This document shows, in pieces, positions 1 to 64,000 of a stretch of DNA of 64,000 nucleotides. The stretch spans positions 62,001 through 126,000 of the forward strand of contig CANPXH010000002.1 in NCBI GenBank assembly GCA_947585865.1, given 5' to 3'. The notes beneath the pieces were generated by a model. The model was not told the DNA's origin. It did no database searches and worked only from the letters and a program-made list of their open reading frames with translations. Made by a program: the position numbers and the translations under genes. How positions within the stretch are numbered: the first letter of the stretch is position 1; every line of letters begins with the position of its first letter. The DNA comes from an uncultured Clostridia bacterium. GTDB taxonomy: Bacteria > Bacillota > Clostridia > Lachnospirales > CAG-274.

Positions 1-1205
1 TAGCTTTCTATCCTGTTCAGCTCGGTATCTGTACCAAGTGCCGACTGTATCTCACCAAGAGCACCCTTTGTTCTGTCCTGTTCTCTTTTCATTTCTGCGC
101 CGAATTTATCCAATGTGATATGGGCATTTTGCCTTGCCATATCCACAAGCCTTTTTCTTTCGCCCTTTTGAGGTATCAGTATGTTTACTCTTTGGCCTTT
201 CTGTTCGCTGAGCCATTGGCTTATTATATCGTGATCGTCTATGTCGCACTGAAGCATTATCTCCTTGGGTATAAAGGGAGTGCCGCTGTAGAACTGCTGA
301 GTGAATTCGGAAAGCACGGCGGAGTCTGTCATATATCGGCAATCCTCCAGCATAAAATGCTCTCTTCCCGTTATTCTGCCGCCTCTTATAAAGAATACCT
401 GTATAACGTATTCGCCCTCGTCTCCCTTTGCAAAGGCTATTACGTCTCTGTCATTTGTGTGCATATTTTCTATTATCTGCTTTTCGTTGAGCGTTTTTAC
501 GTTTTCTATGGTATCTCTGTATTCCGCCGCCTTTTCAAACTCTAGATCCTCAGACGCACGCATCATTTTTTCTTTTAGCTCGGCAATTATGCCGTCTGTT
601 TTGCCGCTTAAAAAATTTATTATGCCGTCTATCATATTATTGTATCTTTCCTCCGATATAAGTCCGTTACAGGGGGCGTTGCACAGACCTATGTGATAAT
701 TAAGGCACGGCCTTTCTTTGCCTATATCTCTGGGGAATACCTTGCTGCATCTTCTCAGCTTCCATATTTTGTTTATAAGCTCTATATTTTCCTTTACGGT
801 AAGTCCACTTGTAAACGGGCCGAAATATCTTGCCTTGTCCTTTAAATGCTTTCTTGTCATAAAGACACGGGGGAACATTTCGTTTGTGGTCACTTTTATA
901 TAGGGATATGTCTTGTCGTCTTTAAGAAGTATGTTATAGCGTGGAGAATACTTTTTAATAAGGGAATTTTCCAATATAAGAGCCTCCACCTCGCTGCCCG
1001 TTACGATGTATTCAAAATGGTCGATATGGCTGACCATAGTCTTCACCTTCGGGGAATGATTGGAGTTATGCTGAAAATATTGTCTTACTCTGTTTTTTAA
1101 TATCTTGGCCTTGCCCACATATATCACTTCATCACTTTCGTTTTTCATTATATATACGCCCGGGTCTTCGGGCAGCTTTTTAAGCTCAGCCTGTATATCA
1201 AACAT
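1..1205 (-). CDS. uvrC: UvrABC excinuclease subunit C, partial (C-terminus outside window)
   Basis: UvrC makes both incisions flanking a DNA lesion during nucleotide excision repair, acting with UvrA and UvrB. The visible N-terminal part (about 401 codons) begins MFDIQAELKKLPEDPGVYIM and carries the GIY-YIG nuclease domain (GVYIM, then IYVGKAK). A Cys-rich stretch (CLNYHIGLCNAPC) and a UVR motif (around LEFEKAAEYRD), which binds UvrB, follow. The ATG at 1203-1205 has a GAGGTGAT ribosome binding site. The RNase H-like endonuclease domain and HhH tail lie beyond base 1, so the gene is cut by the window edge and not broken. It is transcribed away from spoVB. Confidence 0.96.
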   Translation of the reverse strand, partial: MFDIQAELKKLPEDPGVYIMKNESDEVIYVGKAKILKNRVRQYFQHNSNHSPKVKTMVSHIDHFEYIVTGSEVEALILENSLIKKYSPRYNILLKDDKTYPYIKVTTNEMFPRVFMTRKHLKDKARYFGPFTSGLTVKENIELINKIWKLRRCSKVFPRDIGKERPCLNYHIGLCNAPCNGLISEERYNNMIDGIINFLSGKTDGIIAELKEKMMRASEDLEFEKAAEYRDTIENVKTLNEKQIIENMHTNDRDVIAFAKGDEGEYVIQVFFIRGGRITGREHFMLEDCRYMTDSAVLSEFTQQFYSGTPFIPKEIMLQCDIDDHDIISQWLSEQKGQRVNILIPQKGERKRLVDMARQNAHITLDKFGAEMKREQDRTKGALGEIQSALGTDTELNRIES

Positions 1206-1326
1206 AGTATCACCTCGCTGTTTCAAGTATACCTCAGATCCTTATTTTTATCAACAATTATTAATACCCTGAAATAAAATATCCCATGCTTTCATAGAAT
1301 AGACCTATAAGGACAAGGAGGCTGTC

Positions 1327-2835
1327 ATGTCAAGACATACTATTATAAAAGGTGCGTTGATACTGACGGCAGCGGGTATCATCACTCGCGTGCTGGGATT
1401 TTTCTACAGGATATATATGGCAAAGGTCATAGGAGCGGAGGGCATGGGGCTGTATCAGCTCATAACGCCTTTGTATATGCTTGTATGGTCGCTGTCTTCA
1501 TCGGGCTTTTCCACTTCCATGTCAAAGCTGACCGCACAGGAAAAGGCAAGGGGAACGGAGGGAAATGTCAAAAGACTTCTGCATTTGTCTCTTATGATAT
1601 CATTTGCCATTGCTTCGGTATTAAGTATCATTACATATTTATATGCCTATGAGATATCCCTTTACATAATAAGAGATATAAGGACAGAGCTTTCTCTCAG
1701 GATAATAAGCCTTTGCTTCCCGTGTATGGCATTGGGCTCTGTGATGCGGGGATATTATTTGGGTCTTCAAAACACAGTGATATCCGCCGTGAGCCAAGTG
1801 ACCGAGCAGGGCGTAAGGATGGCAGTCATATATATGCTGTCTTCGTTTCTTATACCGAAGGGTTTGGAGTTTGCATGCGCCGCCGCCGTATGGGGAATGT
1901 CGGCAGGAGAGATCATATCCTTTTTATATGTGCTGATATATTATATGGCAAAGAGGAAAAAGTATAAAGCGCCTACATTGGAGTTGAGAGGCTGTATAGC
2001 CATGATAATGGCAACTGCCGTGCCTCTTACTCTCAACAGAGTTACAGGCTCGCTGTTTTCCACTGCCGAAAACATACTTATACCACGTCAGCTGCAGCTT
2101 TTCGGCTGCACGCAGGCAGAGGCTCTGAGCACGCTGGGAAGGCTGAGCGGTATGGCGATGCCCCTTGTTATGTTCCCGTCATCGCTGCTCACCGCCCTTG
2201 CTACGGCGACCATGCCCGCCATATCCGAAAGCCATGCCTTGAAGCGCTATACAAGAATAAAGAGCACTATACACCAGTCTATGGTAATAACCTCCATAAT
2301 AGGGGCGTTTGCTTCGGGAGCATTTATTTTTTTTCCGAAAGAGATAGGCATACTCATATATTCCCAAAGACAGATAAGCAGTATATTAAGGCTTCTCGGT
2401 ATAATATGTCCGTTCCTTTACATACAGGTAACTATGTCAGGCATACTCAACGGATTGGGTGAACAGCTTTTTATATTCAGGATAAATTTATTTTCCTCCG
2501 CAGCAAATCTGACCGCCATATATTTTGCCGTGCCCGTATATGGTATAAACGGTTTTTTGCTGCCGTGGATAGTGACGACTGTTATAGTTACATCCGCAAC
2601 GGTAATAAGAGTGAACAATGCTCTGGGTATAAATATCCCTGTGTTTACTCAGCATATAAAGCCGGCTCTCGCCATAGTCTGCGCCTGCCTGTGCGCAAGG
2701 CTCGGACAAAGCCGCCTGTGGTACGGCATACATTACAAGGCAGGCGTAGTGCTGACTCTTTTTGCATCAGGCGTTTTATATGTGATCCTTGTATTCAAAA
2801 TGAAGTGTATATGCCGTGACGATCTGCGGCTTTAG
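1327..2835 (+). CDS. spoVB: SpoVB-like polysaccharide/lipid II flippase family membrane protein
   Basis: A 502-residue MOP-superfamily exporter with about 14 hydrophobic segments. The N-terminus (ILTAAGIITRVLGFFYRIY, then GAEGMGLYQL) is the typical start of SpoVB/MurJ-like flippases of spore formers. SpoVB is needed for spore cortex synthesis and probably moves lipid-linked peptidoglycan precursors across the forespore outer membrane. Length fits the family (about 500-520). The ATG has an AAGGAGG site seven bases upstream. It could instead be a vegetative paralogue (YtgP/MurJ group); the motifs fit SpoVB best. It stands alone between divergent uvrC and the zinc transporter operon. Confidence 0.85.
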   Translation: MSRHTIIKGALILTAAGIITRVLGFFYRIYMAKVIGAEGMGLYQLITPLYMLVWSLSSSGFSTSMSKLTAQEKARGTEGNVKRLLHLSLMISFAIASVLSIITYLYAYEISLYIIRDIRTELSLRIISLCFPCMALGSVMRGYYLGLQNTVISAVSQVTEQGVRMAVIYMLSSFLIPKGLEFACAAAVWGMSAGEIISFLYVLIYYMAKRKKYKAPTLELRGCIAMIMATAVPLTLNRVTGSLFSTAENILIPRQLQLFGCTQAEALSTLGRLSGMAMPLVMFPSSLLTALATATMPAISESHALKRYTRIKSTIHQSMVITSIIGAFASGAFIFFPKEIGILIYSQRQISSILRLLGIICPFLYIQVTMSGILNGLGEQLFIFRINLFSSAANLTAIYFAVPVYGINGFLLPWIVTTVIVTSATVIRVNNALGINIPVFTQHIKPALAIVCACLCARLGQSRLWYGIHYKAGVVLTLFASGVLYVILVFKMKCICRDDLRL

Positions 2836-2881
2836 CGTTATATTTTTATACATAAATTTTAAGTCTCTTATACAAAGTATC

Positions 2882-2910
2882 TTGAAAAACGTTTAAAATA
2901 ATGATATATT
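2882..2910 (+). promoter_or_regulatory. Sigma-A promoter of the znuACB operon
   Basis: TTGAAA (2882-2887) and TATATT (2905-2910) with a 17 bp spacer. The -10 overlaps an in-frame ATG at 2909, which rules that ATG out and supports the start at 2942. No clear Zur box is visible beside it. Confidence 0.7.
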
Positions 2911-2941
2911 GTTATATATAAAAGTGTATGGGAGATCATGT

Positions 2942-3808
2942 ATGAAAAAAATTGCTATAATAATAACCTTTGTCATTATGCTCACAGGATGCAGAGGACA
3001 TGACATGGGCAAAAAGACAAAGATATATACGAGCTTTTATGCCCTGTATGATCTTGCATCGGACATTTCGGGAGGCATGGAGGATATATACAATATGGTG
3101 CCTGCCGGCACGGAGCCTCATGACTGGGAACCTACCGTACAGGATATGGCAGGACTCAGCAATGCCGAGACCGTGTTTTACAGCGGCACAGGTATGGAAA
3201 GCTGGATAGACAAGGTACAAGCGGCTTTGGGAGACACCAAAGTGGAGTTTACGGATGTTTCGCAGGGCATAGAGAAAAAGGGGAACGATCCTCATATATG
3301 GCTGGATCCTCAAAATGCCAAAAAAATATGCAGGACCATAACGGATAAGCTGAGCTATATCGATGTGGGAAATGCCTTGTACTATGAGGAAAATTACAAT
3401 GCCTGCGTTTTAAAGCTGGATGCTCTTGACAGCAAGTATAAAAAAGCAATAGGATCTGTTCCGCAGGAGAGAAGAAAAATAGTCGTAGCCCATGAGGCCT
3501 ACGGTTATCTTTGCGACGCTTACGGTCTGGAGCAGATAGCGGTGGAGGGCTTGAACGGGGAAAGCGAACCATCGCCATCAAGAGTGGAGGAGACAGTAAA
3601 TTATATAAAGGCAAATGATATCAAATGTATTTTTTACGAGGAGCTCGGTTCGCCTAAGGTAATGCAGACCATAGCCGATGAAACAGGCTGTAAGCTCCTG
3701 CCCTTGGATCCCTTTGAAGGCCCTGCCTCAGACGGCGAGGAAAAGGACTATGTAAGCGTAATGGAACAAAATCTTGAAAATATAATGACGGCTATCGGAG
3801 ATGAATGA
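2942..3808 (+). CDS. znuA: Zinc ABC transporter substrate-binding lipoprotein
   Basis: A 288-residue cluster A-I (ZnuA/TroA-type) metal receptor. A lipoprotein signal peptide ends in the lipobox L14-T-G-C17, so it should be anchored on the outer face of the membrane. Candidate metal ligands are H60 (TEPHDWEP), H118 (DPHIWLDP) and H184 (AHEAYGYL), plus an acidic residue near LDPFEGP; this set is typical of Zn or Mn receptors. There is no long His-rich loop. The start at 2942 follows GGGAGATC. Its TGA overlaps the start of the ATPase gene, so the transporter is one transcript. Zn rather than Mn is inferred from the spacing of the motifs and the His tail on the ATPase. Confidence 0.88.
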   Translation: MKKIAIIITFVIMLTGCRGHDMGKKTKIYTSFYALYDLASDISGGMEDIYNMVPAGTEPHDWEPTVQDMAGLSNAETVFYSGTGMESWIDKVQAALGDTKVEFTDVSQGIEKKGNDPHIWLDPQNAKKICRTITDKLSYIDVGNALYYEENYNACVLKLDALDSKYKKAIGSVPQERRKIVVAHEAYGYLCDAYGLEQIAVEGLNGESEPSPSRVEETVNYIKANDIKCIFYEELGSPKVMQTIADETGCKLLPLDPFEGPASDGEEKDYVSVMEQNLENIMTAIGDE

Positions 3809-4530
3809 CAATGTCAATATTGGAAGTAAAGGATGTATCCTTCAGCTATCCGGACAAGAGCATACTTCACAGGATATCTTTCAGCATAAGCTGCGGTGAT
3901 TTTCTGTGCGTTGTGGGTACGAACGGCACGGGAAAATCGACTTTATTGAAGCTTATACTCAACAGGCTCACGCCTACGGAAGGCAGCATAAGGCTTTTCG
4001 GCACGCCGTCGTCACAGTTCAGAGACTTTCGGAAAATAGCCTATGTCTCACAGAAGGCAACGGCTTTCAACAAGGACTTTCCCGCCACTGTGGAGGAAAT
4101 AGTTTCTCTTGGCCTTTATGCCGATAAGGGATTGTTTAAAAGATATAATTCAAATGATAAGAAAAAGGTATATGAAGCTCTTGACAGAGTGGGTATGGCG
4201 GAATATGCCCGCAAGAAGATAGGCAATCTTTCGGGAGGTCAGCAGCAAAGAGTCTTTATAGCAAAGGCTTTGGCAGCTTCTCCCGATATTATATTTTTAG
4301 ATGAACCCACGGTGGGTATAGATATCAAGGCGGTAGATTCCATATGCTGCCTTTTGGGAGAGCTGAATGCGGGAGGCATAACTATAGTTATGGTGACCCA
4401 TGACGTCTCATCTGTCATATATCATTCAAATAAGGTGCTCATACTTTCGGAAGACGGCAGCGGAGAGCTTTTGTCCTCTCAGGAATTTACCGGCCGTTCA
4501 TTTACGAATCTGCATCATCACCATCATTAG
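3805..4530 (+). CDS. znuC: Zinc ABC transporter ATP-binding protein with natural C-terminal His5 tail
   Basis: A 241-residue ABC ATPase powering uptake with the lipoprotein and permease beside it. It has a Walker A (GTNGTGKST, residues 38-46), Q-loop (YVSQKA), signature LSGGQQQR, Walker B (IIFLDEPTVGID) and H-switch (VTHDVS). The ATG overlaps the znuA stop; a second ATG at 3811 is an alternative. The protein ends NLHHHHH, a genomic pentahistidine tail encoded by mixed CAT/CAC codons. This could bind zinc at the cytoplasmic face, for example as a feedback site; that role is inference. Confidence 0.93.
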   Translation: MTMSILEVKDVSFSYPDKSILHRISFSISCGDFLCVVGTNGTGKSTLLKLILNRLTPTEGSIRLFGTPSSQFRDFRKIAYVSQKATAFNKDFPATVEEIVSLGLYADKGLFKRYNSNDKKKVYEALDRVGMAEYARKKIGNLSGGQQQRVFIAKALAASPDIIFLDEPTVGIDIKAVDSICCLLGELNAGGITIVMVTHDVSSVIYHSNKVLILSEDGSGELLSSQEFTGRSFTNLHHHHH

Positions 4531-4539
4531 GAGGCTGTT

Positions 4540-5331
4540 ATGGAAATATTCACATTGGCATTTATGCAAAGAGCTATAGCAGTGGCGTTGTTTATATCCG
4601 TAATAACACCTCTTATAGGCAATATCATTGTTCTGAAAAGATTGTCCACGATAGGCGATGCCCTGTCTCATGCAGGACTTGCAGGCGTTACCATAGGCTT
4701 GTGTCTAAGCTTCAGCCCTGTTATAACGGCTATAGTATTTTCCGTGCTTTCAGCTATCACGATCGAATATATAAGGCGGAGCTTCCCCAATTATTCGGAG
4801 ATGGCAACGGCTGTTGTGCTGAGCTTTGCCGTAGGCATAGCCGCCGTATTTTCAGGCTTTGTAAAAAACAGCGCAGGGTTCAACAGCTTTCTTTTCGGCT
4901 CGATAGTGGCCATATCCAATTTTGAACTTATTACGGTAATAGTATTGAGCATTGCCGTGATGATAATTATGATATTGCTTTACAAAGAGCTTTTTTATAT
5001 AGCCTTTGACGAAGAAGGGGCTTATCTTTCGGGAGTGCCTGTAAGAAGCGTAAATCTTATATTTACCATACTTACCGCCATAGTTGTATCCATTGCGGCA
5101 AGAACCGTAGGCTCTCTTGTCATATCCTCTCTTATGATAATACCCGTAGCCTGTGCCATGCTCATATCCAAAAGCTATTTGCAAAACACGGTCCTTTCCG
5201 TTATGTTTGCAATATTGTTTACATTGGCGGGGCTTATACTGACTGCGTTTTACGATCTGAAGCCGGGCGGCACCATAGTCCTTATAGGCATATGCGTTCT
5301 TATAGTTATACTTATGGTGAGAAAGAGGTAG
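4540..5331 (+). CDS. znuB: Zinc ABC transporter permease
   Basis: A 263-residue integral membrane protein of the ABC-3 family with about eight hydrophobic segments. Family features are the N-terminal AIAVALFISVITPLIGNII, the motif GDALSHAGLAGV and a C-terminal region (GSLVISSLMIIPVACAM) typical of ZnuB/TroC/MntB. It forms the membrane channel for the metal delivered by the upstream lipoprotein. It starts nine bases after the ATPase stop behind AGGAGG, and is followed within four bases by the CBS gene, so four genes appear to be co-transcribed. Confidence 0.93.
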   Translation: MEIFTLAFMQRAIAVALFISVITPLIGNIIVLKRLSTIGDALSHAGLAGVTIGLCLSFSPVITAIVFSVLSAITIEYIRRSFPNYSEMATAVVLSFAVGIAAVFSGFVKNSAGFNSFLFGSIVAISNFELITVIVLSIAVMIIMILLYKELFYIAFDEEGAYLSGVPVRSVNLIFTILTAIVVSIAARTVGSLVISSLMIIPVACAMLISKSYLQNTVLSVMFAILFTLAGLILTAFYDLKPGGTIVLIGICVLIVILMVRKR

Positions 5332-5335
5332 TGCT

Positions 5336-6061
5336 ATGGATAAAAACAACACGGAAAAATTTTTGGAGCTGTACAGACAGCTTGAAAAGACAGGCAGGGA
5401 AAATTATTTTCCCAAGGTACCCGAAGGCGCTCCCATAATAAACAGACTTTCAACGATACCCGTACTCAGGGAGTTCAAAGAGGATATAGAATATTGCAGG
5501 GTCGTGCGCAATTTCCTTGTCCATACGCCAAGGGTAAGGGATATATCTCCCGTGGTGCCGTCTGACGATATGGTAAATGTGCTTGAAAGATGTGTGCAGA
5601 GGATAAAATCCCCGGTAAAGGCTATGCACTATGCCGTAAGAAGAGAAAATATGTATACCGTAGGGCTCAAAGATAAAATATCAGATGTAAGCACATATAT
5701 GAATGAAAAGGGCTTTACCCATGCGCCTGTATTTGACGGAGACAGGCTGGTGGGAGTGTTCAGCGACAATGCGATATATTCCTATATATGCGACAAGAGA
5801 TCGATAAGCATAAACGAAAACACTCTGCTCAACGAGATAAAAGAATATTTGGATATAAACAACCACAGCAACGAATACTTTGCCTTTGCGCATGCCGGAG
5901 CAAATATTTATGAAATATCCAATTTGTTCAGCATAGATGTAAAGTCTATGAAAAAGCTTGCCGTAGTCTTTTTCACCCCTAACGGAAAGCGTGACGGACA
6001 TATACTGGGCATGATGACTCCGTACAGTATATTGAGAGATGCCCCGGAATATACGTCTTAA
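5336..6061 (+). CDS. CBS-domain protein of the zinc transporter operon
   Basis: A 241-residue soluble protein. The N-terminal 80 residues are helical and unrecognised. The C-terminal 130 residues look like a pair of CBS modules (SDVSTYMNEKGFTHAPVFDG followed by RLVGVFSDNAIYSYI, then a second half ending GMMTPYSIL). CBS pairs bind adenosyl ligands and gate partner proteins. Placement four bases after znuB suggests a role in metal uptake or adenylate sensing, but that is inference. No catalytic domain is seen. Confidence 0.7.
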   Translation: MDKNNTEKFLELYRQLEKTGRENYFPKVPEGAPIINRLSTIPVLREFKEDIEYCRVVRNFLVHTPRVRDISPVVPSDDMVNVLERCVQRIKSPVKAMHYAVRRENMYTVGLKDKISDVSTYMNEKGFTHAPVFDGDRLVGVFSDNAIYSYICDKRSISINENTLLNEIKEYLDINNHSNEYFAFAHAGANIYEISNLFSIDVKSMKKLAVVFFTPNGKRDGHILGMMTPYSILRDAPEYTS

Positions 6062-6083
6062 TATTTTGTTTAATATTTATTGA

Positions 6084-6112
6084 TTGACAAAAAAGGCGAT
6101 ATATTTTATAAT
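6084..6112 (+). promoter_or_regulatory. Strong sigma-A promoter of rex
   Basis: Perfect TTGACA (6084-6089) and perfect TATAAT (6107-6112) separated by 17 bp. No full Rex operator (TTGTTAA-N4-TTAACAA) overlaps it, so autoregulation is not evident. Confidence 0.85.
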
Positions 6113-6153
6113 ATCTCAATATGAAAAGGATAAATATGGAAGGGTGAGTATAA

Positions 6154-6798
6154 ATGGAGGAAGATAAGATATCAATAGCTGTTGTCAAAAGACTTCCCAG
6201 ATATTACAGATATTTGGGGGATCTGCTGGATAACGGCATCACAAGGATCTCTTCCGGTGAGCTCAGCAAAAAAATGCACATCACTGCCTCACAAATAAGG
6301 CAGGATCTCAATAAATTCGGGCGGTTTGGCCAAAGGGGATACGGCTATGACGTAGAGCTTCTTTACGATGAAATAAAGAAGATACTGGGGCTTGACAGAA
6401 AATACAATATGATCATAATAGGCGCTGGCAATTTGGGACAGGCTCTTGCCAACTACGGGAATTTTTCAAGGAGAGGCTTTAAATTTATAGGTATATTCGA
6501 CAAGGACATAAATAAAATAGGCATGAAGGTAGGCGATATGACTGTTCAAGACGTTGAGGAGCTCGACTCTTTTCTCAACGGGAACAGCGTGGATATAGCC
6601 GTGCTTTCCATACCAAAGACAAATGCTTCGCAGATAACCTCCATACTTGTAAAAAACGGTATCAAGGGGATATGGAATTATTCTCATATCGATCTGAGAA
6701 CGCCGGATGACGTTGTGGTGGAGAATGTTCATCTTACCGACAGCGTGATGACTCTGTCCTATAAACTGAGTGAGCGTGAAAAACCAAATAAAGATTGA
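6154..6798 (+). CDS. rex: Redox-sensing transcriptional repressor Rex
   Basis: Rex senses the NADH/NAD+ ratio and represses fermentation and reductive genes when NADH is low. The 214-residue protein has an N-terminal winged helix (residues 1-80; IAVVKRLPRYYRYL, ITASQIRQDLNKFG) and a Rossmann domain with IIGAGNLGQALANY. A C-terminal swap helix lies near VENVHLTDSVMTLSYKL. Length is normal for the family (about 210). The ATG follows AAGGGTGAG. It is monocistronic, with its own promoter and terminator. Confidence 0.97.
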   Translation: MEEDKISIAVVKRLPRYYRYLGDLLDNGITRISSGELSKKMHITASQIRQDLNKFGRFGQRGYGYDVELLYDEIKKILGLDRKYNMIIIGAGNLGQALANYGNFSRRGFKFIGIFDKDINKIGMKVGDMTVQDVEELDSFLNGNSVDIAVLSIPKTNASQITSILVKNGIKGIWNYSHIDLRTPDDVVVENVHLTDSVMTLSYKLSEREKPNKD

Positions 6799-6801
6799 TA
6801 T

Positions 6802-6836
6802 AATGCTCCCAAGCTTTGCGTTATGGGGGCATTTTT
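6802..6836 (+). terminator. Rho-independent terminator of rex
   Basis: Arms AATGCTCCC and GGGGGCATT (one G-U pair) around a 14-base loop, followed by TTTTTA. Confidence 0.8.
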
Positions 6837-6916
6837 AGCATAAGGACAGTATGTATGCACGCCGGAATATAATGCTGTTTTTTCCTTGAGCTGAAAATCC
6901 CTCCTTATAGTTTTTG

Positions 6917-6945
6917 TTGAAATCTGCTGCCTTTTGTGGTATTAT
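6917..6945 (+). promoter_or_regulatory. Promoter of the giant activase-like gene
   Basis: TTGAAA (6917-6922), 17 bp, TATTAT (6940-6945), preceded by TGG as a possible extended -10. The downstream leader contains an imperfect TTGTTTA-type half site but not a convincing Rex operator. Confidence 0.65.
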
Positions 6946-7013
6946 AAAATAGCGGTAAAAAATTGTTTAAATCATTTAGTAGTTGAATATATTATTCAGA
7001 GGGAGTTTTTACT

Positions 7014-10000
7014 ATGAGTAAATATAAGGCAGGTATTGATATAGGTTCGACCACTATCAAGCTTGTGGTATTAGATGAAAATAACAATATAATATTCAAG
7101 GATTACAGACGGCACCGCTCCAACATACAAGAAACATTGCTGGGGCTTATTGAGGATGCCAAAAAAGATGTGGGCAGCATAGAGTTCACCGCTATGATAA
7201 CCGGAAGCGGCGGCCTGTCCATAGCAGAGTGGATAGGCATACCCTTTATACAGGAGGTAGTTGCGGTAAGCAATGCAATAGATCTTAAGGCGCCTCAGAC
7301 AGATGTTGCCATAGAGATAGGCGGCGAGGATGCCAAGATAATATATTTCAGAGGCGGCATAGAGCAGAGAATGAACGGCATATGTGCGGGAGGTACAGGC
7401 TCTTTTATAGATCAGATGGCTTCGCTCCTACAGACAGATGCCACAGGACTGAATGAATATGCCAAGAGCTTCAGTGTCATATATCCTATAGCGGCACGCT
7501 GCGGCGTTTTTGCCAAAAGCGATATACAGCCGCTTATAAACGAAGGCGCAGCCAAGTCGGACTTGGCCGTGTCCATATTCCAAGCCGTTGTAAATCAGAC
7601 AATAAGCGGCCTTGCCTGCGGCAAGCCTATAAGGGGAAGAGTTGCCTTTTTAGGCGGGCCTCTCCATTTCCTTACGGAGCTCAAGGCCAGGTTTATAGAT
7701 GTGCTTGATCTGCGAGACGATGAGGTCATAGAGGTGGAGGACTCACATCTCTTTGCGGCTATGGGTTCGGCTCTCACTTCAAGCAGTGATAAAAATGTTT
7801 TTGATTTTGACAGGCTCATTGCCAATCTGAAAGGCGAAAAGCATATTACAATGGAGATAAACAGACTCACACCGCTTTTCAGAAACGATGATGAATACAG
7901 AAAATTCAAGGAAAGACATGATAAGGCAAAGGTGAAGAAGGGCGAGCTTGACACCTACAAAGGCAATGTGTATTTAGGCATAGATGCAGGCTCCACCACT
8001 TCCAAGCTGGCTCTTATAGGAGAGAAGGGCGATCTTCTCTATTCCTTCTATGCAGGCAATGAAGGCAATCCTTTAAAAATGGTGATGAATGCGCTCAAGC
8101 AGATATACAAATTCCTGCCCGAAGGCGTTGAGATAAAGAAGGCCTGTGTCACAGGCTACGGCGAGGGTCTTATAAAAGAGGCTCTTATGGTGGATTTAGG
8201 CGAGATAGAAACGGTGGCGCACTATAAGGCTGCGGCATTTTTTGAGCCCGATGTGGATTTCATACTTGACATAGGCGGTCAGGATATGAAGTGCATAAGG
8301 ATAAAAGACGGAGTTATAGACAGCGTTCTGCTCAATGAGGCCTGTTCGGCAGGCTGCGGCTCCTTTATAGAGACCTTTGCAAGGAGCTTGGGTCTTAGTG
8401 TACAGGCCTTTGCAAAGGGTGCGCTTTTTGCAAAGAGCCCTATAGACTTGGGCTCACGGTGTACCGTGTTTATGAATTCAAGAGTAAAGCAGGCTCAGAA
8501 AGAGGGCGCAGAGGTCGCAGATATTTCGGCGGGCTTGGCATATTCCGTAATAAAGAACGCTCTTCAAAAGGTCATAAAGGTGACCGATCCCACCGATCTC
8601 GGCGAGCATATAGTGGTGCAGGGCGGTACGTTCTACAATGAGGCGGTCTTGAGAAGCTTTGAGATAATTTCGGAAAGAGATGCGGTACGCCCTGATATAA
8701 GCGGCATAATGGGAGCCTTCGGCGCTGCTGTCATAGCAAAGGAAAAATATGTACAAGGCGAAAGCTCAACGCTGCTGAAGGCGGATCAACTGGAGGAGCT
8801 TGAGATAACCACAAGCTTTACTCGCTGTAAGGGCTGCGGAAACAACTGCCTTCTTACCATAAACAAATTCAGCGAAGGCAGACGCTTTGTATCGGGCAAT
8901 CGCTGTGAGAGAGGACTTGGCAAGGAGGCTTCCAGGGGATGCGTTCCCAATCTTTTTGAATACAAATACGACAGGCTATTCAACTACGAACCCTTGCCTG
9001 TATCGGCAGCTAAAAGAGGAGTGGTGGGCATACCACGGGTACTCAATATGTATGAGGACTATCCCCTTTGGTTCACGTTCTTTACAAGGCTGGGATACAG
9101 CGTAAAATTAAGCCCTAAGAGCAGCAGAGGCATATACGAGCAGGGAATAGAATCCATACCCAGCGAATCCGCCTGCTATCCTGCCAAGATAGTACACGGA
9201 CATATAAAGAGCCTTATAGACGACGGCGTCAAATTTATATTCTATCCTTGCGTTGCCTATGAAACAAAGGAAATAGCTATGGCGGACAATCACTATAACT
9301 GTCCTATAGTCACAAGCTATCCCGAAAATATTAAAAATAACGTAGAGGATATCAGAGAAAAAAACATAGATTTCAGAAATCCATTTTTCAGCTTGGGCAA
9401 TGAAGATATACTTGTAAGGCGTTTGCAGGAGGAATTTTCAAACATAGATAAGACCGAGGTGGAAAAGGCTGCAAGAGCAGGCTGGAAGGAGCTTATGTCC
9501 TTCAGAGAGGAAATGAAGAAAAAGGGCGAAGAGACCCTTGAATACATCAGAGAAAATGAAATGACGGGCATTGTCATTGCAGGGCGGCCTTATCATGTGG
9601 ATCCCGAAATAAATCACGGCATACCCGAAATGATAGTAAGCTACGGCGTTGCCGTACTCACCGAGGACAGTATTGCTCACCTTGGCATGGACAAGGTGCC
9701 GAGACCTCTTAATGTAAGGGATCAGTGGGCATATCATTCAAGACTTTATGCTGCCGCAAGCTTTGTGCGTGAACAAGAGAATATAGAGCTTGTTCAGCTA
9801 AACAGCTTTGGCTGCGGCCTTGATGCAGTGACTACCGATGAGGTACACGATATACTTGCCGCTTCGGGCAAGATATACACCGTGCTCAAAATAGACGAGG
9901 TAAACAATCTGGGTCCGGTAAGGATAAGGATACGTTCCTTGTTTGCCGCCCTTGAAGAAAGGCGTTCAAAGGATTTCAGACCCCATGAGGCAGCCAAGAA

Positions 10001-11261
10001 CAAGGAAAGGGTGCTCTTCACAAAGGAAATGAAGAAGAACCACACGATACTTATGCCTCAGATGTCTCCTATCCATTTTGACATTGCCAAGTCCGCAATG
10101 GAGGAGTGCGGCTACAACATAGAGCTTATGCCGGCTATAGACAGGGATTGTATAGATATAGGCCTTAAATATGTAAACAATGACGCCTGTTATCCCGCTT
10201 TGATAACGGTGGGTCAGCTTTTGAAGGCGCTGCAGTCGGGTAAATACGATCTTGACAATGTCTCTCTTATGATAAGTCAGACAGGAGGAGGCTGCCGTGC
10301 CACAAATTATATCGGCTTTATAAGAAGAGCGCTTAAAAAGGCAGGTATGGAACACATCCCCGTTATTTCCGTAAACACCGGCGGCCTTGAAAAGAACCCG
10401 GGCTTTAAGCTTACTCCAAAGCTTGCCATAGGTGTATTACAGGCTGTGCTCTACGGCGATCTGTTTATGAGGGTGCTGTATAAGGTGCGCCCCTATGAAA
10501 AGGTAAAGGGCTCCGCCAATGCCCTTTATGAAAAGTGGAATGCCATATGCAAGGAGGCAGTGAAGCGAAGAAGCTACAGGGAGTTCAAGAAAAATGTAAG
10601 AGCCATAGTAAAGGAATTCGATGAACTGCCTTTGGATGAAAATATTGTAAAGCCAAAGGTAGGCGTGGTAGGCGAGATACTTGTGAAATTCCATCCCACC
10701 GCCAATAACGATATAGTCACTCTTCTTGAAAATGAAGGCGCAGAGGCGGTCGTTCCCGATCTGTTGAATTTCTTTACATACGGACTTTACAATGCGGAGT
10801 ATAAAGAAAAATATTTCGGTATGAAGCACAGCACCACGGTTATGACATCCGCCGGCATAAAGTTTATAGAGGGCTATAGGCGCTGTATGAGCGATGCTCT
10901 CAGGGAAAGCAAGCGATTCGATCCGCCTTGTGATATTGTAGGACTGGGTGAAATGGCCAAGGATATAGTAAGCCTGTGCAATCAGACGGGAGAGGGCTGG
11001 TTCCTTACCGCAGAGCTTGTGGAGCTCATACACAGCGGTGTACTCAATAATATATGCACTCAGCCTTTTGCCTGCCTGCCCAATCACGTTACGGGCAAGG
11101 GCGTCATAAAGGAGCTCAAGCGCAGAAATAAGAACAGCAATATAGTCGCCATAGACTATGACCCCGGCGCAAGCGAGGTAAATCAGGTAAACAGGATTAA
11201 GCTTATGCTTTCCGCCGCCGAAAAAAATCTTATGAGAGAGGCGGCAGCGGCCAAGGAATAA
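7014..11261 (+). CDS. Giant acyl-CoA dehydratase activase-related protein (two ASKHA domains, DUF2229, HgdB-like)
   Basis: A 1415-residue protein. Residues 1-300 and 315-600 are two BadF/BadG/HgdC-type ASKHA ATPase domains, with phosphate loops [13 protein letters not shown] and [13 protein letters not shown]. Each carries a Cys-containing loop ([10 protein letters not shown] and [10 protein letters not shown]) that in HgdC helps hold an inter-subunit [4Fe-4S] cluster. A Cys motif CKGCGNNC near residue 605 is followed by a DUF2229 domain ([13 protein letters not shown]). The C-terminal half resembles 2-hydroxyglutaryl-CoA dehydratase subunits and contains several Cys. HgdC-type activators inject electrons into radical dehydratases using ATP. 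The physiological substrate of this long fused family is not established. It is monocistronic with its own promoter. Confidence 0.85.
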
Positions 11262-11320
11262 ATTTTCGGGAAAAGGCTGCGGCATATTCGTTCTTCGTAT
11301 CTGACGTGAAGTAAAAATTT

Positions 11321-11375
11321 GGGCTTGGAAAGCCGTGTATCGGTTTTCCCAAAGCCCAATATTTTTTGCTTTTTG
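11321..11375 (+). terminator. Terminator after the activase-like gene
   Basis: Inverted repeat GGGCTTGGAAAGCC / GGTTTTCCCAAAGCCC followed by AATATTTTTTGCTTTTT. It lies just upstream of the pseudouridine synthase start. Confidence 0.75.
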
Positions 11376-11403
11376 TTTCATAATTTTTTTGTGGAGATAT
11401 TTT

Positions 11404-12369
11404 ATGAGAGAAATAATCATAACAAAAGCGCATAAAGGGCAGAGGCTCGATAAATATCTGCTCAAATATTTGAATACCGCTCCCAAGTCGTTCATATATA
11501 AAATGCTCAGGAAGAAAAACATAAAGCTCAACGACAATAGAGCAGAGGGAAACGAGATATTGAGCGAAGGAGACAGTATAAAGCTTTTTCTTTCGGAGGC
11601 TGCCATCGAAAATTTCAGAGAGGAAAAGACCGTCAAAATAACAAAGCGTAATTTTGATATCATATATGAGGATAAAAACATACTGCTTTGCAATAAGCCT
11701 GTGGGTGTTCTTGTCCATTCGGATATAGACCACAAAAGCGATACACTTAACGACAGCATACTTTACTACCTTTATTCAAAGGGAGAATACGATACTAAGG
11801 ACGCCTTTACTCCTTCTATATGCAACCGCTTGGACAGGAATACCGGCGGCATTATCACAGCAGGGAAAAATTTGGCTGCCGTTCAGGAGCTGAACAGGAT
11901 ATTCAGGGAGCGCCTTGCGGACAAATATTATACAACGATAGTAAAGGGCGTAATAAAAAAGGAAGGTATTGTTGAGGGAAGATATATAAAGAAAGAAGGG
12001 AATATAGCCTCTCTTTCGGATAACGGCGGAGAAGGAAGCTATGTGCGCACCGAATACAGACCCATTGCCGATAACGGAGAATATACTCTTCTCGAGGTAA
12101 AACTGGATACGGGCAAAAGTCATCAGATAAGGATATCGATGGCTCATATAGGTCATCCCATAATAGGCGATACAAAATACGGAGACAGCGGCGTAAATAA
12201 ATATTTCAAAGATAAATACGGCCTTAAAAATCAGCTCCTTCACAGCTCACGTATTGTTTTTAGGGCAAAAACGGGAGTGCTGTCGTATCTTGACGGCAAG
12301 GCATTCGTATGCCCTCCCAACGAAAGATATAAAAATGTGATCAAGTCTCTTTTCAACCATGGGGTATGA
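11404..12369 (+). CDS. RluA-family pseudouridine synthase (RluC/RluD type)
   Basis: A 321-residue protein that converts uridine to pseudouridine, probably in 23S rRNA. An N-terminal S4 RNA-binding domain (KGQRLDKYLLKYL, YKMLRKKNIKLND) is followed by the catalytic domain. The signature NRLDRNTGGI carries the nucleophilic Asp. The substrate-binding stretch LDTGKSHQIRISMAHIGHPI is also present. I chose the ATG at 11404 because GGAGAT lies just upstream and the S4 domain starts there; an upstream in-frame ATG lies within the terminator of the previous gene. A second RluA-family member lies at 20437-21342, so the exact target site is uncertain. Confidence 0.93.
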   Translation: MREIIITKAHKGQRLDKYLLKYLNTAPKSFIYKMLRKKNIKLNDNRAEGNEILSEGDSIKLFLSEAAIENFREEKTVKITKRNFDIIYEDKNILLCNKPVGVLVHSDIDHKSDTLNDSILYYLYSKGEYDTKDAFTPSICNRLDRNTGGIITAGKNLAAVQELNRIFRERLADKYYTTIVKGVIKKEGIVEGRYIKKEGNIASLSDNGGEGSYVRTEYRPIADNGEYTLLEVKLDTGKSHQIRISMAHIGHPIIGDTKYGDSGVNKYFKDKYGLKNQLLHSSRIVFRAKTGVLSYLDGKAFVCPPNERYKNVIKSLFNHGV

Positions 12370-12394
12370 TATGCCCTTGGGCAAAATATTTTTG

Positions 12395-12423
12395 TTGAAA
12401 AAGCATTTGATATATGTTATAAT
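12395..12423 (+). promoter_or_regulatory. Promoter of the nucleotidyltransferase gene
   Basis: TTGAAA (12395-12400), 17 bp, TATAAT (12418-12423). Confidence 0.75.
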
Positions 12424-12454
12424 TTTTCTGTATTTTATATAGGGAGGAAAAATA

Positions 12455-13189
12455 ATGAAGGCCATAATTTTAGTAGCGGGATATGCAACAAGATTGTATC
12501 CCCTTACAAAGGATACGCCCAAGCCTCTTTTGAAGGTAGGCGGAAAGCCTATAATAGATCATATCATAGAGGAAATAAATACCATAGATGCTGTGGACAA
12601 GATATATGTTATAAGCAATCATAAGTTTGCAGCCAACTTTGAAGAATGGTCTTTGTCCAAGACCTCTTCAAAGCCGATAGTGGTCATAGATGACGGTACT
12701 GACTCCGATGACAATAAAAGAGGAGCTATAGGAGATATTCAGTACGCCATAGAGTATGGCGGCATAGACGACGATATTATAGTGATAGCAGGCGATAATC
12801 TTTTTACATACAGTCTTAAGGATTATTATGATTACTATATTTCAAAAAAGGCCGACTGTGTTTGTGTAAAGCAATTTGACGACAAGGAAATGATAAAGCA
12901 GCTGGGCGTGGTGCTTTTGGATGAGGAGAACAAGGTCATCGATCTTGAAGAAAAGCCTCAGAAGCCCAAGAGCGACAAAGCTGCTTTTGCGACATATATG
13001 TATACAAGAGATACTGTCAAAATGTTTAAGGAATATTTGGCTGAGGGGAACAGCCCCGATGCTCCGGGATATTTTTTGCAGTGGCTCCATAAGAAAAAGG
13101 ATGTATATGCATATGTTATGAAGGGCGAGTGCTATGATATAGGCACGCATAAGGCTCTTGATGAGGTCAGAAAAATTTACGGTGAATGA
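12455..13189 (+). CDS. Sugar-phosphate nucleotidyltransferase
   Basis: A 244-residue single-domain NTP transferase of the RfbA/RmlA-like fold. It begins MKAIILVAGYATRLYPLTKD, followed by TPKPLLKVGGKPIIDH, the nucleotide-binding signature (G-x-x-T-R-L, then P-K-P). Further conserved parts are IVIAGDNLF (metal-binding Asp) and VVLLDEENKVIDLEEKP. Such enzymes join a sugar or polyol phosphate to an NTP, giving an NDP-sugar for cell-wall or surface glycans. No left-handed beta-helix follows. The substrate cannot be decided from sequence, and no sugar pathway neighbours are present. Start supported by AGGGAGG. Confidence 0.85.
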   Translation: MKAIILVAGYATRLYPLTKDTPKPLLKVGGKPIIDHIIEEINTIDAVDKIYVISNHKFAANFEEWSLSKTSSKPIVVIDDGTDSDDNKRGAIGDIQYAIEYGGIDDDIIVIAGDNLFTYSLKDYYDYYISKKADCVCVKQFDDKEMIKQLGVVLLDEENKVIDLEEKPQKPKSDKAAFATYMYTRDTVKMFKEYLAEGNSPDAPGYFLQWLHKKKDVYAYVMKGECYDIGTHKALDEVRKIYGE

Positions 13190-13190
13190 G

Positions 13191-13220
13191 AAAGGGCTTT
13201 TGCTTAGGCAGAAGCCTTTT
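13191..13220 (+). terminator. Terminator after the nucleotidyltransferase gene
   Basis: Arms AAAGGGCTTTTGC and GCAGAAGCCTTTT (one G-U pair) form a stem ending in TTTT directly after the stop codon. Confidence 0.75.
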
Positions 13221-13286
13221 ATAAAATGGCGCATACCGGCAGCGGCAGTATATAAGAGGATGCCCGGCCAAGATGAGGTGAGGATA

Positions 13287-13997
13287 ATGGAAAACGGAGA
13301 AAGCTATCTGGAATGCGAAAGCAGTCGTGTGTTTATGATACTTATGCTTGTGGCAGGATTTTACGGCGCTTATACATATTCTGTGCGTGGCGGTGTGTTC
13401 TGCAATGCGCAAACAGCCAATTTTGTTCTCTTTGCCATGGCTATGGGAAGGGGCGAGATAACAAGAGGCATATATTATTTCATACCGATGAGCGCATATC
13501 TTTTAGGTGCGATAGTATCCGAGATATTGCCAAAGCCTGTGAAAAGCACGCACATTATGAGATGGGATACGCTTCTTGTGCTTATTGAGATAGTTGCGGT
13601 CATACTTTTGGGATTTTTGCCCGAAAGCGCACCTCATCAGATATCACAGGTAGCGATCAATTTCATATGCTCAATGCAGTACAATACATTCAGACAGGCA
13701 GAGGGAGTGCCTATGTCCACCACATTTTGCACAAATCATTTGAGACAGACAGGCATTGCTCTTGCAAAGGTGCTTACAGGCAAGGAGGGCAAAAATGCAA
13801 AGCGTGCGTGGGAGCATATCAAAATGATATGTATATTTGTGTTAGGCGGCATACTTTCCGCTTTTTTGTGCGTACTATTTGGGGTAAGAGCGATATGGGG
13901 AGCTCTTATACCTCTTGTGATACTGTTTATCGACCTTATGTATGCCGATCTTAAAACGGAGCATGAGTACATAGAAGCAACACCTCACGGACATTGA
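13287..13997 (+). CDS. YoaK family (DUF1275) membrane protein
   Basis: A 236-residue membrane protein with about six hydrophobic segments. The first is FMILMLVAGFYGAYTYSVRG, then CNAQTANFVLFAMAMG, FICSMQYNTFRQ and MSTTFCTNHLRQTG, all typical of DUF1275/YoaK proteins. Their function is not established; a small-molecule transport role is often assumed. I chose the ATG at 13287 because GAGGTGAGG is placed correctly before it and it lies downstream of the previous terminator. Longer in-frame starts would overlap that terminator. Confidence 0.85.
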   Translation: MENGESYLECESSRVFMILMLVAGFYGAYTYSVRGGVFCNAQTANFVLFAMAMGRGEITRGIYYFIPMSAYLLGAIVSEILPKPVKSTHIMRWDTLLVLIEIVAVILLGFLPESAPHQISQVAINFICSMQYNTFRQAEGVPMSTTFCTNHLRQTGIALAKVLTGKEGKNAKRAWEHIKMICIFVLGGILSAFLCVLFGVRAIWGALIPLVILFIDLMYADLKTEHEYIEATPHGH

Positions 13998-14010
13998 TAA
14001 GGAGAAAAAA

Positions 14011-14475
14011 ATGAAGAGCATAGATATATATACAGACGGCGCCTGCTCAGGCAATCCGGGCGCAGGAGGCTACGGTATAGTGCTTTTGTACAAGGGTGCC
14101 AGAAAAGAAATAAGCTGCGGCTATGCCGTCACGACCAACAACAGAATGGAGACGCTTGCGGTGATAAGGGCGCTGGAAGCTCTTAAGGAGCCGTGTAAAG
14201 TGAGGCTCCACAGCGATTCCAAGTATGTGGTGGATTCGATAACAAAGGGCTGGGTATACAATTGGAAAAAGAAGAATTGGATAAAACCCGACAAGAAAAA
14301 GGCTCTCAATTCGGATCTTTGGGAAAGACTGTTGGAATTGCTTAAAATACACGATGTGGAATTTATATGGGTAAAGGGTCATGCAGACAATCCGGAAAAT
14401 GAGCGATGCGACCAGTTGGCAAGAGAGGCCATAGAAGGCGAAGATCTCCTTGAAGACAAAGGCTACAGGCAATGA
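14011..14475 (+). CDS. rnhA: Ribonuclease HI
   Basis: A 154-residue RNase HI, which cuts the RNA strand of RNA-DNA hybrids at replication primers and R-loops. The four acidic catalytic residues are visible in order: Asp in YTDGACSGNPG (D9), Glu in NRMETLAVIRAL, Asp in LHSDSKYVVDSI and Asp in ERCDQLAREA. The handle region GWVYNWKKKNWIKPDKKK and WVKGHADNPEN are also family features. It begins 13 bases after the YoaK-type gene behind AAGGAGA, so the two may be co-transcribed. Confidence 0.97.
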   Translation: MKSIDIYTDGACSGNPGAGGYGIVLLYKGARKEISCGYAVTTNNRMETLAVIRALEALKEPCKVRLHSDSKYVVDSITKGWVYNWKKKNWIKPDKKKALNSDLWERLLELLKIHDVEFIWVKGHADNPENERCDQLAREAIEGEDLLEDKGYRQ

Positions 14476-14507
14476 AAAAAGACAGCGTGGAGAGAGCTGT
14501 CTTTTTT
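14475..14507 (+). terminator. Terminator of rnhA
   Basis: AAAAAAGACAGC / GCTGTCTTTTTT, a symmetrical stem with a nine-base loop; it can act in both directions. Confidence 0.9.
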
Positions 14508-14869
14508 CGTGGAGAGTTGTATATGAATAATAGAGTTTGGCAAATTATTTGTAGAAATATGTCATCTCATTTCTTGAAAATATTATATAATATTTTAATA
14601 AAAATGTAAAGAAAATTTAAGAAATTTAATTGTAAATAAAATGTGAACAAACATAATATACAGCGTCATACCTCAAACGGAATTTTAATAAAAAAGCAGG
14701 ATCAAAGCAGCGTATACTTTGCAAAAAAATATGGTGTACGCCTGTATTTATCAAATTTAAAGGGATATGGATGCTTCCTTGAAATGTACCCGTACCGCCT
14801 CCATACAGGCCGTATACAATTTATTCAATAAATTTATAATAATTTATTATAAAATATGGAAATTTACTG
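14508..14869. other. AT-rich intergenic region with a long-range inverted repeat
   Basis: No convincing gene. Runs of A and T dominate. An inverted repeat pairs CCTGTAT (14741-14747) with ATACAGG (14803-14809), extended on the outer side by GTGTACG against CGTATAC. A 62-residue ATG-less frame inside has no ribosome binding site. The repeat could be part of an untranslated RNA, but no known riboswitch motif is recognised. Confidence 0.4.
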
Positions 14870-14898
14870 TTGAAATTAATACCGAATAGAGATATAAT
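14870..14898 (+). promoter_or_regulatory. Promoter of the pseudokinase gene
   Basis: TTGAAA (14870-14875), 17 bp, TATAAT (14893-14898). Confidence 0.8.
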
Positions 14899-15009
14899 GT
14901 ATAATGTTCGTTCAAAGTGAAAGCTCATTAGCAGGCTGCCTTTTTTTGAATATGACCTGAACGGATAGATATAGAAGATCGTCTTTTATATAAATTGGAG
15001 GAAAATAAT

Positions 15010-16353
15010 ATGCGCAGATGTATGTATTGTATGAATGAATACGGCGATGAATTGTCTGTATGCCCCGAATGCGGCAAGGAGCATACATCATCTCCCCTAA
15101 GCAACAGGCATCTGATGCCGGGGAAGCTGCTCAATGGAAAATATACCGTAGGCTGCTCTTTAGACCACAACAGCATATTTGTTACCTATGCGGCGTGGGA
15201 TAATGAAAAAAAGGAAAAAGTGCTTATAGACGAGTACCTTCCCGCCAACCTTTCGGACAGGGAAAAGGGAGAGTCGAACGTACACAGCAGAAGCGGGGAA
15301 TCAGCGGATAAATACTATGCCGGCCTTTCCGCCTTTGCCGATGAATGCCGAGACCTTATTAAATTTAAAAACATAGATGTGACAGATGGATTCAGCGAAA
15401 ACAATACTTTTTACGTTGTCAGGAAAATAATTGAAAACGGCAGGACATTGTCCGATCTCATCGACAACGAATATGAATATATAAGCACTCACAGGAGCAA
15501 TATAATCGTAAGCATAATAAAGACTATATCTCCCATACACGAGGCCGGTATAATACACGGCAATATATGCCCGGATACCGTTATCGTAAGGGAGGATAAT
15601 TCCGTTGTGCTCACGGACTTTGCCTTTTGCGGATTTATGTCCAGAATAATACCCGTATATACAAATGAGGGATATTCTCCTTTGGAGCAGTATATATTGG
15701 GTTCCAGGCTCAGAGTATCGGCGGATGTGTATTCTATAGCTGCGCTGTATTATGAAATGCTTACAGGCGAGATACCCGTATCCGCTCTTGAGAGAGAGAA
15801 GCAGGATACGCTCATACCGCCGTCTATATTAGGCATCAAAATAAGGCCGAGCATGGAAAATGCTCTTATGAACGCCCTTAATATCAAGGCGGAAAACAGA
15901 ACGCAGACTGTACATGAATTTTATTCACAGCTTAAGAACAAGGATACCGTAAGGCATTGGGAAAGAGTCAAAAAGGCTGAAAAGCCGCCTGTGGATTTTT
16001 ATACCAAAAAGAATTTTTGGTTCAAAACCCTTATTGTCGCTATGGTGCTTTTGATGATATTTTCTGTAGTGGTCATAGCATTTGAAGCGCTTTCCATAAA
16101 AAAGGCTGCTGAGAATACGTCAGACACCGAGGTGTCCACCGAAAAGATACCCGAGGAAGGCGACAGCTTTTGGGATGTATTCAGAAAGGAAGAAGAGCCC
16201 GAGGAGACTACAGAGCTTAAAGACGACGACACAGGCAGGAAAGCCGACGAAAATAAAAAGGCTGAAAATAAAAAGGATGATAACAAAAAGGATGAAGAGA
16301 AAAAGCCTCAGAAGGACAATGTCACATCAGAGGCGGCAGTCAATGTCGATTAA
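15010..16353 (+). CDS. Zinc-ribbon, membrane-anchored Ser/Thr kinase-like protein, predicted pseudokinase
   Basis: A 447-residue protein. Residues 4-21 are a zinc ribbon (C4, C7, C18, C21). Residues 35-310 have a Hanks-type kinase fold, but the active site is degenerate. The glycine-rich loop reads CSLDHNSIFVTY, the ATP-binding Lys position is D74 (VLIDEYLP), and the HRD loop reads H183-G-N-I-C-P-D-T, losing catalytic Asp, Lys and Asn. Only the Asp of the DFG position remains (TDFAF). A single membrane helix (KTLIVAMVLLMIFSVVVIA, about 336-357) precedes a Lys/Glu/Asp-rich tail. The ATG is preceded by GGAGGAAA. Family context suggests an envelope signalling scaffold; that role is inferred. Confidence 0.85.
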   Translation: MRRCMYCMNEYGDELSVCPECGKEHTSSPLSNRHLMPGKLLNGKYTVGCSLDHNSIFVTYAAWDNEKKEKVLIDEYLPANLSDREKGESNVHSRSGESADKYYAGLSAFADECRDLIKFKNIDVTDGFSENNTFYVVRKIIENGRTLSDLIDNEYEYISTHRSNIIVSIIKTISPIHEAGIIHGNICPDTVIVREDNSVVLTDFAFCGFMSRIIPVYTNEGYSPLEQYILGSRLRVSADVYSIAALYYEMLTGEIPVSALEREKQDTLIPPSILGIKIRPSMENALMNALNIKAENRTQTVHEFYSQLKNKDTVRHWERVKKAEKPPVDFYTKKNFWFKTLIVAMVLLMIFSVVVIAFEALSIKKAAENTSDTEVSTEKIPEEGDSFWDVFRKEEEPEETTELKDDDTGRKADENKKAENKKDDNKKDEEKKPQKDNVTSEAAVNVD

Positions 16354-16925
16354 ACAAATATTGGCCTAAGTCTGTACAGACCTATCAATACAACAGCAAG
16401 ACCCGATATTATTGCTATATATCTGCAATTTATATTGGGTCTTATTTTTTTGCCGAGTATTATGCCCAGCAGCAGGAATATAAATTGTGCGGTCATTACG
16501 CTAAGGGGCAGAAGGCAGCAGCTTATACCTGCCATAGATGTGCTTACGGCGGTGGCTGAAGAGTCAAGAGACAATGTTATGCCTATGACCAGCGCTTCGG
16601 GAGTTTCTATCGTTCCTGAACTGTTCATATCGCTTAGTTCGGGATTATCCAGCATTTCACGGAGATCCGCATTGTCCTTCCTGCAATCGGCACATATCCA
16701 TATGCCTATACCTATTATCAAAAAAGCACCTATTATATTGCAGCAGGGAAGTATATCATAAAGCACTCTGCCTACCGCTGCGGAAAAAACTATAGTTCCC
16801 AGCCCGATGACGGATATTGTAAAGAAAGCCCTTGGAGGCATTTTGATGCCTCTTATGCCAAAGGCCAAGCCAAAGGAAAGGGCATCTATTGACAACACCA
16901 GTGACAATATAAATATTTCAGCCAT
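16350..16925 (-). CDS. ytaF: YtaF/MntP-type sporulation membrane protein
   Basis: A 191-residue membrane protein with six hydrophobic segments arranged as two repeats. Each half has an Asp in a helix: LSIDALSFGLAFGIRG and LSLDSSATAVSTSMAG. This repeat is typical of the MntP/YtaF family. MntP exports Mn2+, while YtaF is a sporulation-associated relative without a proven substrate. A Cys pair (CC) and CADC sit in the middle. The ATG follows ATGAGGTGAG. The 3' end overlaps the convergent pseudokinase gene by four bases, so there is no room for separate terminators. Confidence 0.85.
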   Translation of the reverse strand: MAEIFILSLVLSIDALSFGLAFGIRGIKMPPRAFFTISVIGLGTIVFSAAVGRVLYDILPCCNIIGAFLIIGIGIWICADCRKDNADLREMLDNPELSDMNSSGTIETPEALVIGITLSLDSSATAVSTSMAGISCCLLPLSVMTAQFIFLLLGIILGKKIRPNINCRYIAIISGLAVVLIGLYRLRPIFV

Positions 16926-17005
16926 ATACTCACCTCATTTTAAACTATGAGCTTCGGTCATATTTGTGCCTGTCAAGGTATATATTTTAAAAAGGAGGTG
17001 CTTGT

Positions 17006-19513
17006 ATGCAATATTACAATATAGATTTTAAGGAAGCCGCATATCGGCTTAGGACAAGTCTCAACAATGGGCTAGGCGGCGATGAGGCCGAAAAGCGTCT
17101 TGAAGAATACGGCCTTAATGTTCTTGCCGAGAAAAAAAGAAAATCGCCGATCTATAAATTCATAATGCAGTTCAAGGACTTTATGGTGCTTGTGCTCATA
17201 GCGGCGGCGGTCATAAGCTGTGCTGTCGAGATATATTTCGGCGGCAATGACTTTGTGGACAGTATAGTTATAATAGTGATCGTTTTGTTCAACGGTATCA
17301 TAGGAACAGTGCAGGAATGCAGGGCGGACAGAGCCCTGGAGGCCTTGAAGAAAATAACGGAGCCGGTCGCTCTTGCCGTGCGTGACGGAAAAGATACGGT
17401 AATAAATGCGGCTTATCTGGTGCCGGGAGATATAATAAAGCTTGAGGCGGGTGATATAGTTCCCGCAGACTGTAGGATAACGGAGTCCGTAGCTCTTAAG
17501 GCAAATGAATCGGCACTCACAGGTGAAACGGAGGGAGCGGACAAGTCCGAAGCCGAGGTAGAGGAAAATACAGTGCCGGCGGAAAGGAGCAGTATGCTCT
17601 ATATGGGAACGAGCATAGTACAGGGAAGATGCAAGGCTCTTGTAACGGAAACGGGAACAAATACGGAAATAGGAAAGATAGCGTCTATGCTTACTGACGA
17701 CAGAGACGAAACTCCTCTGCAAAGAAAGCTTTCGGAGCTTGGCAAGATATTGGGAATAGGCGCTCTCGGCATATGCTTTATAATATTTGCAATAGGCGTG
17801 CTTAGAGGGATTTCGGTGTTTTCGATGTTTATGACTGCGGTAAGCCTTGCCGTAGCCGCTATTCCCGAAGGACTTACGGCAGTTGTGACGATAGTGCTTG
17901 CAATAGGCGTACAGACTATGGCTAAAAGCAATGCCATAGTAAAAAGACTTTCGGCAGTGGAGGCTTTGGGAAATGCCGATGTCATATGCAGCGACAAAAC
18001 GGGCACTATCACCGAAAATAAAATGACGCTTACAGAAATAGCAGGCTATGACAAAGAAGAGATACTGACTCTTGCCTGCCTGTGCTGCGATTCTGACGGT
18101 ATCCGTGGAGAAGCAACGGAGATAGGCATAGTACAGGGGGCTTTGGAATACGGTATAGATAAGGAAAGTCTGGAATATACCATGCCCAGAGTATATGAAA
18201 TACCCTTTTCTTCAGACCGCAGGAAAATGACAACGGTACATAAATACGGCTCCGATTATACAGCTATTACAAAAGGCGCCTGCGAGGAAGTGCTTAAGGG
18301 CTGCTCAAGGTACATAAAGGGCAGCGTAAAAAAGCTGGACAGGCTCACTGCGGCAAAAATTACGGAGCAAAGTGATTCTCTTGCCAAAAAAGGGCTGAGG
18401 GTATTGGCTGTAGCCGTCAAAAAAAGCTCATCTGTGGTAAAAGAGGAAAAAGACTTTATATTTTGCGGACTCATAGGACTTAGAGATAATCCGAGACAAG
18501 GCGTGAAGGATTCTATCGAGATATGCAAAAGGGCAGGTATAAGAACGGTAATGATAACGGGAGACAGTCCTGTTACGGCAAAAGCGGTGGCAGAGAGCAT
18601 AGGCATAAATTCGGACACCGTTACGGGAAACGAAATAGATAAAATGACAGAGAGGGAGTTTGAAAATGCGGTTGAATATCACGATATATTTGCAAGAGTA
18701 ACGCCTCAGCATAAATACAATATAGTAGAACAGCTTAAGAAAAAGGGAAATGTAGTTGCCTTTGCAGGCGACGGCATAAATGACGCACCATCCATAAAGC
18801 TGGCCGACATAGGCTGCGCCATGGGCAAAAACGGCACGGAGGTGGCAAGGCAGGCGGCGGACATAGTGCTTGCCGATGATAATTTCAACACTATCGTAAA
18901 GGCGGTCGAGGAGGGCAAGGGAATATATGAGAATATACTTAAGGTCATACATTTCCTCCTTTCCTCCAATATAGGTGAGATACTTGTTATATTTCTCTCC
19001 GTTGTAATGGGATTTCCCGTACCCTTGCTGCCAATACAGCTTTTGTGGGTAAATCTTGTGACGGACAGTATGCCTGCCGTAGCTCTCGGTGTGGATCCAT
19101 GGGATAAGGATATTATGTACTCCAAGGCGGATACAAGAGGAATGTGGCTGAGGATAGGCCTTGAAGGCTGTATGATAGGCGCTCTTGCGCTTGTTGCTTT
19201 TGCTGTAGGGAAGGCGTATTATTTAAGTACGGATGTAGGCAGGACCATGTGTTTTTGCGTTTTGAGCATATCCCAGCTTTTTCATGCCTTTAATATGCGG
19301 AGCAGGCATTCCCTTATACATATAAACATATTTGAGAATATATATCTCATTGGTGCTCTTCTTGCAGGCATAGCGATGCAGTGGTGCGTTGTGGAGACGG
19401 ATATGCTTGGAGGCGTGTTCAAAACCGCTGTGCTGAGTTCGGGTCAGTGGGTGATAGTAATGGCTATGAGCTTTGTTCCCATACTTATATGTGAGATAGA
19501 AAAAAGAATATAG
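17006..19513 (+). CDS. P-type Ca2+-transporting ATPase (SERCA-like, type II)
   Basis: An 835-residue cation pump. In order: N-terminal cation ATPase domain, actuator domain (ANESALTGE), phosphorylation site CSDKTGTITENKMT, nucleotide-binding domain (TKGACEEVL), hinge (AFAGDGINDAPSIKLADIG) and C-terminal membrane helices. M4 carries AAIPEGLTAVV and M6 carries NLVTDSMPA, the Ca2+-coordinating residues of SERCA/PacL pumps. Length is slightly short of 880-900 but all domains are present. It follows AAAGGAGGTG. Ca2+ export from the cytoplasm is the likely job; other divalent ions are not excluded. Confidence 0.93.
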   Translation: MQYYNIDFKEAAYRLRTSLNNGLGGDEAEKRLEEYGLNVLAEKKRKSPIYKFIMQFKDFMVLVLIAAAVISCAVEIYFGGNDFVDSIVIIVIVLFNGIIGTVQECRADRALEALKKITEPVALAVRDGKDTVINAAYLVPGDIIKLEAGDIVPADCRITESVALKANESALTGETEGADKSEAEVEENTVPAERSSMLYMGTSIVQGRCKALVTETGTNTEIGKIASMLTDDRDETPLQRKLSELGKILGIGALGICFIIFAIGVLRGISVFSMFMTAVSLAVAAIPEGLTAVVTIVLAIGVQTMAKSNAIVKRLSAVEALGNADVICSDKTGTITENKMTLTEIAGYDKEEILTLACLCCDSDGIRGEATEIGIVQGALEYGIDKESLEYTMPRVYEIPFSSDRRKMTTVHKYGSDYTAITKGACEEVLKGCSRYIKGSVKKLDRLTAAKITEQSDSLAKKGLRVLAVAVKKSSSVVKEEKDFIFCGLIGLRDNPRQGVKDSIEICKRAGIRTVMITGDSPVTAKAVAESIGINSDTVTGNEIDKMTEREFENAVEYHDIFARVTPQHKYNIVEQLKKKGNVVAFAGDGINDAPSIKLADIGCAMGKNGTEVARQAADIVLADDNFNTIVKAVEEGKGIYENILKVIHFLLSSNIGEILVIFLSVVMGFPVPLLPIQLLWVNLVTDSMPAVALGVDPWDKDIMYSKADTRGMWLRIGLEGCMIGALALVAFAVGKAYYLSTDVGRTMCFCVLSISQLFHAFNMRSRHSLIHINIFENIYLIGALLAGIAMQWCVVETDMLGGVFKTAVLSSGQWVIVMAMSFVPILICEIEKRI

Positions 19514-19517
19514 GAAA

Positions 19518-19548
19518 ATGCGGGCGTGCTTCCGCGCCCGCATTTTTA
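19518..19548 (+). terminator. Terminator of the P-type ATPase gene
   Basis: ATGCGGGCG / CGCCCGCAT with a short loop, followed by TTTTT. Confidence 0.92.
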
Positions 19549-19609
19549 TATGACACGGCTTTTTAAAAATTGCCGTAAGGATACAGTCTTAAAAAATAAA
19601 TGCCAAGGT

Positions 19610-20428
19610 CTACATAGGTATGCCGTTTTCAATATACTCGGTCATAATGCCGATCATATCGGCGTATCTGCCCATTACCTCCATTAAAGAAACAAATGAA
19701 AATATGAATATGACATTTCTTATATAGGTATCTTTTGTCTTGGTGTAAAGTAAAAAGGCTGCAATGACCATAAGCATGGACAATATGATACAGCCGTTAA
19801 AGAGTAATATATTTGCCGAGCCGACAGCACTGTATACAATACCCATGGATACGGCAAAAAAAGCCGTAAGTACATTTATTTTATCGGTTATGCTCTCCTT
19901 AAGAGAATATCTCATAAAATAAAGCACGGCAAGGGAAACGCAAAGCCTTATCGTAAATGCTGCGGCTTTGTTCATATAGTAGAGGTAAAAGTACAGGCTC
20001 ATAAATACATTGTAGCCGAAGTAATAAAAAATAAAATCCATATATTTATAGAAAAAGAGCGTAAAGGGGATGCAGAGCATAATATATATATTGTTCAGGG
20101 GTGTGAATTTTTTATCGACGGTCTGTCTGTAAAACCATATGCTCACTGCGTTTATCAGCACAACAGCCAATACTCGAAGCACTTTTTGAACGGCAATATA
20201 AGGCACTGTAAAATGAAGTGATGTCCAAAAAAGCATGAGCATAAAAAAAGAAGTGATTTTTTTGCCAAACTTGAAAAAATCCATTTTGCCGAAATTACTT
20301 TCCCATATATATCGCAAAGAGCCCTTTTTTACCATACCCTCTTCCCATATTATCTGAGTCTCGGTACGGGTATCATCGCATGGATCGCTGAAACGCTGTA
20401 TGTCATACATATCCTTGTTTTTGGCCAT
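19610..20428 (-). CDS. Unrecognised polytopic membrane protein
   Basis: I do not recognise this 272-residue protein. The first 50 residues are soluble and rich in charged residues and include IIWEEGMVKKGSLRYIWESN. About seven hydrophobic segments follow, notably FFMLMLFWTSLHF, YIMLCIPFTLFFY and aromatic-rich FIFYYFGYNVFMSLYFYLYY. It starts eight bases after the stop of the pseudouridine synthase gene, so it is probably the last gene of the cell-division operon. The aromatic, Tyr-rich helices recall the TraX/acyltransferase-like membrane fold, but no catalytic motif is seen. Confidence 0.7.
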   Translation of the reverse strand: MAKNKDMYDIQRFSDPCDDTRTETQIIWEEGMVKKGSLRYIWESNFGKMDFFKFGKKITSFFMLMLFWTSLHFTVPYIAVQKVLRVLAVVLINAVSIWFYRQTVDKKFTPLNNIYIMLCIPFTLFFYKYMDFIFYYFGYNVFMSLYFYLYYMNKAAAFTIRLCVSLAVLYFMRYSLKESITDKINVLTAFFAVSMGIVYSAVGSANILLFNGCIILSMLMVIAAFLLYTKTKDTYIRNVIFIFSFVSLMEVMGRYADMIGIMTEYIENGIPM

Positions 20429-20436
20429 AAGCTCAC

Positions 20437-21342
20437 CTACCGTCTCAATATATCCAATATCCTTGTAAAATAAGGCGGAAGCTCTGTTTCAAACTCCATA
20501 TACTGCCCTGTAGACGGGTGCACGAAACCCAGCACCTTAGCATGGAGCATCTGTCCTTCGGCAGAAAACGCCTGCTTTTTGGGGCCATATACGGGATCGC
20601 CTAAAAGGGGATGACCTATGTGAGACATATGGATCCTTATTTGGTGAGTTCTGCCTGTTTCAAGCTTGAGCTCCAAAAGCGTAAATTTCCCCAGCCTTTC
20701 AAGCACCTTATAATGAGTTACCGCATTTCTGCCTTCTTTTACGATAGCCATTTTTTTTCTGTCGTTTTGCGAACGCCCTATGTTTGCGGAAACGGTACCC
20801 TCGTTTTGATCAAAGCCGTTATATACAATGGCATTATATATCCTGTTCATGGAATGCTCAGCCAGTTGGGCGCTTAAGCCCCTGTGAGCTATATCCGATT
20901 TTGCAATCACGAGGATGCCGCTGGTATCCTTGTCTATCCTGTGCACGATGCCGGGTCTCAATTCGCCGTTTATGCCTGAAAGATCGTTACCGCAGTGGTA
21001 CATAAGGGCATTTACAAGGGTGCCCGTGTAGTGACCGGGAGCAGGGTGTACCACCATGCCTTGAGGCTTGTTCACAACTATGAGATCGTTGTCCTCATAG
21101 AGTATATCAAGGGGTATGTTTTCCGCCTCTATCTTTACCTCCTCGGCCTGCGGTATATCCACCTCTATAACATCGCCTTCCCTCAGCTTATAGCTTTTGT
21201 TCACAGCCTTTTTGTTGACGGTGATATTTCCTTTTTCAATAAGCTTGTGAAGGGCGGAACGGGAAATATCTTCTATCTCATCGTTTAAAAAAAGATCTAT
21301 CCTCTTGCTTACATCCTGAGCCTCTGCCGTGTATATATCCAT
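20437..21342 (-). CDS. RluD-like 23S rRNA pseudouridine synthase
   Basis: A 301-residue RluA-family enzyme with an N-terminal S4 domain (KRIDLFLNDE, SRSALHKLIEKGNITVN) and catalytic signature HRIDKDTSGILVIAK, where the Asp attacks the target uridine. LETGRTHQIRIHMSHIGHPL is the second family block. I chose the ATG at 21340-21342 because AAGGAGGAAT is ideally placed. A much longer upstream frame would run through lspA and is rejected. Immediately following lspA is the usual Firmicute arrangement (as B. subtilis ylyB). Confidence 0.94.
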   Translation of the reverse strand: MDIYTAEAQDVSKRIDLFLNDEIEDISRSALHKLIEKGNITVNKKAVNKSYKLREGDVIEVDIPQAEEVKIEAENIPLDILYEDNDLIVVNKPQGMVVHPAPGHYTGTLVNALMYHCGNDLSGINGELRPGIVHRIDKDTSGILVIAKSDIAHRGLSAQLAEHSMNRIYNAIVYNGFDQNEGTVSANIGRSQNDRKKMAIVKEGRNAVTHYKVLERLGKFTLLELKLETGRTHQIRIHMSHIGHPLLGDPVYGPKKQAFSAEGQMLHAKVLGFVHPSTGQYMEFETELPPYFTRILDILRR

Positions 21343-21346
21343 GGTT

Positions 21347-21811
21347 CTATTCCTCCTTATCAAAGAACAGCGTACCCAATATAAGGAGAAAAGCGCCTGT
21401 GCATACGCATATATCCGCAAAATTGAACACGGGAAAATCCCAGCCGAATATATAGAAATTGAGCATATCCACAACATAACCTCTGAAAAGCCTGTCTGTA
21501 AGATTGCCCACGGCACCTGAGCATATGAGTACGATAGCCGCCCTTGTCCAAGGACCTTTGTTTTCTTTTCTGAGCCTGATATAGTATACCGCACAGAGTA
21601 TACATATAACTATCGTCAAAATAATAAAGAGCCACTTAGCTCCCTGAAGGAAGCCAAAGGCAGCCCCTTTATTTTCAACATAAGTCAGGCTGAAAAAGTT
21701 ATTTATAATGTCTATATTTTCAACAGGCATAAGCTTTGCAACAGTCACATATTTTATTATCTGATCTGCTGCGACCAATATTAAAAATACGATCACAGGT
21801 AAAATATACAT
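21347..21811 (-). CDS. lspA: Signal peptidase II (lipoprotein signal peptidase)
   Basis: A 154-residue membrane aspartic protease that removes the signal peptide from diacylglyceryl-prolipoproteins such as the zinc receptor in this window. Four hydrophobic segments are present. Catalytic Asp residues sit in GNLTDRLFRGYVVD and FNFADICVCTG. The conserved VENKGAAFGFLQG is also present. It lies between aroB (three bases away) and the pseudouridine synthase gene. Confidence 0.97.
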   Translation of the reverse strand: MYILPVIVFLILVAADQIIKYVTVAKLMPVENIDIINNFFSLTYVENKGAAFGFLQGAKWLFIILTIVICILCAVYYIRLRKENKGPWTRAAIVLICSGAVGNLTDRLFRGYVVDMLNFYIFGWDFPVFNFADICVCTGAFLLILGTLFFDKEE

Positions 21812-21814
21812 TTT

Positions 21815-22900
21815 TCAACCTCTTATTATATAATTGATTGCATCCTTTATTTCTTTTTCGGAGCAGTTCTTTTCGGTGTAGGCACTGCCCATAGCCTTGA
21901 GAGCGGTAATATTTATAACGCCGTTCTTAGCTTTTTTATCCCTGAACATTTGGGCATATATATCGTCTGCACGGAAATTTTCCACAAAGATCGGAAGTCC
22001 GAAATATGCCATAAGCTCCTTTGCATCGGCAACATCATCTTGGGATACGGCGCCTCTTTTCATTGAGAGATAGAGAGCCGCTATCATACCCACGGCAACG
22101 CATTCTCCATGGAGCATATCAAAGCCCGAGAGCGATTCTATTGCGTGGCCGAAGGTGTGGCCGAAGTTAAGTATTTCTCTGAGCCCGGTTTCCTTTTCAT
22201 CCTGGCTCACCACATTTGCCTTTATTTTACAGGAGCCGTATACCACCTGTGCGATTGCTTCGGGATCAAGCTTTTTCACGGCTTCTTTGTTCTCCGAAAA
22301 GAAACGCAGATAATCCACATCTTGTATATATCCGTGCTTGACAGACTCCGCAAGACCTGCCGCAACCTCTCTGTATGGCAATGTATTAAGGGTGTCGGTG
22401 TTTATGAACACAAGCTCAGGCTGATAAAAAGCGCCTATCATATTCTTGTTGCCCATAAAGTCTACGCCTGTTTTTCCGCCTACGCTGCTGTCTACTTGGG
22501 AGAGAAGGGTCGTAGGTATCTGTACAAAGGGAATGCCTCTCATATATGTGGCAGCGGCAAAACCGCACATATCACCCACAACACCGCCGCCTAAGGCAAT
22601 AAGCACCGACTTTCTGTCCAAATGCTCATCTATAAAAAATTTATAAAAGCCTGATATAGTCTCTAAATTCTTGCTGTTCTCTCCTGCGGGGAATACACAT
22701 ATACTTATATCCTTGCATACGTTTTTCAAAAGCTCCTTTATACCTTGGGCATAGAGAGGAGATACATTTGAATCTGTAACAATACATACCTTTCTGTCTG
22801 AAATACCTGCCTTTTCAAAGGCGGGGGGAAGGGCATCGAAGCATGAGTCTATGTATATGGGGTATTGCTTTGTTCCCGTATCTACGCTTAATATTTTCAT
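21815..22900 (-). CDS. aroB: 3-dehydroquinate synthase
   Basis: A 361-residue enzyme of the shikimate pathway that cyclises DAHP to 3-dehydroquinate using NAD+ and a metal. Visible features are the nucleotide-binding GGGVVGDMCGFAAATYMRG, the active-site stretch QVDSSVGGKTGVD, and the metal-site motifs LNFGHTFGHAIE and HGECVAVGM. Length is normal. It is embedded between divIVA and lspA in a cell-division operon and is not with the other aro genes; aroK, tyrA and aroA lie at 58-64 kb. Confidence 0.97.
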   Translation of the reverse strand: MKILSVDTGTKQYPIYIDSCFDALPPAFEKAGISDRKVCIVTDSNVSPLYAQGIKELLKNVCKDISICVFPAGENSKNLETISGFYKFFIDEHLDRKSVLIALGGGVVGDMCGFAAATYMRGIPFVQIPTTLLSQVDSSVGGKTGVDFMGNKNMIGAFYQPELVFINTDTLNTLPYREVAAGLAESVKHGYIQDVDYLRFFSENKEAVKKLDPEAIAQVVYGSCKIKANVVSQDEKETGLREILNFGHTFGHAIESLSGFDMLHGECVAVGMIAALYLSMKRGAVSQDDVADAKELMAYFGLPIFVENFRADDIYAQMFRDKKAKNGVINITALKAMGSAYTEKNCSEKEIKDAINYIIRG

Positions 22901-22921
22901 ATTGACCCTCTTTTGACCGTA

Positions 22922-23404
22922 TCAGTCTTCTTTTGTGGCTGCCGCTTCACTGTCTGTGAACTCTGCCTCATTGGCTTCAAGCACCTTTATCTGATTTTCA
23001 AGGAGACTTCTGAGAGTACCCTTTATTCTGGCATATTCCGCCTTGGTACTTACTATCTGAGACTTGAGCATGGAAAGCTGTGTATTGGCATCCTGTAAGA
23101 TCTTCTGTGCCTGCTGCTCAGCCGCAGTTATTATCTGCTGAGCTGATATGCTTGCATTCTTCTTGGACTCCTCGGCGTTTTTCTCGGCAGTAACTATAGA
23201 ATCCTTAATGGTGTCTTCAAGACCCTTATAGTATTTGAGAGCCTCTTCCATAGCGCTTATTTTGTCCTGAAGCTTTGCATTGTCTTTGTAAAGCTTTTCA
23301 AATTCCACTATTACTCTGTCAAGAAATGTGTCCACATCATCACGAGAATAACCGAAGGTCGCCTTTTTAAATTCCACAGTCTCGATATCAACCGGTGTCA
23401 ACAT
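22922..23404 (-). CDS. divIVA: DivIVA-family cell division/polarity protein
   Basis: A 160-residue coiled-coil protein that marks curved membrane at poles and septa. The N-terminal membrane-binding segment LTPVDIETVEFKKATFGYSR followed by DDVDTFLDRVI is the DivIVA hallmark. The rest is predicted coiled coil, Gln/Ala/Lys/Glu-rich, ending in an acidic tail. It begins behind GGGAGGTAA, 30 bases after ylmH. Its position after sepF-ylmG-ylmH is the standard Firmicute division cluster. Confidence 0.95.
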   Translation of the reverse strand: MLTPVDIETVEFKKATFGYSRDDVDTFLDRVIVEFEKLYKDNAKLQDKISAMEEALKYYKGLEDTIKDSIVTAEKNAEESKKNASISAQQIITAAEQQAQKILQDANTQLSMLKSQIVSTKAEYARIKGTLRSLLENQIKVLEANEAEFTDSEAAATKED

Positions 23405-23434
23405 AATTATTACCTCCCAAGTTTAGTTTATACT

Positions 23435-24220
23435 TTATTTAAAAATAATAAGTCTTAATAATATCCTGTCTTTTTTGGTAGTTCCCATTATCTCCGCTAT
23501 CTTTATTCTTCCGAAGCCTCTCAGCGTTATTATATCGCCTTGGGCTGCGGCCTTTGAAACGGAGGTCTCATTTTTCCAATTAATGTAAGCCTTTTCGCCT
23601 TTTATAAGTTCTGCGGCCTTGCCTCTTGATATATTAAAGGCATTGCTCAAAACAGCATCAAGACGCAAGCTTGCCACAGTCAGCCTTTTTTCGGACGCTC
23701 CCTTTGGCTTGGGCGTAAAGCCCTCAAGCATTTGCACATTGACCTTAGTATGCCCGACTCTTTCCAAATTGGCTGTGATATAATCTGCAATATCGCTGTC
23801 TGTAAAAATAACGGCACTGCCTTCATCGGGTATAATATCGCCTGTTTTTTCCCGTGCTATACCCAATCCCAATACAGAGCCCAATATATCCCTGTGAGCA
23901 AGCTGCCTTGAAAATTTGGCATTATAGCTTATTTTCACCGGGGTTATGGGAAAGAGGGCGTTTGTGCATTCGGTGAATTCCGGGAAAAAGCCTATCTTTA
24001 GCCTTTCCGCATCCTCGTAGCCGCCGTACGCCATTACCTTTACTTCATCCTCGTGGATAAAGGCATTCATTATGGCGTGAGCCTTATAGGGATCTGTGAA
24101 CACGGTGAATTCAGGCGCAAATGTTTTTATTGCAATATTGGCCTTGTCCGCAGCCTTTGACATAAGGAGCCTTTCTTCGTCATCGGCAGCCGCTTTCAGA
24201 AGCTTGTTCTTGCTTATCAT
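23435..24220 (-). CDS. ylmH: YlmH, S4-domain RNA-binding protein
   Basis: A 261-residue protein of the YlmH family. Residues 1-175 are the family-specific domain (YGGYEDAERLKIGFFP is a clear marker) and the C-terminus is an S4 RNA-binding domain (LRLDAVLSNAFNISRGKAAELI). YlmH has been linked to ribosome quality control and to cell division genes. I chose the ATG at 24218-24220, which overlaps the ylmG stop as ATGA; an upstream in-frame extension lies wholly inside ylmG and is a shadow. Confidence 0.92.
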   Translation of the reverse strand: MISKNKLLKAAADDEERLLMSKAADKANIAIKTFAPEFTVFTDPYKAHAIMNAFIHEDEVKVMAYGGYEDAERLKIGFFPEFTECTNALFPITPVKISYNAKFSRQLAHRDILGSVLGLGIAREKTGDIIPDEGSAVIFTDSDIADYITANLERVGHTKVNVQMLEGFTPKPKGASEKRLTVASLRLDAVLSNAFNISRGKAAELIKGEKAYINWKNETSVSKAAAQGDIITLRGFGRIKIAEIMGTTKKDRILLRLIIFK

Positions 24221-24510
24221 ATGAATATTGCAAATATTGCCTGTCTTAATATCGAATACACGATCGACATAAGTATATAGGCGATCACAGGTGAAAAATC
24301 TATCATCATACCGCCGCCTAAGGGCGAGCGCTGCATCATACGTCTTATAGGGCCCAATATAGGCTCGGTAAGAGCGTCTATTATACGACATATGATATTG
24401 TTATGATTTATAGGGAACCATGACAATATACACTTTACAAGTATGGCAAATGAAAGGAGATCGTAAAAAACTCCAAGCGCCATGATAAGGATGGATCCTA
24501 TTTGTTCCAT
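24217..24510 (-). CDS. ylmG: YggT family (YlmG) membrane protein
   Basis: A 97-residue protein with two hydrophobic hairpins and the family motif LVKCILSWFPI followed later by DALTEPILGPIRRMM and GGGMMIDFSPVIAYI. YggT/YlmG proteins sit in the membrane and are linked to cell division (and to nucleoid partition in chloroplasts), though the molecular role is unclear. It lies between sepF and ylmH as in most Firmicutes. Confidence 0.93.
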   Translation of the reverse strand: MEQIGSILIMALGVFYDLLSFAILVKCILSWFPINHNNIICRIIDALTEPILGPIRRMMQRSPLGGGMMIDFSPVIAYILMSIVYSILRQAIFAIFI

Positions 24511-24531
24511 ATATATCTCTCTTTTCTTTTT

Positions 24532-25080
24532 TTATTTGTTCCATATGGAAGAATTAGGCAGCTTTATGCCGCTTGCCGCAAGCTCTTCCTTAAACTGGCC
24601 TGTGATATTAACATACTCAGGTCCTATAATAAATATTCTGTTGGATACAGGCTGTATCGAACCGTCAAGTGCATAGCAAGCGCCGCTGAAGAAGTCGGTT
24701 ATTCTCTGAGCCTCGTCTTTGCCAAGCTTTTCAAGGTTCACAAGAACTATCTTCTTGTCCTTAAGATCCTCACAGGCAATGCTTGCCTCTTCAAGAGATG
24801 TGGGCTGAGAAACTACCACCTGCATATTTACATTGGTATTTATGCTCAGTACGTTTCCCGCATAGCCTCTTGTGGCAGGGCTCTGAGTCCTGAAAGGTGA
24901 ATACTGACTTTCCGAAGGTTTTTTCTTTCCGAAATTCCTAAAGGAGATAAGATCCCTTACCTTACTGCTCTCTTCAGGTTCGTCATAATCGTCATAATCA
25001 TCGTATTCGTCATAATCTTCTTCATAGTCATCAGGTTCGCCCATTACTGCATTTTTTAACTTATCAAACCATTCTGCCAT
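24532..25080 (-). CDS. sepF: Cell division protein SepF
   Basis: A 182-residue FtsZ-binding protein that tethers and bundles FtsZ at the membrane. The N-terminal amphipathic helix (MAEWFDKLKNAVMGEPDD) is the membrane anchor, followed by a strongly acidic Asp/Tyr/Glu linker (about residues 17-37). The C-terminal SepF domain contains IACEDLKDKKIVLVNLEKL and RITDFFSGACYALDGSI. The start is supported by GGGAGGAC. Confidence 0.96.
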   Translation of the reverse strand: MAEWFDKLKNAVMGEPDDYEEDYDEYDDYDDYDEPEESSKVRDLISFRNFGKKKPSESQYSPFRTQSPATRGYAGNVLSINTNVNMQVVVSQPTSLEEASIACEDLKDKKIVLVNLEKLGKDEAQRITDFFSGACYALDGSIQPVSNRIFIIGPEYVNITGQFKEELAASGIKLPNSSIWNK

Positions 25081-25101
25081 TTTAAAATGTCCTCCCGTTT
25101 A

Positions 25102-25806
25102 TTATTTATTATCTTTAACAGTATAATCTCTTGCACCAAAGAGGCCCGTGCCTATACGCACTATATTGGCTCCTTCTTCTACGGCGACTGTATAGTCGTT
25201 GGTCATACCCATAGACAGGTATTCCATATCTATATTATCATAGTTTTTATTCATAATGTCAACAAATAATTTTTTCATTTGCCTGAAAAGCCCTCTGTTC
25301 TCTTCGGGATCATCCACAAAGGGAGCAACCGTCATAAGACCCTTTACCCTTACGCCGGGCAGTCGGCTTATTTCGACTGCAAGAGGTTCGGCCTCTTCCA
25401 AATACACGCCGTGCTTTGATTCCTCCCGGCCTATATTTATTTCTATGAGGATATCCTTCACGATCCCCTTGGCCGCAGCTCTTTTGCTTATTTCCTCGGC
25501 AAGTCTTAGGCTGTCTACAGAGTGTATAAGGCAAACCTTGTCTATGATGTATTTTACCTTATTTGTTTGGAGATGACCTATTTGGTGCCATCTCACTCCT
25601 TCTATTTCAAAGAACTTGCGGTTTATTTCCTGGGGCTTGTTTTCGCCCATGTCCGTAAGCCCAAGAGCCTTTGCTTCTTCCATACGCTCTATGTCCACGG
25701 TCTTGCTGACTGCCAGGAGGAGTATATCCTCTCTTTTTCTTCCGCTTTTCAAAGCAGCGGATGAAATGTTTTTTTCAATAACATCCAAATTTTCTTTTAT
25801 TCCCAT
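25102..25806 (-). CDS. yggS: YggS family pyridoxal phosphate homeostasis protein
   Basis: A 234-residue PLP-binding TIM-barrel protein (B. subtilis YlmE, human PLPBP). It buffers pyridoxal phosphate and has no known catalytic reaction. The PLP Lys lies in LLAVSKTVD; GENKPQEINRKF, WHQIGHLQTNKVKYI and LSMGMTNDYTVAVEEGANIVRIG are family blocks. I chose the ATG at 25804-25806 behind AGAGGCG, ten bases after the HlyD-like stop. It heads the sepF-ylmG-ylmH-divIVA block, the usual order. Confidence 0.95.
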   Translation of the reverse strand: MGIKENLDVIEKNISSAALKSGRKREDILLLAVSKTVDIERMEEAKALGLTDMGENKPQEINRKFFEIEGVRWHQIGHLQTNKVKYIIDKVCLIHSVDSLRLAEEISKRAAAKGIVKDILIEINIGREESKHGVYLEEAEPLAVEISRLPGVRVKGLMTVAPFVDDPEENRGLFRQMKKLFVDIMNKNYDNIDMEYLSMGMTNDYTVAVEEGANIVRIGTGLFGARDYTVKDNK

Positions 25807-25816
25807 AAAAACGCCT

Positions 25817-27652
25817 CTATTCGTAAACCATATCTTCTTTTTGCACATCTTTTATATCTGTAAGTATCCTGTCATACACATATATACTTGTATTCTTGGC
25901 AGGATCCAATATGGTATGGGTATTGTTGCTTATAGAATTTTCCATATTTATCGTTTTGAACTCCGCAATTCCCGTGTTGATGACATATATACCCTTTGTG
26001 TTGAGAACATCGGCTATGGCGAAGGTATCTTCCGCACCGGGCTTTTTGATAGTATCGCCTACATTTATAACGCCAAGCTGAACAGGTATATAAGATTCCT
26101 TTGTTTCATCGTTTTTGCCCGATACGGTAACGGGAACGGCCGTAACGGTCTCTCCCGATACCTTGTATATATTGCCTGCATCGTCTATGTAGCTCGTAGG
26201 TATCCTGAGCAAAGTTTCTTCGGCAATTGCGGCATTGGGTATCTTAAAGCCCCTGTCGGTATTCTCTATATCAAAGGTTATGTTTCTCATATTTATGAAA
26301 TCAGGCATATCCTTTGTTATACGGAGAATGACATATTTTTCCTTGGCCTTGGCATCTCCGGATATCTCCTCGATAGAAGCATCCAAATTGTGGTTCTTGC
26401 CGGCGCTATCCTTTGCGTATACCGTGATGGTATCTCCCTTTTCCCAATTTGCAACATAGCTGCTGTCTATATAGGAAGCTATGTACCATACATTGGAGGT
26501 GACCAGCCTGAAAGCAGGGGAGCCGGCTTTTACGCTGGTCTTAAAGCTGTTTTCCGATGAAGCGGAGGATGTGGTATCTCCTTTGGAAAGCGTCAGCATA
26601 GTGTCTGTGTTGAGCTTGTCCTCCATACCGTCTATGTAATAGGAAACAATGCCGCTTTCCTCGGCGGTTATCCTGCTTATGTTAGAGTTGAGGAGCTCCT
26701 CCTGCTCGTTTTTTTGGGAAACAAGATTGCCCAAAGCACCCTTGCTCTCAGAAAGCAAAAGCTGATTTCTGACATTTAGCTGTTTTTGTATATTGCTTTT
26801 AAGCTCATAGACCTTGCCGATGTTCATATCGGCATAGTCCATTGCAGAGTTGTCTATTATATTTTTTATTTCATTGTTGCTTTTCATAATGTCTTCGGAG
26901 TAAATAGAGATATCCTCTCTTTCTGCCTGAAGCTGCATTATGTCTTCATTGATGTCATCGAGAGCCGCTTCCATACGGGCAACGGTCGCCTCATCCTTTA
27001 TGCTGCACACAACGGTATCTTTTTTGACTCTTTCGTTATCGGCAACATCATATGTTATGACTCCGGCAACATTTGTGTTATACACCTTTTCGTTCCTTAT
27101 TATGATGCCCTGAGCAGACTTGGGCGTATCTATGGTGCCATAGGCGAGCACATCATAGCTTACCATTTTTTTGGAAAGGAAGTTGTATGTACAGCCTACT
27201 ATGTATACAAAGCATAAAATGAAAAGAAATACGAAAATGGGGAATGCCATTCTGTTTCTTCTGCTTTTGCCTGCACTGGTGTTTATTATGCGCTTGCCGT
27301 CACGTATCCTTACGTTGGTGTTGACAGGCGTATATTCTCCGAAATTCTTCATGCCCGAATAGCCTGAGTATATACTGCCGCTTGAGGAAACAGCAGATCT
27401 TGAAGTCCTGCCTGCGGGCTTGCTTTTCTTTGGGGCTTTTCGGCTCTTATTCTTTTTTTTGGCTGATGTATTGGTGCTGCGAGAAGAGTGATATCCGACC
27501 GAATATCTGTCTGTGCTTTGCCCGTAGCTGTAGCCGGAGGTCCTTCTTATGGCATCGAGAGTAGTGCTTCCGCTTCTCTGATAGATGTTCTGAGGGCTTC
27601 CTGCGGTGTTTCTTTGGGTCTTGTTTTTATTTCTTTTTTTTTGCCCCGGCAC
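25817..27652 (-). CDS. HlyD-like membrane protein of the division cluster
   Basis: A 611-residue protein starting with GTG behind GAGGAGG. The first 130 residues are cytoplasmic, low-complexity and rich in Ser, Arg and Lys (KKKNKSRKAPKKSKPAGR). One membrane helix follows (about 135-155). The outside part has a HlyD/membrane-fusion-like design: barrel-sandwich hybrid, a coiled coil (about residues 215-305) and beta-rich domains. In clostridia, HlyD-like genes next to yggS-sepF are common, but no transporter partner is present here. An envelope or division role is inferred from context only. Confidence 0.75.
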   Translation of the reverse strand: MPGQKKRNKNKTQRNTAGSPQNIYQRSGSTTLDAIRRTSGYSYGQSTDRYSVGYHSSRSTNTSAKKKNKSRKAPKKSKPAGRTSRSAVSSSGSIYSGYSGMKNFGEYTPVNTNVRIRDGKRIINTSAGKSRRNRMAFPIFVFLFILCFVYIVGCTYNFLSKKMVSYDVLAYGTIDTPKSAQGIIIRNEKVYNTNVAGVITYDVADNERVKKDTVVCSIKDEATVARMEAALDDINEDIMQLQAEREDISIYSEDIMKSNNEIKNIIDNSAMDYADMNIGKVYELKSNIQKQLNVRNQLLLSESKGALGNLVSQKNEQEELLNSNISRITAEESGIVSYYIDGMEDKLNTDTMLTLSKGDTTSSASSENSFKTSVKAGSPAFRLVTSNVWYIASYIDSSYVANWEKGDTITVYAKDSAGKNHNLDASIEEISGDAKAKEKYVILRITKDMPDFINMRNITFDIENTDRGFKIPNAAIAEETLLRIPTSYIDDAGNIYKVSGETVTAVPVTVSGKNDETKESYIPVQLGVINVGDTIKKPGAEDTFAIADVLNTKGIYVINTGIAEFKTINMENSISNNTHTILDPAKNTSIYVYDRILTDIKDVQKEDMVYE

Positions 27653-27724
27653 AACACTACCTCCTCATAAATTTATATTTTAAGGCATATTATGTAATAA
27701 CTAAATATAGGATCAATTTCAAAA

Positions 27725-28663
27725 ATGAACATATATATAGTTATTATAACAATATTTGCGGTAATTTTCAATCTAATTATATTAATATTTCCGAAAAATA
27801 TTATGACATCTGCATCTAACGGCCTTGTATTGTGGTATAAATACGCTTTGCCTTCGCTTTTTCCCTTTATGCTGGGTATAAATTTTCTTAAGCAGACGCC
27901 TTTTCCCTTGTTTCTTTCAAAGATACTTTCCCCTGTCACGAAGAAAATTTTCAAAATAAGGGGCTATGGCACATTTGCCATAGTGAGCGGGCTTCTTTCG
28001 GGTTATCCCATAGGGGCTAAAATAGTGTGCGATCTCTATAACGAAAACAAAATATCAAAAGGCGAAGCCCGATATCTCATATCCTTTTGCAACAACTCGG
28101 GGCCGCTTTTTGTAATAGGCACCGTAGGTATAGGCTTTCTGAACGATAAGTCCATGGGCTATTTTCTTTTGGCAGTACACTATATGTCGGCCTTGATAAT
28201 AGCGCTTATCACGCCTAAGCCCAATACTCTTCACCAAAATACGGGAGCATATAAATACATATCGATGTGGGATAATATGCGTGATTCTCTTATGACAAGC
28301 ATAAGCTCGATAACTGCCGTAGGCGGATACATAGTTTTGTTTTCAATAGTATGCACGATGCTGTCCAACATTACCGATATAATGGGCATACAGCTTTCTC
28401 CCACGCTTTCGAGCATAGTATACGGCCTGCTGGAGATAACTAACGGATGCAGCTCCGTTAAGGAGATAACGCCGCTCAGCATAAGCATAATAAGCGGAAT
28501 GATCGGCTTTGGCGGTCTTTCCATACAGTCTCAGAGCATGAGCTATATATCTCTTACCGACATACCCGCAGGCGGATATTTTGCATCTAAGCTTGCGCAG
28601 GGATGCATAAGCTTCGGCCTGGCATATATTCTTTTGGGAATATTCCATATTTTGCCTGCCTAA
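27725..28663 (+). CDS. ylbJ: YlbJ-like sporulation integral membrane protein
   Basis: A 312-residue membrane protein with about eight hydrophobic segments. Family blocks are WYKYALPSLFPFMLGINFL, GLLSGYPIGAKIVCDLY, SFCNNSGPLFVIGTVG and GMIGFGGLSIQSQSM. YlbJ is needed for sporulation in B. subtilis and resembles nucleoside-transporter-like gate proteins. The ribosome binding site is weak (AGGATC, about 11 bases upstream). It is divergent from the HlyD-like gene and convergent with the coaD operon. Confidence 0.88.
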   Translation: MNIYIVIITIFAVIFNLIILIFPKNIMTSASNGLVLWYKYALPSLFPFMLGINFLKQTPFPLFLSKILSPVTKKIFKIRGYGTFAIVSGLLSGYPIGAKIVCDLYNENKISKGEARYLISFCNNSGPLFVIGTVGIGFLNDKSMGYFLLAVHYMSALIIALITPKPNTLHQNTGAYKYISMWDNMRDSLMTSISSITAVGGYIVLFSIVCTMLSNITDIMGIQLSPTLSSIVYGLLEITNGCSSVKEITPLSISIISGMIGFGGLSIQSQSMSYISLTDIPAGGYFASKLAQGCISFGLAYILLGIFHILPA

Positions 28664-28667
28664 TGGA

Positions 28668-28706
28668 AAGGGCTGTCCGTTGCACAAGGACAGCCCCTTA
28701 ATTTTT
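28668..28706 (+). terminator. Terminator of ylbJ
   Basis: AAGGGCTGTCC / GGACAGCCCCTT with a nine-base loop, followed by AATTTTT. Confidence 0.9.
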
Positions 28707-28843
28707 AGCGATCATAGATACGTGATCTTCGATCTGAAAATGTTGATATGGATGAGCATATGATATCTCATCGCTCCCAAGGTCTTTGCCGTAAGCCCTG
28801 GCTGCGGATAAGTAACGTAGGCAAGATAAGGATATCATTGACA

Positions 28844-29368
28844 TCAGATGATCTTATCTCTGTCCACAAGAGTTCTTAACTCCTGTCTTTCGCCAAAGAT
28901 ATGATCTGTCTCGGTAGCAAGAAATTCCTGCATTGAATTGGCTTTCTTTGTGAAGTTGTCAAGTACAGTCTTTATCTGCTTTTCGGTATTTTCAAGCATC
29001 TGATCGGCATATTCGATAGCGCCTATCCTCATATCTTCCGCCTTAGCCTTAGCTTCCATGCGTATAGCTTCGGCTTCCTCCTTGGCTCTTTTTGTTATCT
29101 CGTGATCGATAGTCATTTTCTCGGCCTTGCTTTCGGCGTCTCTTATTATGCCGTTGGCATTGTTGTTAGCCTCTTCGATTATCTTTTCTGAATTGTGAAC
29201 GATCCTCTGAGCCTGCTTGATCTCACCGGGCAGATTAAGACGTATCTCGCTTATGATCTCAAAAAGATCGTCTTTTGATACTCTTATGTTCTGTGTTAAG
29301 GGAACAGGCTTTGCATTCTCGATGATATCCTCTAAGGTATCCAGTAAACTGTAAATTGAAGACTCCAT
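28844..29368 (-). CDS. Coiled-coil protein of the coaD-rsmD cluster
   Basis: A 174-residue, highly charged, Ala/Glu/Lys-rich coiled coil without membrane helix. Residues 60-145 (EEANNNANGIIRDAESKAEK and onward) resemble the b-subunit stalk of ATP synthases or DivIVA-type coils, which is why relatives are often labelled ATPase without evidence of activity. No Walker motif is present. It begins one base after coaD and ends the operon. The conserved link with coaD and rsmD in clostridia suggests a housekeeping, possibly division-related, role. Confidence 0.75.
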   Translation of the reverse strand: MESSIYSLLDTLEDIIENAKPVPLTQNIRVSKDDLFEIISEIRLNLPGEIKQAQRIVHNSEKIIEEANNNANGIIRDAESKAEKMTIDHEITKRAKEEAEAIRMEAKAKAEDMRIGAIEYADQMLENTEKQIKTVLDNFTKKANSMQEFLATETDHIFGERQELRTLVDRDKII

Positions 29369-29369
29369 T

Positions 29370-29879
29370 TTATTTTCCTCCTGTTTCTTGCTGTGCTTTT
29401 AATACTTGCATTTTCTTCTGTAACTCTGTTTTGACTATATCGGGCACCATATTATCGATATTGCCGTTGAAAAAAGCGATCTCCTTGACCTGACTCGAAC
29501 TGAAGAAAAGGTATTGAGTATCAGCCGATATAAAAAGGGTCTCTATATTGGAATCAAGGGAACGATTGCTCAACGCCATTTGGAATTCGTAGGAAAAATC
29601 CGTAACTCCTCTCAGCCCTCTTACAATGATATTGGATCCGACGCTGCGTACAAAGTCTACAAGAAGCCCCGAAAAGGACATGACCTTTACATTGTCGTGA
29701 TCCTTTAATATCTCTTTGAGTTGACTTACTCTCTCCTCAACGGTAAAAAGAGGGGTCTTTGAAGGATTGTCCAAAACAGCCACGTAAAGCTTGTCTACTA
29801 TTTTGGAAGCCCTTTTGATAATGTCCAAGTGTCCGTTTGTGGTAGGGTCAAAGCTGCCGGGATATACAGCCGATTTCAT
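29370..29879 (-). CDS. coaD: Phosphopantetheine adenylyltransferase
   Basis: A 169-residue nucleotidyltransferase for the fourth step of coenzyme A synthesis (4'-phosphopantetheine plus ATP to dephospho-CoA). It begins MKSAVYPGSFDPTTNGHLDI with the T/HxGH-type nucleotide site. The family block FLFFSSSQVKEIAFFNG and RGLRGVTDFSYEFQMAL are present. Normal length. It starts behind TTTGGAGGAC after rsmD, the typical pair. Confidence 0.97.
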   Translation of the reverse strand: MKSAVYPGSFDPTTNGHLDIIKRASKIVDKLYVAVLDNPSKTPLFTVEERVSQLKEILKDHDNVKVMSFSGLLVDFVRSVGSNIIVRGLRGVTDFSYEFQMALSNRSLDSNIETLFISADTQYLFFSSSQVKEIAFFNGNIDNMVPDIVKTELQKKMQVLKAQQETGGK

Positions 29880-29894
29880 CTGTTGTCCTCCAAA

Positions 29895-30449
29895 CTACCT
29901 TTCAGCATATTTCAGAAAGGTCATTTTAGTTATTTTATAATCCTTTATTCTGTATACCTCCAGCCCGTCTATTTGAGGGATATCGTCTTCTATAGACTGC
30001 TCGGCTATTATAAAGCCGTCGGGCGAAAGTATATTTGAAACAAGAATAGAGTAAAGCGTGCTGTTTATAAAGCCTCTGTTATAAGGCGGATCCATAAAAA
30101 TAATATCGAAGACCTCGCCTTTTTTTTGCAAATACGATATGGCGGCATCCGCTTTTTTTTGAATGACCAAAGCCTTATCGGAGAGCCTTGCTTTTTTTAA
30201 ATTACTGTTTATTATATCAACACTGCTTTTGGCATCATCTACAAACACAGCCTTTGCGGCTCCTCGTGACAAGGCTTCTATGCCTATGCCGCCGCTGCCG
30301 CTGAACAGATCCAAAAATCTGCTGCCATACAGCTCAAAGGCTATTATATTGAAAAGAGATTCCTTTATCCTGTCTGTGGTGGGTCTTGTGGAAAGACCTT
30401 CAGGCGCATTGAGCTTTAGTCCCCTTGCGGAGCCTGATATAACACGCAT
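29895..30449 (-). CDS. rsmD: 16S rRNA (guanine966-N2)-methyltransferase
   Basis: A 184-residue SAM-dependent methyltransferase acting on G966 (E. coli numbering) of 16S rRNA. It begins MRVISGSARGLKL, has the SAM-binding LDLFSGSGGIGIEALSRGA and the catalytic DIIFMDPPYN (D/N-PPY). I chose the ATG at 30447-30449 because the family starts there and AGGGGGT precedes it. It lies in recG-rsmD-coaD order. Confidence 0.96.
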   Translation of the reverse strand: MRVISGSARGLKLNAPEGLSTRPTTDRIKESLFNIIAFELYGSRFLDLFSGSGGIGIEALSRGAAKAVFVDDAKSSVDIINSNLKKARLSDKALVIQKKADAAISYLQKKGEVFDIIFMDPPYNRGFINSTLYSILVSNILSPDGFIIAEQSIEDDIPQIDGLEVYRIKDYKITKMTFLKYAER

Positions 30450-30523
30450 ACAGTACCCCCTACATAATAACATATATAAACATTATACTAAAAAATTTAC
30501 AAGAAGTAAACAGTTTATTTTAT

Positions 30524-32575
30524 TTATAAGCATATTTTTTTGATTTTTCTTTCAAACAGTTGTGAAATCCTTATTTTTAACAATTTATTTTCGGTTTTTT
30601 TTAATTTTTCATCAGTTTTGTACAATGATATTGCAGACTGCTGCGCTTCTTTTAGTATATCTATATCCTTGTAGAGATTGGCTATCTTCATTTCGGGAAG
30701 GCCGTGCTGCCTTGTTCCGAAAAAATCTCCGGGGCCTCTGAGCTCCAGATCCTTTTCCGATATTACAAAGCCGTCATTTGTGCGGCACATTGTTTTGAGC
30801 CTTTCCACGGAGGTCTTGTTCTTGGCATCGCTTACAAGTATGCAGTAGCTTTTTTCGCTGCCTCTGCCCACACGCCCCCTTAGCTGATGCAGTGCGGACA
30901 GGCCGAAGCGCTCGGCATTTTCTATTATCATAACGGAAGCGTTGGGCACGTCTATGCCCACTTCTATTACGGTAGTGGCAACGAGCACATCTATATTGCC
31001 TTTTTCAAAGAGCGACATTATTTCCTGCTTTTCCTCATTTTTCATTTTGCCGTGTATACACTCTACTCTCAGCTCGGGGAATATTTTTTCCTTGAGCTCA
31101 CAGGTATATGCAAGAACGCTCTTCAGCTCCGATTTGTCATCTTCTTCTATCATAGGGCATATTATATATGCTTGTCTGCCCTTGGCGATCTCCTTTTTCA
31201 CAAAGGCATACAGCCGTTTGCTGTAATTGTGGTCCACCGCAAACGTATCTATCTTTTTCCTTCCGGGAGGAAGGGCGTCTATTATCGATATATCCATATC
31301 TCCGTAGAGTATGAGAGCCAGTGTTCTCGGAATAGGCGTTGCGGTCATTACGAGAACATGAGGATCCTTTCCCTTCATTGCCAGCTCTTCCCTTTGCCTT
31401 ACGCCGAAGCGATGCTGTTCATCGGTTATCACAAGCCCCAGGTTATGATATGCCACCGCTTCTTGTATAAGGGCATGAGTTCCTATTATCATCTGAGCTT
31501 CGCCTTTTGCTATATTTTCATATGCGTCATTCTTTTCCCTGCGCTTAAGTGCGCTTGTAAGAAGAGCACATTTTATACCCAATGCTTCGAATATACGGGA
31601 AATATTTTTATAGTGCTGATTGGCAAGCACATCGGTGGGAGCCATGAGCACGGCCTGATACCCGTTTTTTATAAGGACATAGGCAAGAGTCATGGCAACG
31701 GCGGTTTTGCCAGAACCTACATCTCCCTGTATGAGCCTGTTCATGACGGTGCCATTTCTGAGATCGCAAAAAAGCTCGCCTATTACGTTTTCCTGTGCTT
31801 TTGTAAGCTCAAAGCCCAAGGCTGCAAGCAAAGGACTTGCATCGTAGTCTTTTATACCGATCGAGCTTTTTTTCCCTGTCACATTGCCCTTAAGCTGCAA
31901 AAGATGCATCTGCAGCATTAAAAGCTCCTCAAACACAAGTCTTCTCCTTGCCCTAAAAAAGGCGTCGTCGCTTTCGGGAAAGTGTATGTTGTTCACGGCA
32001 TAGCTTCTGCAGCAGAGCCTTCTTTCTTTCAATATGTTTTCGGGCATGAATTCATTTATTTCACGGCATACTCCGTCGATAGCGTTCTTTACGCAGCCTC
32101 TTATTGTTTTTTGCGACATTTTGGAGGGTACCGTGTATACGGGAACTATCCTGCCTGTATTGAGACTGTTTTGAGAAAAAGGCTCAAAGTCGGGATTTTC
32201 CACTTGCAGACGGCCGAATTTTTCTGTGACCTTACCTGTAAATACATATTCCTTTCCCGGTATGAGCACGTTTTTCATATAGGGCTGATTATACCATACT
32301 CCCTCTATGTAACCGCTGCCGTCATAAAGTCTTGCCTTTACGATGGTAAGAGCCCTTGCCCTCATACTTTCGGGCTTGGCAAAGACCTTGGCTTTGAAGT
32401 TGTTTACCTCTCCAATATTTATATTGTCGATAGATGTGAAACGGCTTCTGTCCTCATAGCTGCGGGGAAAGTATTCTATAAGGTCTTCAACGGTAGCTAT
32501 ACCCATTTTGTTGAGCTGTTTTGCCCGTGACAGTCCTATGTTTTTTACGACGTCTATACTGTCTTGCAATTCCAT
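30524..32575 (-). CDS. recG: ATP-dependent DNA helicase RecG
   Basis: A 683-residue helicase that remodels stalled replication forks and Holliday junctions. Features in order: N-terminal wedge/OB domain (VEDLIEYFPRSYEDRS), Walker A LIQGDVGSGKTAVAMTLAY, motif II TDEQHRFGVRQRE (DEQH), motif III MTATPIPRTLALILYG, and helicase C domain with QLRGRVGRGSEKSYC. Full length for the family. It follows yloV, the standard Firmicute neighbour. Confidence 0.97.
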   Translation of the reverse strand: MELQDSIDVVKNIGLSRAKQLNKMGIATVEDLIEYFPRSYEDRSRFTSIDNINIGEVNNFKAKVFAKPESMRARALTIVKARLYDGSGYIEGVWYNQPYMKNVLIPGKEYVFTGKVTEKFGRLQVENPDFEPFSQNSLNTGRIVPVYTVPSKMSQKTIRGCVKNAIDGVCREINEFMPENILKERRLCCRSYAVNNIHFPESDDAFFRARRRLVFEELLMLQMHLLQLKGNVTGKKSSIGIKDYDASPLLAALGFELTKAQENVIGELFCDLRNGTVMNRLIQGDVGSGKTAVAMTLAYVLIKNGYQAVLMAPTDVLANQHYKNISRIFEALGIKCALLTSALKRREKNDAYENIAKGEAQMIIGTHALIQEAVAYHNLGLVITDEQHRFGVRQREELAMKGKDPHVLVMTATPIPRTLALILYGDMDISIIDALPPGRKKIDTFAVDHNYSKRLYAFVKKEIAKGRQAYIICPMIEEDDKSELKSVLAYTCELKEKIFPELRVECIHGKMKNEEKQEIMSLFEKGNIDVLVATTVIEVGIDVPNASVMIIENAERFGLSALHQLRGRVGRGSEKSYCILVSDAKNKTSVERLKTMCRTNDGFVISEKDLELRGPGDFFGTRQHGLPEMKIANLYKDIDILKEAQQSAISLYKTDEKLKKTENKLLKIRISQLFERKIKKICL

Positions 32576-32585
32576 TGTGATTACC

Positions 32586-34229
32586 TCAGCTTACTGTGAT
32601 TATATAATTATAAGTGGACTGTCCTCCCTGCTCAACGCAAACATCCAGCTCATCATTGAGCTCAAGGGCATGGTTCTCAATATCCTCCGCCTCTTTTTCA
32701 TCGCCTTCGCTGCCTTTGTATATTGAAAGGACACAGGCATCTTCATTGCTGCAAAGCATTTTTTCCACAAGCATATCGGATGCTTTGCGGCAGTTGTCTG
32801 TTTTAAGTATTATTTTGTCGTTGAGTATACCTATATAGTCGCCTTCTTTTATTTCTATGTTATCCACAACAGTGTCTTTTGCGGCCTTGGTGACCTTTGC
32901 CACATCCACGGCTTCCGCCGCTTCCTTCATATCCTTTTCAAGAGAAGCTATATCGGTGTCTTCATTGAACATTACCATAGCCTCAAGGCATTCGGGCACG
33001 CTTTTTGTATCTATCACGACTACGTTTTTTCCTTTGCATATCTCGGCAGCCTGCTTTGCGGCCATTATATTGTCCTTGTCGTTGGGGAATATTATGACTG
33101 TATTGCTCTGTGCCGTTTCGATAGTGTTGATAAAATGGTCGGTGCCGCAGCGCATGGAGCCGTTTTCATTGGCAAGCACGGTGTCTACGCCAAGCCTCAG
33201 CAGCATAGAGCCAAAGCCTTCGCCGTTTGATACGGCTATGACGGAAAGCTTTTTGTTTTCCGGCCTTTCGTATTCCTTAGGCTCCGCCTCCTTTATAAGA
33301 CCTGTGTGCTGAAAGCGCATATTTTCTATTTTCATATTTTCAAGAGGGCCTATTTCGAGAGCTTTTTCAAGCACCTCGCCGGGATGATTGGTGTGTATAT
33401 GCACCTTTATTATATCCTCATCCTGCACCATAACTATGGAATCTCCCATGCTGTCAAGATATTTCCTGAAGTCTTCTTCAAAATCGCTGCCGTTGTTTTG
33501 TATATTTACAAAGAATTCCGTACAGTAGCCGAATTTGATATCCGCATCAACGGAAGCAGGCGACGTTATGCTTTTCACGGTATCCGCAGTATCGTTTGCC
33601 GCTATCTCGGCAATGGAGCCTATATACTCATAGCCGCCCTCTATTATATACACAAGCCCTTGACCGCCCGAATCCACTACTCCCGCATTTTTTAGCTGAG
33701 GCAGCATATCCGGCGTCTTGGCAAGTATTTCTCTGCCATGATCCAGCACGGCTTTTACAAGAGTGGGAACATCGTCTGTGGTATAGCCTGTTTCCACAGC
33801 CTTTGCGCCCATTTCTCTTATGACGGTGAGCATAGTGCCTTCTTTAGGCTTCATAACTGCCTTGTAGGCAATATCCGCCGCTGCGGAAAAGCAGCGTGCC
33901 AGCTCTTGGGCGTTTATACTTTCCTTGCCGTTAAGCTCTTTGTAAAAGCCCCTCAGTATCTGAGAAAGTATTACTCCCGAATTGCCTCTGGCTCCTCTGA
34001 GGGCGGAGTTTGAAACTATCTTGGCAACCTCCGATATGTTCGTGCTGTCAACATCCTTTATCGCATTGGCAACAGCGGTCATTGTGGCAGACATATTTGT
34101 GCCTGTATCCCCGTCGGGAACAGGGAATACGTTCATGGCGTCTACCTTGTCTTTATTGACCCAAAGCCTGTTTGCGCCGTTTATCATAAATCTTTTGAGA
34201 TTTTGTCCGTCTATATAAGTCAGTTCCAT
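32586..34229 (-). CDS. yloV: DAK2-domain protein, YloV/FakA type
   Basis: A 547-residue protein with an N-terminal DAK2/DhaL-like ATP-binding domain (MNVFPVPDGDTGTNMSATM). A middle domain (ALRGARGNSGVILSQILRGF) and a C-terminal FakB-docking-like region follow. FakA phosphorylates fatty acids carried by FakB before phospholipid synthesis. YloV orthologues next to yloU and recG are the likely FakA of these bacteria; no fakB is in this window. It begins ten bases after yloU behind AGGAGGAA. Confidence 0.92.
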   Translation of the reverse strand: MELTYIDGQNLKRFMINGANRLWVNKDKVDAMNVFPVPDGDTGTNMSATMTAVANAIKDVDSTNISEVAKIVSNSALRGARGNSGVILSQILRGFYKELNGKESINAQELARCFSAAADIAYKAVMKPKEGTMLTVIREMGAKAVETGYTTDDVPTLVKAVLDHGREILAKTPDMLPQLKNAGVVDSGGQGLVYIIEGGYEYIGSIAEIAANDTADTVKSITSPASVDADIKFGYCTEFFVNIQNNGSDFEEDFRKYLDSMGDSIVMVQDEDIIKVHIHTNHPGEVLEKALEIGPLENMKIENMRFQHTGLIKEAEPKEYERPENKKLSVIAVSNGEGFGSMLLRLGVDTVLANENGSMRCGTDHFINTIETAQSNTVIIFPNDKDNIMAAKQAAEICKGKNVVVIDTKSVPECLEAMVMFNEDTDIASLEKDMKEAAEAVDVAKVTKAAKDTVVDNIEIKEGDYIGILNDKIILKTDNCRKASDMLVEKMLCSNEDACVLSIYKGSEGDEKEAEDIENHALELNDELDVCVEQGGQSTYNYIITVS

Positions 34230-34238
34230 AAGTTCCTC

Positions 34239-34598
34239 CTAGCCGTCAACTCTTATACCCTCTACGGTAACACTTACGGAGTTGACATTGACGCCCAGTG
34301 AGCTTTCCATATTGTAAGTGACCGTTTTAGCAACTATGTCTCCTATAGCAGGTATGTTTGTTCCGTACTCTACTATGATATGGAGCTTTACGTCTACGGA
34401 CCGATCTTCGTTGACGGTGACCTCAACGCCCTTTGAAAGGCTTTCTTTTTTGAGCAAATGCACTATACCGTCTTTGACCGTTTTCACAGCCATGCCTACC
34501 ACGCCGTAGCAGCTTGTGGCGGCAATGCCTGCCGTCTTTGCGAGCACATGGTTGGTAATGGTTATATTTCCTTGTTCATTGTTCATAACTACAGACAT
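34239..34598 (-). CDS. yloU: Asp23/Gls24 family protein YloU
   Basis: A 119-residue envelope stress-type protein. The family block GNITITNHVLAKTAGIAATS followed by CYGVVGMA and the repeated beta pattern VNEDRSVDVKLHIIVEYGTNI are typical. Asp23-type proteins form membrane-associated complexes in Staphylococcus; YloU's own role is unproven. It heads the yloU-yloV-recG operon behind GCGGAGGTG. Confidence 0.93.
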   Translation of the reverse strand: MSVVMNNEQGNITITNHVLAKTAGIAATSCYGVVGMAVKTVKDGIVHLLKKESLSKGVEVTVNEDRSVDVKLHIIVEYGTNIPAIGDIVAKTVTYNMESSLGVNVNSVSVTVEGIRVDG

Positions 34599-34631
34599 AA
34601 AAACACCTCCGCAAAAAATATCCTACAATAG

Positions 34632-34660
34632 AGTATACACGAAAAATATGTCTTTATCAA
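34632..34660 (-). promoter_or_regulatory. Promoter of the yloU-yloV-recG operon
   Basis: On the minus strand TTGATA (34655-34660) and TATACT (34632-34637) with a 17 bp spacer. It is divergent from the rpmB promoter with about 60 bp between the two -35 boxes. Confidence 0.75.
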
Positions 34661-34719
34661 CTAATTTTGCGCACTAAATATACAATATTGAAAATCCTCA
34701 AAATTTTTTTAAATTTTTC

Positions 34720-34748
34720 TTGCATTATACATAATTTTCTGTTAGAAT
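34720..34748 (+). promoter_or_regulatory. Promoter of rpmB
   Basis: TTGCAT (34720-34725), 17 bp, TAGAAT (34743-34748), followed by AAGGAGGTG before the ATG. Confidence 0.8.
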
Positions 34749-34784
34749 ATAGAACGATGATTAAATTCTAAGGAGGTGTGATCT

Positions 34785-35000
34785 ATGGCAAAGTGTGAAA
34801 TTTGTGAAAAGACCAGACAGACAGGTCACAGAATCAGTATCAACCGTAGCCAGGTTTCAAGAAGAGCCAATAAAACATGGAAATCCAACATCAAGAAAGT
34901 AAAGATCGTTGAGGCAAACGGCAATATAAAGTCTATAAACATTTGCGCAAGATGCCTTCGTACAGGTACACATAAGGGAACCATTACCCGTGCACTTTGA
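34785..35000 (+). CDS. rpmB: 50S ribosomal protein L28, zinc-binding form
   Basis: A 71-residue large-subunit protein. It begins MAKCEICEKTRQTGHRISIN, contains NKTWKSNIKKVKIV and CARCLRTGTHKG. The two CxxC pairs (C4/C7 and C52xxC55-like CARC) make this the Cys-containing, zinc-binding L28 type, as opposed to Cys-free copies. It uses ATC/ATT more than most genes here, in line with high expression. Lone gene with its own promoter and terminator. Confidence 0.96.
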   Translation: MAKCEICEKTRQTGHRISINRSQVSRRANKTWKSNIKKVKIVEANGNIKSINICARCLRTGTHKGTITRAL

Positions 35001-35033
35001 TTTATGTATTAAAAATGATCTATATTCAATATG

Positions 35034-35064
35034 AAAAAGCTTCCGTTTGATTGGAAGCTTTTTT
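35034..35064 (+). terminator. Terminator of rpmB, reaching the convergent zinc-ribbon gene
   Basis: AAAAAGCTTCC / GGAAGCTTTTTT with an eight-base loop. The T-run touches the stop codon of the convergent gene, and the symmetrical A/T flanks allow it to act both ways. Confidence 0.92.
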
Positions 35065-35393
35065 CATCTTATGGTGTTGAATACCTCGTCTATAAGATCG
35101 GGATATGTACACATAAACACAACCGAAGCCGTAAGCAGCATAATAACGATGCCGCCTATTGCAAGCAGAAATTTCTTGAACGGATGCACTCCCTTAAAGA
35201 AAAAGCCGTCTGCTTTGGCATATGCTTCTTGTGAAGGCACGATCTCCGTGCCTGAAGCCTTCGGCACATATTCTGCGGTATAAGACACCGCTGCCTGTTC
35301 TTTTACATTTTCGCTGTCCTCCACCCTTTTTCCGCAATACTTACAAAATCTGGAACTGTTCGGTATTTCCTCTCCACAATGTATGCAATACAC
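35064..35393 (-). CDS. Small zinc-ribbon membrane protein
   Basis: A 109-residue protein starting with GTG behind AAGGAGGG. C3, C6, C17 and C20 form a zinc ribbon (CIHCGEEIP, FCKYCGKR). A hydrophilic linker leads to one membrane helix (FLLAIGGIVIMLLTASVVFMC) and a short outer tail. The design resembles zinc-ribbon membrane proteins of unknown function common in clostridia. The 3' end abuts the rpmB terminator. Confidence 0.82.
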   Translation of the reverse strand: MYCIHCGEEIPNSSRFCKYCGKRVEDSENVKEQAAVSYTAEYVPKASGTEIVPSQEAYAKADGFFFKGVHPFKKFLLAIGGIVIMLLTASVVFMCTYPDLIDEVFNTIR

Positions 35394-35457
35394 AAGGCTC
35401 CCTCCTTATAATGTTATATATTAAATATATCACTTTATCGCAAATAAGTAAATAATT

Positions 35458-35486
35458 TTGCAAAAAATTAAGAAATATGTTATTAT
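35458..35486 (+). promoter_or_regulatory. Promoter of the mazG operon
   Basis: TTGCAA (35458-35463), 17 bp, TATTAT (35481-35486). Confidence 0.75.
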
Positions 35487-35635
35487 TGTGTGAGCACATA
35501 TAAGCTTCCTGCTTTTTGAAAGGCCGCAGGCAATGAGCATTCGGCGCAGGCAAAGCAGGGATATGATCTGTAAAATGCTCTGTATAAAGGCAGAAGAGAA
35601 GCGGAAGCTTTACCCGATAAGAAAGGAGATACGGT
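35487..35635 (+). promoter_or_regulatory. Potentially structured leader of mazG
   Basis: The roughly 140-base leader holds three perfect pairings: AAGCTTCC (35502-35509) with GGAAGCTT (35603-35610), CCTGCTTT (35508-35515) with AAAGCAGG (35552-35559), and GAGCATT (35535-35541) with AATGCTC (35574-35580). The last two cross, so they would form a pseudoknot or be alternatives. A possible 42-codon frame from ATG 35534 overlaps the mazG start. No known riboswitch is recognised. Confidence 0.4.
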
Positions 35636-36415
35636 ATGTCCGACAAATATACACTGGATGATCTCAAGGATGTGGTGCGTCGCCTTACGGCTGACGACGG
35701 CTGCCCATGGGATAGGATACAGACTCACGACACGCTGAAAAGATATCTTATAGAAGAGTGTTATGAGGTCATAGACGCAATAGACAACGAGGATAACGAA
35801 AATATGTGTGAAGAGCTTGGAGATGTGCTTTTTCAGATAGTGTTCCATTCCGAGCTTGCCGATAAGGAAAATGCCTTTGATATGTCCGATGTCATAGACG
35901 GCGTCACAAGAAAAATGATATCCAGACACCCTCACATTTTTTCAGACCAAGGCGAAAAGAGCATAAGCGAAATAAATGAAAGCTGGGAAAGTATAAAAAA
36001 AGAGGAAAAGGGTTATAAAAACAATATGGAAATACTTAGAAGTGTTCCCGCATCCCTGCCTGCTCTTATGAGATGTGAGAAAGTAGTTACAAAGGCATAC
36101 AAAAATAATATGGATAATGAGAGTTTAGAGGATATAGCACTAAGGATAGAAGAAAAGTCGAAGCTTATCAAAAACCTTGGTTCATACCAAAAAGAGGAAC
36201 AAGAGGAAATAATTGGAAATTTTTTGCTGGATTTAACAAAAATTTCACATTTTTCACGACTAAATGAAGAATTTTCCTTGACAAATGCTGTAAAAACGTA
36301 TATAAATAGATTTGAGGACATTGAAACGGCCCGCACAGCCGCCGGAGAGATCGATGAGGATACAGATCTCGAGGATGTAAAGGCTAATAAAATTAAAAAG
36401 GAGGAAATTCAATGA
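35636..36415 (+). CDS. mazG: Nucleoside triphosphate pyrophosphohydrolase MazG
   Basis: A 259-residue enzyme that hydrolyses (d)NTPs to monophosphates and PPi, removing abnormal nucleotides. The N-terminal MazG domain carries [19 protein letters not shown], followed by [14 protein letters not shown] and [14 protein letters not shown], the Glu/Asp metal ligands. A second, weaker MazG-like half follows. The AT-rich 3' third hides a consensus promoter for the next gene (36278-36306). Confidence 0.94.
36278..36306 (+). promoter_or_regulatory. Promoter for hup inside mazG
   Basis: TTGACA (36278-36283), 17 bp, TATAAA (36301-36306), within the coding sequence of mazG about 105 bp before the hup ATG. 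It would give hup strong expression independent of mazG. Confidence 0.65.
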
Positions 36416-36690
36416 ACAAGACAGAATTAGTTGCCAGCATTGCTGAGAAGGCAGGCTTAAAGAAGACAGAGGCTGAGAAGGCTTTAAAGGCTTTCGAAGA
36501 GACAGTTACAGCTGCATTGGTTGCAGGTGACGAGGTTAGATTGGTAGGCTTTGGTACTTTTGCTGTTAAGGCAAGAGAAGCTCGTACAGGCGTTAACCCA
36601 CAGAAGCCGGGCGAAACTATCCAGATCGCTGCATCAAAGGCACCTAAGTTTAAGGCAGGCAAGGCTTTAAAGGATGCCGTTAATGCTTAA
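36412..36690 (+). CDS. hup: HU-family DNA-binding protein
   Basis: A 92-residue nucleoid protein that bends and compacts DNA as a dimer. It begins [20 protein letters not shown]; the DNA-binding arm [20 protein letters not shown] and C-terminal [13 protein letters not shown] match HU. The ATG overlaps the mazG stop (ATGA) behind AAGGAGG. Codon use is strongly biased to GTT, GCT, AAG and ATC and avoids ATA, unlike its neighbours, which fits very high expression. Confidence 0.97.
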
Positions 36691-36700
36691 TCAATAAATC

Positions 36701-36727
36701 ACGGGGTCATCGACCCCGTCTTTTATT
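36701..36727 (+). terminator. Terminator of hup
   Basis: ACGGGGTC / GACCCCGT with a three-base loop, followed by CTTTTATT. Downstream rqcP-yabP genes would depend on read-through or another promoter. Confidence 0.88.
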
Positions 36728-36749
36728 GCGATTTTTAAGGAGAAGCTAT

Positions 36750-36989
36750 ATGAGATTGGACAAATTTTTGAAGGTTTCCAGAATAATAAAAAGAAGGACA
36801 GTTGCCAATGAGGCTTGCGACGGCGGAAGAGTGAGCGTAAACGGCAAGACCGCCAAGGCGGGGCTCGACGTAAAGCCGGGCGATATAATAGAGATAGCCT
36901 TCGGCAGCAACACTACAAGGATAGAGGTCCTTTCGGTGGCGGAAAGCATAAGGAAGGAAGACGCTCAGTCTATGTATAAAAGCCTTTGA
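36750..36989 (+). CDS. rqcP: RqcP, S4-domain ribosome quality control protein
   Basis: A 79-residue S4-domain protein (YlmH/Hsp15 relative, formerly YabO). MRLDKFLKVSRIIKRRTVAN and RVSVNGKTAKAGLDVKPGD are the RNA-binding S4 signature. In B. subtilis RqcP binds stalled 50S subunits with RqcH to add C-terminal Ala tails. I chose ATG 36750 because AAGGAG lies just upstream and the S4 domain starts there. Order hup-rqcP-yabP-yabQ-divIC is classic. Confidence 0.94.
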   Translation: MRLDKFLKVSRIIKRRTVANEACDGGRVSVNGKTAKAGLDVKPGDIIEIAFGSNTTRIEVLSVAESIRKEDAQSMYKSL

Positions 36990-37022
36990 TCCCTCATATA
37001 TTTTTATAGGGAGGGTGATGGC

Positions 37023-37295
37023 ATGGAGGAAAGGACTTCATCTAGGCATACGATCACATTGGACAAGAGAGAGAAGCTGTCTGCATCGGGAGTTACTGAT
37101 GTACTTAGCTTTGACGAAGAGAATATAGTCGCCCAAACGGATAAGGGTATGCTCGTTATACGAGGCAGCGATCTGCATATAAACAGCCTGGATCTGGATA
37201 AGGGAGAGCTGTCTGTCGATGGCAATGTCACATGCCTTTCCTATGAGGAGGAAAGCATGGGAGGCTCAGGATTTCTGAGAAGGCTGTTCAAATGA
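37023..37295 (+). CDS. yabP: Sporulation protein YabP
   Basis: A 90-residue protein of the YabP family (SpoIVA-independent sporulation protein). RHTITLDKREKLSASGVTDV, LVIRGSDLHINSLDLDKGEL and SYEEESMGGSGFLRRLF are the family pattern. It is made in the mother cell in B. subtilis and acts with YabQ in cortex formation. It follows rqcP with GGAGGGTGA before the ATG; its stop overlaps the yabQ ATG. Confidence 0.92.
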   Translation: MEERTSSRHTITLDKREKLSASGVTDVLSFDEENIVAQTDKGMLVIRGSDLHINSLDLDKGELSVDGNVTCLSYEEESMGGSGFLRRLFK

Positions 37296-37726
37296 TATTG
37301 TCAATGACATTTCAGTGCAGACTTTTTTTATTGGCCGTGGCAATGGGCATTGCCGGAGGCTTTGTCTACACATTTATAATATCGGCGGTATTGCTGACGG
37401 GTAAAAGGATGTTAAAGCAAATATGCGATGTTTTGTTTTGGCTGATGTATGCTCTTGGCGTATTTTTGGTGATGCTGCCGGTGAACTGCGGCGAGATACG
37501 GCCGTTTTCAATACTTGGCATATTTGTGGGATTTATAATATTTCACGGAATATTTGGGGAATATGTACTGAAAATAACGAATATCGTATACAAAGCGTGC
37601 TTACGGATCATTTCGGTTTTGACGGAGATCGTGCTTACGCCGATCAATATTTTATTGTTTCCCGTAAAAAAAATAATATTTTATTTAAAAAAAGCTTGCA
37701 AAAATGTAAAAAATATGAGAAAATGA
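37292..37726 (+). CDS. yabQ: Spore cortex membrane protein YabQ
   Basis: A 144-residue membrane protein with about four hydrophobic segments, starting MILSMTFQCRLFLLAVAMGI. The family feature is an N-terminal polytopic region and a Lys-rich tail (KKIIFYLKKACKNVKNMRK). YabQ is needed for the spore cortex and locates to the forespore membrane. Translational coupling with yabP by ATGA overlap. Confidence 0.9.
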   Translation: MILSMTFQCRLFLLAVAMGIAGGFVYTFIISAVLLTGKRMLKQICDVLFWLMYALGVFLVMLPVNCGEIRPFSILGIFVGFIIFHGIFGEYVLKITNIVYKACLRIISVLTEIVLTPINILLFPVKKIIFYLKKACKNVKNMRK

Positions 37727-37779
37727 CTGTATGATACATAAGTATCGGCAAATTTTCAAAGAAAGGGAGGCGGCTTACA

Positions 37780-38148
37780 TTGCAATCATCAGGCAAGGTC
37801 GGCAAGGCAAATTTGGTATATTCTGTCATAATGGTCATAATAACGCTTATTTTTGTTGCCGCACTCTTTCATCAATACAGTATAAGACAAAATCTCATAA
37901 ATGCTCAGATAGATATGGAGATCAGCCTTACAAAGGCAAGCGCCGAGGGAGCCGCTCTCAAGAAGGAATTCAATAATCAGAGTTCGCCTGAGTTTATTGA
38001 AAAGGTCGCAAGGGAAAAGCTCAACATGGTAAGACCCAACGAGATAGTTTTTATCGACGAAAACACCCCTGAGGGTAAGCAGCTCCTTAAGGCAAACGAG
38101 GCTGAGAATATGGCCGAGCAAAACGAACAGAATACGGATAAGCAATAA
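37780..38148 (+). CDS. divIC: DivIC/FtsL-type septum protein
   Basis: A 122-residue bitopic membrane protein. A short basic N-terminus, one membrane helix (NLVYSVIMVIITLIFVAALF) and an extracellular coiled coil (about 45-85) leading to the family end motif EKVAREKLNMVRPNEIVFID. DivIC works with DivIB and FtsL to drive septal wall synthesis. It appears to start with TTG (37780) behind AAAGGGAGG; no ATG fits the helix. It closes the hup-yab operon. Confidence 0.88.
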   Translation: MQSSGKVGKANLVYSVIMVIITLIFVAALFHQYSIRQNLINAQIDMEISLTKASAEGAALKKEFNNQSSPEFIEKVAREKLNMVRPNEIVFIDENTPEGKQLLKANEAENMAEQNEQNTDKQ

Positions 38149-38152
38149 TTTC

Positions 38153-38436
38153 GGACTGCATACCTGCAGTCCTTTGTTGCGTGTCGATAAAATCGACACG
38201 CTTGAAAGAAATGCTAACATTTCTTTCAGTTGAATTAAGGTAGGAACCAGCCGTGTTTTCCGCAATTTAGGCACAAGTGCCTAAATTACAGAAAAGTTCC
38301 TGTCCTCAGGCGGGCAAAGCTCGCCTTGCGGATTATAGTCTGCGACGCTTTTTTGCAAACTGTTCTTTACTTAAAATTCATATTTTCTGTCAAAATATTG
38401 TTTTTCGACAGTTCGAGGACTGCATACCTGCAGTCC
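38153..38436 (+). repeat. Structured repeat element, copy A (284 bp)
   Basis: Non-coding element with a partner at 58512-58797 in reverse orientation. Order: hairpin GGACTGCATACCTGCAGTCC (38153-38172); stem GCGTGTCGAT/ATCGACACGC (38179-38201); stem GAAAGAAATG/CATTTCTTTC (38204-38227); a large hairpin GGAAC..GTTCC (38243-38300) with inner stem AATTTAGGCAC/GTGCCTAAATT; a variable stem (38308-38326); GGATTATAGTCTGCGACGC and a T-run; an A/T-rich part; and a second, identical copy of the first hairpin (38417-38436). The region 38179-38306 matches the partner at about 95% by hand alignment. Either terminal hairpin followed by TTT could terminate divIC. No reading frame of note. Confidence 0.9.
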
Positions 38437-38466
38437 TTTCTATATGGGCGGGAAATGTTTTTTAGG

Positions 38467-38495
38467 TTGCATTTTACGGTATACTTTGATACAAT
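38467..38495 (+). promoter_or_regulatory. Promoter of the isomerase-glycosylase-nadD operon
   Basis: TTGCAT (38467-38472), 17 bp, TACAAT (38490-38495), just downstream of the repeat element. Confidence 0.75.
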
Positions 38496-38535
38496 AATAT
38501 TAACAAAATTTTATTTTATCAAAGAGGTGGTAAAT

Positions 38536-39378
38536 ATGGCATTCGGAATGAGAGGACACGATCTGGGCGGTAAGCAGAGATTTGAAGAATTTTTGGCAAA
38601 GGTAAAGGAGCACAATATAAACTTGGTGCAGCTTGCTTTCCAAAAGTCTATTACGGATATAGACTTTACCGTGGGAAATTATAATCCGGGTCTAGGATAT
38701 TACATAGGCAGAAAGCTAAATGAAAATAATATACATGTGGCGGTGCTGGGCTGCTACATCAATCCCACGAACCCTGTGGAGGAAAAGAGAGCTGCGGCTG
38801 TGAAGAAATTTATAGAGCACCTTAAGTATGCAAAGGCTATAGGTGCGGATATGGTAGGCACAGAGACAGGCAGGCTTGACGAGAACTTTAAGATAGTACC
38901 GCAGACCTATACGGAAACGTGCTATCAGCTTCTTTTAAAGTCTATGCGGGAGATAGTGTCTGCGGCGGAAAAGCTTGGAGTAACAGTGGGCGTTGAAGGC
39001 GTTGCAACGCATACTCTTTATTCGCCGGAAATGATGCAGAGATTTTTGAACGACATAGATTCGCCTAACGTAGAGGTGATACTGGATCCCGTAAATCTTT
39101 TGGACAGGAACAACTATAAGGATCAGGAAGCGGTGATCGCCAAGGCATTTAAATATTATGGCGACAGGATATCCGTAATGCACATAAAGGACTTTAAGCT
39201 CGATGAAAACGGCGATGTGGCCTTTGAGCAGGTGGGAGAAGGGCTTTTCAATTATGCTCCTTTATTCAGGCAGCTCAAGCAGACAAAGCCTTATATAACG
39301 ATGCTTATAGAAAATTCCAACGAAAGCAGATACCACAGCGACTGCGAGTATTTACAAAGGATATATGACGAGGCTTAA
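38536..39378 (+). CDS. Sugar phosphate isomerase/epimerase-like TIM barrel
   Basis: A 280-residue xylose isomerase-like TIM-barrel protein (AP endonuclease 2 superfamily). Candidate metal ligands are Glu in VGVEGVATHT, Asp in VILDPVNLLD, His/Asp in VMHIKDFKL and Glu in TMLIENSNESR, the usual divalent-metal set. Most relatives isomerise sugars or inositols; the same fold includes endonuclease IV. It starts behind AGAGGTGG and overlaps the next gene, a DNA glycosylase, by 14 bases. Substrate unknown; a repair role is only a contextual idea. Confidence 0.82.
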   Translation: MAFGMRGHDLGGKQRFEEFLAKVKEHNINLVQLAFQKSITDIDFTVGNYNPGLGYYIGRKLNENNIHVAVLGCYINPTNPVEEKRAAAVKKFIEHLKYAKAIGADMVGTETGRLDENFKIVPQTYTETCYQLLLKSMREIVSAAEKLGVTVGVEGVATHTLYSPEMMQRFLNDIDSPNVEVILDPVNLLDRNNYKDQEAVIAKAFKYYGDRISVMHIKDFKLDENGDVAFEQVGEGLFNYAPLFRQLKQTKPYITMLIENSNESRYHSDCEYLQRIYDEA

Positions 39379-39946
39379 TAATGATTTTTATTTAAGAGAT
39401 ACGCTGACTGTAGCTCGTGAGCTTTTGGGAAAATATATAGTGCGGGAGATCGATGGGCATAAGCTTACAGCCATGATAACCGAAACGGAAGCCTATATAG
39501 GAGCCGTAGACAAGGCGTGCCATGCCTATAACTACAGGAAAACAGAGAGAACGGCAACCCTTTTCAACAAAGGCGGGTGCAGCTATATATACCTTATATA
39601 CGGTATGTACAACTGCTTCAACGTAGTCACGGACAGAGAGGGAGAGCCTTGCGCCGTGCTCATAAGAGGCGCCGAGCCTGTGTATGATATGGAATATATG
39701 TCAATGCTCAGATACGGCAAGCCGTATTCAAAGCTTACCAAATACCAGCTTGCCAATTTTTGCAACGGGCCGGGCAAGCTCTGCAAGGCTCTTGCCATAG
39801 ACAGAAAACTCAATAATACGCTTCTTGACAGGCCTCCCTTGTATATTAAGGAAGGTGTGGATATAGAAAAATACAATACAGGCAAGCGCATAAATATCGA
39901 CTATGCCGAGGAAGCGGCGGACTTTCCATGGAGATTTTATTTATGA
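39365..39946 (+). CDS. mpg: DNA-3-methyladenine glycosylase (AAG/MPG type)
   Basis: A 193-residue base-excision enzyme that removes alkylated and deaminated purines. It begins FYLRDTLTVARELLGKYIVR; the catalytic Glu is in ITETEAYIGAVDKACHAYN and the intercalating Tyr region is YLIYGMYNCFNVV. CNGPGKLCKAL is the second block. Length fits bacterial AAG (about 190-210). Overlaps both neighbours, so translation of the four-gene set is probably coupled. Confidence 0.94.
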   Translation: MTRLNNDFYLRDTLTVARELLGKYIVREIDGHKLTAMITETEAYIGAVDKACHAYNYRKTERTATLFNKGGCSYIYLIYGMYNCFNVVTDREGEPCAVLIRGAEPVYDMEYMSMLRYGKPYSKLTKYQLANFCNGPGKLCKALAIDRKLNNTLLDRPPLYIKEGVDIEKYNTGKRINIDYAEEAADFPWRFYL

Positions 39947-41163
39947 AAGAGTTGGCTCAATATAAGGATTACAAAAGAATAGCCGTAATGGGCGGAAGCT
40001 TCAATCCCATACACAACGGACATCTTGTGGCGGCGGAGGTCGTAAGGCAGGAATTCGGCATCGAAAGAGTGATATTTATACCTACGGGAAATGCGTCTCA
40101 TAAGAAAAGCGATCCTATGTACAATGAGCACAGATACCTTATGACGGTACTGGCTACCGCTGCCAATCCCAATTTTGAAGTTTCCCGCATGGAGATAGAC
40201 AGGGCAGGCAAAAGCTACACGATAGATACCATAGGGGAATTGCGGAAGCAATGTGACGATGACTGTGAAATATATTTTATAACAGGCGCCGATGCAATAG
40301 ATGAGATACTGACATGGAAGGATCCCGAAAAGCTTCTGTCCATGTGTAGGTTTGTGGCGGTAACAAGGCCGGGCTACGACAAGACAAGACTTAAGGCCAC
40401 TATAGATACTATCAATACAAAATACAAGGGCAATGTAGAATTTTTGGAGATACCCGCTCTTTCAATATCATCTACAGATGTAAGGAACAGAGTGGCTGTC
40501 GGCAAGACGATCAAATATATAGTGCCTGAGCCTGTGGAAAGCTATATACTTAAATTTGGATTATACGGCGGAAGGCCTTCTGCGCTCAAAACAGATGATA
40601 TAAATAAAAAGCTCCTTGCCGTGCTTACACCAAAGCGTTTCAAGCACACTAGAGGAGTGGCGCAGGAGGCGGTAAGGCTTGCAAAAAGGTACGGTGCGGA
40701 CACGGAAAAGGCATATATAGCAGGGCTTTTGCACGACTGCGCCAAGTGCTATACGGATAAAGAAAAGATCGCCCTGTGCGAGAAGTATAATGTTCCTTTA
40801 GACGATATACTTTTTAAGCAGCCGGATCTTGTTCACAGCTTCTTGGGAGCGGCATTGGCAAAGGCGGAATACGGCATTGAGGATGAGGATATAATAAATG
40901 CCATAGCCTATCATACCACAGGCAGGAAGGATATGTCGCTGCTTGAAAAGATAATATATATAGCCGATTATATAGAGCCTAACAGAGAGGCATTTGACGG
41001 CCTTGAGGAAATAAGAAAGCTTGCCTATGAGGATATAGACAAGGCTGTGGAATTTTCGCTGGAAAATACCATAGGCTATAATGTAAATAAAAAAAGGATA
41101 ATACATCCGCTGAGCATGGAGGCTTTGGAATACTACAGGGAGGGAAATAATGAAAAACAATAA
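39943..41163 (+). CDS. nadD: NadD-YqeK fusion: nicotinate-nucleotide adenylyltransferase plus HD hydrolase
   Basis: A 406-residue fusion. Residues 1-200 are NadD (GGSFNPIHNGHLVAAE; SISSTDVRNRVAVGK), which makes deamido-NAD from NaMN and ATP. Residues 210-406 are a YqeK-type HD domain (HTRGVAQEAVRLAKRYG; AGLLHDCAKCY; HSFLGAALAK; IIYIADYIEPNR) that in relatives cleaves Ap4A symmetrically. The genes are separate in B. subtilis. I chose ATG 39943 because GGAG is placed ideally before it and it overlaps the mpg stop as ATGA; ATG 39928 is the alternative. rsfS follows, as in other Firmicutes. Confidence 0.93.
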   Translation: MKELAQYKDYKRIAVMGGSFNPIHNGHLVAAEVVRQEFGIERVIFIPTGNASHKKSDPMYNEHRYLMTVLATAANPNFEVSRMEIDRAGKSYTIDTIGELRKQCDDDCEIYFITGADAIDEILTWKDPEKLLSMCRFVAVTRPGYDKTRLKATIDTINTKYKGNVEFLEIPALSISSTDVRNRVAVGKTIKYIVPEPVESYILKFGLYGGRPSALKTDDINKKLLAVLTPKRFKHTRGVAQEAVRLAKRYGADTEKAYIAGLLHDCAKCYTDKEKIALCEKYNVPLDDILFKQPDLVHSFLGAALAKAEYGIEDEDIINAIAYHTTGRKDMSLLEKIIYIADYIEPNREAFDGLEEIRKLAYEDIDKAVEFSLENTIGYNVNKKRIIHPLSMEALEYYREGNNEKQ

Positions 41164-41518
41164 GAATTCTTTAGAGGGCGCAAAAATAGCATATGCCGCT
41201 CTTGACGACAAGCTGGCAATAGATATAAAGGTGCTTGATATAAGCAAGATATCTACACTTGCGGATTATTTTGTAATAGCAAGCGGCTCCAATACGAATC
41301 AGCTCAAGGCCATGGCTGATGAGGTGGATGAAAAGCTTTATAAGGCCGGCTATGTGCTCAAGCACACCGAGGGTATGCAGAATCATAACAAAAGCTGGGT
41401 GCTTATGGATTTTGGAGATATAGTTGTGCATTTGTTCAATAAGGAAGACAGAGAGTTTTATGACCTTGAAAGAATATGGGGAGACGCCAAAATACTTTCC
41501 GAAGACGAACTGAAATAA
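41150..41518 (+). CDS. rsfS: Ribosome silencing factor RsfS
   Basis: A 122-residue protein that binds L14 and blocks subunit joining under starvation. ADYFVIASGSNTNQLKAMAD, EGMQNHNKSWVLMDFGDIVV and HLFNKEDREFYDLERIWGDA are the family signatures. It overlaps the nadD-yqeK end by 14 bases behind GGGAGGG, as expected for the nadD-yqeK-rsfS order. Confidence 0.96.
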   Translation: MKNNKNSLEGAKIAYAALDDKLAIDIKVLDISKISTLADYFVIASGSNTNQLKAMADEVDEKLYKAGYVLKHTEGMQNHNKSWVLMDFGDIVVHLFNKEDREFYDLERIWGDAKILSEDELK

Positions 41519-41840
41519 AGGGCTGCCGCCGGTATGCCTATAATGCTTGTGTTTGGCATAATTTATGGGTTTTTGCGTAAGGCGGGCGATATCGGCTCAT
41601 AATATGATCCGTTAGGCACAGGCAGTGATATTGTATAAAAATATTTTTCGATACCGTAGGCATATAAAAAATATATATAAGGGGCTGTTTAAAAAGCAGA
41701 ATATAACGGTGCTTTTTTGACAGCCTTTATTTTTTGAGCCTTTACCAATTTTATAAAAAAATGTCATATTTTGGAATGCAAATTAACTATTTAAAATTTT
41801 AATCAACCAATAGAATAACGAATTTATGTTACACTAAAAT
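41519..41840. other. Intergenic region between rsfS and the XRE gene
   Basis: No gene found. A weak hairpin TATGCC/GGCATA lies near 41533-41560 and a strong nested terminator at 41679-41735. The rest is AT-rich; no riboswitch or tRNA is recognised. Confidence 0.5.
41679..41735 (+). terminator. Nested terminator downstream of rsfS
   Basis: GGCTGT outer and AAAAAGCA inner arms pair with TGCTTTTTT and ACAGCC, followed by TTTATTTTTT. Confidence 0.75.
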
Positions 41841-41856
41841 AAAAGGAGGCTTTTTG

Positions 41857-42138
41857 ATGGTTGATTTAGGCGCAAGATTAAAAATGCTGCGTATCAAAAA
41901 TAATATGACACAGGCTCAGCTTGCAAAGAAGCTGGGGCTGACCAAATCCGTCATAAGTGCTTATGAAACAGGTTTAAGACTTCCTTCCTACGATGTCCTT
42001 ATTAGTATTATAAGACTATTTAAGGTTTCGGCGGATTATATGCTTGGAATAGAAAGCAGGAGCGGTATTGACGTATCGGGGCTCACAGAGGAGGAAATAT
42101 CGGCTCTTGCTAATCTTATAAAGACTATGAAAAAATAA
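41857..42138 (+). CDS. XRE-family helix-turn-helix regulator
   Basis: A 93-residue DNA-binding protein. Residues 5-60 are a Cro/C1-type helix-turn-helix (LKMLRIKNNMTQAQLAKKLG, VISAYETGLRLPSYD). The remaining residues form a short tail (LTEEEISALANLI) that may mediate dimer contact. The ATG is behind AAAAGGAGG. Targets unknown; the adjacent CotS-like gene with its unusual inverted repeat is a candidate. Confidence 0.88.
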   Translation: MVDLGARLKMLRIKNNMTQAQLAKKLGLTKSVISAYETGLRLPSYDVLISIIRLFKVSADYMLGIESRSGIDVSGLTEEEISALANLIKTMKK

Positions 42139-42163
42139 TGTCCTCGGCCTCTTTAACTGTAAT

Positions 42164-42209
42164 AACGATCCCCTTCTCGGCATAGAATTTATGAGAGGAG
42201 GGGATCGTT
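42164..42209 (+). promoter_or_regulatory. Hairpin hiding the ribosome binding site of the CotS-like gene
   Basis: AACGATCCCCTTCTC (42164-42177) pairs with GAGAGGAGGGGATCGTT (42193-42209). The right arm contains the whole GAGGAGGGG ribosome binding site and touches the ATG. Absence of a T-run argues against a terminator. It may control translation, or serve as a protein operator. Confidence 0.65.
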
Positions 42210-43190
42210 ATGTATTCTCTGATATATGATGTGGCTGAGGAGTTTGGTATAAGACCGTTAAATATATATAAATGCAAGTATTACTATATTCTCAATTGTG
42301 CCGAAGGTACATATTCATTTTGTCAGGCAAGGCCAAAGGCAGGCAAAATAACGGAGATACATTCTGTCAAGACGGAGCTTGGCATTATGGGCATATGTAA
42401 TATAGATACATACTCCCTGACGGAAGGGGGTCTGCCCTATGCGGAACGGGACGGCAGACTTTATACGATAACAAGATTTTTCGGCTCAAACGAGCTCAAT
42501 TTTATGAACTCCAATCAGGTCGCTCTCACCTTAAGAAGCATAGGAGCTATACACAGAGGACTGACCGAAATAGAAAAAAGAACGGTATACGCTGCCGGTG
42601 AGAGCAAAAACAAGGTGATAGAAAAATATACCAGAGAATTGAAGGATATGCTGCGCATAAGAAAGTGTATAGGCAAAAGAATGTGGGATATGGATATATC
42701 GTATGTTTTCGACAGCTTTATGGAAAGAGCGGAGAAAAGCGTTGAAAAGCTTGTATCTTTGGGCTATGGAGAATATCCCACATATTGCCACAACGGACTT
42801 AAGGAGGGCAATATAATATACAAAAAAGGCAGGATATATATTATAGACTGGGATAATATGAAGCATTTAAGCTATATAGAGGACATTGCCTTTTTTATAA
42901 AAAGGTATATGAGAAAGAACTGCTATTATTCGGCTATGGCAAATGAATCTTATATGGATTTGGATGAATGCCTTAACAAATATTCTATATACGGCAGTGT
43001 TTCCGATAATGACTATGAAGTGCTGTCAGCCGTGCTGAGCTACCCTCAGCGCTTTATAGATACTGTAAAAGAAGGCTTCAGAACAGGGAAAAATTTTCTT
43101 CCCTCGGGCGTGAAAAGAAAGCTTGAGGAATGTATTGCACAAAAGGATTTTGAAGAAGGATATTTAAGGATACGAAAAGACGGGAAATAA
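42210..43190 (+). CDS. CotS-like kinase-fold protein, catalytic Asp missing
   Basis: A 326-residue protein with the aminoglycoside phosphotransferase/CotS fold of spore coat kinase-like proteins. It has a short N-lobe, helices with GAIHRGL, and a C-lobe ending in IIDWDNM (metal-binding DWD). In the Brenner motif the canonical H-G-D reads H194-N195-G196-LKEGN201, so the catalytic Asp is Gly. DWD and Asn201 remain. Either a pseudokinase or a diverged member is likely. Association with spores is inferred from the family and from the sporulation genes in the window. Confidence 0.7.
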   Translation: MYSLIYDVAEEFGIRPLNIYKCKYYYILNCAEGTYSFCQARPKAGKITEIHSVKTELGIMGICNIDTYSLTEGGLPYAERDGRLYTITRFFGSNELNFMNSNQVALTLRSIGAIHRGLTEIEKRTVYAAGESKNKVIEKYTRELKDMLRIRKCIGKRMWDMDISYVFDSFMERAEKSVEKLVSLGYGEYPTYCHNGLKEGNIIYKKGRIYIIDWDNMKHLSYIEDIAFFIKRYMRKNCYYSAMANESYMDLDECLNKYSIYGSVSDNDYEVLSAVLSYPQRFIDTVKEGFRTGKNFLPSGVKRKLEECIAQKDFEEGYLRIRKDGK

Positions 43191-43257
43191 AAAGTGTCCG
43201 TTTTATACAGGCAATGTGTGATGCTATCTTTTCGGGATATATTTAAAATACAGATAT

Positions 43258-43292
43258 AAAGGGCATTTGCAATTAAATGCAAATGCCCTTTT
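43258..43292. terminator. Bidirectional terminator between convergent genes
   Basis: AAAGGGCATTTGCA / TGCAAATGCCCTTTT with a six-base loop and A/T tracts on both sides, between the CotS-like gene and the DUF4364 gene. Confidence 0.9.
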
Positions 43293-43296
43293 ATAT

Positions 43297-43872
43297 TCAT
43301 TCCGACTTCGGCGGATTGTTTCGTATATCATTTGTAAGCTCGTCTGCAGACTTTTCATCCAGCAGGGATTTAAGTATGTTGTCATATATGGCGGTCACGT
43401 TTTCCTTCCAATTTTTACGCACCTGCTTGGCCATTTCCTTGGTGACAACAGTTACGTTGAGTTCCATAAGTGTAAGGTCATTTTCTATTATGCAGCACTT
43501 TACGACATATTCATCCTCGCTGTGCATAAAATAATTGGCGGAGACCTCATATTCCTTTTTTATCTGCTTTCTGTATTTACGAACATAGGCTATTATACTG
43601 TTGCGCTTGGATTCGGGTATGAGCTTCGCAAAGGAGTGGACCGTTTTTTCACCGAGATCCGTAAGGGTATAATATGTGTGATCGTTGTCTCTGTACACTT
43701 CAAGTATGCCGTTTTGCTCCATATCCGTTACATATGTTTGGAAGTCTATATAGTCCATATAGTCATTTACCGCAAAGTCGTATAAATGCTCCCATGAAAG
43801 CTGCATATCCATCTGATAAAGCAGATACAGTATTATAAGCCTGTTTTCGGCCACGAGTCTTCCTGATTTCAT
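43297..43872 (-). CDS. DUF4364 family protein
   Basis: A 191-residue protein typical of clostridia. Residues 5-75 form a winged-helix (NRLIILYLLYQMDMQLSWEH; YTLTDLGEKTVHSFAKLIP), the rest an alpha/beta domain. The winged helix suggests DNA binding, but no target is known. It has its own consensus promoter at 43915-43943. Confidence 0.85.
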   Translation of the reverse strand: MKSGRLVAENRLIILYLLYQMDMQLSWEHLYDFAVNDYMDYIDFQTYVTDMEQNGILEVYRDNDHTYYTLTDLGEKTVHSFAKLIPESKRNSIIAYVRKYRKQIKKEYEVSANYFMHSEDEYVVKCCIIENDLTLMELNVTVVTKEMAKQVRKNWKENVTAIYDNILKSLLDEKSADELTNDIRNNPPKSE

Positions 43873-43914
43873 AATAATACCTATTCCTTTTGATATTTAG
43901 TCGAATTATAAAGC

Positions 43915-43943
43915 ATTATACTATATTTTGAGGAATAAGTAAA
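43915..43943 (-). promoter_or_regulatory. Promoter of the DUF4364 gene
   Basis: On the minus strand TTTACT (43938-43943) and TATAAT (43915-43920) with a 17 bp spacer. Confidence 0.7.
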
Positions 43944-43997
43944 CATATTAAAATGTATAAAATTTCTTGCGTGATTTGTGAAAAATGCCGATAGTTT

Positions 43998-44915
43998 TTA
44001 AATTTTATATCCCTGATAGCTTCCCCGCCTTATGAATTCTTTTGATATGGAGTTGAGCACATATCTTTTATCAAGGCTCCAGCGAGGCTCAAATAGCGTT
44101 TCCTTCTTGCCGTCTCCCGTTATGCGGTGTATAACGATGCTTTGAGGGATCCGCTCTATGATGTCCACTATGGTGCATACATATTCCTCGGGCTCCATTA
44201 TATGGAAAGGAGCCCTGCGGTACATATTATAAAGTTCGGTGCCTTTTATTATGTGGAGGAGCTGGAGCTTAAGACCTTTTGTTCCTGCGTTTACGGCAAA
44301 CCTAACGGAGTCCAGCATGGTATTTCTGTCTTCATGGGGAAGCCCCAGTATTATATGGGTTATCGTATCTATATTTGCGGCATTGAGCATATTTACAGCC
44401 TTTGTATACACATCGTTTTTATAGCATCTGTTCAGGAGAAGAGCCGTTTTTTCATCGGATGTTTGCAGACCCAGTTCCACACATACATATATCCTGCGGG
44501 AAAGCTCATATATATAGTCGGCGATCTCTTCCGAGATGCAATCCGGCCTTGTGGCTATGGATATCCCCACAACATCAGGCAGTGCCGCCGCTTCTTCATA
44601 AAGAGCCTTAAGACGCTTTAGCGGGGCATAAGTGTTGGTATATGCCTGAAAATACATGATATACTTTCCGTAGCCCCATTTATCCGCCATTTTATTTTTC
44701 ATTTCATTATACTGCTGTGTAACCGAGGTATCACGTCTGCCCGCAAAGTCTCCCGAACCTCTTCCGCTGCAAAATATACAGCCCCTGCGGGAAAGAGTGC
44801 CGTCACGGTTCGGACAAGTAAAGCCTCCGTCTATAGCCAGCTTTATAACCTTAAAGCCGAATATATTTCTGTAATGATCGTTTGCCGAATAAAAGGGGTG
44901 CTTTGGTCCTAGCAT
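43998..44915 (-). CDS. Radical SAM protein, TIGR01212/YhcC type
   Basis: A 305-residue radical SAM enzyme. The cluster Cys are in FTCPNRDGTLSRRGCIFCSG; this spaced C-x(n)-C-x2-C pattern with the preceding KLAIDGGFTCPNRDG is specific to the YhcC family. Downstream features are ELGLQTSDEKTALLLNRCYK and HIILGLPHEDRNTMLDSV. Reaction unknown; tRNA or protein modification has been proposed. It overlaps the addA stop by seven bases, so both are on one transcript. Confidence 0.92.
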   Translation of the reverse strand: MLGPKHPFYSANDHYRNIFGFKVIKLAIDGGFTCPNRDGTLSRRGCIFCSGRGSGDFAGRRDTSVTQQYNEMKNKMADKWGYGKYIMYFQAYTNTYAPLKRLKALYEEAAALPDVVGISIATRPDCISEEIADYIYELSRRIYVCVELGLQTSDEKTALLLNRCYKNDVYTKAVNMLNAANIDTITHIILGLPHEDRNTMLDSVRFAVNAGTKGLKLQLLHIIKGTELYNMYRRAPFHIMEPEEYVCTIVDIIERIPQSIVIHRITGDGKKETLFEPRWSLDKRYVLNSISKEFIRRGSYQGYKI

Positions 44916-47900
44916 AATATTTCACAGTCCTCATATATGGAATAAATACAGGCTTCTTTTACTTTTTTGCCTGTGCTTTGCTCTATTGCCTTCTTGTAAA
45001 GATCAAGCTGTATCTTGTATTTTTTTACAAGCTCGGAGGTATCGTGATCGTGTACATAGTCTGTTTTGTAATCCACCAAAACTATGTGATCGCCTTCCGT
45101 AAAGTACAGGTCTATTATGCCGTGCACCATTATGCCTGTATCGGTCTTGTATTTGTCTTTGTATATTTCTTTCGAACTCATTTCCGTTACAAAAGGCGCT
45201 TCCTTATATACGCTGTCCGAATTCTGTATCCTTTTGAAAAGAGATGAGTGTATAAAGCTGCTGAGCTTTTTGAAGCTCAATGACTTTATTTCTTCACTGG
45301 AGAGTATGCCTTTGGTCTCAAGGGAGGATATGTATGCCCTAAGGTCATCGTCATTATGTATCCCGTTGAAATCCATATGCTCCATAACGCAATGATATAC
45401 AGTACCTCTTGCTGCGCCGCTTATCTTCTTGTCTTTATCGAAAGCGTGCATATAAACGGTGCTGTTGTCGAAATAATTGGGGAGCTCCTCTTCTGTCCTC
45501 ATTCTTTTTATTTCAGTAATGGATATTTTGGAAGGTATCTGAGTAAGTTCCGCATCGTGATATACATACTCCATATTTTCAAAAACGGTTTGGTCTTCTC
45601 CGCTGTATCCATTATCCGTACTTACAAGCTCGGTAAGTATGTCTGCCTTTTCTTCCGAACCCTTGAGTATACGTGAGTATATTTGTTCGGGAGTCAATAC
45701 AGTCTCCTTTATGGAGTTGGGGAAACGGTCTTTGCGCATAAGCGCCATAACGAGCCACATCATTCTGTTCTGCTTTCCAAGCAGATAATATGAGGGCAGA
45801 GCAAGTACCTCCCTGCTGCGTATATGGCTTAAGTCGAGCAGCTTCTTTTCCAGGTTTGATACTGAGCCCATAAGCACAAGCTTTTCCTTTGCCCGTGTAA
45901 AGGCAACATATAAAAGTCTCATTTCTTCCGATAAAAGCTCATTCATTGCTTTTTCCTTGAGGAGAGTATACGGCACAGATACCGTCTTTGTCCTGTATTT
46001 AGCATCAAAGTGCTTTACGGCAATGCCGTGATCTCTGTCGATAAGCATATTCCCGTTAAGATCCGTTTTGTTAAAGCGTTTTTCCAGCTCAGGCACGAAC
46101 ACAACAGGGAATTCAAGACCCTTGCTGCCGTGTATGGTCATTATCCTTACGGCATTTTCTCCCTCTGATACGGAGGAGCACTGCTGTATGTTTATATCTT
46201 CTGTATGAGACAAAAGTCTTTTCAGATCAAAGTTTCCGTTTTTTTCAAATTCATGCACCGATTCCTTGAATCTTATAAGGTTGGCTTGTCTCAGCTTGCC
46301 GTTTTCAAGTATACCGCAGCAGCTATAGTATCCCGTATAGTCGTATATCTGCGTGACAAGAGATGTGAGAGTATTGTTTTTGCTGTGGTCTCTCAGGCAG
46401 GAAATATCATTTAAGAATCTTTCGAGCTTCTCCGAAAGGGCGTCGTCAAATTTGCCGGCATATTCCCTTACAGCCCTGTAAAATCGTCTTTCTGCGGAAT
46501 TGAGCCTTATGGCTGCCAGTTCATTGCTGTCTATATCGTATATGGGAGATGTAAGCACCTGTATAACATATATGTCCTGGAGCGGATTGTCTATTACGGA
46601 GAGAATGGCGATAACAGTGCTTACCTCGTCTGTTTGAGCAAGCTGACTTGCCTTTTTGTCCACAACTGCGGGTATGCCTCTTTCAGCCAAGGCGGAGGCA
46701 TAGAGCTCCGCATTGTTCCTGTCCTTCAGGAGTATTGCCACATCCTTTGGCTGCAGTGCTTTGTACTCCTCGGCTTTGATATCGTATACCCTGTGGTTCT
46801 CCAGCATCTCGGATATTCTCTGTGCCGTGAGCAAAGGAGAGCATTGCTTTTGCGGTATAACGGATGCTTGCCCTTGCGGAGGAACGTCTATTATGTACAC
46901 CTCGGTCTTGTCATCGATATCATCGCCTTCCATATCGGGATAAGGCGCACGAGGATAAAGGGCAGCCCTGCTGTCATAGTCTATTTCTCCAAGCTCCTTG
47001 CTCATAAGCTGATAGAAAAAGAAATTGCAGCTGTCCAGCACAGAAGCTCTGGAGCGGTAATTTTCAGACAGCGGTATCAGCAGATCATCGGAGCTTGTAT
47101 CGGTACCGTAGCTTTCATATTTTTTTGTAAATATTTCGGGAGTAGCCATTCTGAAACGGTATATAGCCTGCTTTATATCGCCTACCATAAACATATTGCG
47201 CCCTTGTCTTGAAACGGCGCTGAGTATTTCCTCCTGCAAATAGTTGCTGTCCTGATACTCGTCTATTATTATTTCATAAAATTGCTTTTGAAGCTCCTTG
47301 GCGGAGTCGGTCACGCTGCCGTCATCATTTTTGAGTATACTCAGGCACATATGCTCGATATCGCTGAATTCGGCGATCTGCTCTTCTGTTTTGCGCAGTA
47401 AAAAGAGCCTTGAAAATTCTATTACAGTATTTATGAGCTCCTGCATTATGGGAGCCTGAGCCTTTGCTATCATATCGGCAATGTCCTTTCCGTAAGGGAA
47501 AAGTGATGAATTGACGTTCGCAGAGGAATATATTTCGCCTATGATGGATCTGAAGGTGCTTCTGAGAGAATTTACAGTATCTATCGTCTCCTTTGGCACG
47601 GTGGTTTTCTTATCTGCGGCGGAGCGGGCAAACTTAAGCTCCTTTAAATAGGTGAGAAAGTCTTCGTCTATGCCGTTGAGACATTTGGATATAAGGGTAT
47701 CTATGATGATCTTATCGCTGTTTTCCCCTGATATCAGCACTCTTTCAAGAGCCTTGTGGGAGCCCTTTGAATCCTTGTAAATATTAAGCGCCGTTTCGTA
47801 AACATCCCTTGCCCTGCAGAGCTTTTTAAGGATCTCTTCTTTCATAAGCCGACCCCAGCCCGTAGAGTAAATACCTCTATCGGTGCCGCCGTACATTTCT

Positions 47901-48514
47901 CTGCATTTTAACAGCCACTTTTCGGGATAGGGCTGAGAACAGGAAAAATCATATATGGCGTATATACAGTTTTCAAGCCCGTCGTCTGAATATTGAGGAG
48001 AAAAATAATCCGAAAGAGCAATAAATGCATTGCTGCCTTCACTGTATTTTCTCTCCAAAAGTTCATCCAGCACTTCCTTTTTTATCTGAACGGTCTCGTC
48101 TGAGGTAACTGTTCTGAAATTGGGATCAAGGGCAGCAAGATGAAAATTCCTCTTTACCACCATGGCGCAAAAGGCGTCTATTGTGGTTATATATGATTTA
48201 TTTAGGAGTATGAGCTGCTTTTGAAGATGAGCAAGAAGCTTGTGATCTTGGTGCTCTTTTTCGCTTTCTTCTTTTATTGCGCCGTTTATTGCTTTGCCTA
48301 TTCTTTCCCTCATCTCTGCCGCTGCCTTGTTTGTAAAGGTAACTATAAGAAGATTATCTATATTTACATTGCTTTTGATATCCGTTATCAAGGACATGAC
48401 TCTCTGCACGAGCACAAACGTTTTGCCTGAGCCTGCCGCTGCGCTTACAAGCACATTTTTATTTCGTACATTTATTGCAAGAGCTTGTCCTGCGCTTGGA
48501 GTAAATTCCGCCAT
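44909..48514 (-). CDS. addA: ATP-dependent helicase/nuclease AddA
   Basis: A 1201-residue UvrD-like helicase with C-terminal RecB-type nuclease; with AddB it resects double-strand breaks to Chi. Features: Walker A SAAAGSGKTFVLVQRV, motif II IIIDEYQDSNYLQEE, helicase C motifs (TIHGSKGLEFPVVFVPEL, RLLYVAFTRAKEKLVL), and nuclease motif HIVLVDYKTDYV after GIIDLYF. I chose ATG 48512-48514 over an ATG at 48520 because AAAGGAGA is too close to the latter. No addB is next to it, which is unusual. Confidence 0.95.
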   Translation of the reverse strand: MAEFTPSAGQALAINVRNKNVLVSAAAGSGKTFVLVQRVMSLITDIKSNVNIDNLLIVTFTNKAAAEMRERIGKAINGAIKEESEKEHQDHKLLAHLQKQLILLNKSYITTIDAFCAMVVKRNFHLAALDPNFRTVTSDETVQIKKEVLDELLERKYSEGSNAFIALSDYFSPQYSDDGLENCIYAIYDFSCSQPYPEKWLLKCREMYGGTDRGIYSTGWGRLMKEEILKKLCRARDVYETALNIYKDSKGSHKALERVLISGENSDKIIIDTLISKCLNGIDEDFLTYLKELKFARSAADKKTTVPKETIDTVNSLRSTFRSIIGEIYSSANVNSSLFPYGKDIADMIAKAQAPIMQELINTVIEFSRLFLLRKTEEQIAEFSDIEHMCLSILKNDDGSVTDSAKELQKQFYEIIIDEYQDSNYLQEEILSAVSRQGRNMFMVGDIKQAIYRFRMATPEIFTKKYESYGTDTSSDDLLIPLSENYRSRASVLDSCNFFFYQLMSKELGEIDYDSRAALYPRAPYPDMEGDDIDDKTEVYIIDVPPQGQASVIPQKQCSPLLTAQRISEMLENHRVYDIKAEEYKALQPKDVAILLKDRNNAELYASALAERGIPAVVDKKASQLAQTDEVSTVIAILSVIDNPLQDIYVIQVLTSPIYDIDSNELAAIRLNSAERRFYRAVREYAGKFDDALSEKLERFLNDISCLRDHSKNNTLTSLVTQIYDYTGYYSCCGILENGKLRQANLIRFKESVHEFEKNGNFDLKRLLSHTEDINIQQCSSVSEGENAVRIMTIHGSKGLEFPVVFVPELEKRFNKTDLNGNMLIDRDHGIAVKHFDAKYRTKTVSVPYTLLKEKAMNELLSEEMRLLYVAFTRAKEKLVLMGSVSNLEKKLLDLSHIRSREVLALPSYYLLGKQNRMMWLVMALMRKDRFPNSIKETVLTPEQIYSRILKGSEEKADILTELVSTDNGYSGEDQTVFENMEYVYHDAELTQIPSKISITEIKRMRTEEELPNYFDNSTVYMHAFDKDKKISGAARGTVYHCVMEHMDFNGIHNDDDLRAYISSLETKGILSSEEIKSLSFKKLSSFIHSSLFKRIQNSDSVYKEAPFVTEMSSKEIYKDKYKTDTGIMVHGIIDLYFTEGDHIVLVDYKTDYVHDHDTSELVKKYKIQLDLYKKAIEQSTGKKVKEACIYSIYEDCEILC

Positions 48515-48585
48515 TGTCATTCTCCTTTTGTGTTGTGATGGTCTTTGCAATTATAATACAATATTTATGAGATATTTGCAACTAA

Positions 48586-48618
48586 TATAAAAATGCCATA
48601 GGTGAGCCTATGGCATTT
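48586..48618 (-). terminator. Terminator of the ABC exporter operon
   Basis: On the minus strand AAATGCCATAGG / CCTATGGCATTT with a four-base loop, followed by TTTAT. Confidence 0.88.
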
Positions 48619-48622
48619 CATA

Positions 48623-50425
48623 TCACACAGCTTCGTTTTCTCCGCTGCTGAACTGGTTCATATAAAGGGTATAGTAGAAGCCCTTGGCTGCCAGCAGCTC
48701 CTTGTGATTGCCTCTTTCGACTATCTTGCCGTCTTTGAGCACGGCTATGAGGTCGGCATTTCTTATTGTTGAAAGCCTGTGAGCTATAACAAAGCTGGTC
48801 TTGCCCTTCATAAGATTGAGCATAGCCTTTTGGATCTTTATCTCGGTTCTGGTATCCACGTTGCTCGTAGCCTCGTCAAGAATAAGTATTTTAGGGTTGG
48901 CAAGCATTGTTCTTGCTATGGCGAGCATCTGCTTCTGACCCTGTGAAAGGGAGTCGTTATCCTCTGATATTTCTGTATCGTAGCCTTGAGGAAGACGCCT
49001 TATAAATTCATGAGCCTGTGAAAGTATGGCCGCCTGCTTTACTTCGGCATCTGAGGCATCAAGCCTGCCGTAGCGTATATTTTCCATAATGGTGCCTGTA
49101 AAGAGGTAGGTGTCTTGCAGCACTATACCCAAAGAGCTTCTGAGAGAATCTCTTGTAAGGTGCGTGATGTCCTTTCCGTCTATGGAAATAACGCCCTGCT
49201 GTATATCATAGAAGCGGGTAAGAAGATTTATAATGGTTGTCTTGCCTGCGCCTGTAGGGCCTACAAGAGCTATTGTCTGTCCGGGCTCAGCGTACAGATC
49301 TATATGCTTGAGTATGGGATGACCTTCTTCATAGGCAAAGCATACATCCTTGAAGTCGACTCTTCCCACAACATCGGTCAGTACAATGGCATCTTTATCG
49401 TCGGCCGGTTCGGGCTCCTGATCCATTACCTGGAATACTCTCTCTGCGCCTGCTATGGCGGAAAGCAATGTATTGTACTGCATTGCAAGCTCGTTGAAGG
49501 GTCTTGCGAACTGCTTGGAGTAGATCAGGAAGCTTGTGATTATACCGGGGCTTATGCCTATAATGGCGCCCGTTACTGCTATAAGACCGTAGCACAGGCT
49601 GTTTATAAGGGTGGAAGCAGGGCCCATAAGACCAGAGAATATCTGTGCGTTGGTGCCGGCACTTTTAAGCTTTTCATTGAGATCGGTGAGCCTTTTGAGC
49701 TCATCGGCCTCCTTTACAAATGTTTTCACGACCTTTTGGCCTGTTATGGATTCTTCTATACTTCCGTTTAACGCACCCAGTACCCTTTGCTGCTCTTTGA
49801 AATATACCCTGGATCTTTTTGTAATAGCCTTTGTTATAATGAAAAGCACGGGTATGGCAAGCAGGCATACGCAGGTAAGCGGTATGCTGAGACTTATCAT
49901 AAATCCAAGCACGCCCACTATCATAAGGGCGCTTTGAAATGCCTGGGAAAGGCTTGTGTTCAGCGAAAGGGAGATATTGTCCACATCGTTTGTTATACGG
50001 CTCATAATATCGCCCTTTGAAGTGGTATCATAGTATTTTAAAGGCAGAGCCTGCATTTTATCAAAAAGGTCTTTCCTTATTGCAAATACGGTATTTTGAG
50101 ATACGTTTACGCAAAGCTGAGTCATAAGCCATGTAAAGGAGGCGGAAAGGGCATATATCACCACAAGCACGGCTATCACCCTTGCCAGCTCGTTAAATTT
50201 GCCGGGCAGTACGTATTTGTCTATGGCGGTGCCTACTATCCTTGTGGAAACAAGATTTGTGAGCACGGAAAATGTCACGAAGAAAAATACCATAAAAAGC
50301 TTGAATTTGTGTATGGATACATAGTGCCACAGCCTTAAAAGAGTTTTCTTCATTTCCTTTGGCTTTTGCACGGGCATTGCTCTTTTTTGTCCCTTGTTGG
50401 GAGGTATATTGTTGTTTGCTGCCAT
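48623..50425 (-). CDS. ABC exporter half-transporter (second subunit)
   Basis: A 600-residue ABC-type multidrug exporter subunit. Residues 30-330 form six membrane helices; the nucleotide domain has Walker A LVGPTGAGKTTIINLL, signature DSLSQGQKQML and Walker B ILILDEATSNVDTRTE. The intact catalytic Glu (DEAT) suggests this is the active site contributor. It overlaps the upstream partner by three bases (stop-start TAATG), so they likely form a heterodimer. Substrate (drug, peptide or lipid) cannot be told. Confidence 0.93.
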   Translation of the reverse strand: MAANNNIPPNKGQKRAMPVQKPKEMKKTLLRLWHYVSIHKFKLFMVFFFVTFSVLTNLVSTRIVGTAIDKYVLPGKFNELARVIAVLVVIYALSASFTWLMTQLCVNVSQNTVFAIRKDLFDKMQALPLKYYDTTSKGDIMSRITNDVDNISLSLNTSLSQAFQSALMIVGVLGFMISLSIPLTCVCLLAIPVLFIITKAITKRSRVYFKEQQRVLGALNGSIEESITGQKVVKTFVKEADELKRLTDLNEKLKSAGTNAQIFSGLMGPASTLINSLCYGLIAVTGAIIGISPGIITSFLIYSKQFARPFNELAMQYNTLLSAIAGAERVFQVMDQEPEPADDKDAIVLTDVVGRVDFKDVCFAYEEGHPILKHIDLYAEPGQTIALVGPTGAGKTTIINLLTRFYDIQQGVISIDGKDITHLTRDSLRSSLGIVLQDTYLFTGTIMENIRYGRLDASDAEVKQAAILSQAHEFIRRLPQGYDTEISEDNDSLSQGQKQMLAIARTMLANPKILILDEATSNVDTRTEIKIQKAMLNLMKGKTSFVIAHRLSTIRNADLIAVLKDGKIVERGNHKELLAAKGFYYTLYMNQFSSGENEAV

Positions 50426-52155
50426 TACCGATCATCCTCCCTTTTAAGCTGTGAATTGTATATTTCCTGATATTCGCTGCTGTTCTTTATAAGATAATCG
50501 TGGTCGCCCACAGCGGTTATCCTGCCGCTGTTGATTATAACTATCTTGTCGGCGTGCATCACCGAAGTTATTTTTTGGGCAATGATTATTTTTGTGATAC
50601 CGCTGTAATTTTCTCTTAACGCCTTTTGTATCCTTGCCTCGGTAGCTGTGTCAAGAGCGGAGGTGCTGTCGTCGAATATAAGTATCTTAGGCTTTTTGAT
50701 GATAGTACGGGCTATGGATACTCTCTGCTTTTGTCCGCCCGATATGTTTACGCCCATCTGCCCCAGCTCTGTATTGAATCCATCGGGCATTTCGGTTATG
50801 AATTCGTAGGCCTGAGCATCCTTTGCCGCTGATATGATATCATCATCGGATGCATCCGCTTTGCCCCATTTTATATTTTCCTTTATGGTTCCCGAAAAGA
50901 GTATGGGCTTTTGCAAAACTATGCCTATACTGTTTCTCAGATAGTCAAGACCGATATCCCGTACATCTGTGCCGTCTATTTTGATACTGCCCTCCGTTAC
51001 GTCATAAAGTCTGGGTATGAGATTTACGAGCGTGGATTTGCCTGCGCCTGTTTCGCCAAGTATTCCCACGGTCTCGCCGCTTTTTATATCAAGGCTTATG
51101 TTTTCCAGCACAGGGTCGCCGGTGCTTTTGGGATAAGCAAAGGATACGTTGTCGAATACTATGTTGCCGTGAGTGACAGCGGCATTGTTGGGATGGCTGC
51201 TGTCCTTTATATCGGTTTCCGTTTCAAGGACTTCATTTATCCTGTCTATGGATGCCTTGCCTCTTGTCATCTGCATAAGAGCCATGCCTACCATCATAAA
51301 GGACATAAGTATCTGATTGATGTATGTGATGTATGCCATAAGGTCGCCTGTTTCCATAGAGCCGGAGTATACCATATTTCCGCCTCTCCACAGTATTATT
51401 ATTATGACGTTGTTGAGCACGAACATCATAACGGGCATTATGAGAGTCATTATTCTGAAAGCTGAGATAGTGGTATCTCTCAGATCCCTGTTCCTTTCGT
51501 CAAACTTGTGTTTTTCCTCCTCCCCGCGTACAAAGGCCTTTATTACCCTTACTCCCGAAAGGGCATCACGCATTATGGTATTGACGTTGTCTATCTTTTC
51601 CTGCACGAGTCTGAAAAGGGGGAAGGTGTGTCTGATCACAAGGACTATTGTGGCGCCGAGTATTGCCACTGCCGCCACAAGCACAAATGTCAGCTTTACG
51701 TTTATGAGGAATGCCATTGTGAGACCGCCTATGAACATAAAGGGGGAGCGCACAAGCATCCTTAAGCTCATAAGTACTATGAGCTGAGCCTGGGTTATGT
51801 CGTTTGTGAGCCTTGTGACAAGAGATGAGGTGTGGAATTTGTCCAGATTCACAAATGAGAAGCTCTGTATTTTTTCGAGCATGGCTTCCCTTACGTCGGT
51901 GCCGAAGCCCTGTGATGCCTTGGAAGCGCATACGGTACAGCCTACGCCGCCTACTACGCCGCACAGAGCCGTTAATATCATTAAAAGACCCCTTGATATG
52001 ATATAGGCGTTATTGCCCTGAGCAATGCCCGTGTCCACTATGGAGCTCATTATTCTGGGGATTATAAGCTCACTTGACACTTCTATTATCATAAGCAGGG
52101 GTGCAAGTATCGTATATATAATATAAGGCTTAAGGTAATTTAAAAGTTTTCTCAT
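50425..52155 (-). CDS. ABC exporter half-transporter (first subunit)
   Basis: A 576-residue partner exporter subunit. It has six membrane helices followed by Walker A ILGETGAGKSTLVNLI, signature NISGGQKQRVSIA and Walker B ILIFDDSTSALDTATE. Here the Glu after Walker B is Asp (FDDSTS), which marks the degenerate site of a heterodimeric exporter; the partner has the intact Glu. Start supported by GGAGGG. The operon is controlled by a MarR-like operator. Confidence 0.93.
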   Translation of the reverse strand: MRKLLNYLKPYIIYTILAPLLMIIEVSSELIIPRIMSSIVDTGIAQGNNAYIISRGLLMILTALCGVVGGVGCTVCASKASQGFGTDVREAMLEKIQSFSFVNLDKFHTSSLVTRLTNDITQAQLIVLMSLRMLVRSPFMFIGGLTMAFLINVKLTFVLVAAVAILGATIVLVIRHTFPLFRLVQEKIDNVNTIMRDALSGVRVIKAFVRGEEEKHKFDERNRDLRDTTISAFRIMTLIMPVMMFVLNNVIIIILWRGGNMVYSGSMETGDLMAYITYINQILMSFMMVGMALMQMTRGKASIDRINEVLETETDIKDSSHPNNAAVTHGNIVFDNVSFAYPKSTGDPVLENISLDIKSGETVGILGETGAGKSTLVNLIPRLYDVTEGSIKIDGTDVRDIGLDYLRNSIGIVLQKPILFSGTIKENIKWGKADASDDDIISAAKDAQAYEFITEMPDGFNTELGQMGVNISGGQKQRVSIARTIIKKPKILIFDDSTSALDTATEARIQKALRENYSGITKIIIAQKITSVMHADKIVIINSGRITAVGDHDYLIKNSSEYQEIYNSQLKREDDR

Positions 52156-52174
52156 ACACTATCCCTCCGAAAAA

Positions 52175-52188
52175 GTTAGAAGTCTAAC
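52175..52188. promoter_or_regulatory. MarR-type operator over the ABC exporter start site
   Basis: GTTAGAAGTCTAAC, an inverted repeat (GTTAGA/TCTAAC, two-base centre) just downstream of the minus-strand -10, where a bound MarR-family repressor would block transcription. No MarR gene is nearby. Confidence 0.6.
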
Positions 52189-52191
52189 AAT

Positions 52192-52220
52192 ATTTTAAGG
52201 TAATTTTATGTAATTGTCAA
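52192..52220 (-). promoter_or_regulatory. Promoter of the ABC exporter operon
   Basis: On the minus strand TTGACA (52215-52220) and TAAAAT (52192-52197), 17 bp apart. Confidence 0.8.
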
Positions 52221-52231
52221 TATATTTGTTG

Positions 52232-52260
52232 TTGTTTTTATAAAAAAAGTTTGGTATAAT
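52232..52260 (+). promoter_or_regulatory. Promoter of the VanW-pcrA operon
   Basis: TTGTTT (52232-52237), 17 bp, TATAAT (52255-52260) preceded by TTGG, divergent from the exporter promoter. Confidence 0.7.
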
Positions 52261-52309
52261 TATCGTATGTGCAGGTTTTTACCATATAGTTTTTAAGGAG
52301 AGACGGATA

Positions 52310-52456
52310 ATGAAAAGAATGAAGCCGGAAACAAAACGCAGGATAGCAGGTATTGTGGCTATACTTTTGATAGCCGCTATGGTTTTGAGCTCTGTATCGG
52401 TATTATTTATAGATGCGGCGGAAATATCGGAGGTCAGCTATGAGATCACAGAATAA
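52310..52456 (+). CDS. Small single-pass membrane protein (48 residues)
   Basis: MKRMKPETKRRIAGIVAILL, followed by one hydrophobic helix (residues 13-33) and an acidic tail. AAGGAGA precedes the ATG. It overlaps the next gene by 17 bases, sharing the transcript. Short positive-inside topology and conserved place before a VanW-like gene suggest a real gene. Function unknown. Confidence 0.65.
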   Translation: MKRMKPETKRRIAGIVAILLIAAMVLSSVSVLFIDAAEISEVSYEITE

Positions 52457-53093
52457 AAAAAGATCGGATATCGATAAGCTAAAGGACGGCGGCCTGAGAT
52501 CATGGCATGTGATATTCGTGCTCGTGTTGTTTGTGATCATGCTTTGGGCTGTGATATTCAGCTATAACAACAGAGAAGGTGTCGTTACGGATATCCTATA
52601 TAAGGCATACGACAACGACCTTATATTAAACGGCGCCTTTGTTGAGCATGTAAATATAGGAGGGCTCACAAAGGAGCAGGCTGTCAGAAAGGTAAATGAA
52701 AATTACGTGTATCCCGTGACAAAGTGTGTCATAACATTTACCGCAGGCTCCGGGAAATATAAAAAGGATTACACTGTGGAGGAGCTTGGCTTAAGCTATG
52801 ACGTGGAGGGCATAGTCGACAAGGCATATAAGCTTGGGCGCAAGTCAGGCAAGTCAGATACTATGGAAGCCGTTCAGGAACTGGGAGACAGGCGGGAATT
52901 CCTTACGCCCGATTTCAATTTGGACGACGGCAAGATACGCTCTGCCATAAATACCATGAGCGACGAGCTTGAAAAAATGGGCATAAGGGCAGATAAAGAA
53001 ATGATGATGGAAACTCTCCATGACAGTCTTGAAAAAATGGTGGTCATACCTCCTGAGGACAGTGTATATTATATTCCTGAAATATCTGAATAG
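52440..53093 (+). CDS. Membrane protein with YoaR-like peptidoglycan-binding domain (VanW-associated)
   Basis: A 217-residue protein. A basic cytosolic start, one membrane helix (VIFVLVLFVIMLWAVIFSY) and an outside part with HVNIGGLTKEQAVRKVNENY and the YTVEELGLSYDVEGIVDKAY pattern of the YoaR/VanW N-terminal domain. It lacks the VanW domain itself. The start at 52440 is supported by GGAGGT. It precedes a full VanW protein of the same design and may be its partner. Confidence 0.75.
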   Translation: MRSQNKKRSDIDKLKDGGLRSWHVIFVLVLFVIMLWAVIFSYNNREGVVTDILYKAYDNDLILNGAFVEHVNIGGLTKEQAVRKVNENYVYPVTKCVITFTAGSGKYKKDYTVEELGLSYDVEGIVDKAYKLGRKSGKSDTMEAVQELGDRREFLTPDFNLDDGKIRSAINTMSDELEKMGIRADKEMMMETLHDSLEKMVVIPPEDSVYYIPEISE

Positions 53094-53121
53094 CGTATAT
53101 TTATAATAGGCCGGGGTTTGT

Positions 53122-54555
53122 ATGGATAACAAAAAAGTCAGAAGGAAAAAGAAAAAAAACAATAGTGTATATATGACAGCGGCCTTGGCAGCGGCCTTTG
53201 TCGTGCTTGCCGTCGTGCTGATAATGGCAAGACGGCCGGTTATGAGTATGTATTATCAGTGGAAGCTGGATCGGCCCATAGAAGAGAAGACACCCGTTAT
53301 GGACAAAAATATGCTTATAGACGGGCGGTCCGTGGCAGGCATGACAAGAGAAGAGGCCTTGGATCTTATCAATTCCCAGGTGGATTCAAATACAGAAGGC
53401 AATATAGTTAAGATCACAAGCAGCGACAAGAAGCATACCTATGAGTATACGTTTCAGGACTTTGACGTTAAATTCGATATAGAAGGCGCCGTAGACAGAG
53501 CGCTGGATTTTGGCAAAAACAGTAAAAAAGAAAGCTGGTGGCGGGAGTTCAAGGCTCTTGAAGGCGGCAATGTAAATATGGCGATCATGAGCTACAGCAG
53601 ACCTAAGATAACTTCATTTGTAAATGCCATTGCTTCAGAAATAAATGTAGAGGCAAAAAATGCCGGACTTGTCAGGCAAAACGGTGTATTTACCGTTACA
53701 AAGTCCGCAACGGGCTATGCCATAGACAAGGATAAGCTGCTAAGCGATGTTATATCTCTTGTGGAGAACAGGGAATTCGGCAAGGAGATAAGCTTTGATA
53801 TAAAGGTCACCGAGCCTAAATATACGGACAAAGATTTTGAAGGCTTTACAGGACTTATAGGCACATATGCAAGCCCTTATACAGGCGGCGATGACGCCAG
53901 GATACAAAATCTTAAAAACGGCTGCGCCAAAATAAACGGCGTAATAGTATATCCCAACGAGATATTTTCAACCAACGACCATTTCAATCCCTGCACGGAG
54001 GCAAACGGCTGGGCAAGTGCGGGCACTATTGTAAACGGCAAAATAGAAGACAGCGTAGGCGGAGGTATGTGTCAGGTATCGAGCGCACTTTATATGGCGC
54101 TTTTGAACGCAGAGGTCGAGATAACAGAAAGGCACAATCATTCCATGAAGGTAGGCTATGCCAACTATGGCTTTGACGCTACTCTTGCAGGAGATTATAA
54201 AGATCTTAAATTTAAAAACGATACGGGCTGCGCCATATATATGGAGGCATATACCACAGGCTCCAATGTGGTCGTAAACATTTACGGCAAGGAGATACAT
54301 CCGGCAGGGCGTACCCTTAAGTTTGAAAATAAATTCATAGAATCAAAGGATCCGCCGGATCCCATTGAAAAATATGACGACACCCTTCCCGAAGGCACCA
54401 ATAAAATAGACACAACGGCTATGAAGGGAGTCACATATGAGCTTTACAAGAATGTCTATGAGAACGGCGTATTAAAGGAGACGGTCAAGGTGAATACAAG
54501 CGTATATTCACCAAGACGTCAGGTAACACTGATAGGAACTAAAAAGCCCGAATAA
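53122..54555 (+). CDS. VanW family protein
   Basis: A 477-residue membrane-anchored outside protein. After one membrane helix (about 18-37) come two YoaR-type domains (LIDGRSVAGMTREEALDLIN; TYEYTFQDFDVKFDIEGAVD) and a VanW domain (GVIVYPNEIFSTNDHFNP; VGGGMCQVSSALYMALLNAE; ERHNHSMKVGYANYGFDATL). A C-terminal strand-rich tail follows. VanW proteins are widespread in Firmicutes but the reaction is unknown. Peptidoglycan contact is inferred. Confidence 0.93.
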   Translation: MDNKKVRRKKKKNNSVYMTAALAAAFVVLAVVLIMARRPVMSMYYQWKLDRPIEEKTPVMDKNMLIDGRSVAGMTREEALDLINSQVDSNTEGNIVKITSSDKKHTYEYTFQDFDVKFDIEGAVDRALDFGKNSKKESWWREFKALEGGNVNMAIMSYSRPKITSFVNAIASEINVEAKNAGLVRQNGVFTVTKSATGYAIDKDKLLSDVISLVENREFGKEISFDIKVTEPKYTDKDFEGFTGLIGTYASPYTGGDDARIQNLKNGCAKINGVIVYPNEIFSTNDHFNPCTEANGWASAGTIVNGKIEDSVGGGMCQVSSALYMALLNAEVEITERHNHSMKVGYANYGFDATLAGDYKDLKFKNDTGCAIYMEAYTTGSNVVVNIYGKEIHPAGRTLKFENKFIESKDPPDPIEKYDDTLPEGTNKIDTTAMKGVTYELYKNVYENGVLKETVKVNTSVYSPRRQVTLIGTKKPE

Positions 54556-54578
54556 AGGACTTGGAGAAGAGGGAACTT

Positions 54579-54872
54579 ATGATAGACAAGATAAAGAACT
54601 ATGATGCTATAAAATGCCTTTTTGAGGCGATACTGGAGCTGGAGACTCTTGAGGACTGCTGCCGCTTTTTTGAAGACGTATGCACCGTAAAGGAGATGCA
54701 GGCCATAGCCCAAAGGCTGGAGGTCGCCAAGATGCTTAAGGCAGGAGAGACCTATACGGAAATAGTAAAGACCACAGGCGCATCTACCGCCACGATAAGC
54801 AGGGTGAACCGCTGCCTTAATTACGGTGACGGAGGATATAATCTTGTACTTAAGAGATTGGAGAGCAAATAA
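54579..54872 (+). CDS. yerC: YerC/YecD family TrpR-like protein
   Basis: A 97-residue DNA-binding protein with a TrpR-type helix-turn-helix. FFEDVCTVKEMQAIAQRLEV and TGASTATISRVNRCL are the typical blocks. In B. subtilis yerC lies next to pcrA as here. Function unclear. I chose the ATG at 54579 behind GAGGGA rather than an upstream TTG. Confidence 0.93.
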   Translation: MIDKIKNYDAIKCLFEAILELETLEDCCRFFEDVCTVKEMQAIAQRLEVAKMLKAGETYTEIVKTTGASTATISRVNRCLNYGDGGYNLVLKRLESK

Positions 54873-54873
54873 A

Positions 54874-57084
54874 ATGACAGAGCTGAAATTAAGCGCACTT
54901 AATGAAATGCAAAGAAAAGGGGTCCTTAAAACAGAAGGGCCGCTTTTATTGTTGGCGGGAGCAGGCTCAGGCAAAACCAGGGTGCTGACTCACAGGATAG
55001 CCTACCTCATAGAAAAGGGAGTCGATCCATGGAACATACTTGCCATCACATTTACAAACAAGGCGGCAAGAGAGATGAAGGAAAGAGTTGCCGCCATAAC
55101 TCCCAGAGGCAGCGAGGTATGGGTAAGCACCTTCCACTCCACCTGCGTAAGGATACTGAGAAGAGAGATCGACAAGATAGGCAGAAGCAATCAGTTTACA
55201 ATATATGACGGAGATGACAGCGAAAGGCTCATAAGGGATATATTAAAGGAAAACAATATAAGCGATAAAATGTATCCGCCTAAATATATAATGGCTGTCA
55301 TAAGCTCAAACAAGGATAAGATGATAGAGCCTGAAGTATTTTTTTCCGCTGCGGAAAAGGATTTCAGGATGAGGAAAATAGCCGAGATATACAGTATGTA
55401 TCAAAAAAGGCTTGAAGAGAACAATGCCCTTGATTTTGACGATCTTATTTTTGTGTGCGTAAAGCTGTTTAAGGAAAGGGCAGATATACTGGATAAGTAC
55501 CGGGAGCGTTTCAGATACATAATGGTAGACGAATACCAGGATACGAACGGCTCACAGTACGAGCTTGTGAGATTGCTTGCGGATAAATACAAGAACATAT
55601 GTGTAGTCGGCGATGACGATCAGAGCATATACGGCTGGAGAGGCGCAGATATAAGGAACATACTTAATTTTAAGAAGGACTATGAAGATGCTGTGGTATA
55701 CAAGCTGGAGCAAAACTACCGCTCCACACAGTATATACTCGATGCCGCCAATGCCGTAATAAAAAACAACAGGCATGAGGAACTGAAGAGCCTTTGGACA
55801 GATACGGAAAACGGAAGCAGGATAACACTATACAGAGCGGCAGACGACCGCTCCGAGGCGGAATATATATGCTCCGAAATAGACAGAGAGGCCATGGCAG
55901 GCAGAGAGTACAAGGACTTTGCCATACTTTACAGAAACAATGCACTTTCCAGAGTGATAGAGGAAAGATTGATAAAGGCAGGTATACCGTACAGGCTCTT
56001 TGGCGGCACACGCTTTTACGACCGTAAGGAAATAAGGGATGTTATGGCGTATTTAAAGGCAATATACAATCCCATGGACGATATTGCTTTCAAGAGGATA
56101 ATAAATGTGCCCAAAAGAGGTATAGGCGATACCACCGTGGGCAGGGTGAACGAATATGCTCTTGACAGGAATATATCCTTCTATGCCGCTCTTTGCCAAT
56201 GCGAGGATATAGACACAATATCTGCCGCCGCCGTTAAAAAGCTGAGACTTTTTACGGATATGATAAATGAGCTTAAAGAGGCTTCCGAAGAATATCCCGT
56301 AGCCTCTTTTATAGAAAAGCTTATTGAAGATACGGGCTACAGGCAGGAGCTTGAAGGGGAAAACACAGACGTTTCAAGGAGCAGGATAGAGAACATAGAG
56401 GAGCTTATAAACAAGGCGGTGGAGTTTGAGAAGGGTGCAGAAGAGGACAAGAGCCTTGCAGCCTTTTTGGAGGAGGTCGCTCTTGTGGCGGATGTAGATG
56501 CCTTTACGGAGGATGACGATACTGTGGTGCTCATGACTATACATTCGGCAAAGGGACTGGAGTTTGACACAGTGTTCATAGCAGGCTTTGAGGAAAACAT
56601 ATTCCCAAGCTATATGTCTCTTACAAACGGAGATCCAAACGCCCTTGAAGAAGAAAGGCGTCTTTGCTACGTAGGTATTACAAGGGCTAAGAGAAAGCTT
56701 TATATGACATCGGCGGCAAGCCGTTTGCAGCACGGCAATTTTGTATCGAATGAGGTGTCACGCTTTGCCAAGGAGATACCTTCGGAGCTTGTGGAATCAA
56801 AACAGCAGGGCATAAAAGCATACAGGGAAGAAAACACTTTTACACCTAAGTTCAAAAATCCGTCAAGCAACAGCAAACGCCCTGTAAATACATATAAAAT
56901 GCCTGCGCCCTCAGACTATGTTCCGGACTTTGAGGCGGGAGACAAGGTAAGACACATTAAATTCGGCATAGGCACAGTGACAGGCATAGAGCCGGCAGGT
57001 GCGGATTATGAGGTAAGCGTCAATTTTGAAAACGTTGGTGCAAAAAAGCTAATGGCTAAGCTTGCAAGACTAAAAAAACTTTAG
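54874..57084 (+). CDS. pcrA: ATP-dependent DNA helicase PcrA/UvrD
   Basis: A 736-residue SF1 helicase essential for displacing RecA and for excision repair. Features: Walker A LLAGAGSGKTRVLTHR, motif II VDEYQDTNGSQYE, VGDDDQSIYGWRGADI, EQNYRSTQYIL, and MTIHSAKGLEFDTVFIAG with YVGITRAKRKLY. The C-terminal Tudor-like RNA polymerase contact (GDKVRHIKFGIGTVTGIE) is present. The ATG at 54874 lies one base after the yerC stop. Confidence 0.97.
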   Translation: MTELKLSALNEMQRKGVLKTEGPLLLLAGAGSGKTRVLTHRIAYLIEKGVDPWNILAITFTNKAAREMKERVAAITPRGSEVWVSTFHSTCVRILRREIDKIGRSNQFTIYDGDDSERLIRDILKENNISDKMYPPKYIMAVISSNKDKMIEPEVFFSAAEKDFRMRKIAEIYSMYQKRLEENNALDFDDLIFVCVKLFKERADILDKYRERFRYIMVDEYQDTNGSQYELVRLLADKYKNICVVGDDDQSIYGWRGADIRNILNFKKDYEDAVVYKLEQNYRSTQYILDAANAVIKNNRHEELKSLWTDTENGSRITLYRAADDRSEAEYICSEIDREAMAGREYKDFAILYRNNALSRVIEERLIKAGIPYRLFGGTRFYDRKEIRDVMAYLKAIYNPMDDIAFKRIINVPKRGIGDTTVGRVNEYALDRNISFYAALCQCEDIDTISAAAVKKLRLFTDMINELKEASEEYPVASFIEKLIEDTGYRQELEGENTDVSRSRIENIEELINKAVEFEKGAEEDKSLAAFLEEVALVADVDAFTEDDDTVVLMTIHSAKGLEFDTVFIAGFEENIFPSYMSLTNGDPNALEEERRLCYVGITRAKRKLYMTSAASRLQHGNFVSNEVSRFAKEIPSELVESKQQGIKAYREENTFTPKFKNPSSNSKRPVNTYKMPAPSDYVPDFEAGDKVRHIKFGIGTVTGIEPAGADYEVSVNFENVGAKKLMAKLARLKKL

Positions 57085-57145
57085 CATTTTCAATAAAAAA
57101 AAGAATAAAATTTACCAAAATTTGTGAAAAGATCCAAAATTCCTC

Positions 57146-57174
57146 TTTACAAATAATTGAAAATTGTGTATAAT
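57146..57174 (+). promoter_or_regulatory. Promoter of the aquaporin gene
   Basis: TTTACA (57146-57151), 17 bp, TATAAT (57169-57174). Confidence 0.75.
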
Positions 57175-57217
57175 ATAAAAAGGTCGTAATTTTTTTATAA
57201 GGATAGGAGGAATTTAT

Positions 57218-57907
57218 ATGACTAAAAAATGTATTGCCGAATTTATAGGCACTATGGTGCTTGTAATATGCGGCTGCGGTATTGCGATGGTCACTACCAA
57301 TTCGGAAGCTACCGCTGCATTAGGCGTGACAGGCGGAAACGGCGTTGCCATAGCTTTGGCATTCGGTCTTTCCATCGTTGCCATGGCGTATTCCGTAGGC
57401 AATGTTTCAGGCTGCCATGTCAATCCTGCAGTCTCTGTTGCTATGCTCATCAATAAGAAGCTTACGGTTCCCGAATTTGTAGGCTATGTTGTAAGTCAGG
57501 TTTTGGGAGCTATAGTGGGCGCTCTCATTCTCTTCGGTATTTTTGGCGGAGATATGGGCTTAGGCACTAACATTGCTTCATCTGTAGGTCAGGGATTTGC
57601 GGCTGAGGTAGTGCTTACATTCATTTTTGTATTTGCTATATGCGGCGTTACAAGTAAGGAAAGCTTCGGCTCAGTTGCAGGTATCGTAATAGGTCTTACG
57701 CTTGTGCTTGTTCACTTGCTCGGCCTTCCCGTTACGGGCACATCCGTAAATCCTGCCAGAAGCTTCGGCCCTGCGCTTGTAGCTATGCTCACAGGTGCAA
57801 CAGGCGGTGCGGATGCTTTTGCACAGGTATGGGTTTACATACTTGCTCCGCTTATCGGCGGCGCTCTTGCGGCTATCGTATATACTTTTATGACTAAGGA
57901 AGATTAA
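57218..57907 (+). CDS. aqpZ: Aquaporin Z-like MIP channel
   Basis: A 229-residue MIP-family channel with six membrane helices and two half-helix NPA motifs (N69-P70-A71 in CHVNPAVS; N178-P179-A180-R181 in TSVNPARS). The HVNPAVS block and the absence of GlpF-type insertions favour a water channel over a glycerol facilitator, without proving it. High use of GTT/GCT codons and AGGAGG suggest good expression. Lone gene with its own promoter and terminator. Confidence 0.9.
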   Translation: MTKKCIAEFIGTMVLVICGCGIAMVTTNSEATAALGVTGGNGVAIALAFGLSIVAMAYSVGNVSGCHVNPAVSVAMLINKKLTVPEFVGYVVSQVLGAIVGALILFGIFGGDMGLGTNIASSVGQGFAAEVVLTFIFVFAICGVTSKESFGSVAGIVIGLTLVLVHLLGLPVTGTSVNPARSFGPALVAMLTGATGGADAFAQVWVYILAPLIGGALAAIVYTFMTKED

Positions 57908-57947
57908 ATTTTATATATTTTTAAAGAGAAGATAACATATAAAATTC

Positions 57948-57972
57948 GGGCTGTCGCTTGACAGCCCTTTTT
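57948..57972 (+). terminator. Terminator of the aquaporin gene
   Basis: GGGCTGTC / GACAGCCC with a four-base loop, followed by TTTTTC. Confidence 0.92.
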
Positions 57973-58015
57973 CTTTTGGCTATAATCAATAAAAAACTTA
58001 CGGGAGAATTATATT

Positions 58016-58510
58016 ATGAGCAACATAATCTTGATAGGTATGCCGGGAGCAGGCAAAAGCACTATAGGAGTAGTCCTTGCCAAGGTCATGGGATACAGAT
58101 TTACGGACAGCGATATTATAATACAGGAAAAGACAGGCAGGCTTTTGCATGAAATAATAGAAGAAGAGGGTATCGAGGGCTTTAACGCCATAGAAAACAA
58201 AATAAACTCGGAAATATGTACGGACAAAGCGGTCATAGCCACAGGAGGCAGTGCGGTATACGGCGGAGAGGCCATGGAACACTTTAGGAGCATAGGCACC
58301 GTGGTGTATCTTAAGCTGGGATATAAGGATATTGTAAGCCGCCTTGGGGATATTAACGAAAGAGGCGTTGTTATAAAGGAGGGGCAGACGCTTATGGATC
58401 TTTATAACGAAAGGATACCGCTCTATGAAAAGTATGCCATGCTCACGATCGATTGCACAGACAGAGAAATAAGAGATATAGTAAAGGAGATAAAGGCAAG
58501 ATTAAAGTAA
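58016..58510 (+). CDS. aroK: Shikimate kinase
   Basis: A 164-residue enzyme phosphorylating shikimate at O3. P-loop GMPGAGKST (residues 8-16), RFTDSDIIIQ for the shikimate-binding Asp, and VIATGGSAVYGG in place of the usual GGG. The LID region is NERGVVIKEGQTLMDLYNER. Normal length (about 165). Its 3' end is one base from the repeat element copy B, whose terminal hairpin may terminate it. Confidence 0.93.
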   Translation: MSNIILIGMPGAGKSTIGVVLAKVMGYRFTDSDIIIQEKTGRLLHEIIEEEGIEGFNAIENKINSEICTDKAVIATGGSAVYGGEAMEHFRSIGTVVYLKLGYKDIVSRLGDINERGVVIKEGQTLMDLYNERIPLYEKYAMLTIDCTDREIRDIVKEIKARLK

Positions 58511-58511
58511 A

Positions 58512-58797
58512 ACCAACGCTTATTGCGTTGGTCTAAGACTGTCAAAAAACAATATTTTGAGAGTAAATATGAAATAAAATAAAGAACAGCTTGAAAAAAA
58601 GCGTCGCAGACTTTAATCCGCAGGAGGAATTCACTTCCTCCGAGGACAGGAACTTTTCTGTAATTTAGGCACTTGTGCCTAAATTGCGGAAAACACGGCT
58701 GGTTCCTACCTTAGCAAAACTGAAAGAAATGCAAGCATTTCTTTCAAGCGTGTCGATTTTATCGACACGCTGTAAGACCAACGCAATAAGCGTTGGT
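58512..58797 (-). repeat. Structured repeat element, copy B (286 bp)
   Basis: Reverse-orientation partner of 38153-38436. Read on the minus strand, the part from GCGTGTCGAT to CTGTCCTC is almost identical, the variable stem has a different sequence but the same pairing (GGAGGAA/TTCCTCC against AGGCGGGC/GCTCGCCT in copy A). The terminal hairpins are arms ACCAACGC and GCGTTGGT (58512-58532 and 58777-58797), unrelated to those of copy A. Here the loops are TTATT and AATAA, so the two ends form inverted repeats, whereas in copy A they are direct. The element lies between aroK and carD, which converge on it. No gene inside. Confidence 0.9.
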
Positions 58798-58831
58798 CTT
58801 TGATCGATATTTGTTATTTTCGCTTTTAGTT

Positions 58832-59311
58832 TTATAATGAAACAGCTACGCCGTTCATGAGAAACTCTTCCGCACCGGGCTTGTCAACATTTTGTGATAA
58901 TATTATCTCGCTTAATATTATCTGCTTTGCCGTACCCATAAGTTTCTTTTCAACACTGGAAAGACTTTTGTTTCTTTCTCTCAGAATAAGTGTTTTGAAA
59001 ACCTCTGTTATTTTAAACAAGTCACCTGTCTTGAGCTTTTCCATATTGTCCTTATATCTGATATTCCAATTATCTGACATTTCGATGGGCTTTGCTTCGT
59101 TTACGATGCTGCGTACCTCATCGGCTGCGCATATGGCTCTGAGACCGCCCTTCTCGGCTTTATCTCTGGAGACCATGATCTTGAGATTTCCTACTGATAT
59201 GTTCAGCACATAGTAGGTAAGATTTTTACCGTCAATAACCCTATCCTCTATACTTTCTATTACCCCCGCTCCGTACATAGGGTATACTACTCTGTCACCT
59301 ACATTAAACAC
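58832..59311 (-). CDS. carD: CarD family transcription factor
   Basis: A 159-residue RNA polymerase-binding factor starting with GTG behind GGAGG. Residues 1-60 are the CarD/TRCF interaction domain (MFNVGDRVVYPMYGAGVIES) and the rest is helical, contacting promoter DNA. CarD stabilises open complexes at promoters in bacteria such as mycobacteria. The downstream side meets the repeat element. Confidence 0.93.
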   Translation of the reverse strand: MFNVGDRVVYPMYGAGVIESIEDRVIDGKNLTYYVLNISVGNLKIMVSRDKAEKGGLRAICAADEVRSIVNEAKPIEMSDNWNIRYKDNMEKLKTGDLFKITEVFKTLILRERNKSLSSVEKKLMGTAKQIILSEIILSQNVDKPGAEEFLMNGVAVSL

Positions 59312-59366
59312 ATTGATCCTCCTTTCTGTCTTGATTTAGTTATCGTCGGTTGCAAATTTTTCCCTA

Positions 59367-59382
59367 TGTTATAAATATAACA
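59367..59382. promoter_or_regulatory. Palindrome upstream of carD
   Basis: TGTTATAAATATAACA, a perfect inverted repeat (TGTTATA/TATAACA) about 55 bases before the carD start, overlapping a likely -10 (TATATT on the minus strand). A second, imperfect repeat AACAAA..TTTTGTT follows it. It may be an operator. Confidence 0.45.
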
Positions 59383-59480
59383 AATTCGGAAAAATTTTGT
59401 TATGCCATTTATTCACAATTATTATTTGACTTTTTTTAGTAAAATATACAATCAGTTTTTTTTGACTGGATATTTTAGAC

Positions 59481-59506
59481 AAAAAAAACCGCAGAAATTC
59501 TGCGGT
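59481..59506 (-). terminator. Terminator downstream of trpD
   Basis: On the minus strand ACCGCAGAA / TTCTGCGGT followed by TTTTTTT, separating trpD from carD. Confidence 0.88.
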
Positions 59507-59689
59507 CTTGGTGATTTTTAAGCTGTTTGACCGATGGATATACCCTGTATATCGGGCTGTGTACCGGCTGTAAAGATGATGCTTTGTTCCTTTTGCGGCT
59601 GCTGCCGGTATAAAACGCTCTCGGTCGATATTCGGTTTTATGCTAAACTGTCGTACATTGTATAATGTGCGGAAAAGTACGGATATCGT
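59507..59689. other. Spacer between trpD and its terminator
   Basis: About 180 bases with no recognised gene. A minus-strand frame of about 39 codons ending near 59521 has no start and is probably chance. Nothing else seen. Confidence 0.35.
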
Positions 59690-60715
59690 TTACTGTCTGT
59701 TCGTAAACTCTACAAGAGCATTGAGCACACCCATTGCCTTTCCGCTGTCTATAGACTGCTCGGCAAGCTTGATACCCTCAGCCATGCTTTTGGCTATGCC
59801 GGATACATATATGGCAGCTCCCGCATTCATAAGTACCACATCTCTCTTGGGACCTTTTGCCCCTGAAAGTATATCTTTTACTATCACTGCGTTTTCTTCT
59901 CCCGTACCGCCCTTTATATCTTCCGCCGTTGCTGCGGCGATGCCGAAATCGGAAGGCAGAATATCGTATGTCGTTATGCTGTCGCCGTTTATTTCGGTAA
60001 TATGAGTTTTGCCTGTATTGGTTATCTCATCTGTAGAACTGTTTCCGCAGGCTATTATGGCTCTTTCAACGCCCATGCCGTGCATAGCTTTTGCCAAAGG
60101 CTCGGTAAGGCTGTCAGTAAATACGCCTATAACGGCGGCCTTGGCATTGCTTGGGTTTGAAACGGGGCCCAGTATGTTGAACACAGTTCTTATGCCTATA
60201 TCGGTTCTTGTCTTGCCCACGTTTTTCATAGCCTTATTGAATATGGGAGCAAACATAAATCCCATGCCCACTTCTTCTATACACTCCTGCACCTTGTCTG
60301 CATCAAGCATAATGTTGATACCCAGTGCCTCAAGCACATCTGCGGCTCCGCTCCTGCTGGATATGGCTCTGTTGCCATGCTTTGCAATAGGCACGCCTGC
60401 GCCTGCTGCCACAAGGGCGGATGTGGTGGATATATTAAAGGTGTTGGCGCCGTCGCCGCCTGTACCCACCAAATCTATATAATCGATATTGGTCGCAGGC
60501 TTAACGTGTTTTGCTATCTCCTGCATCACTGTGGCAAATCCTACGATCTCATCGATAGTTTCGCCCTTTATCCTAAGTGCTGTGAGGAAACTGCCCATTT
60601 GTGCTTCCGTAGCCTCGCCGGCAAGCATAAGCTTCATAACATCCTTTGCTTCGTCAAGGGTAAGATCTTTTCCATCCACAACCTTTTTGATAGCATCTTT
60701 CATGGAAATATTCAT
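59690..60715 (-). CDS. trpD: Anthranilate phosphoribosyltransferase
   Basis: A 341-residue enzyme of tryptophan synthesis joining anthranilate to PRPP. The PRPP motif LVGTGGDGANTFNISTTSA, KHGNRAISSRSGAADVLEAL and the catalytic region GPVSNPSNAKAAVIGVFTD are present. No other trp gene is nearby, so it stands alone. I chose the ATG at 60713-60715 because AAAGGATG fits it; two upstream ATGs lie too close to or upstream of this site. It has its own promoter and terminator. Confidence 0.94.
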   Translation of the reverse strand: MNISMKDAIKKVVDGKDLTLDEAKDVMKLMLAGEATEAQMGSFLTALRIKGETIDEIVGFATVMQEIAKHVKPATNIDYIDLVGTGGDGANTFNISTTSALVAAGAGVPIAKHGNRAISSRSGAADVLEALGINIMLDADKVQECIEEVGMGFMFAPIFNKAMKNVGKTRTDIGIRTVFNILGPVSNPSNAKAAVIGVFTDSLTEPLAKAMHGMGVERAIIACGNSSTDEITNTGKTHITEINGDSITTYDILPSDFGIAAATAEDIKGGTGEENAVIVKDILSGAKGPKRDVVLMNAGAAIYVSGIAKSMAEGIKLAEQSIDSGKAMGVLNALVEFTNRQ

Positions 60716-60747
60716 AGTACTCATCCTTTCATGCATAATTATTTATA

Positions 60748-60776
60748 ATGATACCACCATGGGATAAATATTGCAA
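60748..60776 (-). promoter_or_regulatory. Promoter of trpD
   Basis: On the minus strand TTGCAA (60771-60776), 17 bp, TATCAT (60748-60753) preceded by TGG. No attenuator or TRAP-like repeats were noticed in the short leader. Confidence 0.65.
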
Positions 60777-60858
60777 CATATAATTTAATATTTTTATTCT
60801 AAACCTTTGTTTTTTTGAATAGAAATAATAAGGGTAACTTAAGAAAGGAGCAAAACAA

Positions 60859-61500
60859 ATGGAAAATATAAACACTCAAAATAACGATGTGGTACTCAGC
60901 GGAAGGATAATATCGGATTTTCAATTCAGCCACAGTGCTCATGGAGAAGCCTTTTATACATTTATGCTGCAGTGCAGGAGATTGAGCTCCGCATATGATA
61001 CGCTTCCCGTCACGGTATCGGAGAGACTTCTTATAAACAATGAGGCCAAAACAGGCGACAGGGCTGAAGTAAGAGGGCAGCTTCGTTCATATAACAGCTA
61101 TTCCGACGGAAAGACTCATCTCATACTTACGGTGTTCGCAAAGGAAATAGAGATCGATCCAAAGCAAGACGCAGATATAAATACTATTTATCTTAATGGA
61201 TATATATGCAAGCCGACTGTATACAGAAAAACTCCCTTCGGCAGAGAGATAGCGGATATTCTTCTTGCCGTAAACAGATTATATAACAAATCGGATTACA
61301 TACCCGTGATATGCTGGGGAAGGAACGCAAAGTTTGCAAAAAGCTTTGAAGTAGGCGACAATGTGATCATAACGGGGCGTATACAATCACGAAATTATCA
61401 GAAAAAAATATCCGATGAGGAGGTCGTGGAAAAAACCGCATATGAGGTTTCGGTGTCAAAAATAGAAATTTTCAGCGATCCTATTGATGAAATTCAATAA
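60859..61500 (+). CDS. Single-stranded DNA-binding protein-like, two OB folds
   Basis: A 213-residue protein with two OB-like halves. Residues 8-105 (VVLSGRIISDFQFSHSAHGE; EAFYTFMLQCRRLSS; DRAEVRGQLRSYNSY) resemble PriB/SSB, and residues 108-205 (IYLNGYICKPTVYRKTPFGR; PVICWGRNAKFAKSFEVGDN; GRIQSRNYQKKI) resemble SSB again. The usual SSB has one OB fold and an acidic DDIPF-like tail; the tail here is SDPIDEIQ, without the classical SSB tip. It is probably a second SSB or a replication-restart protein. Confidence 0.75.
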   Translation: MENINTQNNDVVLSGRIISDFQFSHSAHGEAFYTFMLQCRRLSSAYDTLPVTVSERLLINNEAKTGDRAEVRGQLRSYNSYSDGKTHLILTVFAKEIEIDPKQDADINTIYLNGYICKPTVYRKTPFGREIADILLAVNRLYNKSDYIPVICWGRNAKFAKSFEVGDNVIITGRIQSRNYQKKISDEEVVEKTAYEVSVSKIEIFSDPIDEIQ

Positions 61501-61557
61501 AAAAAATCCTATTTATTTATTTTAATTGTTAAATTCTTACAGATACTGCGCAAAATG

Positions 61558-61586
61558 TTGACAAATATTAAAAAAGAGAGTATTAT
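61558..61586 (+). promoter_or_regulatory. Strong promoter of the DUF6465 gene
   Basis: TTGACA (61558-61563), 17 bp, TATTAT (61581-61586). About 15 bases upstream is TTGTTAA-N4-TTACAGA, a half-matching Rex-like site, too weak to claim. Confidence 0.75.
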
Positions 61587-61644
61587 AGATAAGGAAATTG
61601 GGTAAGTTACTTTTTAAAGTAATTAAGAAAGGAGAAAAATACAT

Positions 61645-61848
61645 ATGAAAAGTGTATTAACAATTCAGTATAAGGGACACGATGTAGATGACGCTCATCT
61701 TTTAGATACCGCTAAGGAGATCTGGAAGTCAGACGGCAACAAGGTAAAGGATCTGAAGACTGTTGACCTTTACTACAAGCCGGAAGAAGGCAGATGCTAT
61801 TATGTATTCAACGGCGAAGGTTCAGACGACAGCTTTTTTGAAATTTAA
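61645..61848 (+). CDS. DUF6465 family small protein
   Basis: A 67-residue protein. The block DLKTVDLYYKPEEGRCYYVF followed by NGE matches the DUF6465 family of clostridia (function unknown). Consensus promoter, AAAGGAG at the right distance and codon use like hup (no ATA) point to high expression. It stands alone between ssb-like and tyrA genes. An acidic small fold, no membrane segment. Confidence 0.8.
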   Translation: MKSVLTIQYKGHDVDDAHLLDTAKEIWKSDGNKVKDLKTVDLYYKPEEGRCYYVFNGEGSDDSFFEI

Positions 61849-61863
61849 TTTTTAGTCATGAAC

Positions 61864-61900
61864 AGGGACTTATGCTTTTGCATAGGTCCTTTTTTCTTTC
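61864..61900 (+). terminator. Terminator of the DUF6465 gene
   Basis: AGGGACTTATGC / GCATAGGTCCT with a TTTT loop, followed by TTTTTCTTTC. Confidence 0.85.
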
Positions 61901-61908
61901 TGTGACTA

Positions 61909-61937
61909 TTGACCATTTTATCCTTAAGTGTTAGAAT
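61909..61937 (+). promoter_or_regulatory. Promoter of tyrA-aroA
   Basis: TTGACC (61909-61914), 17 bp, TAGAAT (61932-61937). Confidence 0.75.
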
Positions 61938-61977
61938 ATATATAAAAATAAATATATAAAGGAAATAAGGCGTTATT

Positions 61978-63051
61978 ATGAAAAAAATAGGTATAATAGG
62001 TCTCGGCCTCATAGGCGGATCGATAGCTAAGTGTCTGAGAGAAAAGACGGATTATGATATCGTGGCCATGAGCAGAAGTGAGCAGCCTCTTATAGATGCT
62101 GAAAAAAACGGAGATATAAGCAAATATTCGCTTAACGATATAAATATATTCAAGGATTGTGATATAGTTTTCGTATGTACATCCGTAGACAAGATACCGG
62201 CCTATGTGGAAAGGCTCATACCCGTTATAAAGAAAAACTGTATCATAACGGATGTGGGCAGCACAAAAGAGGTCATTTACAACGAGATGCTCAAATTCGG
62301 GGATATAAACTTCATAGGCGGCCATCCTATGGCAGGCAGCGAAAAAACAGGCTACAGATCGGCCAAGGCTCATCTTTTTGAAAATGCCTATTATATCCTT
62401 ACTCCAAATAAAAATATAAATGAGAGTATGCTCAAGTTTATGCTGGGTATCGTCAGAACGCTTGGAGCCATACCTCTTGTGCTGGATCCATCATATCACG
62501 ACCATACCGTTGCGGCAATAAGTCATGTACCTCATATTATTGCGGCGGCTCTTGTAAATACCGTAAAGGATCTTGACGGTGACGATCATTATATGCATGC
62601 GCTTGCGGCAGGAGGGTTCAAAGACATCACAAGAATAGCAAGCTCTTCTCCGGAGGTATGGGCAAGCATATGCGAGGACAACAGAGACAAGATACTGTCC
62701 GTGCTTTCAAGGCTTAAGGAAAATATAACGAGCGCCGAGGAAATGATATCGAAGGGCAGCAGCCTTTATGATTTTTTTGACCGTGCAAGAGAATACAGGA
62801 ACACCTTTAATTCTAGAAAGTCTGCGGTCTCACATTATGAGATCGGCGTGGATATAACGGATAAACCGGGAGCTATTGCGGTCATAGCGGTAATACTCAG
62901 CCACAACAACATCAATATTAAAAATATAGGTATTGTAAACAGCAGGGATTACAGCGAAGGCGTTTTGCAGATAATATTCAACGAAAAAGAAGATATGGAA
63001 AAAGCGATAAGTATTTTAAAATCCATGAACTATAAAGTTTTTGATAAATAA
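61978..63051 (+). CDS. tyrA: Prephenate dehydrogenase
   Basis: A 357-residue enzyme that makes 4-hydroxyphenylpyruvate from prephenate with NAD+. N-terminal Rossmann [14 protein letters not shown], catalytic block [17 protein letters not shown] and the helical region [20 protein letters not shown]. Residues 285-357 form an ACT domain ([20 protein letters not shown]-like), which suggests tyrosine feedback. It precedes aroA by ten bases. Confidence 0.96.
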
Positions 63052-63061
63052 GGAGATTACA

Positions 63062-64000
63062 ATGGATAAGGTAATAAATTCCAAAACAGGTCTTAAGGGC
63101 AGAATAAAGATCCCCGGAGATAAGTCTATATCCCACAGAGCAGTTATGTTTGGCTCCATAGCCAAGGGAGATACGAAAATAACGGGCTTTCTCACAGGGG
63201 ATGATTGTATGTCTACCATAGCCTGTTTTAAAAAACTGGGAATAGATATTGATGTCAACAAAGATACTGTCGTTGTCCACGGCAAAGGCCTGAGAGGACT
63301 TTCGGCGCCGAAGGAAGCCCTTGATGTAGGCAACAGCGGCACTACCATAAGGCTTATTTCAGGCATACTTGCGGCGCAGCCTTTCGACTGTGTACTAAAC
63401 GGCGATGCTTCTATAAGGAAAAGGCCTATGAAAAGGATCATAGATCCTCTTTTGCAAATGGGCGCAGATATAGAAAGCGAAAATGAGGGCTATGCTCCCC
63501 TTACCGTACACGGCAGAAAGCTCAAGGCCATAGAGTATACTATGCCTGTAGCCAGCGCACAGGTAAAGTCTTCCATACTTTTGGCAAGCCTTTTTGCCGA
63601 AGGCACTACCGTAATAAATGAGCCTGTGGCTTCAAGGAACCATACGGAGATAATGCTCAACTATTTCGGAGCCGATATCAAAAACAACAACGGGGTCATT
63701 ACAAGCTCGCCTGTGGAGGAGCTTTACGGCGAGGATATAGACGTGCCGGGAGATATTTCTTCGGCTGCTTTTTTTATGGCGGCAGGACTTATAGTTCCCG
63801 ATTCTCACATCATTATAGAAAATGTAGGCATAAATCCCACAAGGACAGGTATAATAGATGCCTTCAAGGCCATGGGCGGTTATGTGGAAATTATAAATGA
63901 AAGAAGCTCCGGAGGAGAACCTGTTGCCGATATAGAGGTAAAGACGTCAAGACTCAGGGCTATCACCCTTGAAGGCGATATAATACCACGTATGATAGAT
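63062..64000 (+). CDS. aroA: 5-enolpyruvylshikimate-3-phosphate synthase, partial (C-terminus outside window)
   Basis: The first 313 residues of EPSP synthase, which joins shikimate-3-phosphate with [40 protein letters not shown] and [17 protein letters not shown] are the PEP/glyphosate site and shikimate phosphate blocks. The start lies ten bases after the tyrA stop behind AAGGAGAT. It continues beyond base 64000. Confidence 0.97.

Follow-up and report, generated by a model that had tools for sequence, protein, structure and literature searches.

A putative IS1182-mobilised MITE with a conserved folded core inserts at terminator hairpins in Clostridia and duplicates them

Two similar intergenic stretches in a 64-kb window of the genome of a gut Clostridia bacterium (the whole stretch analysed, G000:C2:62001-126000, from a draft genome in 81 contigs) are copies of one short, dispersed element. 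Comparison of its sequences makes it very probable that this is a non-autonomous MITE whose mobility depends on an IS1182-type transposase: insertion is directed to terminator hairpins and leaves a full-length copy of the hairpin on each side. The sequence-only reading that first described the stretches had proposed either a structured RNA or a miniature mobile element, and the mobile-element option was borne out by terminal inverted repeats, a locus-specific duplication, empty sites and a related transposase.

Reading the sequence at both loci, we found the two stretches, here named copies A and B, at the places and on the strands first given (Table 1). A letter count over 38179-38306 gave 6 differences in 128 bases, in agreement with the ~95% identity estimated before; by BLAST, the copies are 88% identical over 234 bases. 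The limits proposed for copy A, 38153-38436, do contain the element but are too wide. Positions 38153-38172 and 38417-38436 are identical copies of one flanking hairpin, GGACTGCATACCTGCAGTCC, whose sequence is specific to the locus, and the element proper spans 38177-38415. The layout [hairpin]CA-GCGTGTCGA ... TCGACAGT-CTG[hairpin] is constant across copies, and this constancy between the hairpins fixes the length at ~239 bp and the ends as CAGCGTGTCGA and CAGACTGTCGA (read inward). These terminal inverted repeats (CAG..TGTCGA) match at 9 of 11 positions. Like other MITEs, the element is short and has no transposase gene, and no open reading frame of its own was found beyond chance frames overlapping known genes, as had been said of both stretches.

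Table 1. Coordinates of the element copies, their hairpins and the duplicated targets in the window.
Feature	Position	Strand	Basis or remark
Copy A, left target duplicate: terminator-type hairpin GGACTGCATACCTGCAGTCC + TTT	38153..38175	+	Identical to 38417-38439; one in G001/G003
Copy A of element, 239 bp	38177..38415	+	Ends set by comparison with 86 copies
P1 hairpin, overlapping left terminal inverted repeat	38179..38201	+	Alignment and pair counts
P2 hairpin	38203..38228	+	Pair counts; compensated stem differences in genus g5
P3, a long hairpin with outer stem AGGAAC/GTTCCT plus middle and apical stems	38242..38301	+	Compensatory changes in 3/3 stems
P4 hairpin, conserved CCTC just before	38308..38326	+	5/7 pairs changed on both sides
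P5 hairpin + GACGC, most conserved motif (GCGGATTWWAGTCTGCGACGC)	38328..38348	+	Two nearly invariant G.U pairs; many genera
Copy A, right copy of duplicated target hairpin	38417..38439	+	Identical to 38153-38175
Copy B, left (element orientation) copy of duplicated hairpin, GACCAACGC-TTATT-GCGTTGGTC	58773..58800	-	Stem as in 58509-58534, loop inverted
Copy B of element, 238 bp; aroK-like and CarD-like genes converge on it	58535..58772	-	88% identity to copy A
Copy B, right copy of duplicated hairpin, GACCAACGC-AATAA-GCGTTGGTt	58509..58534	-	Sequence reading

The stretches had been taken for a pair, a description that did not survive a wider search. With copy A as the query, BLAST returned 57 matching pieces in the same genome, some 30 of which are complete or almost so, and a covariance model built on P2-P5, the internal 147-nt core, matched 33 cores there and up to 64 in one relative. 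A genome-wide search extended to relatives had been suggested as the check, with many dispersed copies as the outcome favouring a mobile element; that was the outcome. By the covariance model, the core is present in 33/48 genomes and 10/11 genera of the family, and in a sample of 96 genomes of the order it was found in families f16 and f17 as well as in the element's own family. Distant copies keep the order P2, P3, CCTC, P4, TGCGGATT..AGTCTGCGACGC, with diverged stems. The P5 motif is also present in Chakrabartyella piscis, a cultivable species. Some contigs start or end within a copy (C2:1-145, C23:1-152 and the ends of C18 and C27), so copies are probably under-counted. Plasmid and phage collections gave no match to the element.

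We then compared the flanks of 86 distinct copies from this genome and its relatives. Two copies of one local palindrome flank the element in 72 of them, against 2 of 1698 mispaired controls, in which left and right flanks were taken from different copies; a target-site duplication specific to each locus is a further property of MITEs. A clear duplication is absent in the other 14/86. The duplicated hairpin is 16-40 bp long (median 24), and the limits of most duplicated segments coincide with the base of the stem. Flanks fold at about -13 kcal/mol, compared with about -4 for shuffles. Of the 72 duplications, 51 are followed by a T-rich tract (right copy) or preceded by an A-rich one (left copy), as expected for intrinsic terminators, and the flanking palindrome is usually the intrinsic-terminator hairpin of the neighbouring gene.

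Empty sites were found for the locus of copy A. In two congeneric genomes, the same upstream gene is followed by a single terminator without the element (AAGGACTGTCTGATTGGCAGTCCTTTTTT in G001, AAGGACTGCCGCAGGCAGTCCTTTT in G003). Copy A is the only one of the two window copies with clean empty sites: none was found among relatives for copy B, where synteny differs, nor was a clean empty/filled pair found among them for the copy on contig C25. The loop is inverted between the two duplicated hairpins of copy B (58773-58800 versus 58509-58534) and likewise at L181 and L167; these loops look as if they had flipped after or during insertion.

For 73 complete copies, both neighbouring genes were called; the pair is convergent in 31 cases, tandem in 24 and 13 (one count per arrangement) and divergent in 5. 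Tandem cases show a weak preference for the + orientation (24/37, p=0.05). The view that the stretches have no link to their neighbours thus needs correction, since a positional link does exist: copies are found in the terminator, at the 3' end of a gene.

G000 yielded a single PF13751 (DDE_Tnp_1_6) transposase, a 475-aa protein of the IS1182 family (NCBIfam NF033551, 417 bits against a curated cut-off of 270) with the Pfam domains DUF772 and DDE. Its element has perfect 11-bp ends, CAGTCTGTCAA/TTGACAGACTG, and sits in a terminator, ACCGCCGCATTATAAATGCGGCGGT, that also holds one MITE copy. The order there is hairpin-IS-hairpin-MITE-hairpin, with three copies of the hairpin ACCGCCGCATTATAAATGCGGCGGT. 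Elsewhere in the family, the ends of IS1182 copies read CAGACTGTC(G/A)A and adjoin palindromes. The MITE thus shares its type of ends with an autonomous element (IS1182 with CAGTCTGTCAA or CAGACTGTC(G/A)A); local IS and MITE ends agree at 9/11 and 8/11 bases, being similar, not identical. Hairpins adjoin the IS ends, and the P2-P5 core is absent from the IS. IS1182 genes were found in only 7/48 family genomes, and none was found in G001 or G004 despite their 42-43 element copies; mobilisation in trans is therefore something that we infer.

In the mechanism that we propose, an IS1182-family DDE transposase would act in trans on the MITE ends, CAG..TGTC(G/A)A, and insertion would take place at both feet of a palindrome that can fold into a hairpin or cruciform; such a target is in most cases the intrinsic terminator that follows a gene. 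Strands would be joined at opposite feet of the palindrome, and fill-in would then duplicate the whole hairpin. Because the hairpin is duplicated whole, the host gene would keep its terminator and carry the insertion in its 3' untranslated region. This transposition biochemistry is our interpretation of the insertion products. An IS200/IS605- or RAYT-like mechanism does not agree with the length of the target duplications or with a DDE transposase, and we rejected it. Group IIC introns also use terminators as insertion sites. Kinship to them was rejected as well: hairpins are duplicated here, no Rfam intron match is present, and the element has no room for a reverse transcriptase.

The element is modular. 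Some copies in the genome of the window (L012, L017/L040, L041 and L013, L039) carry optional hairpin modules at fixed places, one of ~50-60 nt in P4 (ATCAGCAACTTTGCTTCGCAAAGCAAGCCGC...) and one of ~45 nt after P5 (CCGGATGCATGGCGAGCAACATTACGAAGTAATG...). One copy (L042 135-515, G000:C33) is interrupted in its 3' part by ~147 nt rich in hairpins, perhaps a nested element, and at L248 (G036:C98) the P2-P3 unit is tandemly repeated just upstream of one core copy. Short partial copies of ~58 nt with P1-P2 only (L031-L036, own genome) were considered as autonomous elements and rejected, as they have the appearance of relics; two that are near-identical, L033 and L034, lie upstream of a coding start. 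Just past another relic, at L035 3157-3286, three 43-bp units (AGAAGCGTGTCATAGTCTGATCCGTAAAATATCGGTATGGATA) stand in tandem.

It is quite conceivable, although we lean slightly against it, that the element exists for the sake of its structured RNA. P2-P5 would then belong to the 3' untranslated region of the upstream gene, be co-transcribed with that gene and have a function selected in its own right; candidate roles are in mRNA stability or processing, or as a parasitic or regulatory RNA. The MITE ends would serve as its vehicle. Such a function would add to the MITE explanation, not exclude it. Pair statistics from 33 distinct copies bear on this reading. In the P1-P5 structure, 95.7% of cells are paired, compared with 37-49% when partners are slid; 25 pairs are changed on both sides, with 113 compensatory cells against 33 in shuffles that leave relatedness in. 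An alignment of P2-P5 over several genera gave a similar result, with the apical P3 stem out of register and one of five measures (further pair types) not above shuffles. Subject to the relatedness that these controls retain, the covariation favours a common fold. The two nearly invariant G.U pairs of P5 favour the + strand as the folded one, with three positions supplying most of the G.U excess. The earlier structured-RNA option gains partial support from the covariation, and its form as a stand-alone, immobile RNA gene is refuted by the empty sites. No Rfam family reached its gathering score anywhere in the 64-kb window, and a relaxed threshold (E<=10) added chance-level matches only, consistent with the statement that no named RNA family could be recognised.

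The occurrence of the core in 10 of the 11 genera and two further families also speaks for an RNA function, as does genus g5, in which the left end is lost and P2-P5 is kept, with a P2 stem that varies between copies with compensation. Among the g5 copies read, only L210 has a clear right-end relic beside a terminator. By a rough ORF-based count, the left neighbour reads into the core in the + direction in 11 of 15 g5 matches, one locus being counted twice, and several cores lie within a few bases of the left neighbour's stop codon. This pattern suggests that selection acts on the folded core for more than transposition, although recent within-genome spread could mimic part of the signal. The orientation bias of complete copies is weak, which counts against an RNA role, and the hairpins could instead serve as DNA structures in transposition. 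The conserved P2-P5 core may thus act as an RNA or as a folded single strand.

A rival reading is that the stems are kept only for single-stranded or cruciform DNA in transposition, through end pairing or protein binding, and have no RNA function. Hairpins do run along the whole element, and others adjoin the ends of the IS. However, the most conserved motif is internal (P4-P5), not terminal, the core is missing from the IS, for which the same DNA features should be necessary, and the g5 core persists without a left end. We consider a purely DNA-structural role rather unlikely. An immobile, vertically inherited RNA gene in few copies would share the conserved fold, but the contexts of the 33 copies are unrelated, targets are duplicated and empty sites exist, which makes it hardly credible. 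An assembly artefact, which the draft contigs that break inside a copy might suggest, has a negligible probability, as most copies lie inside contigs between different neighbours, each has its own flanking hairpin, the flanks pair, empty sites exist and relatives carry the same element family; the concern that the copies might exist only by such an artefact is thereby removed.

The MITE reading can be set beside known systems. IS1272, of the IS1182 family, targets hairpins without a sequence consensus, often terminators (PMC4923244, PMC5678879), and Siguier and colleagues, as cited in these two papers, described some IS1182 members that target palindromes. The present element resembles IS1272 and TnSha1 of staphylococci in its link to an IS1182-family transposase and in its consensus-free hairpin or terminator targets downstream of genes. 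It differs from both in the fate of the target: those two elements delete the hairpin, partly or entirely, with no target duplication (PMC4923244, PMC5678879), whereas here the hairpin is duplicated and is single in empty sites. In addition, the abundant element here is a gene-less 239-bp MITE. Whole-hairpin duplication appears among the pathways sketched as possible for hairpin-targeting DDE transposition (PMC5678879, Fig. 13b), and the copies described here look like that outcome.

Like other bacterial MITEs (PMC10969869), the element is short, gene-less and rich in stem-loops, with terminal inverted repeats, direct repeats of the target and many intergenic copies. In contrast to them, its target is a terminator hairpin of site-specific sequence, duplicated whole (16-40 bp), and its interior is conserved across genera, with covarying stems. 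The pneumococcal BOX, RUP and SPRITE repeats are likewise dispersed, structured and intergenic, and SPRITE is terminator-like (PMC10969869, PMC3049150); compared by description, the terminator is here a part of the target, not of the element. Insertion sequences that target REP palindromes (PMC1525189) also use palindromic intergenic sites, but those belong to one repeat family, whereas every target hairpin here differs. Since palindrome targeting by IS1182 is already published, the target preference is known. The hairpin duplication and the MITE appear to be new, within the limits of a literature search that found no report of this element; an earlier description elsewhere, including one of duplicated palindromes, is possible.

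With this element, dozens of natural insertions become available that duplicated a terminator hairpin in full, and the difference between duplication here and deletion by IS1272 makes structure-directed target choice testable. It offers a simple route by which a parasite may settle next to genes and leave their terminators in place, and it draws attention to an RNA-like motif that is widespread but unannotated. More tentatively, and with rather more doubt than confidence, the genome comparisons may reflect a structured-RNA family, present in several Clostridia families, that a transposon spreads into the 3' untranslated regions of genes with their terminators preserved and that selection keeps after the ends decay; it would then be a self-installing 3'-UTR RNA module.

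Follow-up and report, generated by a model that had tools for sequence, protein, structure and literature searches.

A small IS1182-type MITE that duplicates terminator-like hairpins and carries stems maintained by two-sided changes

The repeat and its IS1182-type ends

The window, that is, the whole stretch of 64,000 nucleotides analyzed here, contains only two copies of a repeat of about 235 bp. Copy A (38177-38415, + strand) has the divIC gene on one side and a gene for an AP-endonuclease-2-like TIM-barrel protein on the other, and copy B (58535-58772, - strand) adjoins the shikimate kinase gene. The two copies and their parts are as follows.

38153..38172, + strand: terminator-like hairpin GGACTGCATACCTGCAGTCC downstream of divIC, left member of the duplicated pair flanking copy A; G001 and G003 have a single hairpin at the orthologous site
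38177..38415, + strand: copy A, a complete IS1182-type MITE
38177..38191, + strand: left terminal inverted repeat of copy A, consensus CAGCGTGTCGATAAA, compared with IS1182 ends
38401..38415, - strand: right terminal inverted repeat of copy A, minus-strand consensus CAGACTGTCGAAAAA, 15/15 identical to the IS1182 element end in L182
38179..38201, + strand: hairpin 1 of copy A, overlapping the left terminal repeat; loop inverted in 3/67 copies
38202..38229, + strand: hairpin 2 of copy A, differing in sequence between genera with pairing retained
38238..38306, + strand: central arm of copy A, with AGG/CCT and GGAAC/GTTCC helices and a one-sided 8-nt bulge
38256..38295, + strand: central hairpin on the central arm of copy A, with several whole-stem alleles
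38308..38326, + strand: covarying 19-nt stem of copy A, allele AGGCGGGC-AAA-GCTCGCCT
38327..38348, + strand: near-invariant block TGCGGATTATAGTCTGCGACGC of copy A, containing a 5-bp hairpin
38417..38436, + strand: right copy of the duplicated hairpin at copy A
58535..58772, - strand: copy B of the MITE
58776..58798, - strand: left flanking hairpin of copy B, loop TTATT
58623..58641, - strand: covarying 19-nt stem of copy B, allele GGAGGAA-GTGAA-TTCCTCC
58601..58622, - strand: near-invariant block of copy B
58512..58533, - strand: right flanking hairpin of copy B, with arms as in the left one and an inverted loop (AATAA)

The repeat contains no transposase ORF. Its ends read CAGCGTGTCGATAAA and, on the opposite strand, CAGACTGTCGAAAAA; the latter matched the end of the IS1182-family element in L182 at all 15 positions and was close to the ends of other IS1182 copies. 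Short, lacking a transposase gene, bounded by IS1182-like ends and flanked by a target-site duplication, the repeat is a MITE of the IS1182 type. A search of the source genome with the MITE ends for an autonomous copy revealed one IS1182 copy. Framed by CAGTCTGTCAATAAA and CAGTCTGTCAAAAAA, this copy encodes an IS1182-family transposase of 475 aa (NF033551, E 1e-124, above the cut-off). The other left-end-only matches were considered as longer elements and rejected, being truncated copies. Retrotransposition, considered for the one-ended truncation, was set aside, as a DDE transposase accounts for both the terminal inverted repeats and the target duplications.

In stretch L061 (G000:C1:107800-110400), an IS1182-family IS and a MITE copy lie side by side at one terminator. 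The hairpin ACCGCCGCATTATAAATGCGGCGGT stands there three times: to the left of the IS, between the IS and the MITE copy, and to the right of the MITE. The IS1182 ends of relatives, such as CAGACTGTCGAAAAA in L182, abut hairpins that differ in sequence, and among the IS1182 copies with both ends recovered, only the copy of the source genome shows a duplicated hairpin. A transposase match was present in 18/48 genomes of the bacterial family, many of the copies being broken, and was absent from G001 and G004, both of which are rich in MITE copies; mobilization in these two genomes may therefore be past or may have proceeded via an IS outside the sequences examined.

When the source genome (2.58 Mb, 81 contigs) was searched by BLAST with the repeat and its near flanks, 57 matches resulted, several being partial or reverse matches of palindromes; this genome contains 31 core-bearing copies, including A and B, plus truncated ones. 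In left-end-only copies of this genome (L033, L035 and L037-L040), the break falls beyond hairpin 2 at an almost constant position. Some of them continue with a residue of the target hairpin from the right-hand side, which would fit a recurrent type of deletion. The repeat was detected by DNA search in 24 of 61 genomes, the source genome counted. A covariance model found it in 32 of the 48 genomes of the bacterial family, in 10 of 11 genera and in none of the 8 genomes of genus g6; within the order, 13/116 genomes carry it, seven of them belonging to families f16 and f17. Upon exact search of named genomes with the conserved block, assemblies of Clostridia, Eubacteriales and Bacillota were among the matches listed. 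A repeat copy also lies near 782-803 of the viral-classed contig IMGVR_UViG_3300035512_000922 (L332).

Target hairpins, their duplication and empty sites

The flank comparison comprised the 75 copies with two recovered ends and no fewer than 40 bases on either side (L001-L032 without L017, L024, L027 and L029, L042-L051, and L101-L160); it excluded L161-L180 and any copy that lacked an end or had too short a flank. A direct repeat with a score of at least 14 was shared by both flanks in 56/75 copies, whereas 0/1479 shuffled flank pairings (20 rounds) matched. We found that 52 of the 56 flank repeats fold as a hairpin (-5 kcal/mol or lower) and that the repeats range from about 20 to 45 bases in step with the size of the hairpin. 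The MITE thus lies between two copies of a hairpin that was its target. A T tract after the hairpin or an A tract before it was present in 33 of 51 flank repeats, counted under a scoring slightly different from that giving the 52 hairpin repeats, which indicates that most target hairpins are terminator-like. When inverted repeats were counted too, 63/75 copies had matching flanks (55 direct, 5 inverted, 3 equal), and in the remaining 12 no repeat of either orientation reached the threshold. These 12 copies would be expected if unrelated intergenic repeats lay between two pre-existing terminators and the flank repeats were not target duplications. We consider this explanation extremely unlikely, as flanks match within a copy only, and orthologous unoccupied sites hold one terminator, which refutes it for copy A.

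As evident from the sister species G001 and G003, the site of copy A contains a single terminator and no element in both. G004 carries a different MITE variant at this site, flanked by a duplicated hairpin of its own and apparently inserted independently at the terminator of the same gene. In this stretch (L211), upstream of the AP-endonuclease gene, the variant has a different central arm, and the hairpin sequence is other than that of copy A. The stretch examined in G002 showed neither a single terminator nor the element. An unoccupied site was also sought for copy B; the neighbors were too diverged, and G003 has one unrelated hairpin there. In family f16, the same hairpin duplication was present in L371, L373 and L375, and the other 17 stretches from f16 and f17, among which the anchor was not found in L370, L377 and L383, gave no clear duplication; the flank repeat of L387 just reaches the score, and not as a hairpin.

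Judging from these sequences, we propose that this MITE of about 235 bp is non-autonomous and that IS1182-family transposases would mobilize it in trans. Such a transposase would target an intrinsic-terminator hairpin, probably extruded as a cruciform; the 3' ends of the element would be joined to the hairpin at both of its 5' feet, and subsequent gap repair would place one whole hairpin on each side. Such joining followed by gap repair would yield a target duplication as long as the hairpin, and the upstream gene would retain its terminator.

IS1272, a member of the IS1182 family in staphylococci, is described in the relevant passages of one report as targeting hairpins, including terminators, and removing part of them, with no duplication (PMC4923244). 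In the cruciform model for IS1272, joining at the 5' feet (pathway b) would duplicate the whole stem-loop; in the literature searched, we found whole-stem-loop duplication only as this drawn alternative, and we noticed no actual example of pathway b in the Discussion of that paper (PMC5678879). According to the pertinent parts of both papers, the present MITE resembles IS1272 in its IS1182-family ends and transposase and in a target set by hairpin structure, often that of a terminator, and not by sequence (PMC4923244, PMC5678879); the folding of 52/56 flank repeats and the tract in 33/51 fall under this pattern. In contrast to IS1272 and TnSha1, whose stem-loop is said in the same parts to be removed or replaced without target duplication, the present MITE duplicates the whole hairpin, so that a stem-loop stands on both of its sides (PMC4923244, PMC5678879).

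MITEPye1 from Paracoccus yeei is likewise short, non-autonomous, intergenic and foldable, with IS1182-type ends; as far as the portions of the report on this element go, it differs in being 159 bp long, in having 1-3 copies per chromosome and in its 4-bp direct repeats, and neither a hairpin target nor covariation is reported in them (PMC11578231). The pneumococcal BOX, RUP and SPRITE elements are also interspersed small structured repeats, and SPRITE is terminator-like; going by their description in the relevant sections, they are set apart from the present MITE, whose terminator belongs to the target and not to the repeat (PMC10969869). In the literature searched, which covered few subscription journals, we found no report of a MITE or IS duplicating whole terminators. 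According to reviews, direct repeats in the IS1182 family vary in length; IS databases may therefore already contain repeats as long as a hairpin that have drawn no comment.

Covariation of the inner stems

The 19-nt stem forms a hairpin in both copies, while 13 of its 19 positions differ between them; copy A has 8 pairs, including one G-T, and a 3-nt loop, and copy B has 7 pairs and a 5-nt loop. A preliminary description of this DNA had noted that the stem sequence changes with pairing and length kept, which was borne out, and had counted 13 differences among 24 bases, where the correct count is 13/19. The identity it reported over the preceding 70 bases is in fact slightly longer, at 72 bases ending in CTGTCCTC, and 9 bases after the stem are also identical. 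Among 28 aligned copies of the source genome, the stem occurs as two main alleles, AGGCGGGC-AAA-GCTCGCCT and GGAGGAA-RTGAA-TTCCTCC. Discrete alleles, combined differently among copies, likewise exist for the central hairpin, for the hairpin 2 loop and for extra hairpins that are optional. The contrast between copies A and B is therefore a swap between alleles that are each common to many copies of the genome, and not 13 independent events. Extra hairpins were observed within the 19-nt stem or at GCGA/CGC in L012, L017, L030, L031, L044 and L011, and identical inserts of this kind recur in different copies and species.

In an alignment of 27 copies, drawn from 35 core sequences (L003, both sequences of L011, L013, L015, L021, L022 and L044 were left out), the covariation score was 0.233, compared with 0.089 in shuffles; 0/500 shuffles reached it, and slid partners gave at most 0.065. 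Two-sided changes were found at 20/50 pairs. An alignment of 97 copies, which was made by the covariance model and thus leans towards structure by construction, gave a score of 0.232 versus 0.087 in shuffles and at most 0.058 with slid partners, and two-sided changes at 28/50 pairs. The base pairs of the repeat are maintained by two-sided changes, and the covariation is real and above chance. In particular, such changes are also present in the GGAAC/GTTCC helix, which has an asymmetric bulge and two arms separated by tens of bases, and the 22-nt near-invariant block shows no drift within the bacterial family.

The stem alone could be compared at equal length, with no fitted alignment, in 35 distinct forms; these were pre-selected as 19-nt hairpins between fixed anchors with one of two loop classes, and not for pairing, so that the constancy of stem length and loop is partly due to the selection of forms. 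Further copies had been named in the preliminary description as the test of whether the stem is maintained, and they agree with it: in these forms, which come from three families of the order, 94.3% of the cells over 7 pairs are paired. Two-sided changes occur at 7/7 pairs, and the score is 0.792, compared with 0.316 in shuffles and at most 0.254 with slid partners. The count of pairs with a two-sided change, reached by 71/500 shuffles, and the number of pair types, reached by 409/500, were not in excess.

Template switching, strand preference and the role of the interior

The preliminary description took the covariation as a sign of selection on the structure of RNA or single-stranded DNA. 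The two-sided changes in many copies, genera and families sustain the covariation itself; selection as its sole cause does not follow, since template switching between the arms of a palindrome also restores pairing, and the inverted loops of neighboring hairpins fit such switching. Inverted loops were found for hairpin 1 in 3/67 copies, for the central hairpin in 5/49 loops and for the flanking hairpins in 5/63 pairs, the right-hand flanking hairpin of copy B being one of them, and probably result from DNA template switching between the arms of a palindrome. Because the repeat copies share ancestry, these counts, and those on strand and wobble below, are no probabilities. In the parts of two papers that bear on this point, template switching is described as homogenizing arms and inverting spacers (PMC8604942) and as able to create and maintain RNA hairpins with multibase compensatory changes (PMC8794818).

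Mutation might even have sufficed without selection, through arm-to-arm template-switch repair of palindromes together with gene conversion of whole hairpin alleles. The inverted loops inside and beside the element, the near absence of one-sided intermediates at most polymorphic pairs (97 copies), the reassortment of discrete alleles among the copies of one genome and the multibase changes described in the cited passages (PMC8794818, PMC8604942) are consistent with this explanation. We nevertheless regard it as doubtful, as the 35 stem forms keep 19 nt, two loop classes and one orientation across families (length and loops being pre-selected), two-sided changes reach a helix with distant arms and an asymmetric bulge, and the 22-nt block does not drift within the family. 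Additionally, the loop of the 19-nt stem was inverted in 0/108 cases, and this fixed orientation favors a strand-specific constraint.

We also examined which strand the fold would favor. Polymorphic pairs contained G-U 5 times and A-C 9 times, a count that omits the fixed non-Watson-Crick columns 71/171, 73/169, 74/168, 194/271 and 280/291 as well as the weak outer pairs 48/187 and 49/186; over all columns, the counts were G-U 139 and A-C 168, and the fixed wobbles may reflect shared ancestry. TPP riboswitches of the same bacterial family, used as a yardstick, gave G-U 19 and A-C 2 at variable pairs (cells and not events, and few pairs). Among the distinct stem forms, A-C mismatches outnumber G-U, which argues against plus-strand RNA. 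The whole element had the better folding energy on the plus strand in 40 and on the minus strand in 53 of 93 copies; the stem plus block folded better on the plus strand in 91/92 and the central arm on the minus strand in 82/87. In the window, 38238-38306 and 38308-38348 likewise have opposite strand preferences in folding energy. As to an RNA of the plus strand only, which was considered, the stem and block agree with it and the central arm disagrees.

An RNA function of the interior is possible, and the MITE could carry a putative structured non-coding RNA with a host role of its own. Such an RNA would fit the strong two-sided covariation, the near-invariant block, the z-scores for folding (-7.2 on one strand, -9.1 on the other) and the presence of the repeat in 32/48 family genomes and two further families. 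We think a host role unlikely, however, as the wobble counts and the total energy show no strand preference, genus g6 has no repeat in its 8 genomes, and the orientation to genes is balanced (of 38 copies, 11 were co-directional, 10 antisense, 13 convergent, 3 divergent and 1 undetermined). This lack of orientation bias also disfavors a cis role as a 3' UTR element. The covarying multi-stem fold resembles Rfam RNA families; unlike them, the element is covered by no family at gathering score, and permissive scans gave only chance-level hits. A side match to the S10 leader in L053 is unrelated.

Taken with the flank and stem comparisons above, the reading that we find probable is an IS1182-mobilized MITE that targets terminator hairpins and duplicates them, with inner stems kept paired by both selection and template switching. 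Its interior is a string of palindromic modules, which would stay paired as one folded strand is selected and template switching probably copies arm onto arm. The 19-nt stem and the following block, with their fixed loop orientation, are the most constrained part; their most likely role is that of a folded single strand, of RNA or DNA, in the spread of the element itself. Only tentatively, we suggest that the 19-nt hairpin with its two loop classes forms, together with the TGCGGATT...GTCTGCGACGC block, a cofactor specific to one strand, either RNA or single-stranded DNA, which the element would require for movement or for finding terminator hairpins and which is kept in at least three families of Clostridia-type bacteria.

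The covariation is well supported; its carrier is an IS1182-type MITE that duplicates the terminator on which it lands, and dozens of insertions with two empty sites provide natural evidence that an IS1182-type element duplicates a whole stem-loop. A terminator that is duplicated and not destroyed would explain how such elements fill a genome without read-through harm. Covarying arms and inverted loops occur together in one element, so that selection can be separated from template switching copy by copy; the repeat family thus offers a clean natural case for testing to what extent covariation is proof of RNA. If the cofactor reading is true, this would be a hairpin-seeking transposon whose own hairpins belong to its machine.
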